DNA of 64,000 nt. It comes from Lentisphaera araneosa HTCC2155 (GTDB lineage: Bacteria; Verrucomicrobiota; Lentisphaeria; Lentisphaerales; Lentisphaeraceae). The notes below the pieces were generated by a model. The model was given only the letters and a program-made list of their open reading frames with translations. It made no database searches and had not been told where the DNA came from. This document shows positions 1 through 64,000 of the stretch, one piece after another (the first letter of the stretch is position 1; each line of letters begins with the position of its first letter). The position numbers were made by a program, and so were the translations under genes. Location of the stretch: positions 124,001-188,000 of the forward strand of contig NZ_ABCK01000006.1 of the NCBI RefSeq assembly GCF_000170755.1, in the 5' to 3' direction.

Positions 1-293
1 GGGATGGTGCAGGCGGCGTGCTTGCCCGCTTCCAATGCTGCGACGGTTTGATCGGCATGCATAAAGGGAGGCGTGTTGATGTGAACGATGTCGATCTCGG
101 GATCTTTCAAAAGTTCTTCGTAATCGGTGTAACGTTTTTCGACCTTATAAGTATCGCCGATTTGATTGAGGCTCTCTTCATTGCGCTGGCAGATAGCGTA
201 CATATTGGCATTTTCATGAGCCTGATAGATAGGGATAAATTCTGCACCAAAGCTGAGGCCGACAATAGCAATATTTAATTTTTTTGCTGACAT
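1..293 (-). CDS. Gfo/Idh/MocA-family oxidoreductase, N-terminal part (cut by window edge)
   Basis: The minus strand is open from an ATG at 293 to the left edge, giving about 97 residues. The protein begins MSAKKLNIAIVGLSFGAEF, a Rossmann NAD(P)-binding start, and matches the oxidoreductase at 45020-46144 almost residue for residue (FGAEFIPIYQ, AICQRNE, YEELLKDP, VHINTP). The family oxidises or reduces sugars, inositols and similar polyols with a bound nucleotide cofactor, normally in the cytoplasm. The usual EKP motif that carries the catalytic lysine reads CTIP here, so the lysine is missing; its paralogue has CTVP. The gene diverges from an AraC-type regulator at 591, which may control it. 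The C-terminal domain lies outside the window. Confidence 0.88.
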   Translation of the reverse strand, partial: MSAKKLNIAIVGLSFGAEFIPIYQAHENANMYAICQRNEESLNQIGDTYKVEKRYTDYEELLKDPEIDIVHINTPPFMHADQTVAALEAGKHAACTI

Positions 294-590
294 AGAGAAT
301 TCCTTGTTTTATATATGATAATGTTTTTATATAATAAAAATTGGTTGATTTGACCCAAAAATAGTAAAAAGACGTCGTCTGTTTTTTCGCTGTGTTGAGT
401 GGGTAACGCAACAATGTCTTTAATTATATTTTTGTTGATTTGGTCTATTATAAAGTTCATATCTACATATAACTTGTAGGAAAAGTGTCTAATTTTAGGA
501 GAATAGCGTTTTTGTTTTTTGGGTTATTTGTATTTCATCATGTGTAATGTACTTATTCATCTCTTATCAAATATTGGTGAATAAAGTTTT
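294..590. promoter_or_regulatory. Divergent intergenic region with a 16-bp block shared with the paralogous oxidoreductase
   Basis: This AT-rich region separates two divergent genes. At 493-508 it carries TTTTAGGAGAATAGCG. The same block, with one mismatch, lies at 46220-46235 upstream of the paralogous oxidoreductase, in the same orientation relative to the gene. A shared operator is a reasonable inference. No other element was recognised. Confidence 0.4.
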
Positions 591-1325
591 ATGGAAGTTT
601 TTGAATCATTAAATGACTGTGTGATTAGCGAAGATTTTTTTCGTGTGTTCGATGATATCAAGGGTGTGCTTTTCTTTGTTAAAAATCGTCAATGTGAACT
701 GATTTGGGCAAACCCTCGATTGGCAGAGCACTGCGGTTTCTCGAATGTGGAAGATTTGGTACATGCCCAAGATGATTTTAAGATTCATTCTGTAGAAATG
801 GCTCAACAGTACCGTGAAGATGACCTCCAAGTGATGGAGTCGGGTACGAGCAAAGAGGGCATCGTCGAATTGTTTCCCAACTACCTCGGAGACCTCAGTT
901 GGTTTGTAACGAAAAAGATTCCTTTGTTCAACAAAGAATGTGAAGTTCTAGGTTTATACGGCATCATGCAGACTTATGAAAATTCCGGAAAACTGGGGCG
1001 ACCGCTTGGTGAGATTTCCAAAGCCTTAGAGTATATCAAAGCCCACTATACCGAAAAGATTTCCAATAAAACTTTGGCTCGAGAAACGGGCATGTCGGTG
1101 CGCCCCTTTGAAAAGCGCTTCAAGGAAGTCTTTAACAGTACGCCGCATCAGTACATTATTAAACTGCGAATCCTCAAGGCCTGTGACCTGCTCTTATCCA
1201 AGAATAAAAGCATCATTGACGTCGCCACCGAAATGGGTTTCTACGATCAGAGTGCCTTTAACTTACACTTCAAAAAACAAGTCGGCATGACCCCACTCAA
1301 ATACATCAAAAAGCATAGTTCGTAA
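591..1325 (+). CDS. AraC-family transcriptional regulator with N-terminal PAS-like domain
   Basis: This 244-residue protein has a PAS-like sensor domain at about residues 15-125 (FFVKNRQCELIWANPRL, then a YGIMQTY end). A two-helix-turn-helix AraC DNA-binding domain follows at about 145-240, ending GFYDQSAFNLHFKKQVGMTPLKY, split here as GFYDQSAFNLHFKK and QVGMTPLKY. It is a cytoplasmic regulator, probably an activator that responds to a small ligand through the PAS pocket. It diverges from an oxidoreductase gene, the usual position for a regulator of sugar metabolism. PAS-AraC fusions are common in Lentisphaerota and Planctomycetes, usually near secreted polysaccharide enzymes. The ligand and targets are not visible. 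The 21-bp direct repeats at 55401, 57021 and 59891 are AraC-type in spacing but may belong to another regulator. Confidence 0.9.
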   Translation: MEVFESLNDCVISEDFFRVFDDIKGVLFFVKNRQCELIWANPRLAEHCGFSNVEDLVHAQDDFKIHSVEMAQQYREDDLQVMESGTSKEGIVELFPNYLGDLSWFVTKKIPLFNKECEVLGLYGIMQTYENSGKLGRPLGEISKALEYIKAHYTEKISNKTLARETGMSVRPFEKRFKEVFNSTPHQYIIKLRILKACDLLLSKNKSIIDVATEMGFYDQSAFNLHFKKQVGMTPLKYIKKHSS

Positions 1326-1355
1326 CTTGATTTGGTAAGTAGTCCACGCTTCAGC

Positions 1356-1599
1356 GGCTGTGTGAAAAATACTTTTTTAGGTGTAGAGCACCGATAGAAA
1401 ATAGCGTGTGGTGTAGCCACACGTAGATGATAATAAAATGAATGGAGGGCTCGCGGATGTGAGTCCGGCATAGTGTATCGAACCCAAGTTTGGGCCCTAG
1501 CTTAATTCCGAACCCATTTTCATGCCCCTGACGGAGCATGCTACAATTTGTCGGGCTTCCAGCCCTAACGTGAGCTGTATTTTTGTTTTTCACACAGCC
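1356..1599. mobile_element. MITE-like element, copy 1 (244 bp, no ORF)
   Basis: The element starts GGCTGTGTGAAAAA and ends TTTTTCACACAGCC, perfect terminal inverted repeats of 14 bp. It is flanked by near-identical 8-bp direct repeats (GCTTCAGC at 1348-1355 and TCTTCAGC at 1600-1607). The interior matches the reverse complement of 54100-54367 and part of 55853-56049. It holds several short palindromes, for example around CATGCTCC...GGGGCATG. No transposase is encoded, so it would need an enzyme supplied in trans. Confidence 0.75.
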
Positions 1600-1749
1600 T
1601 CTTCAGCGTGCGTGAGAAAAGTTAGAGATATCAATGGTGAATTATATGCCTTACCACTACTTAAATTACAAAAGCTAAAGGTTCCTTGTTATAAAGTTCG
1701 ATTTTCTTCGATTCAACTAGTATAACGTTGATTAATTTTAGGATGAAAT

Positions 1750-2067
1750 ATGAAAATAAAAACTTTTATAATGACTTTGTTTCTTGTGTCTTTAAGTGCG
1801 GTTATCAATGCCTCAGATGAGGATCAATTCAAGGCTTATGGCAAGGCAATAACGGTGATGAATATTGAGAAGCTGGCGTTGAGCCCAAAAGAAAAAGAGG
1901 CTTTTTTAGAAGGGGTAAAAGCCGCTTTAAAGGAGACGAAGCTCAACGAAAAGGATCAAGAAGGACTCGCGAAGCTCGGACAATTTTTAGATCAACGTGC
2001 TAGCAAAACTATGGCTAAAACAAAATCCTGTGATTCGCCACAAGGCAATTGCAAAACCTGCCCATAA
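1750..2067 (+). CDS. Small secreted protein, unknown function
   Basis: This 105-residue protein has a clear signal peptide (MKIKTFIMTLFLVSLSAVINA, with the cut after NA) and a start supported by TTTTAGGATGAAATATG. The mature part is helical and charged (LSPKEKEAFLEGVKAALKE) and ends in a four-cysteine tail (SCDSPQGNCKTCP). The helical section faintly recalls the N-terminal dimerisation domain of FKBP-type prolyl isomerases, but no catalytic domain follows, so this is a weak resemblance only. It is probably periplasmic. No neighbour gives a functional clue. Confidence 0.6.
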   Translation: MKIKTFIMTLFLVSLSAVINASDEDQFKAYGKAITVMNIEKLALSPKEKEAFLEGVKAALKETKLNEKDQEGLAKLGQFLDQRASKTMAKTKSCDSPQGNCKTCP

Positions 2068-2160
2068 ATGGACTAATAAAGCTTTCAAAAAGATCTCGAC
2101 TAAATCCTAGTCTGTAAAATTGCTAAAGCGCAATTAACTTTTTGATTTATCACGGATAAG

Positions 2161-2183
2161 TTTCCCAGAAAAGATAAAAAATA
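2161..2183 (+). repeat. TTTCCCAGAAAAG motif, single copy
   Basis: The sequence TTTCCCAGAAAAGATAAAAAAT is also found at 16222, and variants are clustered at 29242-29505. Its function is unknown. Here it sits just upstream of a doubtful ORF. Confidence 0.55.
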
Positions 2184-2211
2184 CTAATTCCATTTCTCTT
2201 CAACTGGAATT

Positions 2212-2607
2212 ATGGGTCCCAAGGTCCAGTGCTTGGATCTGGGTAAAAATGGTCACCTAAGTTTTGAGGATGGGGCCAGTTTTGAAAACCCTAGTAATAT
2301 TGAAGTACGAGGGTCAACACAAGTTGATTTTACGCTTTGTGAAACAGGCTTTTCCACACTCGATTTTTGGAGTTTATATGATGAGAATGTCGTGAATGGA
2401 GCGATTTATATTTCAATATATATGTTTCCAACTACGACCATAGCGCATGGTATCGAGACTGTGAGGGTAGATTTTATTTCTCATTCGTCTACCTTTAATG
2501 ATGAGTTTAATCCGACAATTAATTTCATAAAAAGAGCCCACTTATACGATCTTGAACTGACTTTTGTTAAGGACACATCAAAGCTGATTTTGACATTTAC
2601 GCCTTGA
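2212..2607 (+). CDS. Hypothetical protein, possibly a fragment
   Basis: The open frame encodes 131 residues starting MGPKVQCLDLGKNGHLSFED. There is no signal peptide, membrane segment or recognisable domain, and the composition is beta-rich. The Shine-Dalgarno site is weak (GGAATTATG). A start upstream is not available in this frame, so it could be the tail of a larger gene lost by recombination at the TTTCCCAGAAAAG motif at 2161. I do not recognise it. The codon composition is plausible for a real gene, but support is limited. Confidence 0.35.
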   Translation: MGPKVQCLDLGKNGHLSFEDGASFENPSNIEVRGSTQVDFTLCETGFSTLDFWSLYDENVVNGAIYISIYMFPTTTIAHGIETVRVDFISHSSTFNDEFNPTINFIKRAHLYDLELTFVKDTSKLILTFTP

Positions 2608-2783
2608 AAGAAAGCATCACAATTTCCCTATTAGTATAAAAAATTAGAAATTATCTCACCTAGTTTTTTTTGATATCATCAAATAAGTTTCATAATTCAT
2701 ATTAAATGGCTCACAAATAATAATTATTAAACTCCTTATGTTCACTTAGTTTTGTATAAATAACAATAAAGTGAGTCATTATA

Positions 2784-3374
2784 ATGAAAATATTTAATCA
2801 GCTATTTTGCCTTTTTTTCATATTTATGTCATTTCAACTAAAGGCAGATCAGAAACCAAAAGTAAGTATTCAGTTATCTGGAGAAAAGAACCAGATTATA
2901 ATTAATCAGCCCAAAACTCAATCTAAACTGCGTTTTTCCAAGATGGATTGGATGAAAGAAAAGAAGAAGTTTACTTTAGCGGTAAATGGTACAGACGCTC
3001 TAAACTCGCAATGGAAAGAGTATACTTTTACTTTTATGCCAAGTAAAGAGGGCAAGGTTCAATTAACTCTCCTAGGGACTTTCCATAAACCAGCCGGAGC
3101 TCAAAAACCACTTTCAATATTAGTATGTTACGACTCCTTTAACGTTACAGGCGCTCAATTAAAAAATACCAGTTTTGAAAGTTTAAATCCAAAGGGCGTA
3201 CCATTCTGGTGGTGGGGTGCAAGCACCGACCAAATCCTTTCTAACGAAGCCAAAGATGGACAAAAGTTTATAGCAGTAAGTCAAAATAAACGTGTTTCAC
3301 AAAATTTAATTGTTAAAGCTAATCAGCTGGTTACAATTAAGTTTTCGGCTCGCTCATATCCTCAATCTATATAA
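2784..3374 (+). CDS. Secreted protein with carbohydrate-binding-like C-terminal half
   Basis: This 196-residue protein has a signal peptide (hydrophobic run LFCLFFIFMSF, cleavage near LKA-DQ). The rest is beta-rich. The C-terminal half (NTSFESLNPKGVPFWWWG, then KRVSQNLIVKANQLVTIKFS) resembles the jelly-roll carbohydrate-binding modules related to CBM4/9, which bind sugar chains without catalysis. That resemblance is by eye and moderate. It sits 219 bp upstream of a secreted sulfatase on the same strand, so a role in binding a sulfated polysaccharide is possible. The C-terminus (FSARSYPQSI) looks abrupt, so a truncation cannot be excluded. Confidence 0.6.
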   Translation: MKIFNQLFCLFFIFMSFQLKADQKPKVSIQLSGEKNQIIINQPKTQSKLRFSKMDWMKEKKKFTLAVNGTDALNSQWKEYTFTFMPSKEGKVQLTLLGTFHKPAGAQKPLSILVCYDSFNVTGAQLKNTSFESLNPKGVPFWWWGASTDQILSNEAKDGQKFIAVSQNKRVSQNLIVKANQLVTIKFSARSYPQSI

Positions 3375-3593
3375 TACTTCAAACAGAAGATAAGCTATAA
3401 AAACCCTATTAGCCTATTCCTTATAATTTAGATATCATTGTGCTTTTGGAGTTTCAAACTCAGGATTCATCCATGAGCGCGGTTCACTCTTAGACAAGCA
3501 CCTTACTACAGTGATTGCACGAGGCGTAACGCAAATTAATTCCTTGAACTGACTTTCTCCAAACACTAAATAAATGAATTCAAAGAGAAATAT

Positions 3594-5735
3594 ATGAATG
3601 TAAAAATAAATAAGATCGTTCGTGCGCTAATAGCTTTTCTTGCTGTAAATAGCATAAATGCTCAAACAAAAAAGAATATCCTCTTTATTGCTGTAGATGA
3701 CCTCAAGCCAATTTTAGCCTGTTACGGTGACTCCACTGTTCTTACTCCAAACATCGATCGCCTTGCAGCTCAAGGCACCGTATTTATGAATAATCACAGT
3801 CAATTTGCCGTTTGCGGGCCATCGCGAGCAAGTTTAATGACAGGCCTTATGCCAGAGGAAACAGGTGTTACCTCTTTTATTAAAATGCGTTCAAATAAAA
3901 ATGCCCAACTCAAGGATCTAATTACCCTACCGCAACACTTTAAAAATAACGGTTACGAAACTGCTGCTACCGGAAAGCTAAACGACAATCGCTGTGTCGG
4001 TTCAGTTAATGCAGATGGCACAGTAAATGACGATGGCAACGATGTTGACGACCCAGCTTCATGGTCAATTCCCTATGTCAAAGCAGGCCCTGGACACCAA
4101 GGCCCCACGGCAATTAAGCAGGGGACAAGCAATACGGTCATGAAAAAAGCCACCGAGAGTATAGATGATGTCGACTCAGCCTTTCCAGATGGCAAAGTGC
4201 TCGAAGAAGCGCTTGTTTTACTCAACGATTTAGCCACAAATGACAAATCATTTTTTCTCGGAGTTGGCTTCAAAAAACCTCACCTACCTTTTGTGGCTCC
4301 AAAAAAATACTGGGACTTATATAATCGCGATGATTTTTCTCCAGCTAATCACCAAGGTGCAATTCTAAACGATAGTGGCTACGTCATGAATAGTGTTGAA
4401 GAACTCAGAAATAAATATTACTTTCAAACTGATGCAAGTGGCCTCGCAATTCCCCTCACTTCAGAAACCTTTTCTCATGAAGAGCAAAAAGAACTAATCC
4501 ATGGCTACTATGCATGCGTTTCTCATGTCGATGCATTGATTGGTGTACTTCTTGATGAACTTGAGAATCTAAAATTAAGTGACAATACAATTATTGTTTT
4601 ATGGGGCGATCATGGTTTCCATTTGGGCGATCATAATCGTTGGGGTAAACATACAGTTTTAGAACAATCTACTCGCTCACCATTAATCATTTCTGCACCA
4701 GCTTATCCAGGTGGTCAAACAACTCAATCGCCAACTACATTTTTAGATTTATATCCAACTTTATGTGCCATGAATGGTTTGGCTCAACCTCAACAACCAC
4801 TCAACTCGACACAAGTTACTGGACGCCCTCTTAGAGGCAAAAGCCTCATCCCAATATTAAACGATCCAACGGCCCTAGTCCAAATCGGTGCCGTCAGTAC
4901 GATTTATCCAAAAAATGGAGCTATCGGATATGCATATAGAACCGAAGATTACCGCTACATTGAGTGGATTAAAGATGGTGAAGTAGTTGCCCAAGATCTC
5001 TATGATTACCTGCATGACCCAGATGAAACTCAGAATATTGCCCAAGATAACTCCTATGAACTCGCTCAAACCATGCATATTCTTTCAGAAATCATGAGAA
5101 GTGAATCAGAGTGCAATGGCTGCGAAGTACTCAAAGCCTCAAATCCTATACCAGCACCACAACAAAACGATGCCCCAGTATGGACTAAATCGACTATAAA
5201 TCGTACCGCTGATGCCAACACAGATTTTACTGTTTTCTTAAATTGGGCTGCTTCTGACCCAAACCAAGATGCCTTGCTGTATAGCATCGTATCTGGCCCT
5301 TCATGGTTGACAATGGCGAATTCAAGTTTAGGTAAATTAAACGGCACCCCAAGTATAGAGCATATTGGCGATAACACTTTTGTCATTGCCGTTTCAGACT
5401 CATATAACGCACCCGTAAATGTTTCCTTAATCATAACTGTAGATGGAATAAATCTTCCTCCACAATGGACCAAACAATCATACACTAAAATAGCCACTCA
5501 AAACACCCAGTTCTCAAGCTTTATGAACTGGGCCGCATCGGATAGCGATAGCAATACTTTGAGCTATTCTATTGTGTCTGGCCCCTCATGGTTGAGTTTG
5601 GTAAATAACTCAAATTGCAAACTAACTGGCACACCAAGCTCTGATAACCTAGGGGACAATAAATTTGTCATTGCAGTAAGCGACGGATTTAATCCAGCTC
5701 AAGAAATGAACTTAAATATTAAAGTAAACGATTAA
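3594..5735 (+). CDS. Secreted sulfatase with two C-terminal Ig-like domains
   Basis: This 713-residue protein has a signal peptide (cut near INA-Q24) and a sulfatase domain of about 480 residues. The metal-binding DD pair is at 35-36. The C-X-P-S-R signature is CGPSR at 74-78; Cys74 is the residue normally converted to formylglycine. A WGDHGFHLGDH metal/sulfate motif follows. The fold resembles iduronate-2-sulfatase-like family members acting on sulfated polysaccharides. Residues about 525-619 and 620-713 are tandem homologous Ig/cadherin-like repeats (both contain SIVSGPSWL and KLxGTPS), likely for substrate or surface binding. It is exported to the periplasm or beyond. No maturase is in the window. 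The exact substrate is unknown. Confidence 0.93.
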   Translation: MNVKINKIVRALIAFLAVNSINAQTKKNILFIAVDDLKPILACYGDSTVLTPNIDRLAAQGTVFMNNHSQFAVCGPSRASLMTGLMPEETGVTSFIKMRSNKNAQLKDLITLPQHFKNNGYETAATGKLNDNRCVGSVNADGTVNDDGNDVDDPASWSIPYVKAGPGHQGPTAIKQGTSNTVMKKATESIDDVDSAFPDGKVLEEALVLLNDLATNDKSFFLGVGFKKPHLPFVAPKKYWDLYNRDDFSPANHQGAILNDSGYVMNSVEELRNKYYFQTDASGLAIPLTSETFSHEEQKELIHGYYACVSHVDALIGVLLDELENLKLSDNTIIVLWGDHGFHLGDHNRWGKHTVLEQSTRSPLIISAPAYPGGQTTQSPTTFLDLYPTLCAMNGLAQPQQPLNSTQVTGRPLRGKSLIPILNDPTALVQIGAVSTIYPKNGAIGYAYRTEDYRYIEWIKDGEVVAQDLYDYLHDPDETQNIAQDNSYELAQTMHILSEIMRSESECNGCEVLKASNPIPAPQQNDAPVWTKSTINRTADANTDFTVFLNWAASDPNQDALLYSIVSGPSWLTMANSSLGKLNGTPSIEHIGDNTFVIAVSDSYNAPVNVSLIITVDGINLPPQWTKQSYTKIATQNTQFSSFMNWAASDSDSNTLSYSIVSGPSWLSLVNNSNCKLTGTPSSDNLGDNKFVIAVSDGFNPAQEMNLNIKVND

Positions 5736-6301
5736 GCCATCACTCATAAGCATGCTTAAAAGTGTAAAAGTAAGGTCATAAATCAGTATATTTAGTCCCT
5801 TCTAGAGTCATATTTTCACTTTTATGATAACATCCCTCTGGGTCTAAAATCGCTATGCTTGAAGTTATCTTATTTATATAAAAATCCACGATTATAAACT
5901 TATCCATGACGCTATTTATTTTTCATCAAAAATAGACTTTGAAGAAGCTACATAACATAAATTTCAGGTGATTGGTGGCCTCAATTCACGGCACAATAAG
6001 GGCTAATAAGGCACAGGTAATCTTGAGCTATATCGCTCTTATTTAGCTCTTGTCTCCTTTTATTAGTAGTGATTCATCCCCTACCATCAAATTTTAGTAT
6101 TTTTAAAAATCAAGAGCGCGCGTGTTATCGAATGCTACAGTACATCTTAACAGTGAAAATCCTTTTATGACAAAGCTTTATGCAATTTAATTTTAAAGTC
6201 TAAAACATGACACATCTTAACTTTACATTAACAATTCAAGCCTATTATTTTCAGCACTAAATGATACTTACTCGGTAATTTTATAAATTACTGGAGATAC
6301 C
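5736..6301. other. Intergenic region with no recognised feature
   Basis: These 566 AT-rich bases hold no credible ORF, RNA gene or long repeat on either strand. A promoter for the 6302/rhs pair is expected near its right end but no clear -35/-10 pair stands out. Confidence 0.5.
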
Positions 6302-7084
6302 ATGAGGAAAATACTCATACCCACTATTGCGCTTGCCGCAATTATAGTTTCATACAACTTGATGCAGAAAAATCCCATCAAGCAAAATGAACCATCAGCT
6401 AAATCAAACACAAATAAAATTGACGATAATTCTGCAATTGTTAATATTGACAACACCAGTCTAAAACAATCGGAAGATTCAAGTAAGACGTCTTCAATTA
6501 ATAATAAATCAGCAAACCCTGCGGGTACAGCCTATGCAAAGACAAATTATAAAGCCTTAGAAGAGGGCTATGGCTTAACTCCTGCAACTACGAATCAAGA
6601 AATTGCCGCTAGCCCTCAGCTCGCAAGTGCAGTAGAGGCGGCCAAGGATCCTAAAGAAAATGCGACTCAGTTGTCACTCTTAGCTAAACCCCTTCCTTTT
6701 GAAAAGAATCGTTACTTAAATGATAAAGAATATAAAAAACAATACCTATCAACTGCTGAGCCTGCTAGAGTTTACCAAAGTGATAGTAGTTCAAAGTATA
6801 CACTCAAGCGTTTATCACATTACTATCAGGAAGTCGAACAGGGCAATTTTACCCACATAGTTGTCCAAGGTGAGCCCAATATGCCAATTTCACTTACAAG
6901 CCTCGATTTGGGTAAATTAGGTAATGGCTTAACTCATCAGACTATAGAAGCCGATATCAATGGCGAAGCTAAATTCACTTTTTACGGCATGCCAGGAACT
7001 ATTGCAGATACAAAATTACTAGCAAGTGGCCCCACCTGTAAAGGTCAACTAAAATTTATTGTTAATACAACTTTTAAAAAATAG
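6302..7084 (+). CDS. Membrane-anchored protein encoded just upstream of the RHS gene
   Basis: This 260-residue protein has an N-terminal hydrophobic anchor (ILIPTIALAAIIVSYNL) after a short basic start, then a Ser/Asn/Lys-rich linker at about 25-80. The C-terminal beta-rich region (residues about 155-260) includes ITHIVVQGEPNMP-like and EADINGEAKFTFYG segments. It is expected to sit in the inner membrane with its bulk in the periplasm, or to be secreted. I do not recognise the family. Only 18 nt separate it from the likely rhs start at 7103, so the two are probably co-transcribed. A role in export, anchoring or processing of the RHS protein is inferred from position alone. Confidence 0.7.
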   Translation: MRKILIPTIALAAIIVSYNLMQKNPIKQNEPSAKSNTNKIDDNSAIVNIDNTSLKQSEDSSKTSSINNKSANPAGTAYAKTNYKALEEGYGLTPATTNQEIAASPQLASAVEAAKDPKENATQLSLLAKPLPFEKNRYLNDKEYKKQYLSTAEPARVYQSDSSSKYTLKRLSHYYQEVEQGNFTHIVVQGEPNMPISLTSLDLGKLGNGLTHQTIEADINGEAKFTFYGMPGTIADTKLLASGPTCKGQLKFIVNTTFKK

Positions 7085-7102
7085 AATAAAGAGGAAATGG
7101 AA

Positions 7103-10100
7103 ATGATTAAAAAAATAGGTCTAATAATTCTTTTATTAGCTACATTCAGTCAATTAACTTTGTCAGCAGGACCAAAAAAATTATGCTGTAATGTCACGGG
7201 TGGTGGCAATGGTGGTGGCTGTGATGGTAGCTCTGGAGGAGATGAGTCAGGCGGCGATGAGTCAGGCGGCGATGAAGATCCAGACGATCCTGGTTGTGAC
7301 GATACAGAGGATGACGGCACAGATGAAGAAGATGACGAAGCTCCAGATACATGTTCAAACTCAGGCGGGAGTATCATCGATAACCTCACTTACAACTACA
7401 TTCACAATGTAACTGATTTCAGTATTGCTAGTGGAACTACAGCATGTGCATCATGTGGGAGCTCATCTCCAGTAGATACACTAACAGGGGTAAGAATTGT
7501 TCGTTATCACCAATTTAGACATATGTCGGAACAGGGGTCATTTGGTCCCGGTGTATTTATTAACTGGGATTCTAATTTAACTCTATTTGAAGTTGGTGAC
7601 ATTCACCCAGAAACGCGCATCGATTTTTTTGAGCCTGCCGAAACTTCTGTACGCCGTTATTTTAAAGAAGGCGATGTCTTTAAGGATACATACCTTAAAA
7701 CAACTGATCGCATGGAACTTTACGACACAAACGGTGACCTTACTACCTCGATGATTGATGCTCAAACAGCTGTCGTTTTCACACTAAGTCAACGCACATT
7801 TCATTTCGAGCTCTATGAAGTCGAAGAAGGTATGAAAAAAGGGCGTATTGTCGCTTATCGTGATCAGCGTGGCTACGGTATAGACTTAACTTATCAAATT
7901 CCTGCAAATGCTCAGGTAAATGACCCTAGCGAAAAAAGAAAAATAGAAACAATTAGCGATGATAATAATCGTCAGCTTACATTTACTTACTTCCCTACAC
8001 AAAAGAACTCTCAATGGGTTGTTTCTTCAATTCAATTGCCTAATGGATCTGCCATTCAATACAACTATGGGGCAGGAGAAACAGGATCAATTTCATCTAT
8101 CAATTACCCCGATGGTACTAGTTCAACTTTTTCCACTTCTGTAACATCGGATAATTTAACAAAATTTTCTATTTTTGAAGCCGGTGAAAAAGCTTCTCAC
8201 AGAAACAAACATGTGTATCTAGATAATAACTTTGTTGCCGATACTAGCGGGCAAGACGGTGTTGTTTTCTTTAATAGTGCAGCTCTCTTAATCACCAAAC
8301 TGACCAAAGGTGATGACGAAGAACTGGCATACCAAAATTTTGAAGCTCCAGATAAAATTAACAATCGCCTTGTTTACGAAGGTGGACAACAAATAAAGCA
8401 CGTGACCCCAACATTCAATAGGTATGGCTACTTAGGTCCTAATGCAACGGTGACTTTCGATACTATTGATTTAAATACAGGCTACTATGATTTTGACTTT
8501 AAAAGTGAAACTAAATTTGTTCAAACAAAAGGATCTATTACCGCCAACTTTCAAAGTCGTCCAACCTATGCCCGCAATATTAAAGGGGAGTTCCATACTT
8601 ATGCATACAACGACAAGAAATCTGTAACCAAAAAATCTTATGCTGATGGATCTTCCAAAAAATGGCAGAAAAATCAATTTCAACAAGATACAGTAGAATG
8701 CGATCGCGAAGGTCGAGTAACTCTAAAAACTTATGATGACTGGGGTAATCTTCTCAGTAAAAAAGTCGGGCTCAGCTGTAGTCCGCAGGGCTTAGTTGGT
8801 CAAGAATATCTTCCTGGCTTGGATACCAAGATATATTTTTATAGTAGTAAATCTCAGCTTCCTACAGACTTCGCAGGACTTCCTTTACTTGATTCATTCA
8901 TTGAACACAACTTCAACTCAGATGTCGATAATGGTGAAGGCAAAATGGCTTTTTCTTTCGATGGTCAAATAGAGATCACCAATTCAGGTGATTACACATT
9001 CTATTCACAAACCACTTTGGGTGGGGCAAAACTCTATATTAACGATCAATTAGTAGTCGATAATGAAGCTTGGAATAAAGCCAGTGATGAAGACGCGGGC
9101 AAGGACTCAAGTATTCCAATTAATCTTTCTTCGGGTTTTCATTCAATTCGTGTCGAGTTTTATACCCATGTAAAATACGATGAACTCGGACTTTTAAACA
9201 TTACTTACACGGGGCCAGACACACTAGACTTAGATTCAAATCAGCAGGAAATAGCTATCCCAGACACGGCGCTAACTCACCTTTCTACTGCGGATGATTA
9301 TTCCGAGGAATTTGAGGAGACAAGCGAAACCGCCACCTATCTCTACGAATATTATCCAGCGGGTCACATCAATCAACACCTTCTTCGTTACGAATGGGAT
9401 GCCAAAGGCAACAAGACCGAACATATTTATGATGAAAATAACCAAATTCTCGAAATCCGTGAACCATCTGATAATGGTTCTGGCTCAATTGTTAAAGCTG
9501 CATACACCTATGATTCAGCACGTCGTCAAACATCATCTACCGATGCTCTAGGTCGTACAACCGCCTTTGAATACGATAATCGCGATCGTGTAATAAAAGT
9601 TACCTATAACGACGCATCAACCGAGTTAAGAATTTATGGAACGGGTGCAGATTCAAATCTCATTGTAAAATCGAAGGACCGTAATGGTAACACCACCAAG
9701 TATACCTACGACTCACTCGGCCGTGCTATTCAGACCATTAGAGCATACTCGATTATGAATACAGATGGTTCATCAGAAACAGTAAATCCACCTAATCTTC
9801 AATCAATTGAAAACTGCACCTACGTTCAGGGGACGGAACTAAAAGCGTCTTGTACAATTAATGGTGAGAAAAAAGAATACGAGTATGACTACCGCAAACG
9901 TATTGTAAAAACCAATCGTTACCCCAAAAACGGCATCGTACTTACTTCTGAAAAAGTCTATAAAAACAATAAACTCTTACAAGATAAATCACCCTATGGC
10001 CATAGTACTTTTTATGCTTATAGAGAAAGCGATTCTAAACTAATCAGAACTTTAAAGACAACTTGGAATAATTACTTACCTTCAGTAGGCGGTGAGGGGT

Positions 10101-13100
10101 TTATTTTAAGTCGTACTCGTGACTCACAATTAAATGCTAAATTTATGATCACCGACTATGAGCTTGATGCCACAGGTTTAACGACTGCGACTATTGATCC
10201 CCGTGGCATTCGTCATGAGATGGTTTACGACTCACGAGGTCGTATGATTGCTTCAACACAAGCTGTCGGTTCAAGCGTTCAAGCTTCTACTTCTCGCGAA
10301 TACGATGCCAACTCCAATGTCACAGCATCAATTGACCCTCGTGGCATTCGTACAGAAATGACTTACACTGCCCGTAACCTTATGGCTTCGCAAACTGTGG
10401 CAGCAAGCACTTCCGACGCCGCGACTTCCTACTACACTTACTACGATGACAAACGTCAAAACACGGTGACGGATTATAAAGGTAACTTTAGCCAATCTGT
10501 GTGGCACCAATGCTGTGGTCGTCCTCAAGCCAATATCGACCAAGCAGGTAACGGAACAATCACCAATAATGACTTTTACGGCAACATTACGCACTCAGCT
10601 GCAGTGGAAGACGTACTTGCTCACGCAGGAACTTACCACGATCCAATCAATGCTAAAACTCTCACCGAGACCACACGCCTCTATGACTCACGCAATCGCA
10701 TGGTCGCCCAAACGGTTTGGCTTCAGCCTCTTGGCTACGTTGACCCCAATAATGTGCCAATCGCTACCGACTCAGCCCAAGGCTTAACGACTTTCTATAC
10801 CTACTTTGATGAAGTCACGGGCCACCCTGAACTCGCCTCAATTATTGCGGAACTCGCAGCCGACGGTATTGTTATTCCTGGGAGCGCCGGCGGCTCGCCG
10901 GCATCTGATGGCTCAGCCGTCATGGTGCAAAATCCTGCTGGTGAACTCTCGGTACAGATCTCCGATGGCCTCGGTCGCTCAGTCGCTTCCGCCATTCTTG
11001 AGCCATCCAATTATTCAGTGATTACTTGGAATACCACAGCCTACGATGCGATTTCCGCAAATGGTCTCGTGGAAACAGCCTCCATCGATGCCCTTAATAA
11101 TACCTCAAAATCTCGTGCCGATGGCGCGGGCCGTGTACAAGAATCAGTCGATGCCCTAGGAAACATCTCCACAGCTTCCTACGACGCGAATTCCAACCGC
11201 ATTTCTTACCGCGATGCCTCTGGTGTCGGCCAAGACTGTATCTTCGACGCTCGCAATCGCGATGTCTCTTGTGTGGATACCGCTGGTTCAACGACCACAA
11301 AAGTCTTTGATGCCAACAATAACCTTGTCTCAGTCACCGATGCAAAGGGCCAAACTTCTACATACGTCTATGACCTTCGTAATCGTAAGATCTCTCAAAC
11401 TGATCGCATTGGCGGAACAACGACTTTTGCTTACGATGCCAATAATAACCTCACATCCATTACCGATGCACAGGCGTCAGTCACAACTTATGTTTATGAT
11501 CTACGTAATCTGCAAACATCCACTATCTACCCAGCCGGAAGTGCCGGTGGTTCAACAACTGTAAGTACCGTTTATGATGCCCTCGGTCGTAAAGCCCAAG
11601 TGACGGATCAACTCGGAGATACAGTAACTTATACTTACGATATGGTTTCTCGTATGCTCAATCGTGATTACTCCGACAACACGTCGGATACCTTCACCTA
11701 CGATGACGCCTCCAGACTTGTTTCAGCCACCAAGGGTCGTTATAGTAACACTATTTCTTACACTTATGACCAGGCAGGTAGACGTTTGAGCGAAACACAA
11801 ACACATTCTGGGAGCGCTGGCGTCTCGCCGGCTTCTTTTACAATCTCCCACACTTTCGACGTAGCTAATCGTGTAACTTCCTGCACATACCCAGATGGCA
11901 CGGTTCTCAACAAGACCTACACTGACCGCAATCTCCTCGAAGGCCTCTCCTACGCTGGGACCGCGGGCGGCTCGCCCGCATCAGTAGTGGACTTTACATA
12001 CGACGCCTCAATGCGAGAAGCTTCCCGTGAATACGGCAATGCGATCACCACAGACCGCACTTACAATGACGACAATACCCTGGGAACGCTGAGCTCCAGC
12101 TCGGCATTATCCTTCACCTACGCTTACGACGCCAACAAAAACGTCACCGGAGAAACCGTCCAAGGAGCGCCGAGCTCCAACTCGGCATTATCATGGACGG
12201 CAGCCTTCGACAATGAAGATCGTCTCTCACTATGGACTCGTTCTGGGAGCGCCGGCGGCTCGCCGGCATCATCAATGTCATGGAACCTCGACCTCATTGG
12301 TAACTGGTCATCCGTCACTCGCAATGGTTTGACTGATACTCGTACGCATAATGGCGTACACGAACTTACTGGGAGCGCCGGCGGCTCGCCGGCATCATAC
12401 AGCTACGATGCCAAAGGTAACCTCACTACTAATAAGTATGGTTCAACCCTCACTTGGGATATTGATAATCATCTCCAGTCGATTCTTTACTCAGGGATGG
12501 ATCCTGCAGATGCACCAAGCTATGAATACGACGCCCTAGGCCGTCGTCTCTCTAAGTCTCATTTAGATGGTTCAAAAACCCTCTATGTCCTCTGTGATCA
12601 AAAAGTCTGCATGGAATTTGATTTATTTGTTGATGGGAACACTGGAGCTTTACTGCCCGCGGTGGCTCACCGCAAGTACGTCTGGGGCACCTATGTGGAC
12701 GAACTCATCGCCATCATCCCTGCCGAAGGCATTTCAAATACCCTCTACGCTCACCAAGATCGTCAATACAACCTCAGAGGCTTAACTGACTCCAACGGAG
12801 CACTTGTAGAATACTATGCCTACAGTCCCTATGGTGAACGTACTGCCTACGACTCCAATGGAACTGAGATAGATCAAACTTCCACTATGCTAAAAACAGA
12901 CTATGGCTTCACTGGTCGTAGATATGATATGGAAAGTGACCTTTGGTACTTTAGAGCAAGGTACTTTGATACTGAAATGGGTAGGTTTGTGAGTAGGGAT
13001 CCATTGGGTTATGTGGATGGTGCGAGTTTATATGCGGGGTATTTTGCTCAATTTTTAAGTGTTGATCCGAGTGGGACAAAGTGTCAAGTTAGGATTTTCG

Positions 13101-13522
13101 TAGGACACCATTATGAAACTGGTAGATGGATCGATAAGCAAAACCCTAAACAATGTGATGCAATGGGTGCGGTTAGTTGCCACCCTGATGGTAATAATGA
13201 GAGTGTACCCGAAAAAAATCAAATTGGGGGAATGGTAGGTGCATTTGATAAACTACTGAGAAACTTCACATACACTAAACAGGAAGATAACGGCTATTTA
13301 CATTGTAAATTTGTTAAACAAGCTATTAAGATTGCAGTGAAGAAGGCTATACGTCATGCGAAATCATTTTGTAAAAAAGAAGGGGGATGCTGTAAAAACG
13401 TAAGATTTGCAGTTATATGCTCTACTTGGAGAAAACCTGGTCCAAGTGGTCGTTTACAAAAAAGTGCTAAAGATTGTGGAGGTAGCTTATGCAGAGATTT
13501 TGTGTTAAATTGCAAAAAATAA
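7103..13522 (+). CDS. Secreted RHS/YD-repeat protein with PA14 domain and Cys-rich C-terminal tip
   Basis: The start chosen is ATG 7103, because GAGG at 7091-7094 is well spaced for it and too close for ATG 7097. The 2139 residues comprise a signal peptide (IILLLATFSQLTLSA), a Gly/Asp/Glu-rich linker (about 30-85) and YD/RHS repeats. A PA14 domain (about 565-703) interrupts them. They run to the classical RHS core end (YFRARYFDTEMGRFVSRDPLGY, written here as YFRARYFDTEMG then RFVSRDPLGY) near 1950-1980. The last ~149 residues form a different tip with about 11 cysteines. RHS proteins form a shell that encloses a C-terminal toxin or effector. The tip DNA is more AT-rich and uses AGA/AGG codons unlike the body, a sign of tip exchange. 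Seven palindromic repeats are inserted in frame between residues about 1260 and 1765. Confidence 0.93.
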   Translation: MIKKIGLIILLLATFSQLTLSAGPKKLCCNVTGGGNGGGCDGSSGGDESGGDESGGDEDPDDPGCDDTEDDGTDEEDDEAPDTCSNSGGSIIDNLTYNYIHNVTDFSIASGTTACASCGSSSPVDTLTGVRIVRYHQFRHMSEQGSFGPGVFINWDSNLTLFEVGDIHPETRIDFFEPAETSVRRYFKEGDVFKDTYLKTTDRMELYDTNGDLTTSMIDAQTAVVFTLSQRTFHFELYEVEEGMKKGRIVAYRDQRGYGIDLTYQIPANAQVNDPSEKRKIETISDDNNRQLTFTYFPTQKNSQWVVSSIQLPNGSAIQYNYGAGETGSISSINYPDGTSSTFSTSVTSDNLTKFSIFEAGEKASHRNKHVYLDNNFVADTSGQDGVVFFNSAALLITKLTKGDDEELAYQNFEAPDKINNRLVYEGGQQIKHVTPTFNRYGYLGPNATVTFDTIDLNTGYYDFDFKSETKFVQTKGSITANFQSRPTYARNIKGEFHTYAYNDKKSVTKKSYADGSSKKWQKNQFQQDTVECDREGRVTLKTYDDWGNLLSKKVGLSCSPQGLVGQEYLPGLDTKIYFYSSKSQLPTDFAGLPLLDSFIEHNFNSDVDNGEGKMAFSFDGQIEITNSGDYTFYSQTTLGGAKLYINDQLVVDNEAWNKASDEDAGKDSSIPINLSSGFHSIRVEFYTHVKYDELGLLNITYTGPDTLDLDSNQQEIAIPDTALTHLSTADDYSEEFEETSETATYLYEYYPAGHINQHLLRYEWDAKGNKTEHIYDENNQILEIREPSDNGSGSIVKAAYTYDSARRQTSSTDALGRTTAFEYDNRDRVIKVTYNDASTELRIYGTGADSNLIVKSKDRNGNTTKYTYDSLGRAIQTIRAYSIMNTDGSSETVNPPNLQSIENCTYVQGTELKASCTINGEKKEYEYDYRKRIVKTNRYPKNGIVLTSEKVYKNNKLLQDKSPYGHSTFYAYRESDSKLIRTLKTTWNNYLPSVGGEGFILSRTRDSQLNAKFMITDYELDATGLTTATIDPRGIRHEMVYDSRGRMIASTQAVGSSVQASTSREYDANSNVTASIDPRGIRTEMTYTARNLMASQTVAASTSDAATSYYTYYDDKRQNTVTDYKGNFSQSVWHQCCGRPQANIDQAGNGTITNNDFYGNITHSAAVEDVLAHAGTYHDPINAKTLTETTRLYDSRNRMVAQTVWLQPLGYVDPNNVPIATDSAQGLTTFYTYFDEVTGHPELASIIAELAADGIVIPGSAGGSPASDGSAVMVQNPAGELSVQISDGLGRSVASAILEPSNYSVITWNTTAYDAISANGLVETASIDALNNTSKSRADGAGRVQESVDALGNISTASYDANSNRISYRDASGVGQDCIFDARNRDVSCVDTAGSTTTKVFDANNNLVSVTDAKGQTSTYVYDLRNRKISQTDRIGGTTTFAYDANNNLTSITDAQASVTTYVYDLRNLQTSTIYPAGSAGGSTTVSTVYDALGRKAQVTDQLGDTVTYTYDMVSRMLNRDYSDNTSDTFTYDDASRLVSATKGRYSNTISYTYDQAGRRLSETQTHSGSAGVSPASFTISHTFDVANRVTSCTYPDGTVLNKTYTDRNLLEGLSYAGTAGGSPASVVDFTYDASMREASREYGNAITTDRTYNDDNTLGTLSSSSALSFTYAYDANKNVTGETVQGAPSSNSALSWTAAFDNEDRLSLWTRSGSAGGSPASSMSWNLDLIGNWSSVTRNGLTDTRTHNGVHELTGSAGGSPASYSYDAKGNLTTNKYGSTLTWDIDNHLQSILYSGMDPADAPSYEYDALGRRLSKSHLDGSKTLYVLCDQKVCMEFDLFVDGNTGALLPAVAHRKYVWGTYVDELIAIIPAEGISNTLYAHQDRQYNLRGLTDSNGALVEYYAYSPYGERTAYDSNGTEIDQTSTMLKTDYGFTGRRYDMESDLWYFRARYFDTEMGRFVSRDPLGYVDGASLYAGYFAQFLSVDPSGTKCQVRIFVGHHYETGRWIDKQNPKQCDAMGAVSCHPDGNNESVPEKNQIGGMVGAFDKLLRNFTYTKQEDNGYLHCKFVKQAIKIAVKKAIRHAKSFCKKEGGCCKNVRFAVICSTWRKPGPSGRLQKSAKDCGGSLCRDFVLNCKK
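10880..10906 (+). repeat. In-frame palindromic repeat 1 (GSAGGSPAS)
   Basis: The unit GGGAGC-GCCGGCG-GCT-CGCCGGC forms a 7-bp perfect stem after a GGGAGC header. It is 27 nt long, so it adds exactly nine codons to the rhs gene. Confidence 0.85.
11810..11836 (+). repeat. In-frame palindromic repeat 2 (GSAGVSPAS)
   Basis: Same 27-nt unit, with stem arms GCTGGCG and CGCCGGC. The single change in the left arm leaves a T-G (U-G in RNA) wobble, so pairing is kept. Confidence 0.85.
11957..11983 (+). repeat. In-frame palindromic repeat 3 (GTAGGSPAS)
   Basis: Same 27-nt unit with arms GCGGGCG and CGCCCGC. Compared with repeat 1, both arms changed together, so the stem remains perfect. Confidence 0.85.
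12081..12106 (+). repeat. In-frame palindromic repeat 4 (SSSSAL type)
   Basis: TGGGAACGCTGAG, loop, CTCGGCA: a second palindrome subtype with the same header style. The GCTGAG/CTCGGC arms pair with one wobble. It is followed by TTATC, as is repeat 5. Confidence 0.7.
12163..12187 (+). repeat. In-frame palindromic repeat 5 (APSSNSAL type)
   Basis: AGGAGCGCCGAG, loop, CTCGGCA: the same subtype as repeat 4 but with a perfect GCCGAG/CTCGGC stem. It is translated within the YD-repeat region. Confidence 0.7.
12245..12271 (+). repeat. In-frame palindromic repeat 6 (GSAGGSPAS)
   Basis: Identical to repeat 1 over the first 26 nt, which points to recent copying or gene conversion within the same gene. 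Confidence 0.85.
12371..12397 (+). repeat. In-frame palindromic repeat 7 (GSAGGSPAS)
   Basis: Identical to repeats 1 and 6 in header, stem and loop. It lies only 99 nt after repeat 6. Confidence 0.85.
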
Positions 13523-14127
13523 CTATATTAACTATTTTTTTCTTATCTTATCATGTTTATGCTACAGAAGTATTTACTTTTTGTGAATATATAATATTTG
13601 AAAAAGATAGTAGTAAAATGTTAGATGATAATAAGAGGTGTTTGAAACTAACCGACTACAATTTTTCCGAATCAAATCTAAAAAGTAAACTCAAATCACA
13701 TCTTGATAGAAGTGTTTACCCTCGAAGTAGTGAATCAATTAGTTATATAGTTTTCAATCAATCCGAAGAGAACTATTGGACAATTTCTTTAGGTAATTAT
13801 GGCTATGAATTAATCATACATAAATCTAAAACCAAAGGTGATTATATAGTTTGGCCTAACGGTGAGTATAGTAAGACAAGTTATTATGGAACATTTAGAG
13901 ATAAGAAAGCGTACCTTATTTTCTTTGATGCACTTCTAAAAATCAAAAATCCTACAAAAGATATAAAGCGACAAATTAAGTATATGCAATATTCGTACCC
14001 TGAGTTAAAACAATTGGTAGAATCATCTCAGATAGAAGGAGAAATTGTAGGAGACAATAAAAATAAGTCAGAAGTTAAATCTCTCCCTCCAAAAACTAAA
14101 ACCGATGAAGACCAACCCACCAAATAA
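13489..14127 (+). CDS. Putative secreted immunity protein for the RHS tip
   Basis: This 212-residue protein overlaps the rhs 3' end by 34 nt in another frame, the position typical of an immunity gene for an RHS-type toxin. It begins with a signal-like segment (ITILTIFFLSYHVYA, cleavage before TEVF), so it would act in the periplasm. The middle is a mixed alpha/beta domain with many Tyr and Lys (YWTISLGNYGYELIIHKS). The tail (about 185-212) is Lys/Pro/Thr-rich and probably disordered. The gene is strongly AT-rich, like the rhs tip and unlike the rhs body, which supports their transfer as one unit. No family is recognised. A TTG at 13510 is an alternative start. Confidence 0.65.
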   Translation: MQRFCVKLQKITILTIFFLSYHVYATEVFTFCEYIIFEKDSSKMLDDNKRCLKLTDYNFSESNLKSKLKSHLDRSVYPRSSESISYIVFNQSEENYWTISLGNYGYELIIHKSKTKGDYIVWPNGEYSKTSYYGTFRDKKAYLIFFDALLKIKNPTKDIKRQIKYMQYSYPELKQLVESSQIEGEIVGDNKNKSEVKSLPPKTKTDEDQPTK

Positions 14128-14134
14128 CTTACAG

Positions 14135-14169
14135 AAAAAGTATCACCCCCAAAACCATCGGTGCTTTTT
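14135..14169 (+). terminator. Hairpin terminator after the RHS operon
   Basis: AAAAAGTATC pairs with GGTGCTTTTT over 10 bp with wobbles, 7 nt after the stop codon. The A-run and T-run make it usable on both strands. Related hairpins recur at 15546, 15744 and 15869. Confidence 0.6.
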
Positions 14170-14212
14170 CTAAACCCTTAAGCAAAAGCCCCCAAAGCTT
14201 TTAAAACAATTT

Positions 14213-14285
14213 GGCAACCTTTCCTCGTTATTACAGCGAGTGTTGTGAAGTAGGAGTACTTCGTGAGGAAGGGTTGCCTTTTTTT
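14213..14285 (+). terminator. Large branched terminator hairpin
   Basis: GGCAACCTTTCCTC pairs with GAGGAAGGGTTGCC (14 bp, one wobble) and is followed by seven T. Inside it a second small hairpin, GAAGTA-GGAG-TACTTC, is visible. A copy at 15632-15679 has lost the right arm. Confidence 0.75.
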
Positions 14286-14424
14286 GTGTTTAGATGGTTT
14301 TAAAAATGAAATGGGTTTAAAGCGTTTTAAAGGCGGTTTGATGGGGTTTAAGTGTGTGCGTGGTGGGGTTTGTGGGTTGAGGTGTTTTTGATGGGGTTGT
14401 GAGGACGTGATAAGCTTATTGATA

Positions 14425-14448
14425 GTGGAAGAGGGACTTGAACCCACT
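14425..14448 (-). other. tRNA T-arm-like fragment (possible old attachment site)
   Basis: On the minus strand this reads GTGGGTTCAAGTCCCTCT then TCCAC, close to a tRNA T-loop (GGTTCAAGTCCC) and acceptor start. No complete tRNA cloverleaf is present, and no integrase gene is nearby. It may be a relic of tRNA-targeted integration, or chance. The other ~100 bases up to 14559 contain nothing recognised. Confidence 0.3.
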
Positions 14449-14559
14449 TAAAACCACGGTCAAATAGCCGTTTTAAGTACAAAAACTATGTGTGAGTTAC
14501 AGTGAGATCCAGTGTGGTTCATACAGGTGGTGTAAAAGTTTTTGGGGTAATATTGGGGA

Positions 14560-15249
14560 CTACAGCTCCAAATAAGCTCCGTTAATCCTTAACCAGTCTT
14601 TTCGTTCGGCATAATCGGGCATGATTTTACTTAATAATCTCCAAAAGTCTTTGGAGTGATCGTGATGAATGAGATGGCATAATTCATGAGCTACTACATA
14701 GTCCACAATACTAATTGGAGCCATGATGACCTTCCAGTTGAAGACTACTGTTTTATCTTGGTGGCATGATCCCCACTGGCTTTTGAAATTACCTAGCTTT
14801 ATCTGTTTGGGCTTAACATTAAGAAGTGTGCTATACTTCTTAGCTCTTTGCTTAAATTTGGTTAGAGCATGTTCTCTATACCAATTGATAATTGATTCAC
14901 GAATAAACTCTTCTTTGTGCGCATTATTAGCTTCTTTTGGCACTGATACACATAATCTTGCACTCTCATAAGAGGTAGGCTTATAATCACCTTCTAAGAC
15001 CTTTAAGCGGTAGTTACGGCCAAGATAAGTAAAGGATTCACCCGATACGTATTCTTTACTTTTAGCGGGTTTTCTAACCTCATTATTCAGAGCTTTTTTC
15101 TTGAGAATCCAAAGTCGTTTCTTTTGAATGATCTTATCAATTTCATCATCACTTAGATTATCGGGAGCAAGGATACTTACTGAATTATCGGGAGCGACTA
15201 TGACTTTTGCAGTCTTTCGGTTGGGTTTCTTTAGAATAGTATATTGCAT
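14560..15249 (-). CDS. YgjP-like (M48-type) metallopeptidase-domain protein
   Basis: This 229-residue protein matches the YgjP/DUF45 family in length and layout. It has an N-terminal beta region (about 1-75) and the C-terminal block IKLGNFKSQWGSC then VAHELCHLIHHDHSKDFW. The zinc-binding HELCH is at 188-192, with a further His at 198. The family is cytoplasmic and is often found beside type I restriction genes or in defence-rich islands; its cellular substrate is not settled. ATG 15249 is the only good start. Just upstream lies the stop of a truncated ORF (15260-15478), so the pair may be the remnant of a longer operon. It lies in a patch full of repeats and broken genes. Confidence 0.9.
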   Translation of the reverse strand: MQYTILKKPNRKTAKVIVAPDNSVSILAPDNLSDDEIDKIIQKKRLWILKKKALNNEVRKPAKSKEYVSGESFTYLGRNYRLKVLEGDYKPTSYESARLCVSVPKEANNAHKEEFIRESIINWYREHALTKFKQRAKKYSTLLNVKPKQIKLGNFKSQWGSCHQDKTVVFNWKVIMAPISIVDYVVAHELCHLIHHDHSKDFWRLLSKIMPDYAERKDWLRINGAYLEL

Positions 15250-15259
15250 TAGTTAATCA

Positions 15260-15478
15260 TTAATCGTTTCTAATGCTTTCCCAATATTCCTTAAGCTTTG
15301 AAGCTTCACTTAAGGCTGAATAGGCACTTCTAGTATCAAAACTCTCATCCATGGGATTTATTTTATCGACATCAACTCTAATGGAAATAGATTTACCTGT
15401 TTTAACTAATTGATAAGTAGAACCTTCTTCAAAATCACCGTATAAAACAAGGTAATCCTCAACGGAGATGACCCTTTC
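15260..15478 (-). pseudogene. C-terminal fragment of an unknown protein
   Basis: The minus strand encodes 72 residues up to a stop at 15260, including YLVLYGDFEEGSTYQLVKT and SEASKLKEYWESIRND. There is no start codon: the frame runs into a stop inside the repeated unit GAGATGACCCTTTCTCAG. The 5' part was therefore most likely lost when the repeat was inserted or recombined. The stop lies 11 nt before the YgjP-like start, so the two genes probably formed one operon. The family is not recognised. Confidence 0.5.
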
Positions 15479-15905
15479 TCAGAGATGACCCTTTCTCAGA
15501 AAACTAAAAAAAGTTCATAGGTTGAATTAAATCAATAACTTATAGAAAAAGTATCGGCATTAAAAACGTCGGTACTTTTTTTAAACCCTTAAGCAAAAGC
15601 CCCCAAAGCTTTTAAAACATTTTGGCAACCTTTCCTCGTTATTACAGCGAGTGTTGTGAAGTAGGAGTACTTCGTGAGAGAGATGACCCTTTCTCAGAAA
15701 ACTAAAAAAAGTTCATAGGTTTAATTAAATTAATAACTTATAGAAAAAGTATCGGCATTAAAAACGTCGGTACTTTTTTTAAACCCTTAAGCAAAAGCCC
15801 CCAATGGATGAGCCTTTCTCAGAAAACTAAAAAAAGTTTATAGACTAAATAAAATCAACAACTTACAGAAAAAGTATCGACACTTAAAACGTCGGTACTT
15901 TTTTC
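15466..15905. repeat. Tandem array of terminator-bearing repeat units
   Basis: Three units each contain CCTTTCTCAGAAAACTAAAA followed by a hairpin AAAAAGTATCG...CGGTACTTTTT (11 bp; at 15546-15582, 15744-15780 and 15869-15905). Units 1 and 2 then continue CTTAAGCAAAAGCCCCCAA. Unit 1 also carries a right-truncated copy of the branched terminator (15632-15679). The same modules occur after the rhs operon at 14135-14285. The rest of the gap to 16072 contains nothing recognised. Confidence 0.75.
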
Positions 15906-16072
15906 TTTTTAGCTGATTCTAATGCCTTGGCCTCCCGCTGGTCGTCACTAAGCGCTGACGCGATAAAGACAAAAAATAAATCATATGATTTGCTTATTGA
16001 ATAAGATTGACTATTCTTAAATTTCCAAATTGGGAATTTTTAGTTGTTGTTTGGTCCAATAAGAATATATTA

Positions 16073-16222
16073 ATGCAGGTTTTATCGCGAGGAACAGTCA
16101 GAAACTTTACCGACTCCCATGCAAGTTCTGCAGAATCTTTGTGGGAATGGTTTAAACTGACAACAAGCACAAATTGGACAAATTTTGAAGAACTAAAACA
16201 GACTTTTCCAAGTGAGGATTAG
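16073..16222 (+). pseudogene. Truncated HigB-family toxin (N-terminal half)
   Basis: The frame from ATG 16073 reads MQVLSRGTVRNFTDSHASS then ESLWEWFKLT...WTNFEELKQTFPSED. This matches by eye the N-terminal half of the HigB-type mRNA interferase family, whose members begin M-R-V-I-S-R-K-x-L-R-E-F and carry W-x-x-x-x-E-L-K-x-x-x-P-S-A-D. Full-length toxins continue with a V-F-N-I...N-K-Y-R-L core of about 45 residues. Here a TAG stop comes 49 codons in, exactly where the repeated TTTCCCAGAAAAG motif begins, so the catalytic half is gone. No HigA antitoxin follows. The toxin is presumably inactive. Confidence 0.55.
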
Positions 16223-16246
16223 TTTCCCAGAAAAGATAAAAAATAA
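16222..16246 (+). repeat. TTTCCCAGAAAAG motif at the higB truncation point
   Basis: TTTCCCAGAAAAGATAAAAAAT begins right after the premature stop. It is identical over 22 nt to the copy at 2161. Confidence 0.6.
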
Positions 16247-16363
16247 TGTATCCCATTTTTGTTGAATAGTTTATGCCTTATTTATCTAGCTGAATTTGTC
16301 GAGTAAATTTGCACAAATAAATATTAGCGTATTTATTAAAGTTAATCAGTAAGGAGAGCTTTA

Positions 16364-17176
16364 ATGAAACGTTATTTGGATACAGAAAGTGATCTAAGTT
16401 TTTATCATGTAATAATCAAAGTTCCTGACAATACCTTTGGGAATAGTAATTATGCTTTTCAAGCAGAACATAAACGTCGCTTAAAGGATTTATTTTTCTG
16501 GCTAGAAGAGATTTATGAACTGAAATGTCTCTGTTACACCATCATGAGTACCCATGCTCATTTTATTATTTGTCGAGAAAAAGATCTTGAATTTAAGTTG
16601 AGTCTAAAAGAGCTCGCCTTGCGTGAGCAAAAGTATCGTGGACGAAAATACCCTTTGGATGCTCGAAGTTGCGAAGTGCGCAATTTTAGATTTCGTTTAA
16701 ACGATTTAAGCGATTTCATGGGGAATTTACAAAAACGCTTTACCCGATGGTACAATAAGCAGGGGGATCGAAGTCGAAGAGGTCAACTTTTCAATCATAA
16801 TTTTAAGTCAGTTTTACTTAAAGATACAAAATCATTAATACACTGTATGCAGTATGTGGAAATGAATGCCGTTCGAGCACAAATGGTCAAAACACCGAGT
16901 GAGTATGAGTTCACATCATGGTCTGATTTTAATAAGAAAAATTCTTTAGGAGAGCGCTTAAAAAGAAGTTTCATCTATTGCTTAAGAAAGTTTAATGGAG
17001 GATTGCAGGACATGACTGACCTGCAGGTTTTTTCACTTTATACTGCTCGCCTCAAGTTAATATGTCGGGCGTTGTATGAATTAGGTGACTTTTCTAAATT
17101 AGATAGGACGATTGTGAATGAGTTATTTCTGAAGAAGAAAAAGTGGACAGCTGCTGAAGCTGTTGCTTTGGAGTAA
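16364..17176 (+). CDS. REP-associated tyrosine transposase (RAYT, Y1/HUH family)
   Basis: This 270-residue protein has the HUH nuclease layout of TnpA-REP. The His-X-His pair is HAH at 64-66 (MSTHAHFIIC), and the likely nucleophile Tyr130 lies in RWYNKQGDRSRRGQLF. The block CMQYVEMNAVRAQMVK is typical of RAYTs. These single-copy domesticated relatives of IS200/IS605 transposases nick single-stranded palindromes with a conserved header and are thought to spread REP/BIME-like repeats. AAGGAG 9 nt before ATG supports the start. This window holds many header-plus-palindrome repeats, including seven inside the rhs gene, so this enzyme is the obvious candidate for mobilising them; that link is inferred. 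There are no flanking inverted repeats, as usual for RAYTs. Confidence 0.88.
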   Translation: MKRYLDTESDLSFYHVIIKVPDNTFGNSNYAFQAEHKRRLKDLFFWLEEIYELKCLCYTIMSTHAHFIICREKDLEFKLSLKELALREQKYRGRKYPLDARSCEVRNFRFRLNDLSDFMGNLQKRFTRWYNKQGDRSRRGQLFNHNFKSVLLKDTKSLIHCMQYVEMNAVRAQMVKTPSEYEFTSWSDFNKKNSLGERLKRSFIYCLRKFNGGLQDMTDLQVFSLYTARLKLICRALYELGDFSKLDRTIVNELFLKKKKWTAAEAVALE

Positions 17177-17275
17177 ATTTATGCTCATTGCAGAAGAATA
17201 TCCGATGTTGACTATACTTTTCACTAAAGAGCTTACTTTGGATAAAAGTAGACTTTGCTATTTGTAACAAAAGAA

Positions 17276-18624
17276 GGTTCTTTCTCACTTTGAGGGGATG
17301 AGGTTTGGTATCCCAGTTAAATTTCCTTTAGTGAAATAGAGCATCATTTTTAGATATTCTTTAGATCTAAACCCTCTGGCCCGTCTTTTAACTGCTGAGA
17401 AAACGGAATTAATTCCTTCCAATACAGCATTACTTGTTCCGTGCCTCCATCGAGCAATAATTCCATCAAAATGTTTTGTAAGAGATTCGGCAAATTTCTT
17501 TAGAGGGTTTAAAAAGTATTTCCACATTTCTTTTTCAGCTTCATTATGAACCCAAGATATCCATGCTTTTAACCCTAACAAAGCTTTGATTTCGGACTTC
17601 GTTTTAAAAATATCTTGGAGACTTAAGCGCATTTGGTATGCCATGGCTGTTGCAGTGTTCAGCTCTTTTAATTTTTCTATAGTTTGCTGATCTTTTTCCT
17701 TGAGTTTGTCTCTGTTCTTTTGAAATAAACGAGGCTTTTTTAGGAGGTTTCGAATATCACCTTTTGTACGGCGCTCTCTGGAACAAACTTTGCCAATTGC
17801 TTTGTTTAAGTTTTGTGCAATATGGAAGTAGTCAAATACTTTACGAGCATTGCGCATATTTGAATCAACGCCACTTTTATAAGAGGGACTCATATCCATG
17901 CTAACTTCAGTAATTGCATGAGGGTGACCGTCTTTCAGGTAAAGTTCCTCGGTGAATTGTTCAAAAACTTGTGCATCTTTGCCGTCTGCAGCGAATAGAA
18001 CACTATGGTTTTCCATATCCACAAAAACACTTACATAACGATGACCTTTTGCGATACTCAACTCATCTACTCCAATTCTCGTGAGTTCACTCCAGTCAAG
18101 TTTGGCCCGTTCTTTATCAATATATACTCTTAGAATCCTCCATAATTTTTGATCATCAACTTTCATTAATTTACCTACTTTTGACACGGGCATATGACGC
18201 ATGAGGGTCAAGGCTAATGCCTCAAAGTCTTTACTGGAATGTTTATTGACACCTTCCCAAGGAGCTCGAATTGTCCACGTTTTTTTACAGGATTTACAAA
18301 GGGCACGAGGCAATCGGCATTTTAATACAGTTTTATAAGTCCACATTTGTAGATGATCCCATAGCCTTTCATTTGCATGATCTTTTATAATTAAATCGGT
18401 TCTCTTACAACAAGGGCATTCCATACCTTCTAAAAGTTTAGCTGTATCTTTAATTGTCACTTCAATACATGATTGCTCTGCCAAAACTTCTAGTTTACTA
18501 ACTTCCCATTTATCCCCGAGATTTAACATTTCTGCAAAAAGTTGTTCGGTCATCATTAGCTCCTATTTTGATAAGCTTAACAATACTCCTTGGAGCATCT
18601 ATCCACAAAAAATGAGAAAGAACC
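17276..18624. mobile_element. ISL3-family insertion sequence, complete (1349 bp)
   Basis: The ends are GGTTCTTTCTCACTTT and, inverted, GGTTCTTTCTCATTTT. The flanks carry a perfect 8-bp target duplication, CAAAAGAA (17268-17275 and 18625-18632). The 8-bp duplication, GG-start ends and a single transposase gene all fit the ISL3 family. It appears intact and recent. Confidence 0.92.
17285..18556 (-). CDS. ISL3-family transposase
   Basis: This 423-residue transposase has a zinc-ribbon N-terminus (CPCC near residue 48, CKSC near 88), then an HTH-like region, then a DDE nuclease core. Visible acidic residues are Asp in GVDELSIAKGHRYVSVFVD, Asp in SMDMSPSY and Glu in NAVLEGINSVF. The reading frame is intact, and the stop codon lies within the left terminal repeat, as often in this family. 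The start is ATG 18556 or the adjacent ATG 18553, behind AGGAG. It acts on its own ends by cut-and-paste transposition. Immediately downstream on the chromosome (279 bp) lies the type II secretion operon, which remains complete. Confidence 0.94.
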   Translation of the reverse strand: MMTEQLFAEMLNLGDKWEVSKLEVLAEQSCIEVTIKDTAKLLEGMECPCCKRTDLIIKDHANERLWDHLQMWTYKTVLKCRLPRALCKSCKKTWTIRAPWEGVNKHSSKDFEALALTLMRHMPVSKVGKLMKVDDQKLWRILRVYIDKERAKLDWSELTRIGVDELSIAKGHRYVSVFVDMENHSVLFAADGKDAQVFEQFTEELYLKDGHPHAITEVSMDMSPSYKSGVDSNMRNARKVFDYFHIAQNLNKAIGKVCSRERRTKGDIRNLLKKPRLFQKNRDKLKEKDQQTIEKLKELNTATAMAYQMRLSLQDIFKTKSEIKALLGLKAWISWVHNEAEKEMWKYFLNPLKKFAESLTKHFDGIIARWRHGTSNAVLEGINSVFSAVKRRARGFRSKEYLKMMLYFTKGNLTGIPNLIPSK

Positions 18625-18911
18625 CAAAAGAAATAAGTAAGCGTTTGATTCTAAAAGGTTTAATCAATAAGACTTAAATCAATGAAGAGCTGTAAAGTCG
18701 AGCTGATGATGGGTGTTTTCTTGAAAATACGAATTTTAAGTTAAAGAACTAGCAAGCCTTAAGCATTTTTTGTCCTTTATGAGGGAGAAAAAATGATAAA
18801 AAAATGTATTTTTAGCTCCTTGTGAAAGATTAAGGGATTTTTTGCGATTAGTAAGAAAGGAGTTGTTTTTGTCGTATATATATTCTGTAAGCCAAATAGA
18901 GAATAAGTTTA

Positions 18912-20105
18912 ATGCCGCTACATCGTTTTAAAGTTCTCGATTCTTCTGGTGCTCAGCAGGAAGTTTCGATAGATGCCCAAAGTCGTGATTCGGCCTTGGG
19001 CCGTTTGCGTAGTCAGCAAATGACTTATTTGGCTTATTTGGGGGAGGGACAAAAAGGCAAGGCACGTTTTTCATCGAGTAAGGGGATTAAGTTAGAGGAG
19101 TTTACTGAAAACTTATCTTCCTTGCTAAAAGCTGGAGTGACTTTAGAGCGCAGTTTAGAAATTATAGAAGAGAGTTTAGAGAATGAACATGGCCGAGCTT
19201 TTGTGGGCCATTTGCGCCAAGGCTTGCACGAGGGGCAGAAATTCTCGGTTTTAGTGGGTGATCGTCCTGAGTTTTTCCCAAAGATTTACACACACCTCGT
19301 CATGGTGGGTGAAGAGTCGGGAACTTTGAGTGCGGTGTTGGAACGTTTGCACATTTACTTGCAAGAGAAAAAAGAAACGCGTTCTTATGTAATTTCCGCC
19401 AGTGTTTATCCTTTGATTGTAGGTTTTATAAGTCTCTCGGTGCTCGTGTTTATGTTGGCATTTATTGTGCCACAGTTTGCCCAGACCTTTGCTAAGGCAA
19501 AAACGGAGCCAAGTGGCTTGGCAGCGATCTTGTTTGATGTGTCATTCTTTTTGAAGGATAATTTTGCGATTCTTGGTGTTTCGACTCTGCTAGCCCTTGC
19601 GGGTTTTATTTACTTTTTAAAGAGTGAGAATTTAAAAGAAATCAAAGACCAACTCTTTTTGAAAATCCCCTTTTTACGCAAATTCATTGTGACCGCTGAG
19701 CTGAGCACTTTTTTTCGAACTTTGGGAATTATGATTGGCAATGGAGTGCACATGTTGAAGGCAGTACAGATTTCAGAAAAAGTGATCAATAATAGTCAGA
19801 TTCGTCAAGATTTTAGTCAGTTGCCAGCACAACTTCGACAAGGCAAGAGTTTATCATCCGCTCTTAGCAGCATTGATTATATTTCAGGGACAACGGGAAA
19901 AATGTTTACCGTTGGGGAAGAGACAGGGAAGATAGACGAAATGGTGGAGCGCGTTGCGGAAGCCTATGAAAAATCCCTCAAACAAACCATAAAAAACTTT
20001 CTTAGCGCTTTTGAACCGCTGGTGATGATCTTTCTGGGCGGTTCGGTGGGCCTCATTGTCATTACGATGTTCTTGGCCATCTCAGATCTTACAAATTTAG
20101 CTTAA
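18912..20105 (+). CDS. gspF: Type II secretion inner-membrane protein GspF
   Basis: This 397-residue protein has the usual length and the two T2SSF repeats (about 75-195 and 275-390). Three membrane segments are visible, at about 165-190 (SASVYPLIVGFISLSVLV), about 210-235 and about 370-390 (FLGGSVGLIVITMFLAI). It forms the inner-membrane platform that couples the GspE ATPase to pseudopilus assembly. It opens an 11-gene operon that runs to 29170 with short spacings or overlaps. The 279 bp between the ISL3 element and this gene should contain the operon promoter; a TATATAT run lies about 30 nt before the start. The related type IV pilus protein PilC is an alternative, but the full gsp set argues for T2SS. 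Confidence 0.92.
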   Translation: MPLHRFKVLDSSGAQQEVSIDAQSRDSALGRLRSQQMTYLAYLGEGQKGKARFSSSKGIKLEEFTENLSSLLKAGVTLERSLEIIEESLENEHGRAFVGHLRQGLHEGQKFSVLVGDRPEFFPKIYTHLVMVGEESGTLSAVLERLHIYLQEKKETRSYVISASVYPLIVGFISLSVLVFMLAFIVPQFAQTFAKAKTEPSGLAAILFDVSFFLKDNFAILGVSTLLALAGFIYFLKSENLKEIKDQLFLKIPFLRKFIVTAELSTFFRTLGIMIGNGVHMLKAVQISEKVINNSQIRQDFSQLPAQLRQGKSLSSALSSIDYISGTTGKMFTVGEETGKIDEMVERVAEAYEKSLKQTIKNFLSAFEPLVMIFLGGSVGLIVITMFLAISDLTNLA

Positions 20106-20122
20106 ATACAAAAGGAAAACAC

Positions 20123-20524
20123 ATGAAAAAATCATTTTCATTGATCGAAATTATTATTGTTGTGACGATTATCTCTGCGATTGTCGCGATTGTCGCACCC
20201 CGCATACTCGGTAAGGGTGATGAAGCCAAAGTGAACCTCACACAATCTGAGTTAAGTAACCTCACGGGTGTGATTGATTTATTTAAGCTGAATACGGGAC
20301 AACTTCCTGAAGCACTGGATGAACTCGTTGAAAATACGCGTGACCTAAAAGGCTGGAAGCAGCAGGCCGATAGTGTCCCCGTGGATCAGTGGAATAATGC
20401 CATTATTTATGAAAAGACTTCGAATAATCGTTATGGTTTTCAGTTGATGTCCTATGGTGCCGATGGCCAGCCAGGTGGTGAAGGTCCAAACGCCGATATT
20501 ATTGTGCCTGAAATCAAGCGTTAA
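20123..20524 (+). CDS. gspG: Major pseudopilin GspG
   Basis: This 133-residue protein starts MKKS-FSLIEIIIVVTIISA, a class III (prepilin) signal with Glu5 after the cleavage point. The periplasmic domain contains LTGVIDLFKLNTGQLPEALDEL and ends GYGADGQPGG-like (SYGADGQPGGEGPNADI), the calcium-binding loop region typical of GspG. It is the main subunit of the pseudopilus that pushes substrates through the secretin. The residue before the cleavage site is Ser, not the usual Gly. It lies 17 nt after gspF with AAAGGAAAAC as ribosome-binding site, and its stop overlaps the gspH start. Confidence 0.92.
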   Translation: MKKSFSLIEIIIVVTIISAIVAIVAPRILGKGDEAKVNLTQSELSNLTGVIDLFKLNTGQLPEALDELVENTRDLKGWKQQADSVPVDQWNNAIIYEKTSNNRYGFQLMSYGADGQPGGEGPNADIIVPEIKR

Positions 20525-20985
20525 TGCGTAAAAGTTTTTCACTTCTTGAGTTACTGATAGTTATCGGAATCATAGCGATGGTTTCGGTGGTAGTTCTCAA
20601 GCGTTTTTCAGGTTCTTATGGACCTGTTGACCGCGTCGTAGTGAAAAACCAAATCATTAAATCCTTTGCTGAAGCTCGCTTAAAAGCTAAGATGTCTGGC
20701 CGTGCAGTGGCGTTAAACTTTGAAGACGATGAGGGTAAAAAACAAATTCGCATCGATTTTCTCGACTCCATCAATAAGGAAAATTCTGAAGCAGCACAGG
20801 ACTTTGAAGAGGAAGCTATTTCACTCCCAGAGACGTGCACGTGGGCAACAGAGCTTGAGGAAGCTTTTGTATTTTATCCCGATGGTGAAGCAACGGGCAC
20901 TGAATTTGTCGTGGGAGCTGATAAGTCCACTTTTATTATCCAGGTCGATCGCCTCAATAGCCAGTTGATAATCGATGAAGAATAA
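20524..20985 (+). CDS. gspH: Minor pseudopilin GspH
   Basis: This 153-residue protein starts MRKS-FSLLELLIVIGIIAMVSVVVL, a prepilin signal, followed by a GspH-like domain (KSFAEARLKAKMSGRAVALNF, then FYPDGEATG near 118). The FYPDG motif is typical of GspH/FimT proteins. It is a minor subunit near the pseudopilus tip. Its ATG overlaps the gspG stop (TAATG) and its end overlaps gspI by 11 nt. Ser replaces Gly before the cleavage site. Confidence 0.85.
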   Translation: MRKSFSLLELLIVIGIIAMVSVVVLKRFSGSYGPVDRVVVKNQIIKSFAEARLKAKMSGRAVALNFEDDEGKKQIRIDFLDSINKENSEAAQDFEEEAISLPETCTWATELEEAFVFYPDGEATGTEFVVGADKSTFIIQVDRLNSQLIIDEE

Positions 20986-21364
20986 AAATTTCAGTTTAAT
21001 CGAAGTGCTTTTGGCGACAGTTATTCTATCCGCCGGGGCTGTGCTTTATTCTAAAATAAGTGCGCAGTCCGCAAATATGGTGTATGAGGGTGAGAGTCAG
21101 TGGGGGCGGGCGCATCTAAAATCTCTCGCCTGTGAATATTATCTCTTGTGGGGAGCTGATGCCCCTGAACCAGTAGAATTATTGCCAGAAGATTACTCTG
21201 CGAGCTGTGAACTTATTGATGAACATGAATTATTGGAGCAGAGCGAGGATCAGACTGAGGGACGCTGGACACTCAAGAAGTATTGGGTTCAGCTTTATTA
21301 CAAAGACGAAGTGATTGACGAGACTTACGTGAGCAAATTTCTTCCCGTGGAGCTCGTGCAATGA
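20975..21364 (+). CDS. gspI: Minor pseudopilin GspI
   Basis: This 129-residue protein starts MKNKN-FSLIEVLLATVILSAGAVLY, which is characteristic of GspI (short hydrophobic helix, then a small acidic domain). It helps form the GspI-J-K tip that starts pseudopilus assembly. The start lies within the end of gspH, and its stop overlaps the gspJ ATG. Assignment rests on the N-terminal signature, its size and its position between H and J. Confidence 0.82.
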   Translation: MKNKNFSLIEVLLATVILSAGAVLYSKISAQSANMVYEGESQWGRAHLKSLACEYYLLWGADAPEPVELLPEDYSASCELIDEHELLEQSEDQTEGRWTLKKYWVQLYYKDEVIDETYVSKFLPVELVQ

Positions 21365-22026
21365 AACAAAAATTCACTCTCCTAGAAATGCTTATCTCTG
21401 TCTCTTTATTTGCTTTAGTGGCAGCCGCGGGTGTGAGCCTAAATGTAGGTTCAATTTCGACTTATAATTCAGTCAATGATCGCCATCAGCACGTCCAAGA
21501 AATTATTCGTGTGGATGAAACGCTGCAGAGACTGATCACAAGTATGAAGCCGTTTTGGTGGAAGGCAGAGGAAGGTAAGCAAAATTTATTTTTGGGACTT
21601 CCCGATAGCATGCGTTTTGTGAGTCGTGGAAGCGTTAAAAACTTTAAGGACGGGGCATTTCGTTTTTGCGAACTCTATGTGGATGATGAGGCTCAGTTAG
21701 TGGTGCGTTATCAAATGCGGCCCTTAACTGAGGGAGTCGAGTTTGTGGAAGATGAAACTTTGTACTCAATCTTAGCCCGAGAAGTCGATAGTGTGGAATT
21801 ATCGTATGCAGGAATTGAGCACGAATTAACGGCGGGTGAAAACCAAGCTGATTTGTTGCCTGAGTGGCAGGCTGAGTGGGACGAACTTCGCGTTGATCTT
21901 CCCTTAGCGGTTTGGGTGAAAGTTAATTGGCAAAACGGAGTTTCGGAAAACTTCATGTGGCGTACATCTGGTAACGGTCGTTATGAACGCTTGGGCCAAT
22001 GGCAAAACGGAGTGGAACTCAAATGA
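21361..22026 (+). CDS. gspJ: Minor pseudopilin GspJ
   Basis: This 221-residue protein starts MKQK-FTLLEMLISVSLFALVAAAGV. The size and the block DETLQRLITSM...FWWKAEEGKQNLFLGLP are consistent with GspJ. It is a tip component that partners GspI and GspK. The ATGA overlap with gspI before it and gspK after it indicates translational coupling. Lys occupies the position before the cleavage site, where Gly is usual. Confidence 0.82.
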   Translation: MKQKFTLLEMLISVSLFALVAAAGVSLNVGSISTYNSVNDRHQHVQEIIRVDETLQRLITSMKPFWWKAEEGKQNLFLGLPDSMRFVSRGSVKNFKDGAFRFCELYVDDEAQLVVRYQMRPLTEGVEFVEDETLYSILAREVDSVELSYAGIEHELTAGENQADLLPEWQAEWDELRVDLPLAVWVKVNWQNGVSENFMWRTSGNGRYERLGQWQNGVELK

Positions 22027-23006
22027 AGGGACCTGTTTTAATTATAGTGATCATGATTATGATGATGGTATTTATGTTTTCGGGAGAAACGAGTGCAGTG
22101 GCTAATTTGAGTTATCGGCAGTCTTTGATCCGCAGCCGTCAAATTGATAATCATTACTTAGCGGAAAGCCGAATGGCCGAAGGTATTTGGAACCTATACT
22201 CTGATATCCGCCTCAATAAAAACCGTGTTATTGACCGCGAGATCTTAGAAGAAGATGAAGCCGTCTTTACGGCAGATAATATTTGGCGCGTTGAAAGTAG
22301 CGAAGATGGGCAGGAGTTTCATTTAAAAATTGAAGATGCTTACAAGGGCTTTTCCTTTTCGGGTAAATTAGATGGCAAGGCCATTGCTGATTTGAAGAGG
22401 AATTGGTTAAATGAAGAGAATAGTCAAGATTTAGACGTCTTGAAATTTTTCGATGAACTCAGACTTTATTCGAGTTCAAGCAACTTGGAGAAAGCAGAAG
22501 AATACGCTGATTTTGATATGCCACGTCGAGCTCCCATGCAATATGCTGAAGAAGTGTTGTGGGTGCCAGGGATCGAGAATGTGATTACAGAGCTCAACGA
22601 AGAGACTCAGCTTAATTTTGACTTCAGCCAATTACTCGCTCCTTTTCCTCCTCAAGGAGTGAAAATCTCTAGAAAAAATAAGAGTAATTTCTATTCCGCA
22701 AGTCTATCGGAAGTGATTCTACGAGCCAATCTTCAAGAAGATGAAGTAGAAGAATTACTGGAAGGTAAACGCTTGTGGTCCGAAGAACGAGTCCCGTTCT
22801 CTGAAGGTATGCCGAATCTCTACAGTCGTTTGCGCAAGTTTTTTTCCTTTAAAGAATCAGGAGTTTATAAGTTAAGTGTCAAAGTGACGGATCAGGGCGC
22901 GCAAGCACCAGTGAGCCGCACGGTATTGCTTCAATTGAATTCACGAGGGCCTGCAAGATTGGGGAAATTTAATGGTATTTCTTATTGGGAATGGGGTGCA
23001 TTTTAA
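22023..23006 (+). CDS. gspK: Minor pseudopilin GspK-like protein
   Basis: ATG 22023 is chosen because it overlaps the gspJ stop (ATGA). A longer frame from 21999 would put charged residues before the prepilin signal. The 327-residue product begins MKG-PVLIIVIMIMMMVFMF, with the missing Glu5 typical of GspK, then a large periplasmic region with helix-hairpin-like segments (residues about 215-275: SLSEVILRANLQEDEVEELLEG, shown as SLSEVILRANL and QEDEVEELLEG). GspK caps the pseudopilus tip and may sense substrate. The stop overlaps the next ATG. Confidence 0.8.
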   Translation: MKGPVLIIVIMIMMMVFMFSGETSAVANLSYRQSLIRSRQIDNHYLAESRMAEGIWNLYSDIRLNKNRVIDREILEEDEAVFTADNIWRVESSEDGQEFHLKIEDAYKGFSFSGKLDGKAIADLKRNWLNEENSQDLDVLKFFDELRLYSSSSNLEKAEEYADFDMPRRAPMQYAEEVLWVPGIENVITELNEETQLNFDFSQLLAPFPPQGVKISRKNKSNFYSASLSEVILRANLQEDEVEELLEGKRLWSEERVPFSEGMPNLYSRLRKFFSFKESGVYKLSVKVTDQGAQAPVSRTVLLQLNSRGPARLGKFNGISYWEWGAF

Positions 23007-24076
23007 TGAGTTTGTTTAATAAAAATATTGTTGTTCTCTGCTTGGCAAAAAGTGGTCGTCACCTCGCCATGAAAGTGGCCAAAAGCCGATCCGGTTTAGA
23101 GTTAATCAAGTCGCGTATATTAGATGGCGACCATGAGTTTAGTTCGTTACAAGAAAGCCTCGATATAAGCGCAAATGATTATTTTGTCTTGTGCGATGAG
23201 GGCAGCTTAAGTGTGAGCGTCAATTTAGCTTTGCCAAAGCTTGCCGCCAAAGAGTTGCGTAATGCGGTGAGTTTTGAACTTGGTAATAAAATTCCTTTGC
23301 CAGTAGATGCTGTGCAATGGGGCTATTATCGAGACAAAGATTCTTGTCAGCTCAGTGTGATTAGCTATGAAGCATGGGATGAATTCATCTTAGCAACTCA
23401 TGAGATGGCCTTTGATTTTTTCGTGTCGAGTTCATCTCTTCCTGAGTTAAGTGATGACTTGAAAGGCTTGGTCAATAAGCAAGGAGAAAATGACGAGGCT
23501 CTATTTGAACAGGCATTAAAAGTCGCCTCCTTTTGTTTGTCGAATGATATGAACGTCCTCAAGAAAACGATGATAACGCCGCCCGAAGGGCGTCGTCTGA
23601 AGCATCGATTTGTGAGTAAATACATCATGGTGGCCTGCATGGTTTATGTGTTGACCTCTTTGCTCATGACGGGTTTGACTTATTACAAAGGCAAAAACCA
23701 ATACAGCTCGCAACTGAAATCGCGAATTGCGCAAATTCAGTCGGCAACTCCTCAGGTCGATGAAGAAGCCTTTGAGTACCTTAATGAACTTAATAGTGAG
23801 TATTCAAGCATCCTTGAAAAGGCTTATTCACCTGGAGCTATTTTAGATGAATTATCTTTGAGGTTACCCGCTAAGTACCTGATCAAAAGTTTGAGAACAG
23901 ATGGTCTTTCAGTGAATTGTGAACTAACGAGCCAAGATGGTGTCTTGGATACAAAAGAAATTTATAATGCCTTTGTGGCTTCTGATGTTTTTACCAAGGA
24001 TATTCCCATCAGCCAAAGAAAGGGATCACTTCAGTTGAACTTAACTCTGAATGAGAAAGGAGTTGACCATGACTGA
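23006..24076 (+). CDS. gspL: GspL/PilM-like assembly protein
   Basis: ATG 23006 overlaps the gspK stop (TAATG) and is preferred to the upstream ATG 22985. The 356-residue protein has an actin-like cytoplasmic part (LPKLAAKELRNAVSFELGNKIP is the hallmark region; shown as LPKLAAKELRNA then VSFELGNKIP). One membrane segment lies near residues 205-228 (YIMVACMVYVLTSLLMTGL), followed by a ferredoxin-like periplasmic domain. GspL anchors the GspE ATPase to the inner membrane with GspM. A PilM-PilN fusion describes the same architecture. Its end overlaps the next gene by 8 nt. Confidence 0.82.
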   Translation: MSLFNKNIVVLCLAKSGRHLAMKVAKSRSGLELIKSRILDGDHEFSSLQESLDISANDYFVLCDEGSLSVSVNLALPKLAAKELRNAVSFELGNKIPLPVDAVQWGYYRDKDSCQLSVISYEAWDEFILATHEMAFDFFVSSSSLPELSDDLKGLVNKQGENDEALFEQALKVASFCLSNDMNVLKKTMITPPEGRRLKHRFVSKYIMVACMVYVLTSLLMTGLTYYKGKNQYSSQLKSRIAQIQSATPQVDEEAFEYLNELNSEYSSILEKAYSPGAILDELSLRLPAKYLIKSLRTDGLSVNCELTSQDGVLDTKEIYNAFVASDVFTKDIPISQRKGSLQLNLTLNEKGVDHD

Positions 24077-24641
24077 TACACGTCGAAAAATCATCCTATC
24101 AATACTTATGGTATTCTTGTTAGCTTTTGTTTATTTTGATAAGAACAAAAACTCTGCGACTAAAGTAGGAGGGGCTTCAAGCGCAGCACTGGAGCTCGAC
24201 TTACAGAAAACAAATAATCGTTTGAACTTACAGCTGGCTAAGCAAGCGAAGTTTGAAAAGTTACTTGAAGCAAAAAAAGATATGGAGCAGGGACTTTGGG
24301 CTTACGAAGAAGGGGACTCACCTCGAAGTTTAGTTCACCAAAACTTGCGTGAGTTGATTCAAGTGAGTGGTCTTACCGCCTTAACCGTTGCAGTTGGAAG
24401 AGAAAAGCAAATCAAAGGCTTGGAGTCCATTCGAGCTATCGATTTCTCGGTAAATGGAGTTTTAATTACCGCAGACCAAGAAAATTTCTATCAGCTTACA
24501 AAGTCTTTGGAAAAGGATGAGAAGTTATATCACTGGGCTTCACTTAGCTTAAGCCAGCATGCTGGGCAGTTGCGGGTGAGTGCAGTTTTACGAGCGTATG
24601 TTTATATACCAGATAAAGAACTAGAAAAGGAAGCCTTATGA
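24069..24641 (+). CDS. gspM: GspM/PilO-like protein
   Basis: AAAGGAG, 8 nt before ATG 24069, fixes this start, which overlaps the gspL stop. The 190-residue protein has one membrane anchor (IILSILMVFLLAFVYF), a coiled-coil stretch (about 45-80) and a ferredoxin-like periplasmic domain. This is the GspM/PilO layout. It partners GspL in the inner-membrane platform. Identity rests on topology and position; sequence conservation in this family is low. Confidence 0.75.
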   Translation: MTDTRRKIILSILMVFLLAFVYFDKNKNSATKVGGASSAALELDLQKTNNRLNLQLAKQAKFEKLLEAKKDMEQGLWAYEEGDSPRSLVHQNLRELIQVSGLTALTVAVGREKQIKGLESIRAIDFSVNGVLITADQENFYQLTKSLEKDEKLYHWASLSLSQHAGQLRVSAVLRAYVYIPDKELEKEAL

Positions 24642-25354
24642 AATCATTATTAATTGTATGCGCTTGTCTAGGTGCAGTAGTAGCGACCTTCCCTCTCCAG
24701 GAGAAGATGAAGTTCAACAGCAAGCCACTCCCTCCAATGAATATCGAAGAGATAGTTTCTGAGTCTCCACAGAACAATCAAGACGAGGAAAGTAATGAGC
24801 CGAGTTCTTTTTTAAAGGCTTTACCGTTTTCTCGTCAACAAACAGAAGCTCCTGTAAGTCCAGTAGTGGAAGAAGTCCCAGTAGAGGAAGCGCCACAGGC
24901 TTCGCCGCATAGCTTTATCCTAAGGGGTATTACAGGTGTGGGGGACAAGAAACGAGCCGTTATTGTGCTCGAAGGAAGTAATGATGCAGCTGCGTATTCG
25001 TATACTTATGAAGATAAAATCTCCGATAGCGGTTATGTGGTCTATGAAATTCACGACGATCACGTAGTGCTAGATCATACACTCTATGCAGATGTAACTT
25101 TGGGCTTTGATTATGATGCAGATTTTAGTGCTTCCATGAAGAAAAAAGCTACTGACTTGGAACAAAAAACACAGAAAGAAATTACTAAAGTTTACCAGAA
25201 AAAGGGTGGTGCAAGTTCTAAGAGTAAAGCAATTGCTGATAAGAAAATGTGGGAAGAAAGGAAAAAAAGGTATGAGCGTTTCCGTCAGATGCGTGAAGAA
25301 CAAGAAAAGAATAAAAATAAAGTTGAACAAGATGAAAAAAAGAAAAAACGCTAA
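24638..25354 (+). CDS. GspC/PilP-like protein with long charged C-terminal coil
   Basis: This 238-residue protein has an N-terminal signal or anchor (SLLIVCACLGAVVATF), a Pro/Glu-rich linker (about 45-85) and a small beta domain. The domain reads FILRGITGVGDKKRAVIVLEG (split FILRGITGVGDKK/RAVIVLEG) then YEIHDDHVVL, which resembles the HR domain of GspC or PilP. That domain links the inner-membrane platform to the secretin. The unusual part is residues about 165-238, a very Lys/Glu-rich predicted coiled coil, not usual in GspC. The gene overlaps gspM by 4 nt and precedes the secretin gene, as expected for GspC. Confidence 0.68.
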   Translation: MKSLLIVCACLGAVVATFPLQEKMKFNSKPLPPMNIEEIVSESPQNNQDEESNEPSSFLKALPFSRQQTEAPVSPVVEEVPVEEAPQASPHSFILRGITGVGDKKRAVIVLEGSNDAAAYSYTYEDKISDSGYVVYEIHDDHVVLDHTLYADVTLGFDYDADFSASMKKKATDLEQKTQKEITKVYQKKGGASSKSKAIADKKMWEERKKRYERFRQMREEQEKNKNKVEQDEKKKKR

Positions 25355-25403
25355 ACTTTGAAACAATTTAAAAATTTTTGAAAAACTAATTTAGGTACGA
25401 ATC

Positions 25404-27620
25404 GTGATTTTAAATAAAACAATATATAGCCTGCTGATAACGACTTGGTTTATCTCCTGTTCGGGAGTTGACAAGCAAGAACTAGCCGAAACAACAAAGA
25501 TGGAGATCAATCTCTCCAAGAATGCTCAAGCGATTCCAGTTGATACAGAGCAAGGTATGCCCAAAGATGGAGTTATAGAAGTGATTTCTCCTTTGCAGGG
25601 TGTGGATGGAAGTCGTAATTTCACTTTGCCGAATCGCGATGGAAGCAAAGATTACGAAATGCAAAAGCTCAAACGCCTTGCAGATCTGATGAAGGAACGA
25701 GCACCAGATCCAAAGACTTTCGAAGAGAAAGTGAGTGTATTCCTAACTTTGGACAATGTTGAGCTTGGGGTTGTTATTAATGAGTTTAGTCAGGTGCTTT
25801 CTTTTCAGTACTTGGTAGATCCAGGCGTTAAAGGTTTTGTGAAATCGAGTATTAGTTTAGAAAATAGCATGACCGTTTATGATGCTTGGAAACTTTTTGA
25901 ACAGGTTCTATATATTAATAATGCCTATGCGTCCATCGATGAAGCTGGAATTATTCGGGTCTTTCCTTTAACAAAAATTGCTCAAGATGCTTTAGCAAGT
26001 GTACCTGGACAAGCTCAGGGCAATGTGAATATTGTTTATTACTCACTGCAAAATATTACTGCAGCAGAAGCCTTGCCAATCCTTAAGCCTTTTATGAGTG
26101 CCAATGCGTCGGCCTCGGTGATTCCTTCAAGTAATGCATTACTTATAGTTGAGACGAGTGCCAACATGGATCGCCTCAATACGATTTTACAGACAATGGA
26201 CGCCAATGGTCAGAGCAATTGGCCACAGATCGCTTATAGATGCCGTTTTATTGATTCAGCGGTACTTTTGGCAGAGTTACAAAGCGCCATTCCCGTTTTA
26301 GGCTTTTCACTTGCTGCGGGAGAGAATCAAGGTGCAGGTGTTAAAATGGCTTCCATTGATCGTATGCAGATCATTGTGGCTTCAGCCCCTTCAGGAGCGG
26401 TATTAAATGAAGTTTATAAATGGATTCAGATTTTAGATACCGCAGAGTCTGAGGGTGCTACAAAAGTTTTTTATTATCCCGTACGTCATGGTATCTCAGC
26501 CGATTTAGTCGCGGCTCTGCAACTCTTTTTCCCTAATTCAGCCAATGCGGCCTCACCTCAAACGAATGCTTCTAATTCGACTTCCAGCCGTGCCTCGACA
26601 AATAATACGAATAACCGCACGACCCCGAATAGGACGACAACAAACAGGAATACGACAAATTCCAGTGATGTTACTTCTATAAAATCTCTATTTGAAGAAC
26701 CTGTCACTATCTTTGAGGATAGTCGCAGAAATCAATTGGTGATACGTACCAAGCCCAAAACTTATTCCATGGTGAAGGCGATCTTACGCCACCTCGATGC
26801 TCCAGCCATGCAGGTAATGATTCAAGTGACCGCCGTAGAAGTCGAGCTCGGAGAAGGACTAGAATTTGGTTTTGAGTATGCGGCTACGGATAAATTTGGT
26901 AGTGGCGATAATGAAAGTGGCGTCGGTGTCGGTAGTAGTACGGCAGACACACCAAGTTTTGGCCCTCCGGGGGGCTTAGATCCAGGGATTAGTTTACTGC
27001 TACAGTCAGCTGGGGTTGATAACGAATTTGCTTTTGTTCAGGCGGTTGCGGGCGATTCATCCTCCGAACTACTCTTTACTCCGCATATTTTAACTCTCAA
27101 TGGGGAAGAAGCGGAAATTAACATTGGCCAAAATGTCCCCGTAAGAGCGGGTACTACATCAACTTCTTCAAATAATGATTTTGAGCAAATTGAGTATCGG
27201 AGTACGGGTGTGCTTCTTCGAGTGTTACCACAGGTTTCAGCAGATAAATACGTAACCTTAGATACAGAAATAGTAATATCAAGTATTGTTGAACAATCTC
27301 CAGAAGAAGTTTTGATTGATTCGCCATCCTTTAATGAGAATAAAGTAACAACGAAACTCTTGATTAAGAATAATGAAACTATTTTACTAGGTGGCATTAT
27401 TCAAAAAGTAGCGAGTGAAAGTACCAGTGGGGTTCCATTTTTGAAAGATATTCCAGGTATAGGCTTCCTCTTTCAAAGTGCCACAACAGGAAGTAGAGAA
27501 AAGGAGTTGGTAATCTTTATTAAAGCCACAGTGATTGAGCAAAAGAGTGATTTCCAAGATGTTGTCAATCGTTATGGCAATGCGATGAAATTCAAAAATG
27601 AAACGCCAGAAGTTCCGTGA
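25404..27620 (+). CDS. gspD: Type II secretion outer-membrane secretin GspD (lipoprotein)
   Basis: This 738-residue protein starts at GTG 25404. It has a lipoprotein signal with lipobox FISC (Cys near residue 19), so this secretin may target itself without a pilotin. Next are N-domains (LDNVELGVVINEFSQVLSF, then VYYSLQNITAAEALPILKPF), an Asn/Thr-rich linker at about 388-425 and the C-terminal secretin domain (VMIQVTAVEVELGEGLEFG, then GGIIQKVASESTSGVPFLKD and IPGIGFLFQS). It forms the outer-membrane channel. The GTG start of gspE overlaps its stop. The N/T-rich linker between N-domains is longer than in model systems. Confidence 0.92.
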   Translation: MILNKTIYSLLITTWFISCSGVDKQELAETTKMEINLSKNAQAIPVDTEQGMPKDGVIEVISPLQGVDGSRNFTLPNRDGSKDYEMQKLKRLADLMKERAPDPKTFEEKVSVFLTLDNVELGVVINEFSQVLSFQYLVDPGVKGFVKSSISLENSMTVYDAWKLFEQVLYINNAYASIDEAGIIRVFPLTKIAQDALASVPGQAQGNVNIVYYSLQNITAAEALPILKPFMSANASASVIPSSNALLIVETSANMDRLNTILQTMDANGQSNWPQIAYRCRFIDSAVLLAELQSAIPVLGFSLAAGENQGAGVKMASIDRMQIIVASAPSGAVLNEVYKWIQILDTAESEGATKVFYYPVRHGISADLVAALQLFFPNSANAASPQTNASNSTSSRASTNNTNNRTTPNRTTTNRNTTNSSDVTSIKSLFEEPVTIFEDSRRNQLVIRTKPKTYSMVKAILRHLDAPAMQVMIQVTAVEVELGEGLEFGFEYAATDKFGSGDNESGVGVGSSTADTPSFGPPGGLDPGISLLLQSAGVDNEFAFVQAVAGDSSSELLFTPHILTLNGEEAEINIGQNVPVRAGTTSTSSNNDFEQIEYRSTGVLLRVLPQVSADKYVTLDTEIVISSIVEQSPEEVLIDSPSFNENKVTTKLLIKNNETILLGGIIQKVASESTSGVPFLKDIPGIGFLFQSATTGSREKELVIFIKATVIEQKSDFQDVVNRYGNAMKFKNETPEVP

Positions 27621-29170
27621 ATTTTTCTAATGAACAGGACCTGCTCGATAAGCTTTCACATGAGCTAAAGGTTGATTTAAAGGAGGCCAAGGATCTTGAT
27701 GAACTCCTTGAATCGGGAGAATTGAGTGAAGAGCGTTTAATCAATGCATTCGCACAAGAAAGTGGACTTGAGCACATCCTTGAAGAGACAGTTTCTAGTT
27801 TAGAGAAGATGAAAAATGTGAGCCACGAATACCTGGATGCCGCCCTCTGCCTACCCTTGGCTCAAGATGACTATACAATTGACTTGGCATTTTGTAGCCT
27901 TTTTCAACTCGATGAAAAATGTAAGCAGTGGCAAGTTCTATACAATAAAGAAATTCAGCCCAAGCTGATGCGTAAGAGCTTTATTTCTCGTAAGATTAAT
28001 GAACTTTATCACCAATCCGATGAACTCAACGAGTTTGATGAGCAGGCGAATCAGTCTCTAGAAGACATGGCCAAGGAGGCACCGATCGTTCGTTTGGTAA
28101 ACGATGTCTTTAGTCGAGCTGTTGAATTGGGTGCGAGTGATATTCACGTTGAACCCGGCGATGGTCAATTGAATATTCGTTATCGTATTGATGGTATTTT
28201 ACATACTCACTTCACGCCACCTTTTCAGCAATTTGCCGCCATTTCTTCACGTTTAAAACTGATTGGCGGTCTTAATATTGCCGAACGTCGAATCCCCCAA
28301 GATGGTCGTATTGAATTATCCATTAGTGGTAAAGCGATCGACGTGCGAATGAATACTTTGCCAGGCATGTACGGAGAATCAATTGTGATGCGTTTGTTGC
28401 AAAAGAATCTCCAAGATTTCACTTTAGAAAGTATTGGTATGTCTGCCGTGCTGAAGGATAAGTTTATAGCGAAAATTAAAAAGCCTTATGGTCTTGTACT
28501 TGTCGTGGGGCCCACGGGTTCAGGTAAAACGACGACGCTCTATTGTGCGCTTAATATTCTCAATAGTGGTAATGAGAAAATCATTACGATTGAGGATCCC
28601 ATTGAATATCAAATTAATGGCATTACCCAGGTTCAAGTTAAAAAGTCCATTGGCTTAAGTTTTGCTGATGGTCTGCGCTCCATTGTCCGTCAGGACCCCG
28701 ATATTATTCTAGTGGGCGAAATCCGTGATAAAGAAACAGCGGAAATTAGTATCAATGCGGCTCTCACAGGGCACTTAGTGCTCTCGACACTTCACACTAA
28801 TGATGCCGCAGGGGCAATTAGCCGTTTGCAAGATATGGGAGTCGAGAATTTTCTGATCGCCTCATCACTAGTCGCAGTACTATCACAGCGTCTTTTACGT
28901 CGTGTGTGTTCGGCTTGTGGTGGTAAAGAAGAGAACTTCCCTTGCAGGAAATGTGCCAATACAGGCTACAAAGGTCGCGTTGGGGTTTATGAATTCTTAG
29001 AAGTTAATCAGCGTATACAAAATGCCGTTATGGAACAAAAAGATAGTGGTCAGATTAATGCAATTGCGGTGTCGCAAGGCATGCAGACAATTGCGGAAAA
29101 CGCAAACGAAAAAGTCGAAGCGGGAGTGACGACTCGCGAAGAACAAGTTCGGGTGTGTAGTACGAATTAA
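27617..29170 (+). CDS. gspE: Type II secretion ATPase GspE
   Basis: This 517-residue protein starts at GTG 27617, overlapping the gspD stop. It has an N-terminal GspL-binding region (about 1-135), then the N2 domain (ELGASDIHVEPGDGQLNIRYR, split ELGASDIHVEP/GDGQLNIRYR). Walker A is GPTGSGKTT near 298-306, followed by an Asp box, Walker B (IILVGEIRDKETAE) and a His box (LVLSTLHTNDAAGAISRL). A four-cysteine zinc site (CSACGGKEENFPCRKC) follows. ATP hydrolysis drives pseudopilus growth. This is the last gene of the operon; no prepilin peptidase gene (gspO) is present in the window. Confidence 0.94.
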   Translation: MNFSNEQDLLDKLSHELKVDLKEAKDLDELLESGELSEERLINAFAQESGLEHILEETVSSLEKMKNVSHEYLDAALCLPLAQDDYTIDLAFCSLFQLDEKCKQWQVLYNKEIQPKLMRKSFISRKINELYHQSDELNEFDEQANQSLEDMAKEAPIVRLVNDVFSRAVELGASDIHVEPGDGQLNIRYRIDGILHTHFTPPFQQFAAISSRLKLIGGLNIAERRIPQDGRIELSISGKAIDVRMNTLPGMYGESIVMRLLQKNLQDFTLESIGMSAVLKDKFIAKIKKPYGLVLVVGPTGSGKTTTLYCALNILNSGNEKIITIEDPIEYQINGITQVQVKKSIGLSFADGLRSIVRQDPDIILVGEIRDKETAEISINAALTGHLVLSTLHTNDAAGAISRLQDMGVENFLIASSLVAVLSQRLLRRVCSACGGKEENFPCRKCANTGYKGRVGVYEFLEVNQRIQNAVMEQKDSGQINAIAVSQGMQTIAENANEKVEAGVTTREEQVRVCSTN

Positions 29171-29241
29171 ATAAGGTGTGATAAGTCTAATCAGTGGTAT
29201 CGGCTTTCTTTAGATCGCTTTTTATTTCCCGGCGCTTTTTA

Positions 29242-29505
29242 TTTCCCAGAAAAGTAATCATAAAATTTCCCAGAATCATAAAATTTCCCAGAAAATCATA
29301 AAAAGTTTATAAATAATTTACAACTAACTATTTATAAATAAGTTATAAGTGAAAAAATGGTCGATAACTTTTCTTTTTAGCTGAAGTAGAATAAGGCACA
29401 GCTTGAGTGATTGGCAATAATCTATTATCCACGAATAGAAAAATTGATGGCGCTTTTTCTTTCCCAGAAAAGCATAAAACGCTTTTTCTTTCCCAGAAAA
29501 GCATA
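29242..29505 (+). repeat. Cluster of five TTTCCCAGAAAA motifs
   Basis: Copies lie near 29242, 29266, 29284, 29460 and 29490, most followed by CATAAAA. They form part of a duplicated unit of about 200 bp that also contains the 120-bp repeat at 29328-29448. This covers the gap between gspE and the IS; nothing else is recognised there. Confidence 0.7.
29328..29448 (+). repeat. Long direct repeat, left copy
   Basis: About 120 bp starting CTATTTATAAATAAGTTATA and ending AGAAAAATTGAT are repeated, at over 90% identity by eye, at 31123-31242 on the other side of the IS. Confidence 0.8.
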
Positions 29506-29539
29506 AAAAGTTTATAAATAACTTATAACTAACTATTTA

Positions 29540-31122
29540 GGGCTCACTGATTAAGATATAAATAACTTATATACAATGAGATAAGTGTAATTCATGCTAT
29601 ATTATATGTAAACAAAACCCCTCAAAACAGTCATTAGGTTTGCATAAGATGTATAAAAATACGGGCTCAGAGCCCAAAATGGCCAATTTACCTTATTTTC
29701 TAGATGGTACACTCAATATCAATAATCGCTGGGTCAAGTTAGCAGCGATAATACCTTGGACAGATGTCGAAGAAATTTATGCACTAAATTTCACCAGTCA
29801 TACTGGGCCCAAAGCTCTTCCTGCAAGAACTGCATTTGGTTCCCTTATCATTCAAGTAAAGCTAAGTTTAACTGATGAAGAAACGATAGAAATGATTTCT
29901 GAAAATCCCTATCTTCAATATTTCTTGGGCTTTGAAAGATATAAACAGGAAGCACCTTTTGATTCGAGCATGATGACTCATTTTCGAAAGCGTTTTGGCG
30001 CTCAGGACATTAAAGACATTGACGAACTCCTGCATACAGCGACACGTAAAAAAGAAGAGGATTCTAATGATGATTCAGACAATGATCCTCCATCAAATAA
30101 GGGTTCTTTAATTGTTGATGCCAGTTGTGTTCCTGCTGATATTCACTACCCAACTGACCTTGGGTTACTAAATAAAGCCCGTGAAAAAACTGAGGAAGTA
30201 ATCGATATCCTTTGGTGTCATCGCTCAAATACAGAAGATAAAGTTAAGCCTCGAACTTATCGTGAAGATGGCAGGAAAAGCTTTTTAAGTATTGTTCTAA
30301 AAAAACGTGTTTCGAAAAAGAAAAGACGTGAGGTGATTAACAGACAACTCCATTGCGTAAGGAGGAACCTCGCCAGTATAGATGAACTCAAAAAGTATGC
30401 CGATCTTACTCTATTGAAGCCTAGTTTATATCGTGAACTTCTGGTGATCGGGACACTTTATCAACAACAGCAATACATGTACGATAACAAAGTAACAAGC
30501 GTAGATGATCGCATCGTAAGTATTCATCAACCACATATCCGTCCCATAGTTCGGGGGAAGGCGGGAGCTCATACGGAATTCGGAGCAAAAATATCTATCA
30601 GTGTGGTCGATGGCTGGACCTTTACCGATACGATTAGCTTTGACTCTTATAATGAAGGGACCGAACTGATTTCACAAATTGAAAAATACAAAGAACGATT
30701 CGGTTATTATCCCGAATCAACACATGCGGACAAAATCTACCGAAACAAAGAAAATCGAGCACATTGTAAAAAGCATGGGATAAGGATAAGTGGTCCCAGT
30801 CTTGGAAGGCCTCCCAAAGATGAAAAATTACGTAAAGAACAAAAGGATATACAACGCCAAGATGAAGCTATAAGAAACCAAGTAGAAGGCTGTTTTGGTG
30901 TAGCCAAAAGACGCTATAAACTCGATCGCATTTTCACGAAAATTAAAGCGTCGTCTGAAACACTTATTGCTTTAATATTCATGGTGATGAACTTGGACAA
31001 GGCATTAGCCTTTTTATCACTTTTTGGCCAATATTATAAGCAGCTATTAGAACATTTTCTTAACTTTATAAGTCTCATTAGCCAGGGTGAGCATCTCAAA
31101 AGACGAGTCATTCAGTAAGGCC
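29540..31122. mobile_element. IS1182/IS5-superfamily insertion sequence (1583 bp)
   Basis: The ends are GGGCTCACTGATTAA and, inverted, GGCCTTACTGAATGA (11 of 15 match). The flanks carry TATTTA on both sides (29534-29539 and 31123-31128). Joining the flanks through one TATTTA gives AACTAACTATTTATAAATAA, which matches the uninterrupted copy at about 29322-29341; this fixes the boundaries. Confidence 0.85.
29649..31118 (+). CDS. IS1182-like (IS5 superfamily) DDE transposase
   Basis: ATG 29649 is preferred over TTG 29640, giving 489 residues. The N-terminus has the DUF772-like block (PARTAFGSLIIQVKLSLTDEE, split PARTAFGSLII/QVKLSLTDEE; then PFDSSMMTHFRKRFG). The DDE core shows LIVDASCVPADI (first Asp), STHADKIYRN (second Asp) and RNQVEGCFGVAKRRYKLDRI (Glu). 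An acidic stretch of about 20 residues (EEDSNDDSDNDPP) sits before the first Asp. The frame is intact, so the element may be active. It inserted into one copy of a duplicated noncoding unit downstream of the secretion operon and disrupts no gene. Confidence 0.9.
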   Translation: MYKNTGSEPKMANLPYFLDGTLNINNRWVKLAAIIPWTDVEEIYALNFTSHTGPKALPARTAFGSLIIQVKLSLTDEETIEMISENPYLQYFLGFERYKQEAPFDSSMMTHFRKRFGAQDIKDIDELLHTATRKKEEDSNDDSDNDPPSNKGSLIVDASCVPADIHYPTDLGLLNKAREKTEEVIDILWCHRSNTEDKVKPRTYREDGRKSFLSIVLKKRVSKKKRREVINRQLHCVRRNLASIDELKKYADLTLLKPSLYRELLVIGTLYQQQQYMYDNKVTSVDDRIVSIHQPHIRPIVRGKAGAHTEFGAKISISVVDGWTFTDTISFDSYNEGTELISQIEKYKERFGYYPESTHADKIYRNKENRAHCKKHGIRISGPSLGRPPKDEKLRKEQKDIQRQDEAIRNQVEGCFGVAKRRYKLDRIFTKIKASSETLIALIFMVMNLDKALAFLSLFGQYYKQLLEHFLNFISLISQGEHLKRRVIQ

Positions 31123-31242
31123 TATTTATAAATAATTTATAAGTAAAAAAATGGCCGACAACTTTTCTTTTTAGCTGAAGTAGAATAGGCACAGCTTGAG
31201 TGATTGGCAATAATCTATTATCGACTAATAGAAAAATTGATT
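31123..31242 (+). repeat. Long direct repeat, right copy
   Basis: This copy matches 29328-29448 with a few substitutions and a 2-nt length difference. It begins at the target duplication of the IS. Confidence 0.8.
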
Positions 31243-31339
31243 ACAAGCATATCTGAAAGCGAAACATGCATTTAATTTTACTGATACCTTTCTAAAATTT
31301 GAATGAGAGCAATCGGGATAATATATATTTAGATGATTA

Positions 31340-32187
31340 TTGGTGCCAAGTAAAATGGAGTTCAGAATGGCTGAATATATGCATATCCCGATTATAATTT
31401 TAATAGCATGGTGTATCTCTTACCTCTGCAAGCGGATCTTTACGGTTCTCATTGATCGTGGAGTCGAAACACTGAAAATTGAGGCAACTAATTATTATTT
31501 CATAAGAAATGGTGTCAGCTTTGTTATCTACCTTTTTTCCTTAGCACTAATTTTTAAAATGACACCAGGTTTATCTGGTTTAGGCACGACGTTATTTGCT
31601 TCTGCAGGGATTATTGCCGCGGCAGTGGGTTTTGCAGGTAAAGAAGCAATGTCAAATATTGTGAGTGGTATCTTCATTATTATCTTCAAGCCTTTTCGTG
31701 TTGGAGACTTTCTCGAATTGGATCCACAAACTCGAGGTAAGGTTGAGGACATTACTATGCGACATACCGTATTGGCCGATATTAATAATCGTCGAATCTT
31801 ATTCCAAATTCGGTTATTAGTGCTAATGCAGTCGTTAATTTTGATATTTCAGATGAAAAAATCCGTTTTAATTTTAAAGTTTCTGTGGCCTATGAAGCAG
31901 ATTTTGAGCTGGCGATCAAAATAATAAAAGAATACATTGAAGAACGTGAGGAAGTCTTATTATTAGAAGAGCCTCAACCCGATGGTAGCTTCTTGCCAAA
32001 AGTAAATATTTTCATTGCGGAGTTAGGCGAATCGGGAGTTTTAATAAGAGCCGATTTTTGGACACAAAATTTTGCGGATTCTTTGAAGGTTTCTAGAGAT
32101 TTAAATAAGTATGTGCTACTGAGTTTCAAAGAAAATCCAATAGAAATCCCTTACCCCCATCGAACAGTCGTCCAAAAAGGAGCTTAA
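31340..32187 (+). pseudogene. Frameshifted small-conductance mechanosensitive channel (MscS family)
   Basis: Two overlapping frames together encode an MscS-like channel of about 282 residues. The first gives three hydrophobic segments and the pore helix (SAGIIAAAVGFAGKEAMSNI), then RVGDFLELD. After NNRRIL near 31798 the correct continuation (IPNSVISANAVVNFDISDE) lies in the next frame, consistent with loss of one base. The second frame runs to the stop at 32187. MscS channels release solutes on osmotic downshift. The break lies within the conserved beta domain, so the short product would not be functional. A sequencing error is the main alternative. The start is GTG 31340 or ATG 31352/31364. 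Confidence 0.75.
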
Positions 32188-32189
32188 AA

Positions 32190-32576
32190 GTCATTTGTCT
32201 CAGTGCATTCCAGTCGGGATCAATAAGGTCGCCGCTAGTGGTTCAAGTAACTTCGTAGAAATAGGTAGAATTTTCTCAGAGACTTTCGGGGATCTGCCTC
32301 AATTAGATGTGGCCATCGCTATGTAAGATATTGAGTTTATAAGCCTGAAAACCATGGATCTATAAGCCCTTTACCTCTCGGGTGTTTATATTATTAAAAG
32401 GTAAGTTGACTGGCGTATAACTTTTGCTAAAAGCACTTCCGTCCACACTTATGCCACTGGCGAATCCGAGCAGGGTTGAGTAACTCTGCGCTTCTGTGAT
32501 TACGATAAAGTTACTGGGGCGAGTGATCATAGTGTATTTAATTGACCAGCCAAACTTGAACTAGAAGTTGTCGTTC
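32190..32576 (-). pseudogene. Degenerate C-terminal fragment of a DUF1559/H-X9-DG prepilin
   Basis: Reading the minus strand from just beyond the glycosidase stop gives FKFGWSIKYTMITRPSNF then IVITEAQSYSTLLGF. These align with [12 protein letters not shown] of the 54448 gene and [11 protein letters not shown] of the 56138 gene. It continues GL-stop-IHGFQAYKLNILHSDGH, matching [20 protein letters not shown] with a TAG in place of Tyr. After a frameshift it reads TYFYEVT-stop-TTSGDLIDPDWNALR, matching the [21 protein letters not shown] end. At least three stops and one frameshift show that it is dead. The N-terminal prepilin signal is missing, replaced by the abutting glycosidase gene. Confidence 0.72.
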
Positions 32577-34946
32577 TTAATCCGCGATTTGGATTTTGAC
32601 TTCAGCCTTTTTACCTGCGGGAAAGGAGTAGCCTGTGTAAGCGGGAGGGGCAGTGTTAGTGGCTTTGCCTTTACTGCTTAGTTGAGCTTTGCCAGTAAGT
32701 TTTCCACCTTCTAGCCAAGGATTGATAGTGACATTTAATGGTGAGTTGGTGACTGTAATAGTCTTTTGTCCATTTGAGCCATTGAGTTGACGTTTATAGC
32801 TCACTTTGACCCATTGAGTTTTCTTATCTTTGCCAGCGCGGATGGGGATGCCGACTTCCATTGAACCCCAAGTTTTTGGCATGGTGTCTGTAATCGTCAA
32901 AGTATTATCGGGAAGGGAGTATTTAATGCCCGCAAGTCCCTCGAGAATGAGCAGGATTTTACCCGCGTTAAAATTGGAGTACTGATCGCCGAAGGGTTTG
33001 CCATCGCGATCGTATGCTTCGGGTGCGACGGGGCAGTCCCATTCTTTATGGTAGTTATAATTGAGCAAATGATTGAGGGTGAGTTGCCAAGCGGGATCAC
33101 CGAGGTGATGCACAAACATGCCAATGAGGGTGAAATAAGCGGTGTCAGGTGTGTAGCCAAATGTATGGTCGACCGAGCTGGCGAACTTCTTCATGCCGTA
33201 TTTGCTCATGGCTAAAGGGAAGAACTTGCCGAAGAAACCGTGATCCTTATTTGCCGCCCAATGATTGACCATTTTGATGGCGTAATCTCTAGGAAATTGC
33301 GGAAGTCGCATGGGCCAAAAACCCGTGGTCATTAGCATGCCATCGCGGGGAGCCATGAAGAAGTTTTTGTGACCGTTTTGTTGCCATTGGTGATCAAAGC
33401 TTCTGCGAATATTTTCTGCAGTGAGAATATCTTTGCCACCCTTATTTTTTAACCAGTGGTCTTTGTCTTTTTCATTGCCAGTGAGCTGAGCCATTTTTGC
33501 GAGGATCGCACGAACTTCAAAGTCATTCATGAAAAACTGTGGTATGCCTTCCCAGAACATTTCACGGAAGTAACCCTCGTAACACTTGCGCAAGAAATCG
33601 AGATCTTTGCTATGCTCATAAATTTGCCAAGCTCCAATGACGTGTTCCGAAACTTCGTGACCGTAGGCTCCCGAATGCCAAGTTGTGCCTTTATTATCGG
33701 CTAGGGCGATCATACCATTGGGGTACTTCTTGTACATTTTGTTTTTAAAGAGATGCTTCCAAGTGAGAACATTGCCGTAAGCAAAGCGTTCTTTGTCGGC
33801 CGTCCAAGCGCCCACCTTGATTTGGAACATGGCATCATAGCGGTGGATACCGAGGAAGTTATTCACTGCAGTTTGGGTATGGTTCTCCATTTCCCAGCCC
33901 TTCTGAACGTTGATATAATACATCAACTGCATGGACCAGAGGTAGTAATAGATGTCTTCTATGCGTTTATCTGAGCAGCGGAACCAAGGGATCTCCTGAG
34001 TTAGTTGAGTATTCATTTCCTTGGTTTTGGCAGCGAGTTCTTTTTTGGCATTTTTGAGGAGTTGTATGGCATTATTTATGGCGAGCTGCCTATCGTCGTG
34101 CATTGACCAAATGACTGAGACGCCCTTGCTGTCGCAAGAGATACTGAATTCATAGAGTTCTTGGCCTTTCTTGCCTTTGGAGAGCTTGAGACTTTTTGAA
34201 AAGTTTTTCGAAGCGGTCAAAACAGTGGACATGTCTTGATACATGATGGGAGCAGTCGTGTGCCCACCGAATTCTTGAGGGCGAGTTTCTGTGGTTCCAC
34301 CTTCTTTGATGATGATGGCGTTATGGGAGGAATCATAGTTGATTTTTGCAGTGCTCTTAAGGGATTTTTCTCCCCAGAAACTTTGACCATCAAAAACTAG
34401 CGTGATCGGTTTTGAAGAGGTGATGATAGAGCAGGCGGCATCATTGGCAGCAATAAATTTCTCTTCGCGGATTTTGACTCCAGCAACTTCATATTCACAG
34501 ATCATTTTGTCTGGGCGCCAGAACATTTTTGTGGGCACGGGGTATTGGTGTTTTGTACCATCGATGATGACGGAGCCGTAGAGCACTCGTGTATTCTTAT
34601 AAAATTCCCAGCCCCAATAATCATTGCCCTTGCCGGTATTTTGCGCCCCATTTTCTTTACTTTTGGCAAGGCCAAAGCCGCGACTACGTAGGTCGTGGTA
34701 GAAGGGGTGGGTGAGTCCAATAGTTTCTTGGAATTTAGGGATGTCAGCTTCCCAACTGGGGTGATGCCCCCCGACATAATAGCTTAGATTGCCAGCAAGA
34801 AAGCCCGATTTTTTATATTGGACATCATGCTCTAAGCGTTTACAGATATCCGCTTCGAGTGGGTTTTCTGCGCTCATCGCAAAAGATATACTAAAGAAAA
34901 AGCTTAAGATAAATAATTTGGCTGACTTAATTCTATTGAGACTCAT
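32577..34946 (-). CDS. Secreted six-hairpin (alpha/alpha toroid) glycoside hydrolase-like protein
   Basis: This 789-residue protein has a signal peptide (LFILSFFFSISFAMSA, cut before EN). The N-terminal beta-sandwich (about 30-290) precedes an (alpha/alpha)6-toroid-like region (about 310-680) with aromatic-rich segments (YYLWSMQLMYYINVQKGWEMENH, split YYLWSMQLMYY/INVQKGWEMENH; GFWPMRLPQFPRDYA; CPVAPEAYDRDGKPFGDQYSNF, split CPVAPEAYDRDG/KPFGDQYSNF). A C-terminal beta domain follows. This is the layout of GH63/GH37/GH78-like families; the exact family and substrate are unclear. It is likely periplasmic or cell-surface and acts on a polysaccharide. It is monocistronic; its stop abuts a dead prepilin fragment, and mosaic repeats lie upstream. 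Confidence 0.7.
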   Translation of the reverse strand: MSLNRIKSAKLFILSFFFSISFAMSAENPLEADICKRLEHDVQYKKSGFLAGNLSYYVGGHHPSWEADIPKFQETIGLTHPFYHDLRSRGFGLAKSKENGAQNTGKGNDYWGWEFYKNTRVLYGSVIIDGTKHQYPVPTKMFWRPDKMICEYEVAGVKIREEKFIAANDAACSIITSSKPITLVFDGQSFWGEKSLKSTAKINYDSSHNAIIIKEGGTTETRPQEFGGHTTAPIMYQDMSTVLTASKNFSKSLKLSKGKKGQELYEFSISCDSKGVSVIWSMHDDRQLAINNAIQLLKNAKKELAAKTKEMNTQLTQEIPWFRCSDKRIEDIYYYLWSMQLMYYINVQKGWEMENHTQTAVNNFLGIHRYDAMFQIKVGAWTADKERFAYGNVLTWKHLFKNKMYKKYPNGMIALADNKGTTWHSGAYGHEVSEHVIGAWQIYEHSKDLDFLRKCYEGYFREMFWEGIPQFFMNDFEVRAILAKMAQLTGNEKDKDHWLKNKGGKDILTAENIRRSFDHQWQQNGHKNFFMAPRDGMLMTTGFWPMRLPQFPRDYAIKMVNHWAANKDHGFFGKFFPLAMSKYGMKKFASSVDHTFGYTPDTAYFTLIGMFVHHLGDPAWQLTLNHLLNYNYHKEWDCPVAPEAYDRDGKPFGDQYSNFNAGKILLILEGLAGIKYSLPDNTLTITDTMPKTWGSMEVGIPIRAGKDKKTQWVKVSYKRQLNGSNGQKTITVTNSPLNVTINPWLEGGKLTGKAQLSSKGKATNTAPPAYTGYSFPAGKKAEVKIQIAD

Positions 34947-34984
34947 ATGTATTCCTATCCTGTTTCAGCGGGGCTGATTTACTT

Positions 34985-36400
34985 TTAGCGAGAGTGAATG
35001 ACTTTCCTATTCCGAGAAGAATATTGTATGGCTTTTCGGACTCGTAAATGGCCTAACACGACAAAGATGTTTCCTATTGCGACCAATGGGGGAAAAGAAG
35101 TTGTCAGATCGCTGCGCTTGCAGATCGTTCGCAAGCTCACTGCAGATCGGCCTCCGGCCTGCAGAAAAAAGCTGGGAGCCCCGCATTCCATGCGGAAGTT
35201 GAATCTACATTTCTATCGAAGTTGTCAGATCGCTTCGCTTGCAGATCGTTCGCAAGCTCACTGCAGATCGCTCATTTCATTCGCTGCAGAAAATTCCTGT
35301 AGGTCATAGTTATAATAGAAGATTCATCTTACTTTATTCTGTGAAAATCTGGGTAATCTGTGGATATTTTTTAAATCATGGGACCTCACGCAGAGCCGCG
35401 AAGTTCGCAGGGGAAATCAATAAATGTTTATAATTCCCTCGAAGAGGGGGGCATATTATTAGCCTGGGGTGACTGGAAGGAACCCCAGGAAAATGTTTCG
35501 TAAACAAAAACCATCCTCGATGAGGGCGAATGATTGGCCACCTTCGGCGACCAAACAGGTGAAAATATCGTGTTGTGCTGGGAGCTCCGCATTCCATGCG
35601 GAAGTTGAATCTACATTTCTATCGAAGTTGTCAGATCGCTTCGCTTTCAGATCGTTCGCAAGCTCACTGCAGATCGCTCATTTCATTCGCTGCAGAAAAT
35701 CCCTGTAGGTCATAGTTTATAAGAGAAGATTCATCTTAAATTACTTACTTTATTCTGTGAAAATCTGAGTAATCTGTGGAGGGTTTTTAATGATGGGACC
35801 TCACGCAGAGCCGCGAAGTTCGCAGGGGAAATCAATAAATGTTTATAATTCCCTCGAAGAGGGGGGCATATTATTAGCATGGGTGAACTGAAAGGAGATT
35901 CAGAGTTATTATTCTGTGAAAACCTGAGTAATCTGTGGATGATTATTTTTAATAATGAGACCTCACGCAGAGCCGCTGTGACGCAGAGCTCTTTTCTGTG
36001 TTGTTTAGTGTGTTCTGTGGTTTAAATATTTACCACGAAAGATCACAAAAAAGCACGAAAGTTAATGACCAAATATGTGGTTTTGAAATTCTTCTCGCTA
36101 AGTTTTTTGTTTGAGAGCTTAATAAGTAACTAGAGTTCAATGGGCATTTTTTAGCTTGATCCACAGATTTGACAGAACAACACAGAGGATTTAAAAAGGT
36201 AATCTCAAGTCTTTCTTCTGTGAAAATCTGAGTCATCTGTGGATACCCTATGCCGTACCTTTTGCACTCCGATACTCTTTTAGTACTTTTCTTCCTAGCA
36301 CTTCGTACTAGGCTGTGTTATGCCGTACCTCCGGTACTCCAAGAGCATAGTTAGGGCGCCGATCAAAAAAACACGCTTTAATCGGCGGTAAAAAGAGAAT
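34985..36400. repeat. Mosaic intergenic repeat cluster A
   Basis: These 1.4 kb contain no credible gene. A unit of about 300-400 bp occurs twice in direct order (about 35171-35462 and 35577-35882). Its modules are a GGGAGC-header palindrome (35171-35196, 35577-35602), CAGATCGTTCGCAAGCTCAC, TCTGTGAAAATCTGnGTAAT, ACCTCACGCAGAGCCGC and TTCCCTCGAAGAGGGG. Further copies of single modules run to 36240, including ACCACGAAAGATCAC, and two TGCCGTACC...GGTACTC-type palindromes follow. The same modules appear in clusters at 39990 and 44500. I recall similar motifs in the genomes of unrelated phyla, which could not be checked here. Confidence 0.8.
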
Positions 36401-36410
36401 TAACAATCAC

Positions 36411-39400
36411 TCATTCACCGAAGAAGACGAGTTCGCCATTTTTTTGCGAGAGCAGGATATTGCCGTGACTTACTGCCATGCCATCGAAAACTGGTACTGA
36501 GTTGAGTTCGAGCTTAGTCACATGACTGCCGGATTTTTTGTCCATGACCCAAAGGTGACCACCGCGTTCACCATTGAAAGCAGCTTCTTGTTCTTCAAGT
36601 TTAGCTTGGTTCTTTTCAGCAGTGAACTGACCGTAGAGCGAAGCTTCATCAAGGATGTCTGCAGGACCAGCTACAATGAGTTTGTCGTTGGCGATTGCGA
36701 TGGCACGTACCATGATTTCTGGCTCAATTTCACGCCAGTCATATTTGTAGAGAACCGATCTTGAATCATCAAACTTTAAGCTCGCTTTCCAATCGGCAAT
36801 ATTGGGGTTGTTAGCTCGGTAATTTTCGGTGCTTTTCTTATTGGCTGGGAGCTGATTCATTTTTGTACGATAATCAGAGTAGGCTTTTGAGGCTTTCTTC
36901 ACTTCAGGGGCTTTTTTGTCACCATATTTTCTGCGGGCTTCAATGGCAGTTTGTTTGAATTTTTCCAAAGTAGATGCCTGCTCTGGGCTCATTATTAAAG
37001 CGGGTTTTTCACCTCTGAATGCCCTCTCTTTTTCTTTGGAAAATTGGCCTTTTTTCGTGGCAAAAATTTGGTATTCGGTAACCGAGGATTGACGAATAAA
37101 AACGGGTTTGCGGCCAAAGCCATAAACAGTATCATCATCCATAGCTAGGATACGCCCAGAGGGTGCTAATTGCATAGGCTTCATCCAGCCACCCCAGCCG
37201 CCACCGGGGCCATTGCCATAAATCCAGTAAGTCCTATGAAACCAACTATCATCGAGGAAGCCCGAGAGTGAGAAGAGGTGAACGTCATCGCCACCCTGAT
37301 CACTTTGGTTATAAGTAAGACCTTTTTCACCGGGTTTAGCATTATTAGTTTCTGGCCACATGCGATTGCCATCGAGGTCAATTTTTTGTGAACCCATGAA
37401 TATTTTACCATTCTTGACTGAGAGAACATCGGGACGAGAAGTGGGGAGTTTGGAACCCTGTGAACGAAGTTGCATAGATTCACCAGTGATCGGATCGATG
37501 TCATTGAAGCGAACTTCGTTAATGACTTCGCCAGTCATGGGGTTGAGCACGTTCATCAAGAGACCACCATCAACAAAGAGGCTACGTCCTGCAACGGCAT
37601 AGAGTCGGTCTTGGTGGATGAGCACTGAGCCTACGAGTGGCCAGACTGACTCGACTTGTTCGTCGGCAATGAGTTGCTTGTTTTGCGGTGAGGCGCGATA
37701 ACGCCAAGCGAGTTCGCCATCACTAAGACGGAGGCAAGTGACCCAGCCATCGCTGGCGCCAAAGAGTACGCGACCGCGATAAATTGTGGGGGCGGAGTTG
37801 ACTTTAGCACCTGTGTTATAGCGCCATTTAACCTTGCCGATTTTTTGATCGATGGCAACAACTTGTTGAGCGTCGAGTAAAGAAACGAGTGCTAAGCCAT
37901 GAGCGGAAACGGGAGCTGAAATAGCACCCTCAAAAGCGACGCGCCATTTTTCTTGAATTGTACTAGGAATTGTACTCTTTGTAGCCGCAGTCCTTTCTAC
38001 GCTTTTGCGGTACATGGGCCAATCTTCATTGCTCGCTTGCAGTTCCTCGATTTGATCATACGCTGGACCTTTGAAGAAACGGTTTTCTTTAACAATAGCA
38101 GCGTAATCAACTCCTTCTTCAGCTGGAGCAAAGGCACCTAGGGTACGCAACTGACTTTCGGAATAACAGGCACAGGGATTTGGTGGTACATAAGTCACGC
38201 CATTAGCGGGCATCACGCCATAGAGGCAACCACCACGAACCCAGTGATTGAGGTTCCAAGTACCTTTTTCTGTGTCAATATACTCGGTTCCCGTAGCCGC
38301 CGGCATAATATATTTTTCTGTCGCCTTAGCGCGATAACAGCGTTGGTGAAACCAGTAATCCGGGTCGACATCGAGGGGAAATTCTTTTTCGATTTTACCT
38401 GTTTTGGGGTTAATGCCCTGATAAGTTCCGCCACCTTTACCAACTGCATAAGTGCCACCAGTCCAAAGTAATCCACGGATGGGGATGAGGTCCTCTGGGC
38501 TATGGTGTCCTGAATGCTGAGGTTTTTGAGTCCACATTGTTTTACCGGTTTTGGAATCAATGCCAAAGACCACAGCTGGTTTGCGACTCTCGCGAATTTG
38601 AATAATCACCATGTCCATGTAGTTCAGCATGGTCGGAGCATAACCCGCGCCAAGTTCACCCGCTTTAATAAGATCCTCGAGAACCAATTTGTCAGATTTC
38701 CAAATTAGCTTGCCATCCTTGCGACTAATGGCTTGGGCATTGGCTCCATCAAAGAAATAAATCTTATCTTTATCCATATTCATTGTCATGGCAATACAGG
38801 GAGCTTTGTAAACCCAGCTAGTTTTTCCCGTTTCAGGATTGATAGAGACTATAGTGCGTTCTTCGTTGGTCCAGGCAAAGCGTTGACGAGCATTACCCGC
38901 AGCAGCCCAAACGTGGCTCATATCGTGGGTGTAGCCTTCACGACGTTTAACATGATCACTCATGTGAACAATGAGTTGATCGTTATCTAAAATGATTTCA
39001 TCGACATTTTCGGTGCCTTCATAAGTCTTGAGGACTTTGCCCGTACGGCCATCGAGCTGTGAAACGGGAGCGAGGGCACCCAAGGTTACATAAACTTTGC
39101 CATCAACGGCCACTAATTTTCTTTGAATTTGTGTCGGCCCAGATTTGAGCGGCCACATGTGATTCATCCAAGAGGGAAGTTCTTTGCGCCAGAGTTCTTT
39201 ACCATTAAAGCCATCGCGGGCAATGAGTGTCCAGCGAGCGGGCAGGGCGACAGCAGAACGGGAACCCATGTCGACGATGTAATAAACAATACCGCCTTCC
39301 GAGACCATGGCATTGAAACTCACCATGTGTTCGTGGGAACGCGACCAACCCGGACCCGTCATCCATTGCAGGCGACGAGGAGGTCCAACTTTTGTATCTT

Positions 39401-39884
39401 TACTGACCACGGTATTAGCGGGATTGTAGAGGGCGTGGGTCCAGTCGTCGATATCACTAGGTACCGGTTTGACGATTTTCTGCCATTGCTCGCCTTTTTG
39501 GATATAGGCAATGCCACGGGGCGTGAGGGCGCGCATAATTTCATCTTGATCAATTTTTGCGCTTTCCGCACAAAGGATAATATTGGCAACGCTACTGATG
39601 ACGGGGATATCGCTACCATTATAAGTCTGTACAGAGAGCTGACCCTTAGTTTTCTGCTCCGCAACTTGCTCGCGACTCGGCTTTAAATCGGCGCCATCTT
39701 TAATCAAAATTTGGCCAATGAGTCGTGGACTACTGACAATGGATGCGAGTTGTTTGACTTCATCTTGTGGAGCTTTACCTACATAAAGTAACAGACCCCC
39801 ACTATCTTCTGGGATTTCAGGAAGTTGACCTGCCCAAGTCAATTGACTGAGCATGAGTAAAGGTAAGTATTTGCGTAAGTTCAT
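36411..39884 (-). CDS. Large secreted PQQ-like beta-propeller protein
   Basis: This 1157-residue protein has a signal peptide (YLPLLMLSQLTWA). It carries many PQQ-like/BamB-like propeller blades, seen as repeated DGKVYVT..., RTGKVLKTYEG, NPETGKTSWVYKAP, IDSKTGKTMWTQKP and KIGKVKWRYNTGAK motifs. Two propellers are likely (about 150-600 and 620-880), with a Lys-rich helical insertion (about 955-1040) before the last blades. Such proteins are common in PVC bacteria and are usually annotated as PQQ-binding-like proteins; whether PQQ is bound is unknown. It may be a periplasmic dehydrogenase or a scaffold. The gene is alone, with repeat clusters on both sides. Confidence 0.85.
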   Translation of the reverse strand: MNLRKYLPLLMLSQLTWAGQLPEIPEDSGGLLLYVGKAPQDEVKQLASIVSSPRLIGQILIKDGADLKPSREQVAEQKTKGQLSVQTYNGSDIPVISSVANIILCAESAKIDQDEIMRALTPRGIAYIQKGEQWQKIVKPVPSDIDDWTHALYNPANTVVSKDTKVGPPRRLQWMTGPGWSRSHEHMVSFNAMVSEGGIVYYIVDMGSRSAVALPARWTLIARDGFNGKELWRKELPSWMNHMWPLKSGPTQIQRKLVAVDGKVYVTLGALAPVSQLDGRTGKVLKTYEGTENVDEIILDNDQLIVHMSDHVKRREGYTHDMSHVWAAAGNARQRFAWTNEERTIVSINPETGKTSWVYKAPCIAMTMNMDKDKIYFFDGANAQAISRKDGKLIWKSDKLVLEDLIKAGELGAGYAPTMLNYMDMVIIQIRESRKPAVVFGIDSKTGKTMWTQKPQHSGHHSPEDLIPIRGLLWTGGTYAVGKGGGTYQGINPKTGKIEKEFPLDVDPDYWFHQRCYRAKATEKYIMPAATGTEYIDTEKGTWNLNHWVRGGCLYGVMPANGVTYVPPNPCACYSESQLRTLGAFAPAEEGVDYAAIVKENRFFKGPAYDQIEELQASNEDWPMYRKSVERTAATKSTIPSTIQEKWRVAFEGAISAPVSAHGLALVSLLDAQQVVAIDQKIGKVKWRYNTGAKVNSAPTIYRGRVLFGASDGWVTCLRLSDGELAWRYRASPQNKQLIADEQVESVWPLVGSVLIHQDRLYAVAGRSLFVDGGLLMNVLNPMTGEVINEVRFNDIDPITGESMQLRSQGSKLPTSRPDVLSVKNGKIFMGSQKIDLDGNRMWPETNNAKPGEKGLTYNQSDQGGDDVHLFSLSGFLDDSWFHRTYWIYGNGPGGGWGGWMKPMQLAPSGRILAMDDDTVYGFGRKPVFIRQSSVTEYQIFATKKGQFSKEKERAFRGEKPALIMSPEQASTLEKFKQTAIEARRKYGDKKAPEVKKASKAYSDYRTKMNQLPANKKSTENYRANNPNIADWKASLKFDDSRSVLYKYDWREIEPEIMVRAIAIANDKLIVAGPADILDEASLYGQFTAEKNQAKLEEQEAAFNGERGGHLWVMDKKSGSHVTKLELNSVPVFDGMAVSHGNILLSQKNGELVFFGE

Positions 39885-39989
39885 GGGGGCTCCTAATTGA
39901 TGATCTAATAAAAATGTTTAAAACGGCTTCTCAAAATAAATATTGAATTTAGAGGATGAATCGGCAAAGTTTTGAAGTTCTAACAGTTT

Positions 39990-40330
39990 TTGGGAAAAGT
40001 CGTCAGATCGTTACGCTTGCAGGGGAAAGTAAGTTGTCAGTTCGCTGCGCTTGCAGACCGTTCGCAAGCTCACTGCAGATCGCTCATTTCATTCGCTGCA
40101 GTTTAAAGCCGTGTTATGCTGGGAGCTCCGCATTCCATGCGGAAATTGAAATGGTGTCTCTCTCGAAGAGGGATGATGTCATTAGCCTAGAGTGACTGTA
40201 AGGAACCCCAGGAAAAAGTTTCGTAAAACAGCTTCCTCGAGGAGGGCGAATAATTGGAGGTTTTGGAAGTGAGCAGGGGTTTTGCAAGGGCATGGGGTTC
40301 ACATTATCGTGTGGAAAAGGATGCTACTGA
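39990..40330. repeat. Mosaic intergenic repeat cluster B
   Basis: These 340 bp repeat the modules of cluster A: GTTCGCAAGCTCACTGCAGA, the GGGAGCTCCGCAT-TCC-ATGCGG palindrome at 40119-40144, and AGTGACTG...GGAACCCCAGGAAAA. The rest of the divergent region 39885-40545 is AT-rich and must contain promoters for both flanking genes, but none is clear. Confidence 0.75.
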
Positions 40331-40545
40331 AGCTTGAATTACAAGCTGGTATGCAGTCCAGGTCTGTAGTTTCGTAGAGGGCAGTTATCGATAAATACAA
40401 GGTTGTATGCTTTATTGCTTGCCGTAACCTTTATAAAAGACTTAAAAGTATAAAATTGTATTTTTTATTGATTTGTGAGTAATGTTTTTTCAATCGTTTC
40501 GTATAAAGAGTGTAAAGGCATTGTGAATTTAAACTCGGAGCTCCC

Positions 40546-41883
40546 ATGAATAATATGAACCGCCGGCTGGCACTAAAGACTCTCTTGGGAGGTTTTGGGT
40601 CTGTCGCCCTTAATTCAAACTTATATTCACAATTTGCTACGCCAAGCAAGTTGAATCCTAGTTTTTCTGGTGGCCCTAAACGCGTTGTGTTCTTTCTCCA
40701 AAATCAAGGTTTTGAACCTAAAACCTGTATTCCAGTAGGTATGCAAAATAGTGGCTCTTTGGCTAATGCGACTTTGCCAGAACCCATTCAAGCCCTGCAG
40801 CCCTACCGTGAAAAAATTCATATTATTAATGGTCTTCACGGCAGACATGCTTCCCCTGCGCACAGCGCCTTCTTTGGGGCTTTAGGCGGCTACCGCGGAA
40901 GTGATGGCGTACCGCCAAGTGCTTCTACAGTTGATTATGAATTAAGTAAAACGCTTCCTCAAACTCTCTTGCCCCACCTCTGTATTGGTATGGATTCTTT
41001 GGACAACATGAAAGCTAAGCCGACTCTCGCGACCCTGTCCGCCAGTGGTGCGGGTCAGCCCATTTTCATGTATTCTGACCCTATGCAACTCTATAAACTT
41101 CTCTATGGTGGTTTAAGTACAGGTGAAGTTAGAACTCAGCATGAAGCGCAATCTCATATGCTTAGAAAAATCGAACAGTTTGCTGTAGATAAAAGCACTG
41201 GGCTCCCTCTTCATGACCAAGAACTTTATAGCCAATTTACAGGTGGTTTTGAGCAAATGAACGCGCTCAGAAAACGTTTGGACGGGGCATCTGGTGATCT
41301 TGCTAAATACGCTCCAAAGCTGGATCAGCGTTACAGCAATCCCGAGTTTGAAACAGATTGGCACGATGTACTTCTGGACCTTGGTATATCTGCATTAAAA
41401 TCTGGAATTACTAATACATTAACTATTGGTTCTGGCCGTGGTGAGATTTTTGGTTCCTGGAAGGGCTTGGGAGTAGAAAAGCAAGGCCACAATCTTGGTC
41501 ACATGCCGCAACATGAAAACCCCATTTGGATCAAAATTCGCCAATACAACTCCCGTATGCTTGTTAAGTTAATTGAAGAGTTGGAAAGTGTTCCCGAAGG
41601 TAGTGGGACAATGATGGACAATACACTCATCGTCTATACGAGTAACAACGCAGACAAACAGCACACCAATGGCGCAACTTGGCCTTTTATTTTGATTGGT
41701 GACTGTAATGGTGCTTTCAAAATGGGTCAGTTCACTCAGCTTGATGGAAAACGCCCCATTAATGCTCTTTACACAAGTATCCTAAACGCTGCTGGTCGCG
41801 ATATTGAACGTTTCAATATGTCCGAAAAAATGGCCAAGAAATACGATTCATCAACGGGTCCATTAAAAGAAGTGATGGCTTAA
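40546..41883 (+). CDS. DUF1552 secreted protein
   Basis: This 445-residue protein has a twin-arginine-like signal ([19 protein letters not shown]), then the DUF1552 domain covering the rest ([39 protein letters not shown], split [22 protein letters not shown]). The late block is [21 protein letters not shown]. The family is abundant in Planctomycetes and Lentisphaerota. It nearly always precedes a DUF1592-type cytochrome gene, as here, with a 1-nt gap. The pair is thought to form an oxidative periplasmic complex, but the reaction is not established. AGCTCCC before ATG is a weak ribosome-binding site. Confidence 0.9.
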
Positions 41884-41884
41884 G

Positions 41885-44467
41885 ATGTCAAAATTATTCT
41901 TTAGCAGTCTAGTATTCCTGTGTCTAAATATGATGGCAAAAGAGAGCTTTGCTCCCGGGAAGTATATAGACAAAGACTTTGATTCCTTCGGTATAGATTT
42001 CATTGATAACAACTGCACAAACTGTCATGATGATGACAAGCCCGATGGCAATTTAAATCTTTTAGATCTAGAAGCGGTGAACGAAACAAATGTTGCCCTC
42101 TGGAAATCCATATGGGCGCAGGTGGCTCTTGGTGAAATGCCACCCAAGAAAAAAAATAAGCTCACAGAAATTGAAAGGCTCGAATTCTCTGAATGGGTCG
42201 TTCAGGAAGTGAGTAAAACTCTCAAAGACAAGGGCGGTTTTCACGTCCAAAGAGATCCCAAGAAAGGGAATTTTGTCAATCATGACTTGTTGTTTTCTCC
42301 GAAAGCAGGAATGCTGAAACTTGAGCCTGCTGCTTCCCCTAAACGGATTTGGCGTATCACTCCCCAGGAACACATTACGCGCTTGAGTATTCTGATTAAT
42401 TCTGAGCCAAATTTTGATCCACAAAAACCTGGACAAAGAACATTTGGTGATTCAGTTCCCTTGAATCATGGTGGTGAGCTCAAACTCTACTTTGGTGCGG
42501 ACCGAATCAACAGCTGGCAGGGAGGGACAGTGGCTTACGCAACGGCTGTAAAAAGTATCCCAGTTGTTTTATCGTCGATGCGCAAACACGGCTTTTCTAA
42601 TTATGCGGGTAGATTAAGCGTGAATAGTGCAGAATCAGTGCAAATACTCAGCAAGGCGCATGATATCTTAAAGTACATGGCTTATGGACCTGGAAGCCTC
42701 ATCAAATTCCCTGAGCAGATTACAGATGACCCCACGACTTATCAAAAAGAAAGACTTGATGGTGACTTTCGTGGCTTACCTATGGCACTTACCTACAACA
42801 CCAAAGTGTTACGTCCACTTACCGCTGTTCATGACTTACTCAAGGATCCTAATAAAAAAGTATCTGAAGCGGAAATCCACAATGCAATTATTTATCTTTT
42901 TGAGATGCTGACTTTTCGACCTCCTTCTCAATTAGAAGTAGACAAATACTACACCCTTATTAAATCGACTATTGATCAGTTGGGGCAAAAAGACGGTTTA
43001 CTGGCAGGCTTGAGTTCACTCTTTCTTGATCGTGATGCCTTATTCCGTACGGAACTTGCGAAATCCTCTGTCCCCGATAAATACAACCGAGTTATGCTGC
43101 AAGACTGGGAATTGGGCCTAGCTCTAAATCATGCCCTCAGTTATTTAAAACCTGACCCAAGTTTAAGAAAAGCTATCATGAATGGCAAGATGCGTAGCCG
43201 TGAAGGTGTTAAGCGCGAAATAACACGCATGCTCGAAGATGATAGCTTTCGCAAACCTCGCCTTTTACAATTCTTCAGAGAATACTTCGATTATGATTTA
43301 GCAGGTTTTATCTGCAAGGATGAAAAAGCTTTACGAGATGCGGGGTACATGGGTAAAAATCCAAGTAAGACCATGTTTTATACTTTAACGAGTACCGATC
43401 GCCTAGTTGAACTCATTCTAGAAGAAGATAAGGATGTTCTGAAACAGTTGCTCACTACGGATAAAATTGTTGCTCATTCAACAGAGAATGGCTTCTATGC
43501 TGAATACCTCTCAAAAAAGGAAAAAGAAGCTTACGAGATAGCTAGAAAGAAAGCAGGTAAATCCGAAAAGGAAAAAGCTAAATTTAATACGACAATTAGC
43601 AAACTCGATAAACAAATTACTGAGACCAATGAAAAGATTGCAAATGCGACAGACAAAACGAAAAAGTCTGAGGCCGCAAAAAAAGTTAAAAAATTAAGTC
43701 AACAAAAAAAGAAAGTTGAAAAGCAATATAACAATCCGCCAGTACCCAATAGCTTAGTCCCAGAAATGAAGGGTGAAAACATCTACGCTCGCGTAGGGCG
43801 CCGCTCTTTTGCCAACGGTTTTAATGACTCAAGAAGAATTCTCACCCAAGCCCCAAAAGCTCAACGTTTTGGGATTTTAACACAACCAGCTTGGTTAGTT
43901 TCTCATTCCGACGCCATGGATAATCATGCGATTCATCGAGGTATCTGGATTCGTGAACGCCTGCTCGGTGGCGGCATTCCGGATGTGCCGATCACTGTTG
44001 ATGCACAACTTCCTGATGAGCCTCACAATACCCTGCGTGAACGCATGCGCGTCACTCGTGAGGAGTACTGCTGGAGCTGTCACGAGAAGATGGATCCCCT
44101 TGGTTTAGTCTTTGAAGGCTATAATCACATGGGACTTTTCCGCAACTATGAGAAAGAAAAGCCAGTCAATACAAACGGAGGAATTATTGACTCCGGCGAT
44201 CCTGCGCTTGACGGCCCCGTTTCAGGACCTTTTGAACTCATCAATAAACTGGCCAATAGCGAACGTGTGGAACAAGTCTTCGTCCGCCACGCCTTCCGTT
44301 TCTGGATGGGACGCAACGAAACCCTTCACGACGGACCGATTTTGCGAGATGCGCACAAAGCCTATAAGGAAAATGGCGGAAGCATGAAAGCCTTGCTCAT
44401 TTCTCTCATGACTTCAGATGCTTTTCTTTACAGAAGGGGTGAAGGCCAAGAAATTGTCATGCAATAG
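41885..44467 (+). CDS. DUF1592/DUF1588-type secreted c-type cytochrome (Planctomycete cytochrome c)
   Basis: This 860-residue protein has a signal peptide and a first heme motif CTNCH near residue 47 (DNNCTNCHDDDKPDGNLNL). It then has the chain of DUF1587, DUF1595, DUF1592 and DUF1588 regions typical of the family, with a second heme motif CWSCH near 730 (EEYCWSCHEKMDPLGLVFEG). A DUF1585 end follows. An extra Lys-rich coiled coil (about 545-620: KEKEAYEIARKKAGKSEKEK) splits the DUF1592 part. The protein is periplasmic and probably transfers electrons from oxidation of an unknown substrate, together with the DUF1552 partner. No transmembrane anchor is visible beyond the signal. Confidence 0.9.
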   Translation: MSKLFFSSLVFLCLNMMAKESFAPGKYIDKDFDSFGIDFIDNNCTNCHDDDKPDGNLNLLDLEAVNETNVALWKSIWAQVALGEMPPKKKNKLTEIERLEFSEWVVQEVSKTLKDKGGFHVQRDPKKGNFVNHDLLFSPKAGMLKLEPAASPKRIWRITPQEHITRLSILINSEPNFDPQKPGQRTFGDSVPLNHGGELKLYFGADRINSWQGGTVAYATAVKSIPVVLSSMRKHGFSNYAGRLSVNSAESVQILSKAHDILKYMAYGPGSLIKFPEQITDDPTTYQKERLDGDFRGLPMALTYNTKVLRPLTAVHDLLKDPNKKVSEAEIHNAIIYLFEMLTFRPPSQLEVDKYYTLIKSTIDQLGQKDGLLAGLSSLFLDRDALFRTELAKSSVPDKYNRVMLQDWELGLALNHALSYLKPDPSLRKAIMNGKMRSREGVKREITRMLEDDSFRKPRLLQFFREYFDYDLAGFICKDEKALRDAGYMGKNPSKTMFYTLTSTDRLVELILEEDKDVLKQLLTTDKIVAHSTENGFYAEYLSKKEKEAYEIARKKAGKSEKEKAKFNTTISKLDKQITETNEKIANATDKTKKSEAAKKVKKLSQQKKKVEKQYNNPPVPNSLVPEMKGENIYARVGRRSFANGFNDSRRILTQAPKAQRFGILTQPAWLVSHSDAMDNHAIHRGIWIRERLLGGGIPDVPITVDAQLPDEPHNTLRERMRVTREEYCWSCHEKMDPLGLVFEGYNHMGLFRNYEKEKPVNTNGGIIDSGDPALDGPVSGPFELINKLANSERVEQVFVRHAFRFWMGRNETLHDGPILRDAHKAYKENGGSMKALLISLMTSDAFLYRRGEGQEIVMQ

Positions 44468-44499
44468 ATTTATTCTATTTCTAATAGTCACACTATAAG

Positions 44500-45015
44500 T
44501 GAAGTTATCAGATCGCTGCACTTGCAGATCGTTCGCAAGCTCACTGCAGATCGGCCTTCGGCCTGCAGTAAGGGAAAGAAAATCTACGATTCACCATATC
44601 GAAGTAAAATTTAATCCACTGATTACACAGAGAATCTCAGATTATTATAGATCTAAGATTTTTTTAAATGATGGGATCTCACACAGAGCCGCAAAGCTCG
44701 CAGGGGGGAAGAAATAAATGTTTATAATTCCCTCGAAGAGGGGAGCATATTATTAGCCTGGGGTGACTGGAAGGAACCCCAGGAAAATGTTTCGAAATAA
44801 TAGCGTCCTAGATGAGGGCGAATGATTGGCCACCTTCGGCGACCCTTTTGTGTTTTAATTCAAACCTCGGGTTTTACCCGAGGCTAATATAATTAGGCAC
44901 CTTAGGAGCCATAGGCACGGAAAAAGACAGTTGTCAGATCACCCTATTTTTTATAATTCCCTCGAAGAGGGGAGAATGTCATTAGCCTGGGGTGACTGAA
45001 AGGAACCCCAGGGAT
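44500..45015. repeat. Mosaic intergenic repeat cluster C
   Basis: Between two converging genes are more copies of the cluster A modules: GTTCGCAAGCTCACTGCAGA, a diverged ATCTCACACAGAGCCGC, two TTATAATTCCCTCGAAGAGG modules (44718 and 44949), GGGGTGACTGGAAGGAACCC, and CCACCTTCGGCGACC. The whole gap is repeat-derived. Confidence 0.75.
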
Positions 45016-45019
45016 AGGT

Positions 45020-46144
45020 TCAGGATTTTCTCAATGTGAATTCTGGTAGCTTTAGAGTGATGCCACCTTGGAGTGCGGATTCATGAGCGAGAATTCCCAC
45101 GCAAGTGATATTGGCCGATTGGCGTGCATTGGGGTAAGAATCTTCACCGGTTTTGAGCATGTCCACAAATTGATGGACTAAGTGGGGGTGGGAGCCGCCG
45201 TGCCCAGCACCTTGGGTAAAAGATAAGTGCTCTTCGCCATCATTATTATAAACACCATGGGTGGTGAAGCTTTGGATTTCCTTAGGGAGTAGATGAGCAA
45301 AATCTGGACATTCTACTTTAGATGGAATCTCTGGCTCTGGTTTCTTCGCCGTATGAACAACGAGTTCTTCATTTTCAACTAAAGGCCATTCAACGGATTT
45401 TTCCGAACCATAAACCTCGAAGCTCTCCCTATATTGGCGAGCGGTATCAAAGAGTGAACGATAGACGTGACCGGTTAAATCTGAATCTTTAAATTTGATG
45501 TGACAAGACTCCACTGCGAAGGGCGAATTGTATTCGCTAATGAGTTCTTCCCGTATAGTTCCCGAGCCAAAACAAGAAACTTCTTCAGCTTCAGAACGTG
45601 TGAGACCAAGAACAGGACCGACACAGTGAGTTGCGTAATGCATCGGAGGTAAGCCTGGCCAGTAGTTTGGCCAACCATCCATATCTTGTTGATGGCTCGC
45701 TTTGAGGAATTGGACTTTACCGAGTTCACCTTTTTCGTAGAGATCCTTCATGTAAAGGAATTCACGAGCGTAAACCACCGTTTCCATCATCATATACTTT
45801 AAGTTTTTCTCTTCGCATAGGCGAACGATCTCTTGGCACTCCTCTAGTGAAGTCGCCATAGGCACTGTACAGGCCACATGTTTACCCGCTTTGAGGGCTT
45901 GGATCGATTGCGCACCGTGATTGGGAATGGGGGTATTTATATGAACGGCATCAATATCAGGATCTTTGAGTAATTCTTCATACGAAGTAAAACGTTTTTC
46001 AATCCCAAATTGATCGCCAACTTCATTAAGTGACTTTTCGTTTCGTTGACAAATAGCAACTAAGTCAGCATCGGGGTGCTTTTGATAAATAGGGATGAAT
46101 TCTGCGCCAAAACCTAGGCCTACAATAGCAATACGAGTCTTCAT
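45020..46144 (-). CDS. Gfo/Idh/MocA-family oxidoreductase
   Basis: This complete 374-residue protein has an N-terminal Rossmann domain (AIVGLGFGAEFIPIYQKH) and a C-terminal alpha/beta dimerisation and substrate domain with MDGWPNYWPGLPPMHYATHC and GAGHGGSHPHLVHQF, both metal- or substrate-binding in appearance. It has no signal peptide. The catalytic-lysine motif, usually EKP, is CTVP at about 95-98, as in the paralogue at the left edge (CTIP), so the chemistry may differ from typical members. It probably works on a sugar or polyol in the cytoplasm. It is transcribed alone from the region shared with the Mo/W operon. Confidence 0.92.
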   Translation of the reverse strand: MKTRIAIVGLGFGAEFIPIYQKHPDADLVAICQRNEKSLNEVGDQFGIEKRFTSYEELLKDPDIDAVHINTPIPNHGAQSIQALKAGKHVACTVPMATSLEECQEIVRLCEEKNLKYMMMETVVYAREFLYMKDLYEKGELGKVQFLKASHQQDMDGWPNYWPGLPPMHYATHCVGPVLGLTRSEAEEVSCFGSGTIREELISEYNSPFAVESCHIKFKDSDLTGHVYRSLFDTARQYRESFEVYGSEKSVEWPLVENEELVVHTAKKPEPEIPSKVECPDFAHLLPKEIQSFTTHGVYNNDGEEHLSFTQGAGHGGSHPHLVHQFVDMLKTGEDSYPNARQSANITCVGILAHESALQGGITLKLPEFTLRKS

Positions 46145-46514
46145 AATTTTTCTCCAATTTTATTTAAGTGAATCAATTATAGGTTTATCACGATGTTGAT
46201 TATTGCTGTTAAAATATTTTTTTTAGGAGAATAACGACATTTTAAAATATCATGGACAAAACAAGTCGTTCTAGTGGAGGAAGGATGAGGGAAATAAAAA
46301 GTACTTGCTTAAAGAGAGCTAGATTGCTCTTTAGTAAGTCATGGGCTTTTCTTTTGAAAGAAAGACCTCTAAAGGTGAAAAATAAAGGTAACTTGCATTA
46401 ATTTCTTAAAGAATTCTCCTAAGAATAATCAATTTTTTATGAATATGCTTGTTAGAGTGTACAGTTGAGTTCGATTCAGTTTGTATATCTATTAAAAAGA
46501 AGTTGTGAAGGTAA
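46145..46514. promoter_or_regulatory. Divergent region between oxidoreductase and Mo/W operon
   Basis: The block TTTTAGGAGAATAACG at 46220-46235 matches 493-508. On the opposite strand, near 46413, ATTCTCCTAA occurs again. The minus-strand GTCGTTATTCT part resembles the GTCGTTAT half-site at 57021-57062, but no second half-site at 21 bp was found. No Moco or tungsten riboswitch was recognised. Confidence 0.35.
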
Positions 46515-48014
46515 ATGAATAAAGCGAAATACATTTTTCTTAGTCTTGTTGCCCTATTATTAATTGCTACGGGATTTTTGTTTAAGAATGACCCCTCCGA
46601 AACAGGTGAAGCCACAAAGAGTCTTGATTTTTATTGTGCCGCTGGAATGAAACTTCCAGCCGCCGCAGTGGTGAAGGATTACGAACGTGAATTTGGCGTC
46701 AAAATCAATATTATCTATGGTGGTTCAGGGACGCTGCTCAATAACTTGGCGGTGGCGCAAAAAGGCGACCTCTATTTAGCAGCGGATTATAGTTACATTA
46801 CTTTAGCTCGAGAAAAAGGTTTGCTCGCGGAAGCGATTCCCGTGAACCAATTGCGTGCGGGTTTAGCGGTTGCTAAAGGCAATCCCCATGGGATCAGCTC
46901 ACTGCAGGATTTGCTGGATAAAAAAGATTTAAAGATTGGTCTCGCTAATCCCGATGCGGCATCAGTGGGGAAGTTCACCAAAAAAGTTCTCAGCCAACAT
47001 AAGTATTGGCAAGCTATTGAAGAGCGCGTGAAAAATGACGGTGTCTTTACGGGCACAGTTAATGAATTGACCAATAACCTCAAATTAAGCTCCATTGACG
47101 TGGGGATCGTTTGGGATGCGGTGGCCGCACAATACCCAGAGTTGGATTTCGTCGCACTTGCCGAGTTTGATGCGAAACCCAAAAACACTACGATTGGCAT
47201 TTTGAAATCAAGCGAAAATGCTGCGCAGGCCTTGCACTTCGCCCGTTTCCTGACGGCGCGCGATAGAGGGCTGAAACATTTTGAAGCCATGGGTTTTAAA
47301 ATTGTTGAAGGCGATAAATGGGCCAATCGACCCGAGCTCAATTTCTTTGGTGGTGGGATGTTACGTCCTGCAGTGGAAGAGAGCATCCGCGAATTTGAAC
47401 TACGTGAAGGAGTGATCGTAAAAACCACTTTTAATGGCTGTGGGATCTTGGTTTCACAGATGGAAGCAGGAGCACATCCCGACGCTTATTTTGCTTGTGA
47501 TACTAAATTCATGGAACAAGTTCAAGATAGGTTTGATCCTTCGACTGATGTGACTAGCAATGATATAGTGATTGCTGTGGAGAAAGGAAATCCCAAAGGT
47601 ATAAATTCATTAAATGATATGCTCAAGCCCGGTGTGAAAGTGGGTTTGGGGCATCCCGATAAGTCGGCTTTGGGTTACCTGACAATGGAGATGCTTAAGT
47701 CGGTGAACCTTTATGATAAAATCAAGAAAAATGTTGCGGTAGATTCTCCCACGGGAGATTTCTTAATCAATCAGATCAGTATACATTCTGTGGATGCAGT
47801 TATTATTTATAAGAGTAATTTTATGGCCAGCCCGAGTGCGGTGCGCGAATGTGATATGATTGAGATTCCACTTAAAGAAGCCAAGGCCGTTCAGCCTTAT
47901 GCGATTTCAAAGAATAATGATCACAAAGAGCTTCTTAAGCGTTTGATGATCCAACTCACGAGCCATCAAGAGCGCTTCACTGATATTGGTTTTCATTGGC
48001 AGGCAGCTGAGTGA
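46515..48014 (+). CDS. Molybdate/tungstate-binding protein with two fused ModA-like domains
   Basis: This 499-residue protein has an N-terminal signal or anchor (YIFLSLVALLLIATGFLF). It carries two homologous type II periplasmic-binding domains, at about 36-270 (LDFYCAAGMKLPAAAVVKDY) and about 276-499 (NFFGGGMLRPAVEESIREF). Each begins with a beta strand and a small-residue anion-binding loop, followed by a GDLYLAAD/PDAYFACD strand. Usual ModA/TupA/WtpA proteins have one domain of about 230-260 residues, so this is a tandem fusion. It should capture oxyanions for the ModBC transporter encoded next. Whether the two domains differ in specificity (Mo versus W) is open. Confidence 0.88.
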   Translation: MNKAKYIFLSLVALLLIATGFLFKNDPSETGEATKSLDFYCAAGMKLPAAAVVKDYEREFGVKINIIYGGSGTLLNNLAVAQKGDLYLAADYSYITLAREKGLLAEAIPVNQLRAGLAVAKGNPHGISSLQDLLDKKDLKIGLANPDAASVGKFTKKVLSQHKYWQAIEERVKNDGVFTGTVNELTNNLKLSSIDVGIVWDAVAAQYPELDFVALAEFDAKPKNTTIGILKSSENAAQALHFARFLTARDRGLKHFEAMGFKIVEGDKWANRPELNFFGGGMLRPAVEESIREFELREGVIVKTTFNGCGILVSQMEAGAHPDAYFACDTKFMEQVQDRFDPSTDVTSNDIVIAVEKGNPKGINSLNDMLKPGVKVGLGHPDKSALGYLTMEMLKSVNLYDKIKKNVAVDSPTGDFLINQISIHSVDAVIIYKSNFMASPSAVRECDMIEIPLKEAKAVQPYAISKNNDHKELLKRLMIQLTSHQERFTDIGFHWQAAE

Positions 48015-48943
48015 GCGAAACCAAGCCAGTCGAGCAAGTCGTCAAGAATGGTGAAGGTGTCCGAGCGAAGATGCGCAAAGTGCCTTCGGATAAACCTTTT
48101 ATCATTGGCCTCGCTTTTATTTTTTCGCTCTACCTCTTGCTCATTTTGGGAATGCTCGTTGCCGATGCTAATTACACGAGTTTTGCGGACATCGCAAAAA
48201 CTCTCGAAAATCCCAATATTCAGTACTCGCTAAAAATCACCATGCTCAGTTGCTTCATCGCCACCATCCTCAGTGTCATTGTGGCAGTGCCGACGGGCTA
48301 CTTGCTGGCGCGCTTTCGTTTTCCAGGTAAAGCAGCTTTGGATGCATTGCTCGACATTCCGATTATTCTTCCCCCCTTAGTGATTGGCTTGAGTCTCTTG
48401 ATATTGTTTCATAAATTTTCCGTGTTTGGAACCAGTATCGAAGAGTGGTGCGTGATTATTTTCTCGGGGATCTATTCATTCTTCAGTGGTAAAGCGCCTG
48501 ATTTTTCCGTGGGGGTGACTTACAAGGTCCCCGCAATTATTCTCGCTCAATTTAGTGTTTCCTGTGCTTTTGCGGTGCGCACCATGCGTAATACTTTCGA
48601 TCAAATGAGTCCTCGCCAAGAGCAAGTCGCCATGACTTTGGGCTGCAATCGTTCACAAGCTTTTTGGCTCATTGCCGTTCCGGGTGCTTGGCGCGGGATT
48701 TTGACCGCAGCCGCCCTCGCTTGGGCACGTGCACTCGGTGAGTTTGGCCCCATCCTTATTTTTGCAGGTACGACTCGCGGTCGTACAGAGGTTTTATCCA
48801 CATCAGTATTTTTGGAAATCAGCATTGGTAACTTAGAGGGTGCGGTCGCCGTATCAATGATTATGGTGGTGATTGCCTTGGCAGTCTTGTTCCTCGTGCG
48901 TCTGATAGATGGTCGCAAAGGAGGTCTTTATGATATCAATTAA
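48011..48943 (+). CDS. modB: Molybdate/tungstate ABC transporter permease
   Basis: This 310-residue protein starts at GTG 48011, overlapping the preceding stop. It has about six membrane segments, with the ABC-permease EAA loop MTLGCNRSQAFWLIAVPGAW and the ModB/TupB-like signature RALGEFGPILIFAGTTRGRT. A hydrophilic insertion (about 145-165: EEWCVIIFSGIYSFFSGKAP) lies between the middle helices. It forms the translocation path for oxyanions delivered by the double ModA. Its 3' end overlaps the ATPase gene by 14 nt, so the two are translationally coupled. Assignment to molybdate versus tungstate cannot be made from sequence by eye. Confidence 0.9.
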   Translation: MSETKPVEQVVKNGEGVRAKMRKVPSDKPFIIGLAFIFSLYLLLILGMLVADANYTSFADIAKTLENPNIQYSLKITMLSCFIATILSVIVAVPTGYLLARFRFPGKAALDALLDIPIILPPLVIGLSLLILFHKFSVFGTSIEEWCVIIFSGIYSFFSGKAPDFSVGVTYKVPAIILAQFSVSCAFAVRTMRNTFDQMSPRQEQVAMTLGCNRSQAFWLIAVPGAWRGILTAAALAWARALGEFGPILIFAGTTRGRTEVLSTSVFLEISIGNLEGAVAVSMIMVVIALAVLFLVRLIDGRKGGLYDIN

Positions 48944-49583
48944 GGATTGCACCATACAAGCAGGTAAATTTAAGATCTCTCATATCAATATCGAGATCCC
49001 CACGGGAAGCTACGGCATCTTGATGGGCAAAACGGGCTCGGGTAAGACGACTATTCTCGAAGCACTTTGCGGACTTCGCAAAGTCTCGGCAGGACAAATC
49101 TTAATCAATGGGGTCGATATAACCAAGAAGCGCCCAGCCGAAAGAAACATTGGCTTTTTGCCACAAGATATTGCGCTTTTCGATCATATGTCAGTTTATG
49201 AGCACATTGCTTTTGGTATGCGCATTCAAAAATGGAATAAAGTTGACATTGATAAACGCGTGCGTGAACTCGCAGAACAATTAAAAATTAATCACTTACT
49301 CGAGCGCAAGCCGGCAGGTTTGAGCGGCGGTGAACGTCAGCGCACGGCCATGGGCCGAGCTCTTGCGGTTAGACCTCAGGTGCTCTGCTTAGATGAGCCG
49401 CTTAGCACACTGGATGACGATACGCACGAAGATGTGATCAATCTAATTAAAGAAGTGACTCAGGAGAACCAAGTCACTTCACTACATATTACCCATAGAA
49501 AATCTGAAGCTGCTTTGCTTGGCGATCATTTTTTCGAGCTTTGCGATGGTCGCATTATCCAAGATCAGGAGACTTTTTCATGA
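48930..49583 (+). CDS. modC: Molybdate/tungstate ABC transporter ATPase
   Basis: AAAGGAGG, 7 nt before ATG 48930, fixes this start; the frame is open further upstream but without a good site. The 217-residue ATPase has Walker A GKTGSGKTT, a Q-loop (LPQDIALFDHMSVYEHI), signature LSGGERQRTAMGRAL and Walker B VLCLDEPLSTLDDD. The C-terminal regulatory Mop/TOBE domain of E. coli ModC (about 350 residues) is absent, so substrate feedback of that kind is unlikely. It powers ModB. The stop overlaps the start of the next gene (ATGA). Confidence 0.92.
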   Translation: MISIKDCTIQAGKFKISHINIEIPTGSYGILMGKTGSGKTTILEALCGLRKVSAGQILINGVDITKKRPAERNIGFLPQDIALFDHMSVYEHIAFGMRIQKWNKVDIDKRVRELAEQLKINHLLERKPAGLSGGERQRTAMGRALAVRPQVLCLDEPLSTLDDDTHEDVINLIKEVTQENQVTSLHITHRKSEAALLGDHFFELCDGRIIQDQETFS

Positions 49584-50749
49584 GAATTCAATTATTATGT
49601 TTACTCGTTTTTTTTCAGGGCATTACTTCGGCTTGTGATGTTCCCGTTTTTCGCTATGCACTTGAGCGTTGGGAACGCGACCTCTATAAAGTCTTTATTC
49701 TCCATCGTGGGGATTTAAAAGAAGCGGATTCCAAGTTGGCTGACGAAGTTTATGCTCAGAGTATCGGTCATGGTGGGCATGCAAATATTGTTACTTATAA
49801 AGTTGATTTAAACGATGAGAAGCAATCCAGTGATTTTTATTCGGCTTACAAAGATCTGAAGGAAATTGAAGTGGGAGATATGCCCGAGATGGTTTTGCTC
49901 TATCCCACGAGTACACGAGTTTTTAAAGCTGTTTGGAATGGAGATTTTAATAAAGCCAATGTAGATGAGTTGTTGAATTCAAAAGCTACAGCTGAGTTAA
50001 TGAAAGGCGTTTTACAGGGCTACTCAGCCACTTTCTTAGTGATGGAAAGCGGAAATAAAGCAAAAGATGAGCGCGCAATTAAGGAAGTTAATGAGGCGAT
50101 GGAGCTGCTTAGAAATGAGTTGGAAATGCCTGAGGGTGTGGTTCAAACGGATGGTAGCGTGACTGGTGGGAAACTCACTCCTTACGAAGCGGCGGCAATT
50201 GATCCCTCCAATGTTTTGAAATCAGGGATTCCTCTCAAAATCGACTTTCACATGGTGCGCATGCCCAATAATGAGGCTAATAATATTTTTCGTACCATTC
50301 TATCACGAACCTTTAAAGATGAATCCAAAGAGCCTGAACCCAAGCTTTTTGCCTTCTTTGGTCGAGGCCGTTTACTCGGTCCCATGGTGGGGGATGAAAT
50401 TATCGTGAAGCACCTCAAGCAGCTTTCTCATTACCTTTGTGGAGCCTGTTCCTGTCAGGTGAAAAGCCAGAATCCAGGGATCGACTTTTTAACTAATCTC
50501 AACTGGGGAAGCTTTATTGCCGGGAGTGAAGTTGTGGTTGATAAAGAATTGCCACCACTCATTGGCCTGATTGATGTGGAAGATATTAAAGAAAAAGCGG
50601 AACAATCAAAATTAGATGAACCACAAGAAAAAGTTACTCAAGAAGAAGTCGTAGCAGATAATTCGACGATTAAAACGAGCGCTTTCATTACAGTTTTACT
50701 GCTATTCGCTTTAGTTATTGGTGGTAGCTTAATCATAAGGAAGAAATAA
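49580..50749 (+). CDS. Secreted, C-terminally anchored protein of unknown function in the Mo/W operon
   Basis: ATG 49580 overlaps the modC stop and starts a signal peptide (IQLLCLLVFFQGITSA). The 389-residue protein ends in a single membrane anchor (SAFITVLLLFALVIGGSLII) with a basic tail, so its body is periplasmic. It has two thioredoxin-like-looking alpha/beta stretches (FRYALERWERDLYKVFILH; PKLFAFFGRGRLLGPMVGDE) and a cysteine cluster CGACSC near 287-292. I do not recognise a family. Placement between ModC and an FtsX/LolD-type ABC pair suggests that it is the periplasmic partner of that pair, perhaps binding a metal or cofactor through the cysteines; this is inference. Confidence 0.72.
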   Translation: MRIQLLCLLVFFQGITSACDVPVFRYALERWERDLYKVFILHRGDLKEADSKLADEVYAQSIGHGGHANIVTYKVDLNDEKQSSDFYSAYKDLKEIEVGDMPEMVLLYPTSTRVFKAVWNGDFNKANVDELLNSKATAELMKGVLQGYSATFLVMESGNKAKDERAIKEVNEAMELLRNELEMPEGVVQTDGSVTGGKLTPYEAAAIDPSNVLKSGIPLKIDFHMVRMPNNEANNIFRTILSRTFKDESKEPEPKLFAFFGRGRLLGPMVGDEIIVKHLKQLSHYLCGACSCQVKSQNPGIDFLTNLNWGSFIAGSEVVVDKELPPLIGLIDVEDIKEKAEQSKLDEPQEKVTQEEVVADNSTIKTSAFITVLLLFALVIGGSLIIRKK

Positions 50750-52029
50750 TGACCCTTTTTAAACTTATTCGCAAAGAAATTGGCCATCGAAAAATCAATT
50801 TTGGCCTCTCAATTCTCGCTGTTGCGGTGGCCGCAGCCGCTTGGCTCTTGAGTGATGCTTTTCTCACCAGTGCCAATTTACAATCTGAGGCCCTGATTCA
50901 AGAAAAAGTTGAAGAAACAGAGAAGCATATGAAAAAGCTTGAAGACGATATTCGCAAATCGATGAAGGGCTTGGGCTTCAATATTTATATTTTCCCCGAA
51001 GGGCAAGATTTGAGCGAAGTTTACTCTCAGGGTTACGCGAGTAAAACCATGCCGGAAGAATATGTCTATAAGTTAGCGAACTCCAATATCGTTACGGTCA
51101 ATCACCTCTTGCCAACTCTGACCAGGAGCCTTGAATGGCCTGAGCATAAGAGAAAAATTGTTTTAATTGGGATTCGTGGACAAGTCCCCAAGTCGCACGG
51201 CAAACCCAAAAAACCTCTCGTGAATCCCGTCGCCGAAAATGATATGGTTTTGGGTTATGAGCTCCACAAGAGTCTCGGACTCAAAGTGGGTGATAAAGCG
51301 ACTTTTATGGGGCGTGAATTCACGGTTTCAAAAATTCATCGCCAACGCGGCTCAAAAGATGATATCACCGCCTGGATCAATTTAGGGGTTTGTCAGCAAC
51401 TCTTGGGAATGGAAAAACGAATCAATTCGATCTTGGCGCTGGAATGCAATTGTGCCACTGTGGATCGCATTGGCGAAATCCGCAAAGAACTTCTAGCAAT
51501 TTTGCCGGGTACGCAAATTATTGAACACGATAGTAAAGCCTTGGCTCGAGCTGAAGCTCGAAATAAAACGCATGAGACGGCGCTGCTGGAGATTGAATCA
51601 ATCAAAAAACAACAGCATGAACTCAGATTGAAGCGCGAGAATATGGTGGCGATTATGGTTCCTTTTGTGGCGATTCTCTGTATGGCGACGATTGCGCTCT
51701 TGGCTTTCCTTAATGTGAGGGAACGCATTTACGAACTGGGCTTATTATTGAGTCTCGGGGTGAAGACAAGCAAAATTTTATTTGCCTACTTAGTGAAGGC
51801 TTGTTTGAGCGCCTTGGTGGGAGCACTCATTGGTGTGGGGCTGCTTTACCTCTGCCTCAATTTCGGAAAAGAGTCTTACTTCAATTCTCATTCAGCCTGT
51901 GCCTTAGTGCAGAGCTCAAAAGTAATTTTGATTATTGTGGCTATGCCAGTCTTGGCAATGTTAGCTACTTGGTTGCCAGCCCTTTGGGCGGCGCAAACTG
52001 ACCCAGCGGAGGTACTTCGTCATGACTAA
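50749..52029 (+). CDS. FtsX/LolC/MacB-type ABC permease
   Basis: This 426-residue protein has the MacB-type topology. One N-terminal membrane segment (FGLSILAVAVAAAAWLLSDAF) is followed by a periplasmic domain of about 260 residues and three C-terminal helices with the FtsX signature (VRERIYELGLLLSLGVKTSKI). A coiled coil lies at about 45-65 and again near 260-300. Such permeases do not move substrates through the membrane; they couple ATP use to work in the periplasm (lipoprotein release, peptide or cofactor handling). The ATG overlaps the preceding stop (TAATG), and the stop overlaps the ATPase start. Its link to Mo/W genes is unusual. Confidence 0.88.
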   Translation: MTLFKLIRKEIGHRKINFGLSILAVAVAAAAWLLSDAFLTSANLQSEALIQEKVEETEKHMKKLEDDIRKSMKGLGFNIYIFPEGQDLSEVYSQGYASKTMPEEYVYKLANSNIVTVNHLLPTLTRSLEWPEHKRKIVLIGIRGQVPKSHGKPKKPLVNPVAENDMVLGYELHKSLGLKVGDKATFMGREFTVSKIHRQRGSKDDITAWINLGVCQQLLGMEKRINSILALECNCATVDRIGEIRKELLAILPGTQIIEHDSKALARAEARNKTHETALLEIESIKKQQHELRLKRENMVAIMVPFVAILCMATIALLAFLNVRERIYELGLLLSLGVKTSKILFAYLVKACLSALVGALIGVGLLYLCLNFGKESYFNSHSACALVQSSKVILIIVAMPVLAMLATWLPALWAAQTDPAEVLRHD

Positions 52030-52687
52030 TTCAATTGAAATTAAGCAGGCCTCAAAAGCCTATCAACGTAAAAACCAGACTCCCGTTCAAGCTTTAGATA
52101 AGCTCGACTTAAAAGCTGAGAGTGGCGATTTTATTGCTGTCCTAGGACCGAGTGGTTGTGGCAAATCAACTTTGATGTTGAGTGCAGGCGGACTTTTAGA
52201 AGTCGATTCGGGTCAGGTGGTGATCAATGGTCAGGACCTTAGCCAACTCAGTAGCTCACAAAAGGCGGAGTTTCGCGCTAAGAATGTGGCCTACGTCTAT
52301 CAAGAATTTCACTTAATTCCCTACCTCAATGTGATTGATAACGTTCGCATTGCGGATCTCGCATTAGGATCTGGCTCTGAACAAAAAGCCGAAGAAATTC
52401 TCAAAAAATTTGGTTTGGCGGAGCGAGCCCAGCATCTTCCCTCTGAATTGAGTGTGGGTGAGCAACAGCGCGTCGCTCTGTCTCGAGCCATTTATTCTGG
52501 AGCTAAAATTATTTTAGCCGATGAACCCACGGGGAATTTGGATAGCGAGAATGCCGAAACAGTGCTCAAAGCCCTTAAAGATTTTACCGAAGAGGGTGGC
52601 ATTGTGATTATGGTGACTCACGACGATCGCGCGGTGGCTTATGCGGCCAAAAAGCTCAGCATGTCTGCAGGACAGTGGAGCGCTTAA
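52022..52687 (+). CDS. LolD/MacB-type ABC ATPase
   Basis: This 221-residue ATPase has Walker A GPSGCGKST, the Q-loop YVYQEFHLIPYLNVIDNV and Walker B IILADEPTGNLDSENAE, the latter typical of the LolD/MacB/FtsE group. The signature motif is LSVGEQQRV instead of the canonical LSGGQ; the Gly-to-Val change is conservative enough to keep function but is noteworthy. It overlaps the permease gene by 8 nt and so forms an obligate pair with it. Substrate is unknown; the context points to a step in Mo/W cofactor handling or to the secreted partner at 49580. Confidence 0.9.
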   Translation: MTNSIEIKQASKAYQRKNQTPVQALDKLDLKAESGDFIAVLGPSGCGKSTLMLSAGGLLEVDSGQVVINGQDLSQLSSSQKAEFRAKNVAYVYQEFHLIPYLNVIDNVRIADLALGSGSEQKAEEILKKFGLAERAQHLPSELSVGEQQRVALSRAIYSGAKIILADEPTGNLDSENAETVLKALKDFTEEGGIVIMVTHDDRAVAYAAKKLSMSAGQWSA

Positions 52688-52715
52688 GTTTTTAATTTTT
52701 ATAGGAGTACGTTCA

Positions 52716-52982
52716 ATGGCACATAAAGTAAAACTCTGGGGGCAATTAAAGCATATTGCTGGGGAAGAATACGTCGAAGTTTCTGGCGCGAAAACTGTAA
52801 AAGAACTCGTTTTTCATTTAGCTGAACAGAAAACAGAGATTAGCGAAATGTTACTTGTGGACGGTCAGCCCAATCCCTCGATTCTCGTTTTTGTCAATGA
52901 TAATCAACACCTCTGGGAGAACCCGACGGAATTGCAAGAGAGCGATGCGATTACTTTAATGTCACCCATTGCAGGAGGTTAA
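52716..52982 (+). CDS. moaD: MoaD-like sulfur carrier protein
   Basis: ATG 52716, preceded by TAGGAGT, is chosen because it gives the normal 88-residue length starting MAHKVKLWGQLKHIAGEEY. The ubiquitin-like protein ends in the essential di-glycine (LMSPIAGG), which becomes a thiocarboxylate after adenylation by a MoeB/ThiF-type enzyme. It supplies sulfur for the dithiolene of molybdopterin. The MoeB-like partner follows after 1 nt. MoaE and the early pathway genes are not in the window, as in many tungsten-enzyme clusters that carry an extra MoaD. Confidence 0.9.
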   Translation: MAHKVKLWGQLKHIAGEEYVEVSGAKTVKELVFHLAEQKTEISEMLLVDGQPNPSILVFVNDNQHLWENPTELQESDAITLMSPIAGG

Positions 52983-52983
52983 G

Positions 52984-53733
52984 ATGAAGCCACTCAATCA
53001 AGAAGAAAAAGATACCTATGCTTGGCAAACAACTGTTCCTGGTTTTGGGGAAGAAGGTCAAGTTAAACTCAAAAACTCCACTGTTTTCATCTCGCGTTGT
53101 GGCGGTTTAGGTTCGGTGGTCGCTTATGAACTGGCGGCCGCAGGTATTGGCAAGATGATTTTAGCCCATGGTGGCAATGTCAAGCATTCGGATTTAAATC
53201 GTCAGTTACTGATGACTCATGATTGGTTGGGCAAGCCCCGCATTGAATCAGTGGAACGTCGCTTAAAAGAGCTCAATCCTCGTTTAGAGATTGAGGCAGT
53301 TAATTCGAATGTCAACGAAGAAAATGCCCAGGAATTAATGAAAGAAGCGGATCTGATTATTGATTGTGCACCACTCTTTGAAGAACGTTACCTGATGAAT
53401 CGCGAAGCGATCAGAAATAATATTCCCCTCGTCGAATGTGCGATGTTTGAAATGCAGGCGCAGATCACCACCATTATACCGGGCAAGACGGCTTGCTTAA
53501 CTTGTATCTACCCCGAGAAACCAGCCGCATGGAAGCGTCGCTTTCCCGTTTTTGGAGCAGTTTCGGGGACAGTGGGCTGCATGGCCGCCATGGAAGCTGT
53601 AAAAGTTCTCAGTAACTTGGGCGATACTCTGGAGAATAAATTATTGAGTTTTGATTTACGCGATATGACTTTTATGAAAAGTCCGCTCATTAAGCGCGAT
53701 GATTGCCCCGCCTGTTCAGGGCATTCGAGTTAA
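52984..53733 (+). CDS. moeB: MoeB/ThiF/HesA-family adenylyltransferase
   Basis: AGGAGG, 5 nt before ATG 52984, fixes the start over the upstream TTG. The 249-residue protein has the E1-like core: a nucleotide loop (SRCGGLGSVVAYELAAAGIG), the DLNRQLL motif with the conserved Arg, an Asp in LIIDCAPLFEERY, and a zinc site from two Cys pairs (CLTC at about 169-172 and CPAC near the C-terminus). It adenylates the C-terminal glycine of its MoaD partner. The rhodanese domain of MOCS3-type relatives is absent. It is the last clear gene of the operon. Confidence 0.92.
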   Translation: MKPLNQEEKDTYAWQTTVPGFGEEGQVKLKNSTVFISRCGGLGSVVAYELAAAGIGKMILAHGGNVKHSDLNRQLLMTHDWLGKPRIESVERRLKELNPRLEIEAVNSNVNEENAQELMKEADLIIDCAPLFEERYLMNREAIRNNIPLVECAMFEMQAQITTIIPGKTACLTCIYPEKPAAWKRRFPVFGAVSGTVGCMAAMEAVKVLSNLGDTLENKLLSFDLRDMTFMKSPLIKRDDCPACSGHSS

Positions 53734-53758
53734 ACTTAAAGTTTTTAGGAGGAGCTTT

Positions 53759-53848
53759 ATGTTCTTCCTTCAGAACTTCCCTAGTGTTGTTATCTACTTT
53801 CTCCTATTAATTCGGCGAGTATATAGATTGAGAAAATACTGGCCTTGA
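53759..53848 (+). CDS. Possible 29-residue membrane peptide
   Basis: A very good ribosome-binding site (TTTAGGAGGAGCTTT) precedes an ATG 25 nt after moeB. The product MFFLQNFPSVVIYFLLLIRR then VYRLRKYWP has one hydrophobic stretch and a basic end. The first codons coincide with a short palindrome (GTTC...GAAC) of the repeat array that follows, so it may be chance. No homologue can be named. Confidence 0.25.
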   Translation: MFFLQNFPSVVIYFLLLIRRVYRLRKYWP

Positions 53849-54099
53849 TTTTTTACCAGTTTAATATAATGCTGAAAGCATGACTCAATTTAGCCCAATG
53901 GCGTAAGCCTTGGAATAATAATGTACATAGTCATATTATGAATGCTGTAAGCATGGATTAGAGCACTATGCCGTTCCTTCAGAACTCGTAATTTTTTTGT
54001 TTCACATATACCTAGCTCTCACGAGCTCGGCTAATTTATACCGTGCTTTCAGCACTCAAAAGTAAATCTAGTTCATCGCCAGATTAATAGCTCTGACGA
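53760..54099. repeat. Array of short 4-6 bp palindromes
   Basis: Many small hairpins occur in series: GTTC-loop-GAAC, ATGCTGAAAGCAT, ATGCTGTAAGCAT, GTTCCTTCAGAAC, AGCTCTCACGAGCT, GTGCTTTCAGCAC. The array continues beyond the MITE at about 54376-54430 (GTGCATACAGCAC). Related units lie near 36249 and 36318 (GTACCTCCGGTAC). It fills the gap between the Mo/W operon and the prepilin gene apart from the MITE. Confidence 0.6.
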
Positions 54100-54367
54100 G
54101 GCTGTGTGAAAAATAAAAAAACGAAATATCTATATTGTTAGGGCTCACGTGTGAGTCCGCTAAAATGTAGCATGCTCCGTGAGGGGCATGAAAATGGGTT
54201 CGGAATTAAGCCAGGGCCCAAACTTGGGTTCGACACTCTATGCCGGACTCACATCCGTGAGGTATTGCCATACGGGCGGATAAAAACTATTTCCCCATTT
54301 GTGCGGCTGCACCACACGCTATTGTCTATCGGTACTCTGCACCTAAAAGAGTGTTTTTCACACAGCC
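54100..54367. mobile_element. MITE-like element, copy 2 (268 bp, complete)
   Basis: It begins GGCTGTGTGAAAAA and ends TTTTTCACACAGCC, with a perfect 8-bp target duplication TCTGACGA at 54092-54099 and 54368-54375. The interior matches copy 1 in inverted orientation and copy 3 in direct orientation. It contains palindromes such as GGGCTCACGTGTGAGTCC. Confidence 0.82.
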
Positions 54368-54447
54368 TCTGACGAGCCTTGCTGAGCTATGTAGTGCATA
54401 CAGCACACTCTGACGAACTAGGTTTACAGTCCTGCTTTTTGAGGATT

Positions 54448-55320
54448 TTATTGCAAGAGATCCCAATAAGTACCTTGAAGGTCGGCAGTGCCAATATGTG
54501 TGCCAGTATAAAAATCATTGCGATACTCACCAAATGTATCCGCATAAGGCATGACATGGACGCTGCCGTCTGCCATGAGGAAATTCATTTTATAGGATTT
54601 ACTGTCATGAACATAGAATTCCTTGACTCCCCCGACTTGGCTATTATGAGCTATGAAAGGGGCGCCCGGAGAAAAGTTTTTACTGATTATACCGCCTCGT
54701 TGGCCTGCCCCACGACCAAGAATGCTGTTAAAATCATGCATTTCGAGTAAAACCATGGCTGCGCTGGGATTGTTGACTTTTGTGATTTTTGTCGACCAAG
54801 CTTCAAAGTACCGAGATGCACCACTACCACCTATGTTAACCCATCCAGCTACTCCCTGTGTATTTCTGCTTGGGTTGCTGGGTTGGTTATAGTAATTATT
54901 GTTGATGGTGTAAGATTTTAGCACTGCAGGAGAGCGTTTTTGGACATTAGATGGGCAGACGTAAAGGTCTTCATCTTTATAATCAGCATCAGTCTGGCGG
55001 AGATTATCTCTCAATTGCTGCTCTTCAGTTAAGTTTCTGCCATCATAAACACCGAGCTGATCATCCCAACTGACAAAGGGATCTAGACGGCCATCGGAGG
55101 CCTTATTGCCCTCGCCGTCATCGTAGATTGGGTAGCGATTATCATTGTCTCCCTGATACATGGTAAAAGCGATGCCTATTTGTTTTTGATTACTTGCGCA
55201 GGCTGTGCGTCTGGCGGCCTCACGAGATCTTTTTAGCATGGGGAATAAGAGACTGAGAAGAATACCGATTATGGCGAGTACGACGAGTAATTCAATAAGG
55301 GAGAATCTATTTTTTTTCAT
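54448..55320 (-). CDS. Prepilin-like protein with H-X9-DG-type C-terminal domain
   Basis: ATG 55320 is chosen because it gives the short prepilin leader [20 protein letters not shown]; the frame is open for 15 more codons upstream. The 290-residue protein continues with the conserved helix ([20 protein letters not shown]) and a large DUF1559-like domain. Its end has [28 protein letters not shown] (split [28 protein letters not shown]), the DG-containing block that names the family. Such proteins are numerous in PVC genomes; some may be T2SS-processed surface or periplasmic proteins. Arg precedes the cleavage site. A 21-bp direct-repeat operator lies 80 nt upstream. Confidence 0.85.
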
Positions 55321-55400
55321 AATTAGCCTTTGTCTTTGAGTGTATGGTTCCCAATTCCTATTCAATACTAAACTACAAGTTGCATAAGTTCACAAGGGAT

Positions 55401-55441
55401 CTTATTTATCCAATCACGACATTTAATTATCCAATGACGAC
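55401..55441 (-). promoter_or_regulatory. Tandem 21-bp direct-repeat operator, site 1
   Basis: On the minus strand two half-sites follow each other with a 21-bp period: GTCGTCATTGGATAATTAA and GTCGTGATTGGATAAATAA. The near edge is 80 nt before the prepilin start codon. Matching sites are at 57021 and 59891. A 21-bp direct repeat is typical of AraC-family activators. Confidence 0.7.
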
Positions 55442-55700
55442 CCTAATATTTTAATATTTATTCATAAGTATATTATTATAAGTAATTTAAATGAAATATT
55501 ATAACAAAACATCTTTATTCTAATTATGACTATTTATCGTTAATGAGTGGACTTATGGGCTAGGGCTCTTGCTGAGCCTAGGAGTGAAATTGTCATGGGC
55601 TTTTTACTTAAGGCTTGTTTCTTTGGAACCCATACTTGGTATGTTCTTCATGCTTTTCCTGGGAGGCGGGAGCTAAAATCATCAAAGCTGCTTTTTTCTA

Positions 55701-55834
55701 CACGATTACCCATAAAGCGGGGCAAGGTCCCTAATCGACTGGTCAAGGAAAGGCATTTCCTTGCTGGGGGAGCTCGAGGGGGACAGCGGCTCCCTCGTAT
55801 GGGTGCATCATGCCCTTTATTGTGGGTAATCGTG
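55701..55834 (+). other. Compound hairpin, possible structured RNA or palindromic repeat
   Basis: CACGATTACCCA at 55701 pairs with TGGGTAATCGTG at 55823-55834. The stem then extends through TAAAG/CTTTA and GGGCA/TGCCC after small bulges. Inside the loop AAGGAAA-GGCA-TTTCCTT (7 bp) and a CGAGGG/CCCTCG stem form side arms. TTTTT follows the outer stem. No credible gene covers it; the rest of 55442-55852 shows nothing else. Confidence 0.5.
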
Positions 55835-55852
55835 TTTTTCTCAGTCTGACGT

Positions 55853-56049
55853 GGTTGTGTGAAAAATAAAAAAACGAAAGATCTATATTGTTAGGGCTCA
55901 CATGTGAGTTCGCTAAAATGTAGCATGCCCCGTGAGGGGCATGAAAACGGGTTCGGAATTAAACTAGGGCCCAAGCTTGGGTTCGACACTCTATGCTGGG
56001 CTCACACCCGCGAGGTATTGCCATACGGGCGGATAAAAACTATTTCCCC
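55853..56049. mobile_element. MITE-like element, copy 3 (right end missing)
   Basis: It starts GGTTGTGTGAAAAATAAAAA, a diverged left terminal repeat, and matches copy 2 closely up to AAAACTATTTCCCC. The last ~70 bp with the right repeat are absent. The break coincides with the terminator of the neighbouring prepilin gene. The left flank TCTGACGT resembles the target duplication of copy 2. Confidence 0.7.
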
Positions 56050-56082
56050 AAAAAATCCGTGTATTTCCTAGAAATACACGGA
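56050..56082 (-). terminator. Terminator for the 56138 prepilin gene
   Basis: TCCGTGTATTT-CCTAG-AAATACACGGA forms an 11-bp perfect stem, followed on the minus strand by six T. It lies 55 nt after the stop codon. Confidence 0.85.
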
Positions 56083-56137
56083 CATGTTTAGTGAATAGCG
56101 ACTTGTTTTAATAACTATTGAGAGGTCAATTCGGCGC

Positions 56138-56941
56138 TTATTTAAGGGCATTCCAGGGAGTGTCAATTAGGTAGCCCCAATTAGTGTAAGCTCCGGTATA
56201 AAAATTACTGGCTCCTGTACTACCGAGGGTACTAGGAACACTGCGATACTCCGCATGACCATCGGCAAAGGAAAAGTTCATTTTATAGGATTTATCATCG
56301 TGGACATAAAAACCACTGACTCCACCAATGTCATTGTTGTGGAGTGGGAAACCGTCAGGGTTATAGTTTTCAATATAATAACGTGCATGTGAGTAGCCTT
56401 GAGCCCCATAAAATCCGAGAATATTAGAATAGCTTTGGGCTTCTGAGTTAACAATAGTGTCGGATGGATTGCTAATTTGAGTGAGAGAGATAGAACTTCC
56501 TAAATTATTAGGTGCAATGACACCTGCGCTAGAATCGTTGACGTACGCCGCATTCATAGAATAAGATCTTAGGTTGACTCCAGGTCTAGATTGCCGATTT
56601 GAAGGGCATAAATACATGGGAGATGGGGTGTTATCAGCCTCATTTAGATTTTGTCGTTCCATTTGAGCTTGGGTGAGGTCACGACCGTCATATAAGCCCA
56701 ATAGGTCATCCCATGATATTTTTGTGTTATTAAAATCAGCATTGGGAGCGGGGTAATAGTCTTCATTATCGCTGTGGTAATTGACTAGTGCAATGGCCAT
56801 CTGTTTCATGTTATTCATACATGATGCTCTTCTAGCCGAGTCACGTGCTTTTTTGAGAGTCGGCATTAAGAAGCTAGCTAAGATGCCAATGATGGCCACA
56901 ACGACGAGAATTTCGATGAGTGAAAATTTCAATTTTTTCAT
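56138..56941 (-). CDS. Prepilin-like protein with H-X9-DG-type C-terminal domain
   Basis: ATG 56941 gives the leader [20 protein letters not shown]; 25 codons of open frame upstream are not expected to be translated. The 267-residue protein has the family helix ([20 protein letters not shown]), a variable middle and the end block [21 protein letters not shown]. It is a paralogue of the gene at 54448 and of the dead fragment at 32190; all share WDDLLG-YDGRDL-like and CPSNRQ regions or the DG block. Lys stands before the cleavage site. It has its own terminator downstream and a two-site operator 79 nt upstream. Confidence 0.86.
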
Positions 56942-57020
56942 ACTTAGCCTTGGTCTTTTAGTGCTTGTTTCCCTCGCCCTCTTAAATAGTAAACGACAAA
57001 TACAAGCAGTCCGCAAGTCT

Positions 57021-57062
57021 TGGTATTTATCAAATTACGACATTTTATTATCTTATAACGAC
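57021..57062 (-). promoter_or_regulatory. Tandem 21-bp direct-repeat operator, site 2
   Basis: On the minus strand the half-sites are GTCGTTATAAGATAATAAA and GTCGTAATTTGATAAATAC, again 21 bp apart, with the near edge 79 nt before the start codon of the 56138 prepilin gene. Confidence 0.7.
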
Positions 57063-57192
57063 CTAGAATATGTGAAAATAATATATAAATACTTTTCAAT
57101 AATGATCTTATGAACAATTTACCTAAATCAGAAATGGTATCGAGCGACTTTTTTAAATTGTGTTAAATCGTTTTTTGTGCTTTTAAAGCAAT

Positions 57193-57229
57193 AAAAAATC
57201 CCTATGTTTTTTAGGAAACACAGGGATTT
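57193..57229 (-). terminator. Terminator for the 57248 heme-binding gene
   Basis: AAATCCCTGTGTT pairs with AACATAGGGATTT (13 bp with one wobble). On the minus strand it is followed by a T-run, and it lies about 19 nt after the stop codon. The stretch 56942-57247 holds this, the site 2 operator and nothing else seen. Confidence 0.85.
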
Positions 57230-57247
57230 ATTGTGTGAATAGGAATT

Positions 57248-59812
57248 TTATTTTTTCTTGAGTTCTGCGTCAGTCCAAGGAGTTTTGCGGTCTTTGTGGC
57301 GGGCGCGAACGCGTTTGACCTGATGATGAGGGACGCTTTCGCCCACATTGCCCCAGGCACGACGGATGTAGGTGGTGACGGAGCCAATCCATTCGTCATC
57401 ATTACTGCCCATGGCAGCCATCAAGCCACTATATTTTTTGCCATCGATGGGGCCCGTGAGGCCGTGGAGTAGAATTTGCACGACTTTATCGGGATCGCCC
57501 TCAACGCGTTTGTTGGCTGCAAGTGCAGGAGCAAGCAAATCGGTGCTGCTCGGAATTTTAATGCCCATGCCATCTTGGCCGTGGCAGGCTGCACAGAGGC
57601 CATTGTAAATGGTCTTGCCACGGTTGTAGAGGTCTTTTTCCCAATGGGCCATTTCCACGACGGCATAGGGTTTATCATAGCGAGCCTCTCCGGGCCAGGT
57701 AAACCAAGTCATAGATTTTTTGAGTTGTTCAGAAGCGGCGTGTGTTTCTTCTAGCTGGCTGAGTACTTGTGGTTTTTTATCGAAGCGAACCAGTGTGACG
57801 CGTGAGCCACTGCCGCGACCATTTTGTGGAAGTGCTTCGGCAAATCCTTGGATCAATAGTTCTTGATGTTCTTGTGAAGACTCAATCGACATTTGCAAAA
57901 GTTTTTCTACTCGCTTGGCATCACCGGATTTAATAATAATGCGACCGAGCATTTTCAACCAAGCTGAAGCTTCTTGTGGATCGCCGCTCTTCTTTAGGAT
58001 AAAAGCGAGTAAAGCCTCTTCTTGTCCCGGCATGGAAGCAATAGTTGAGAGTACCATGAGGTCATTTTTTGGGTAGGTCATGGCAATTTTGGTAATGAGG
58101 GCCCTAGCGGCAGCTTTGTTTTGCTCTTTGACGCCCTTTACGCTATTGCATAGACCGAGAGAGAGGATGACTTGGCGAGCGACTTTATCATTGATCAACG
58201 GTGTTTGAGCTAAAGTTTTGATGAATGAGCTGTCTTCTTGGATGATTTTTTCACTGGCGCGAATGGCGGTGAATTGCACTTGCCAATCAGTGTCCTTAAT
58301 TGCGGATTCCGCACTTGCCTTGTCCCATGAATCGAGACCTCGTAAAGTCCAGATGGCGTGGACGCGACCGAGAGCTGATTTTTCAGCTTTGAGCAACTCC
58401 TTAAGAGCGGGGACTACGGATTTGTCTTGGGCAAGCACGAGGCGTTTTTGCGCTTCATCACGCCACCAACCATTGGCGTGGGCGAGGGCTTTGATGAGTT
58501 GATCATTTGAGAAGCTATCAAATTTGGGTATGGCATCAGGTTTGATGCCGTCTTTTGAGATGCGGTAGATACGACCGCGCTGAATGTTTTTATCGAGTCC
58601 CCTGCGAAGAATTTCTTTGCGCAAGTAAGAGCCCGGTCGCGTCCAGTTACCATCTTGGATAATACCGCGATACATATCGATGATGTAAAGACAGCCATCG
58701 GGCCCCGTAAAGGCGTTGACGGGGCGGAAGTTCGAGTCGGAGGAAGCCATAAATTCTTTCTGTTGACCTTTGAGGGGGTTGGTCAGAGTGCGGAAACCAT
58801 CTTTTTCTTCGATGACGGCTCGACGTACCAAGCGCCCGACGGGTTCCGGGATAAAGTATTGTCCCACCATATCTTCACCGAGTTTATCGCCACGAAAGAT
58901 CGCCTGACCACCAATAGCGGTAAAGCTATGCAGGGTGTTATCTTCTTTGCGGATGGCGCCAGGGCCGCCCTGGACATCGGGAGTGCCGATGATGGGCCAA
59001 ACTTTTTTGAAGTCTTTTTCGAGGCGTTTTTGTTGAGAGAAAGTGTCGTCGTGAACGAGCTTGTTATGCATCAGGTATTCGTAGGCAATTTGCTCGCCAA
59101 TCCATGGGGTCGTATTGCCCGTTGCATAAATATGGCCGATATTATCTTGAGTGATGCCCCACTGACCGCGAAAGCCTGTTTGACCTTCGATGAATTTTCC
59201 GCCCTTATCATCTTGGATATATTGGTAGCGGGTCGCGGATTTGGCATTATAAATCCAGTTGTCTATGCCCCACATGAGGCCGTTATCTTTGTGTTCCACA
59301 TTGCCACCACGCCCAGCGTAACGATCGTAAATGGACTTGCGTATGTCGGCAACGCCATCACCTGTGCTATCTTTACAGAAATAAATATTGGGGGGAGCCG
59401 CAATTAGCAAGCCACCTTTGACGGCCATGATGGCGCGAGGTTCCACGAGCTTATCGACAAAAACACTTTGCTTATCCATGATGCCATCGCCATTGCTATC
59501 CTCTAGACGAACGACTTGACCAACGGGTTCTTGTGCACCGCTATGATCGGCATCCTGCATATAGCCTCGCAGTTCAACGACATAGAGGGCACCATCGCCG
59601 CCCCATGCCATGACGATGGGTTCGTTGACCATGGGTTCAGCGGCAATGAGCTCAGCTTTAAAAGGAGCTTCCATCCGAATGCTTTGCTGCGAAGCCTGTG
59701 GCTCGAGTGGAGTGACGTCAGGATCTTTGTCAACAGCTAGGCGATTTTGGGCACTTATTACTAATCCGGTGGTACAAAGTAAAGCAAAAGTCTTGAGGTG
59801 ATGTATGTACAT
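57248..59812 (-). CDS. PVC-type heme-binding protein (propeller, HEAT-like, cytochrome c)
   Basis: This 854-residue protein has a signal peptide (HHLKTFALLCTTGLVISAQ). An N-terminal beta-propeller domain (about 45-400) of the Pirellula/Verrucomicrobium membrane-bound dehydrogenase type shows DADHSGAQEPVGQVVRLEDSN (split DADHSGAQEPVG/QVVRLEDSN) and many Asp-rich D-x-D-x-D-G calcium-like loops. Helical HEAT-like repeats occupy about 430-680. A C-terminal cytochrome c domain has heme motif CAACH (LCAACHGQDGMG) near 755. It is periplasmic and probably oxidises a sugar-type substrate. It is transcribed alone, with a 21-bp direct-repeat operator 78 nt upstream and a strong terminator, so it may share regulation with the prepilin genes. 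Confidence 0.88.
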   Translation of the reverse strand: MYIHHLKTFALLCTTGLVISAQNRLAVDKDPDVTPLEPQASQQSIRMEAPFKAELIAAEPMVNEPIVMAWGGDGALYVVELRGYMQDADHSGAQEPVGQVVRLEDSNGDGIMDKQSVFVDKLVEPRAIMAVKGGLLIAAPPNIYFCKDSTGDGVADIRKSIYDRYAGRGGNVEHKDNGLMWGIDNWIYNAKSATRYQYIQDDKGGKFIEGQTGFRGQWGITQDNIGHIYATGNTTPWIGEQIAYEYLMHNKLVHDDTFSQQKRLEKDFKKVWPIIGTPDVQGGPGAIRKEDNTLHSFTAIGGQAIFRGDKLGEDMVGQYFIPEPVGRLVRRAVIEEKDGFRTLTNPLKGQQKEFMASSDSNFRPVNAFTGPDGCLYIIDMYRGIIQDGNWTRPGSYLRKEILRRGLDKNIQRGRIYRISKDGIKPDAIPKFDSFSNDQLIKALAHANGWWRDEAQKRLVLAQDKSVVPALKELLKAEKSALGRVHAIWTLRGLDSWDKASAESAIKDTDWQVQFTAIRASEKIIQEDSSFIKTLAQTPLINDKVARQVILSLGLCNSVKGVKEQNKAAARALITKIAMTYPKNDLMVLSTIASMPGQEEALLAFILKKSGDPQEASAWLKMLGRIIIKSGDAKRVEKLLQMSIESSQEHQELLIQGFAEALPQNGRGSGSRVTLVRFDKKPQVLSQLEETHAASEQLKKSMTWFTWPGEARYDKPYAVVEMAHWEKDLYNRGKTIYNGLCAACHGQDGMGIKIPSSTDLLAPALAANKRVEGDPDKVVQILLHGLTGPIDGKKYSGLMAAMGSNDDEWIGSVTTYIRRAWGNVGESVPHHQVKRVRARHKDRKTPWTDAELKKK

Positions 59813-59890
59813 AGAAAGCCTTCTTATTTTAGGGCTGAAAATTTAGATTCACTAAATACAGTAAGCTTAGTTCAACTCTTGATCAATAAG

Positions 59891-59932
59891 AAGTCTTTGT
59901 CATGTTGCGACATCTATTTATCATTAAATGAC
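59891..59932 (-). promoter_or_regulatory. Tandem 21-bp direct-repeat operator, site 3
   Basis: On the minus strand the half-sites are GTCATTTAATGATAAATAG and GTCGCAACATGACAAAGAC, 21 bp apart and more diverged than sites 1 and 2. The near edge is 78 nt before the heme-binding gene start. Confidence 0.6.
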
Positions 59933-59950
59933 TTGTGATAAGTAGTATAT

Positions 59951-59983
59951 AAAAAAGGCCTGCTGATCATTTATCAGCAGGCC
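59951..59983 (-). terminator. Terminator for the heme-binding/ThuA operon
   Basis: GGCCTGCTGAT-CATTT-ATCAGCAGGCC is an 11-bp perfect stem, followed on the minus strand by TTTTTTATA. It lies 23 nt after the thuA-like stop. Confidence 0.9.
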
Positions 59984-60006
59984 GAATCAACTCTTTGACG
60001 TATACC

Positions 60007-61011
60007 TTATTTTACTGGCTTGGGCAGTAGACCAAGTTTTGCGCTTGGTGTGGCGTCGGCTTCTACGTCGCCGCAGGCGTACTGAATGCCTGTAAGCATG
60101 TGCTGCATGGCAACGGGATTGAAATAGGTATCTTCATTGTGGCCGAGGTTGGTGTAAAAGACTTTTGAGCCCGTGTAAGATCTGAGCCAAGAAACAGCGT
60201 AGTCATTATCTTTACGCTTCATGTTATTCTTCATCATTTTGGGGCCTGAGAGATCGAGACTGAGCAAGACTCGCATCTTATCGCGCGTGAAGTGTTTGTC
60301 GTCTTTGTATTGATAGATTTCGTCGCGAATGACAAAGCCTTGGGGAACCATTTTTGCACAAGCGTGATCGGGGCATTCATTGTACAAAGTTACGTGATCG
60401 CCAGCGCCCCAGGGGTGACCATCAAAAATCCCGCCCATAGCTTCGAGGTAGTTCGGCCATTTTTTGTGGCAGTCCGTGGCAGCGTGAATTCCCACGAGGC
60501 CCTTGTCGGAAGCCATGAATTTCTCAAAAGCAGCGCGAGCTTTGGGGGTGGAAATGGGATTGTTAGTTGTGCTGAGCATGAGTAGGACATCGTATTTTGC
60601 CAGTTCCGCATCATTGATCATGCTTTCATCTTCGGTGTGAACAGCTGTATAGGCACCCGTTTTTTCACCCACTAACTTTATCATGCCTGCGCCCGTTTCG
60701 ATGGAGCTATGACGAAAGCCAGTCGTTCTAGAGTAGATCAAAACTTTTCTTGGCTTTTTGCTCTTGGCCACTTCGAAACCCTGGAACATTTTTTCGACTT
60801 TATCGCTTCTTTCGAGCAGCCATTTTTGGAATTTGAGTTTGTTGACTTCGCGTTTTTTGAGTTCAGATTGATGCCTAAGTTCATTGGATTGCTGATGCGT
60901 TTGCTTCATCTGCATATCTAGAGCTTTGATCTTGGCTCGTTTGTCATCATTTGCGACTAGCGCAAGACCAGTGAAAGCAAAGGTCATGAGGAGTGATTTC
61001 TTGAAGTTCAT
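60007..61011 (-). CDS. ThuA-like domain protein, secreted
   Basis: This 334-residue protein has a signal peptide (SLLMTFAFTGLALVA, cut before ND), then a coiled coil (about 25-65, KALDMQMKQTHQQSNELRHQ). The ThuA/glutamine-amidotransferase-like domain (about 88-320) contains KVLIYSRTTGFRHSSIE, LLMLSTTNNPIS, KGLVGIHAATDCHKKWP and KVFYTNLGHNEDTY. ThuA-like proteins are linked to sugar metabolism and are very common in PVC genomes next to heme-binding proteins; the enzymatic role is not established. It lies 14 nt after the large heme-binding gene at 61026 and is followed by a strong terminator, so these form one operon. Confidence 0.92.
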   Translation of the reverse strand: MNFKKSLLMTFAFTGLALVANDDKRAKIKALDMQMKQTHQQSNELRHQSELKKREVNKLKFQKWLLERSDKVEKMFQGFEVAKSKKPRKVLIYSRTTGFRHSSIETGAGMIKLVGEKTGAYTAVHTEDESMINDAELAKYDVLLMLSTTNNPISTPKARAAFEKFMASDKGLVGIHAATDCHKKWPNYLEAMGGIFDGHPWGAGDHVTLYNECPDHACAKMVPQGFVIRDEIYQYKDDKHFTRDKMRVLLSLDLSGPKMMKNNMKRKDNDYAVSWLRSYTGSKVFYTNLGHNEDTYFNPVAMQHMLTGIQYACGDVEADATPSAKLGLLPKPVK

Positions 61012-61025
61012 AGCTTTCTATCCTT

Positions 61026-64000
61026 TTATTTTTTTAGTGAGCTGAGGTAATCTACCAGAGCGGCAAATTCCTTAATGCTGAGATTGTTGACGAGCCCCTC
61101 TGGCATCATGGAAGTTTTGAGTTTCTTCTCTGAGACCACATCTTCGTGGGCAATTTTTGTCGTAATGCCAAAGAGATTGCGCAGGGCAATTTGACCGTGT
61201 TCGCGACTGCTCACAAAACCGGTGTGGCTCGAACCATCTTTCATCTTAAAGAGCACGGAAGTAAAACCCTGAGAAATGGTGGCGTTGGGGTCGATAATGG
61301 CTTCGGCAATGGCATCGCGAGTGAAAGTTGTGCCCACATTGCCCATGTAGGGGCCTTTGGCCATTTCGCTTTCTGAACGAGCATGACAAGCGACACAACC
61401 AGAGCGGGTGTAGAGTTGTTCACCTAATTTGATATCCCCTTTGATGTTTTTGACTTTTGCCATGACAATTTTCTTGTCGAGTTGAGCAATTTTTTGATTG
61501 CTGTCTGTATTCTTAAGTTGCTCGATTTTGACGACGAGCTTTTTGTAAAATTCGCCTTTTTTACCCTTGCCTTTTGCAGCGTACTTTTTAACTTCCTCAA
61601 AATACTCAGGATAGCCCATATTGACGGCATATTCTGCAGTGAATTCCTGGCCTCTACTAATTTCTTTGCCTACGGCTTTAATGATTTTTTTACGAGTTTT
61701 ATCTTGGATGAGAGGCATACTTTGCAGGTTTAAGAGGTAGCGGCAGTAATAGATCATTGTACCCCAGCCTTTTTTGTGATAAAAGGCCTGGAACATGGCA
61801 TCTTCGTTACTAAGTAGGTAATTAGGATCAGTCATGAAGGCTTTAACTTGTTCATTTAAAGCTTTGTTTTTTCTGTGTTTAAGGTTTTGTTCTACAATGG
61901 AAAATAGGGCGAGACGAACTTCTTTGGGGTGAACATCCAGATGATCGTTGAGTTTATTCCAGGCATCTAGAACGATTTGGGCTTGATCTTTTCCTTCTTT
62001 TATTTCTGCTTCAATAAAGGCAATATCCTTTTGGTCCAATTTGTCTTTCGTTACTAATGCCTCGAGTCCTGTCATCTTTAAGCCGAGCTTGAAGTCACGT
62101 CTCTGAATTCCCACACTTTGTAAGGATGAAAGCATGGAGACAATCTGCTGATCTTGAAGACGAGACATATTTTTTTCTATGCATGACTTAACTTTTTCAG
62201 ACCCAGCCCAAAGATCTTTCCTCATATACGGGATTTTAGTTTGCGGGCGGGTACTCCACCAATGTTGACGCCATTCAACTTTTTCGATATCTTCCATGTA
62301 GTAGAGTCTAAAGAGAGTGGGCAGGTAGCGGGGGAGATCTTCAGGGGAGGCCTCATTACAGAGCTTTGTGATCCCAGCGACCACTTCCGGGGTATAAATA
62401 TTTTTTAAGACGCGCAAGGCCATTTCCGATTTGGGGCCTCGAGTTTTGGCGACTGAAAGTAAGTAGGGAACATCGGCGAGCTCAAGGAGCACTCGAAAAG
62501 CCGTGTGGGGAATTCTCGGGTTGAGTTGGGCTCTATCGGGAAGTTGATCACTTTTGTAATCATATGGCTTTGCTCCAAGGGCCATGATGTATTGACTCGT
62601 TCCTGGAGCTTTGAGGCGGCCTAGGCTAATGATGGCTTGGCTGCGCACTCGGGCATTGGGATCTTTGAGGAAATTAATGAAGAATTGTGGATCGAGACCC
62701 TTGACTTGTGTGGAGCGATCCGTGAGTGCTTTGAGAGCATTTTCGCGGAGGTCTTTATCCTTGGTGAAAGACTTCAAGGCCTCATGGGCTTGAGTTCCAA
62801 AAATTTGTTTTAGAGCAAAGAGAGCCGAAGTACGTCCATAGAGGCTTTTCGAGGAATTTTGTACGTAAATTGTGAGTTTTTTGGCGGTTTTGATATCCGC
62901 TTTACGACTAATGATTTCGCGCTGACTCGTCATGCGTAGGTTTTCAGAATCACTATTGAGATTGTTGATGAGTTGATCAATGGACTGTTTTTTTAACTCG
63001 GGAAAATTTTTAGCTTGATGATTTGTTGGTTTGAGTTTAAAAATACTGCCGCGCTCTTTATCAAAGTTGGCGTAATTGTTAGCGCCTTTCCAGTTCATGA
63101 CGTAGATATTGCCAGCGGCATCCGCATCGATATCCATGGCTTTATCAGGTTTAAAGAAAGTTTTTTGTTCAATGATATAGGTTTCTTCGAATCGCTTCAT
63201 ATCGTGAATAGAAATACCCGTTCCACCCCAGTCACAGCTGTAGACTTTATTATTCCATTGCCTGGGTATACCGGGTTCTTGGATAAAGCGCATTCCCGTA
63301 CCACTGCCGCCACCATAGTCTGCGAGAGGGGCTTGGGTTTCGTCGGGATTACTCAGATATTTACGAGGATAACCGGCATCCATAAATTGACTAAAGTAGT
63401 GAAAACGAACGTTCCAACCCCCACCATCATTGGTGTTGTCACGGGAGAAGAGCTCCATTTGTGGAGTAATAGCGACACCATAAATATTACGTGTATTTGA
63501 AGTGAAAATTTCCAGTTCTGAACCATCGGGACGGCAGCGCAGAACTCCCCCACCCCAAAGCTGAACAGAGGAGCCATCGCTACCTTTGCCATTGGGAATG
63601 GCGTAATCACCAATCGCCATGTAAAGCCAACCGTCAGCACCCATGCGCACGCCATTGGAAGTATGATCACCACCACGCCAATCTAAAGAAAAGCCGATGC
63701 CAGTAAGAAGATTTTTCTTTTGGTCCGCCACACCATCATTATCACTGTCTTTGAAGGCTGTGAGGTAGGGTGGATTGATGACATAGAGTGTGTCGTGAAT
63801 AAAATGGATGCCGCGCGGTTGATCAATATCGGCAACAAATTTGGTGAATTTATCGGCTTTGCCATCGCCATCGGTATCTTCCATACGGGTAATGGAGCCA
63901 TTATGAGGGTTTTTGCCCCATGCACCATTCAAATCTTGGGCAGCATAAACTACGCCTTCGGGGCTGACAGATAGGCCAGTGAGACTTTTAATTTCGGGGT
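61026..64000 (-). CDS. PVC-type heme-binding protein (HEAT repeats, C-terminal cytochrome c), cut by window edge
   Basis: The minus-strand frame stays open beyond 63932 to the right edge (upstream residues read SLTGLSVSPEGVVYAAQDLN), so the start lies outside and 991 residues are visible. The N-terminal part is a propeller (GSSVQLWGGGVLRCRPDGSE; Asp-rich loops such as DTDGDGKAD and DSDNDGVAD). HEAT-like helical repeats follow (visible residues about 360-800). The final ~135 residues form the Pirellula/Verrucomicrobium-type heme domain with CVACH (SGCVACHARSESEMAKGPYMG, split SGCVACHARSESEM/AKGPYMG) and GFVSSREHGQIALRN. It is a secreted electron-transfer protein of unknown substrate, in an operon with the ThuA-like gene. 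Confidence 0.92.
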   Translation of the reverse strand, partial: PEIKSLTGLSVSPEGVVYAAQDLNGAWGKNPHNGSITRMEDTDGDGKADKFTKFVADIDQPRGIHFIHDTLYVINPPYLTAFKDSDNDGVADQKKNLLTGIGFSLDWRGGDHTSNGVRMGADGWLYMAIGDYAIPNGKGSDGSSVQLWGGGVLRCRPDGSELEIFTSNTRNIYGVAITPQMELFSRDNTNDGGGWNVRFHYFSQFMDAGYPRKYLSNPDETQAPLADYGGGSGTGMRFIQEPGIPRQWNNKVYSCDWGGTGISIHDMKRFEETYIIEQKTFFKPDKAMDIDADAAGNIYVMNWKGANNYANFDKERGSIFKLKPTNHQAKNFPELKKQSIDQLINNLNSDSENLRMTSQREIISRKADIKTAKKLTIYVQNSSKSLYGRTSALFALKQIFGTQAHEALKSFTKDKDLRENALKALTDRSTQVKGLDPQFFINFLKDPNARVRSQAIISLGRLKAPGTSQYIMALGAKPYDYKSDQLPDRAQLNPRIPHTAFRVLLELADVPYLLSVAKTRGPKSEMALRVLKNIYTPEVVAGITKLCNEASPEDLPRYLPTLFRLYYMEDIEKVEWRQHWWSTRPQTKIPYMRKDLWAGSEKVKSCIEKNMSRLQDQQIVSMLSSLQSVGIQRRDFKLGLKMTGLEALVTKDKLDQKDIAFIEAEIKEGKDQAQIVLDAWNKLNDHLDVHPKEVRLALFSIVEQNLKHRKNKALNEQVKAFMTDPNYLLSNEDAMFQAFYHKKGWGTMIYYCRYLLNLQSMPLIQDKTRKKIIKAVGKEISRGQEFTAEYAVNMGYPEYFEEVKKYAAKGKGKKGEFYKKLVVKIEQLKNTDSNQKIAQLDKKIVMAKVKNIKGDIKLGEQLYTRSGCVACHARSESEMAKGPYMGNVGTTFTRDAIAEAIIDPNATISQGFTSVLFKMKDGSSHTGFVSSREHGQIALRNLFGITTKIAHEDVVSEKKLKTSMMPEGLVNNLSIKEFAALVDYLSSLKK

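Follow-up and report, generated by a model that had tools for sequence, protein, structure and literature searches.

The window, which is the whole 64,000-nucleotide stretch of Lentisphaera araneosa HTCC2155 DNA that we analyzed, carries on its forward strand an rhs gene (7097–13522) that encodes a 2141-amino acid protein with RHS/YD repeats and a PA14 domain and is the host of the repeats described here. Profile searches returned RHS_repeat (E 2e-54) and PA14 (E 5e-11) from Pfam as well as YD_repeat_2x and Rhs_assc_core from NCBIfam. The RHS repeats, the Rhs-associated core domain and the predicted beta-shell fold place the product among the RHS/YD-repeat proteins. The 3′ end of rhs is overlapped by a 212-amino acid frame (13489–14127) without a Pfam or NCBIfam match, which is possibly the partner of the variable rhs C-terminus.

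A preliminary description of this DNA, made from its letters alone, had claimed that seven GC-rich header-plus-palindrome units lie in rhs with the frame kept and that five of them are 27-nucleotide units encoding GSAGGSPAS-type peptides. We found all seven within 10878–12397, every one in sense orientation and in frame, and the five 27-nucleotide units start at 10880, 11810, 11957, 12245 and 12371. In these five, the header GGGAGC is followed by a 7-bp stem, a 3-nucleotide loop and a tail, and the translation follows the pattern G-S/T-A-G-G/V-S-P-A-S. Unit 1 (10880–10906) reads GGGAGC-GCCGGCG-GCT-CGCCGGC-ATCT, encodes GSAGGSPAS and scores 39.6 bits with the covariance model R1 introduced below; units 6 (12245–12271) and 7 (12371–12397) are built like unit 1, encode the same peptide and score 41.3 bits each. 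Unit 2 (11810–11836; GCTGGCG-TCT-CGCCGGC) encodes GSAGVSPAS at 35.1 bits, and unit 3 (11957–11983; header GGGACC, GCGGGCG-GCT-CGCCCGC) encodes GTAGGSPAS at 36.5 bits. Units 4 and 5 share a second stem type, GC(C/T)GAGCTCC-A(G/A)CTCGGC, and use another reading frame: unit 4 (12080–12109; GCTGAGCT-CC-AGCTCGGC) yields LGTLSSSSAL at 24.8 bits and unit 5 (12164–12190) yields GAPSSNSAL with a weak score of 17 bits. Three of the units are identical over 28 nucleotides, from CT through ATC (CTGGGAGCGCCGGCGGCTCGCCGGCATC). A further site on the same strand, 11537–11560, encodes GSAGGSTT and has no palindrome, the palindrome having gone mostly through third codon positions with the peptide retained; judged from its sequence, this is probably a decayed eighth unit.

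Chance does not account for these units. A 26-mer search allowing up to three mismatches gave five matches versus 0.00 in shuffles, GGGAGCNCCG occurs seven times in the window versus 0.16 expected, and rhs contains four perfect 7-bp hairpins, where synonymously shuffled versions of the gene have 0.77 (maximum 3). In rhs, and in the ABC-type ATPase linker described below, each stem type is read in the frame without W and R.

The units belong to a dispersed REP-like family, defined by CTGGGAGC plus a 7-bp stem, of which the genome holds roughly 150 copies or more. Across the assembly (6,023,180 bases in 81 contigs), CTGGGAGC itself was found at 102 places compared with 45 for a reversed-pattern control. 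R1, which we built on 19 hand-picked units, returned at least 146 hits at E≤1 in the genome search (150 candidates scored). The family search proposed in the preliminary description did find the family elsewhere and, apart from rhs, almost wholly between genes. The header copies that it had placed between genes in this window are likewise real; they lie on the forward strand at 35172–35200 (stem CCGCAT, 36.0 bits), 35578–35606 (stem TCCGCAT, 36.7 bits) and 40119–40147 (stem TCCGCAT, 37.0 bits). The intergenic segments 35100–36300 and 39990–40350 are crowded with several further repeat types, each adjoining a GGGAGC copy. The window also matches the Acido-Lenti-1 RNA (RF01687) at 54011–54056 (62.2 bits) and 36294–36338 (44.1 bits).

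In the assembly stretches surrounding hits there were 162 matches at E≤0.5, and a simple longest-frame call on the best 157 placed 119 outside frames and 38 inside. The latter comprise seven copies in rhs, five in an ABC-type ATPase gene, eight within the frames of four RAYTs and 18 in short frames, none longer than 209 amino acids, that we do not regard as genes. Besides RAYT genes, the clear hosts are thus this rhs gene and the linker of one ABC-type ATPase only. Seven copies in the 6.4 kb of rhs compare with 0.17 under a uniform expectation, a ratio to be read with the caution that the events may be non-independent. The principal stems of the family are GCAGGCA, GCCGATT, C/TCCGCAT, GCGGGCG and GCCGGCG. 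Stem cells are paired in 93% of cases versus 65% in shuffles and 32–45% when the partner is slid, and 39 stem cells versus 13 are altered on both sides; these figures lean upward because the alignment was hand-picked for hairpins. Among full-length hits, 87 of 111 have CT directly 5′ of the header and 89 of 111 have the header GGGAGC itself; GTAG and CGTC are absent among the header variants. The family resembles REPs in its 20–40-nucleotide unit, conserved 5′ motif, hairpin and many, chiefly intergenic, copies; it lacks the GTAG/GTGG or CGTC 5′ tag and we place it in neither described superfamily.

Repeats of the family occur in all five genomes searched from the same taxonomic family (32–110 hits each) and in 34 of 145 genomes sampled across the phylum Verrucomicrobiota, many of these with one hit only. 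In one congener (G005), two loci (L297 and L290) contain head-to-tail repeat arrays with 32- and 54-nucleotide periods, which shows that the repeat multiplies in tandem as well. A sample of 59 hits from this congener gave no convincing additional host gene, and a 241-amino acid frame full of repeats (L303) looks spurious as a host.

The ABC-type ATPase gene (C41:16204–18024; L105:4205–6025) carries its five copies in a C-terminal linker that is long and repetitive. In two congeners, the orthologue has family repeats in the same linker, and the association is therefore old. Here the units multiply along with a 195-bp tandem duplication. The linker consists largely of translated dispersed repeats, including GGGAAC hairpins and CCACAGATTTCACAGATCAACACAGAT (EPQISQINTDE), the latter being part of another genome-wide repeat found at 16 places with at most three mismatches versus none in the control.

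RAYT frames on four other contigs (C22, C26, C15 and C38) have inverted family copies with related stems at one or both sides, and family copies are also found inside these frames, in frame. A fifth, on C2 (L114:5607–6242), has no internal copy but carries the second stem type, GCTGAGCTCC(A/C)GCTCGGC, on either side. Since rhs units 4 and 5 have this stem type, rhs holds repeats from at least two RAYT families. Scores against REP_Tyr_transpos (NF047646; cut-off 80 bits) were 97.2 for C22, 82.5 for C26, 92.0 for C15 and 95.5 for C2, and these four share the HuH motif MPNHVH and the Y motif YI(H/M)xNP. A cognate RAYT flanked by usually inverted copies, as expected of REPs, is thus found on C22, C26, C38 and C15, and on C2 for the second stem type. 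Copies inside RAYT genes (L098 on C22, L100 on C26, L104 on C38 and L093 on C15) recur at two positions, N-terminal in sense orientation and between HuH and Y in antisense; the C38 gene also has two copies in a 54-nucleotide tandem. The N-terminal in-frame peptides of the C38, C15 and C26 RAYTs are GSAGGSPA, GSAGVSPA or GAPHSNA, and the antisense HuH-to-Y peptides of C22, C15 and C38 are AGGSPALP, AGETPALP and AGEPPALP. The stem and loop of rhs unit 3 are those of the C38 RAYT. For GCCGGCG-GCT (units 1, 6 and 7), no identical stem plus loop was found beside any RAYT that we identified; C22 has GCCGGCG-ACC/ACT and C38 has GCGGGCG-GCT. Every one of the 16 sampled genomes of the phylum that have at least five family hits also has a RAYT match, versus 91 of 145 overall (p 5e-4). 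Among the best 30 RAYT loci of that sample one or two are near family repeats, one of them weakly, and the GGGAGC header therefore belongs to a subset of RAYTs.

The preliminary description had tied the repeats to a RAYT nearby, and this link held in part: dispersed repeats do flank RAYTs on other contigs, whereas the gene that it named, a Y1 transposase-like gene at 16364–17176 on the forward strand, is only a distant RAYT relative. We judge that this gene is not the partner of the repeats. Its match to REP_Tyr_transpos (48.1 bits, E 1e-12) falls under the cut-off, no family repeat lies within 3.9 kb of it (the nearest end at 12397 and start at 35172), and the stretches searched around its look-alikes at L047–L051 show no copy within about 3 kb. 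The flanks of the RAYTs on other contigs, by contrast, carry the stem types seen in rhs. Upstream of the gene there are three 126-nucleotide direct repeats at 15481–15929 (98% and 72%) and two 145-nucleotide repeats at 14123–14267 and 15534–15678 (92%).

To place the units on the protein, we used an AlphaFold2 model of the residues encoded by 10700–13000, computed from an 11-row alignment (mean pLDDT 84, pTM 0.80). The model is an RHS shell resembling those of T6SS Rhs proteins, TcC and teneurin (best E 6e-40). Nearly all of its strand-to-strand loops have four to five residues, and among the approximately 45 loops between model residues 100 and 600, those of seven to eight residues are repeat units exclusively: 370–377 (unit 2), 489–496 (unit 5) and 516–523 (unit 6) with eight residues, and 420–426 (unit 3) and 561–567 (unit 7) with seven. 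Unit 4 occupies a strand end plus a four-residue loop, unit 1 is coil in a low-confidence loop segment, and the decayed unit (residues 280–287) falls in an irregular loop region at 278–285. The coil fraction of the units is 0.72 versus 0.46 for random placement, and 0 of 20,000 draws were as high. The model thus suggests that each rhs repeat copy is translated as a short, small-residue loop between two beta-strands.

The preliminary description had also proposed a comparison with rhs homologues lacking the repeats, and the outcome was mixed: some loops carry family repeats, often with other stems, and other loops lack them. We compared three relatives from the same taxonomic family at about 50–55% identity, L195 and L196 from one genome and L198 from another; the L196 gene is broken into short frames. 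Together they contain eight in-frame units, one of which (L198:1112) is weak at 13.6 bits, and six of the eight lie in loops occupied here (p ∼3e-4 if loops are equally likely). The shared sites are those of units 1 (L195), 2 (L198), 4 (L195), 6 (L196) and 7 (L198 and L196), and a further loop common to L198 and L196 accounts for the other two units. At shared sites the stems mostly differ between species yet mostly stay paired. L195 has another stem type at site 1 and a near-identical unit at site 4, L198 has GSAGSLPAA at site 2 and GCAGACA/TGTCTGC at site 7, L196 has ACCGGCG/CGCCGGT at site 6, and site 3 is a gap in the relatives. A distant rhs gene of the congener G005 has one unit, 5′ of a YTYEYD strand, and every clear rhs or ABC-linker copy across five genomes is in sense orientation. 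Outside the taxonomic family, 27 rhs stretches taken from ten genomes rich in the repeats scored 17.3 bits at most, and the second rhs paralogue on C9 and the Planctomycetota homologue L205 are without units, which contradicts a general preference of the repeats for rhs genes. None of the rhs relatives offered an empty site at high identity, so the evidence for insertion is indirect; exact boundaries are unobtainable since the relatives are too distant and two congeners have no full rhs orthologue. Net loop growth relative to the ∼50%-identity relatives is often three to six residues, not nine. The shared sites fit repeated insertion into loops that tolerate it as well as old insertions whose stems have since turned over.

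Our preferred reading, to which we assign a probability of about 0.74, is that REPs mobilized by RAYTs entered rhs and that selection filtered them for orientation and frame. The units would be REP-type elements, each made of CT, GGGAGC, a hairpin and a short tail and immobile by themselves, that RAYT (TnpA-REP) enzymes with genes at other places in the genome would mobilize as single-stranded DNA. Copies would insert beside CT dinucleotides at many places, and those landing in genes would mostly be lost. The rhs copies would have survived because they fall in beta-strand turns, in sense and in the frame that gives small residues (GSAGGSPAS), not the one that gives WERRRLAG. At least two RAYT families would have contributed repeats to rhs, and the identical copies could stem from further insertion or from copying within the gene. 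As the header is preceded by CT and the five 27-nucleotide rhs units end in CT or CA, insertion after a CT target could add a frame-neutral 27 nucleotides; against this rule, intergenic tails are not consistently CT or CA, and unit 4 is unlike a 27-nucleotide CT-to-CT/CA unit. A stronger version of this reading is possible but doubtful: the barrel turns may permanently offer RAYT-moved hairpins of several families a place to land, the same loops having been repeatedly filled, or fitted with new stems, as the genera diverged. If so, a selfish repeat would have come to provide a large shell protein regularly with Gly-Ser extensions of its loops.

Several other explanations have to be weighed against RAYT-driven insertion with selection. 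The three identical units in a single gene, and the ABC-linker units that multiplied with a tandem duplication, would fit a spread in rhs mainly by YD-repeat recombination or gene conversion after two or three founders, with no later RAYT action. We think this unlikely: unit identity ends at CT and ATC and the flanks diverge at once, which fits copying of the unit only, and rhs holds at least two stem types that match different RAYTs. We consider it quite improbable that these are ancient insertions retained because they are useful as DNA or RNA hairpins, for instance for translation pausing of the large barrel, mRNA protection or as recombination sites, with stems compensating at a conserved site. 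The same loops do carry other paired stems in other genera (GCAGACA/TGTCTGC, ACCGGCG/CGCCGGT), the ABC-linker repeats persist among three congeners, and the six residues of unit 4 that are identical in L195 are all encoded by the same codons there (45% outside units; chance ∼0.008). However, raised synonymous conservation as a sign of hairpin selection is confined to unit 4, codon identity across all units being not raised (6/14, 5/16 and 0/5), and the decayed unit at 11537 lost its hairpin yet kept its peptide. The C9 paralogue and rhs regions of other families are without units, and rhs therefore does not need them.

The remaining two alternatives are far weaker. That the gene at 16364 placed the repeats is highly improbable; it is the nearest Y1 transposase-like gene and retains distant REP_Tyr_transpos similarity, but it reaches 48.1 of the required 80 bits and both it and its look-alikes lie in surroundings free of family repeats over the distances given above. 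Native Gly/Ser-rich loops, resembling the repeats by chance or through GC-rich codon choice with no mobile element involved, are barely credible. RHS loops are often Gly-rich and some of these loops are Gly/Ser in relatives, but 28-nucleotide blocks identical at three places, a fixed header, a genome-wide family with intergenic copies and the excess of perfect hairpins over synonymous shuffling contradict such an origin.

What we describe is a clear case of mobile non-coding repeats turned into protein sequence, in which a protein fold allows the insertion sites to be located, frame and orientation reveal the selection filter, and related genera supply a time series of rhs loop repeats. The suggestion in the preliminary description that a repeat family doubles as a protein-coding insert was right, and REPs inside genes had already been reported (PMC3733652; PMC6006769). 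Di Nocera et al. (2013; PMC3733652) described REPs that carry GTAG or CGTC tags and are associated with tyrosine transposases; some of these REPs occur within genes that keep their frame, notably in Opitutus terrae. The text makes no mention of Lentisphaera or rhs. The present family is similar in its short palindromes, conserved 5′ tag, many mostly intergenic copies and transposase link, but its tag is GGGAGC, neither GTAG nor CGTC. Quentin et al. (2018; PMC6006769) described a subclass 2.4 of TnpA-REP with REPs inserted in its own gene, typical REPs having GT[AG]G feet. The four RAYT frames here that hold their own repeats in frame are candidate members by their in-gene REPs: copies between HuH and Y, a trait of that subclass, are present in C22, C15 and C38, the C26 copy is N-terminal only and C2 has none. 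The header GGGAGC differs from the GT[AG]G of typical REPs.

The TnpA-REP enzymes of REPtrons reportedly cleave at CT or CA (PMC8266576). Like those systems, the family here combines a hairpin with a 5′ guide motif and has CT before its header in most copies, the cleavage rule being compared by eye. We know of no biochemistry for the GGGAGC hairpin. Rickettsia palindromic elements, as cited in PMC3733652, are palindromes translated in frame inside many genes. The units in rhs are likewise palindromic elements translated in frame. RPE-1 is longer. The literature searched contained no account of REPs in rhs, nor of repeats tied to RAYTs in Lentisphaera. REPs within genes, RAYT genes included, are known already. 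The GGGAGC-headed family and its RAYTs in Lentisphaeraceae seem to be new, and so do the seven copies in a single gene, mapping to RHS barrel loops, and the occupation of these loops in other genera. GGGAGC is thereby added as a REP header with candidate partner RAYTs.
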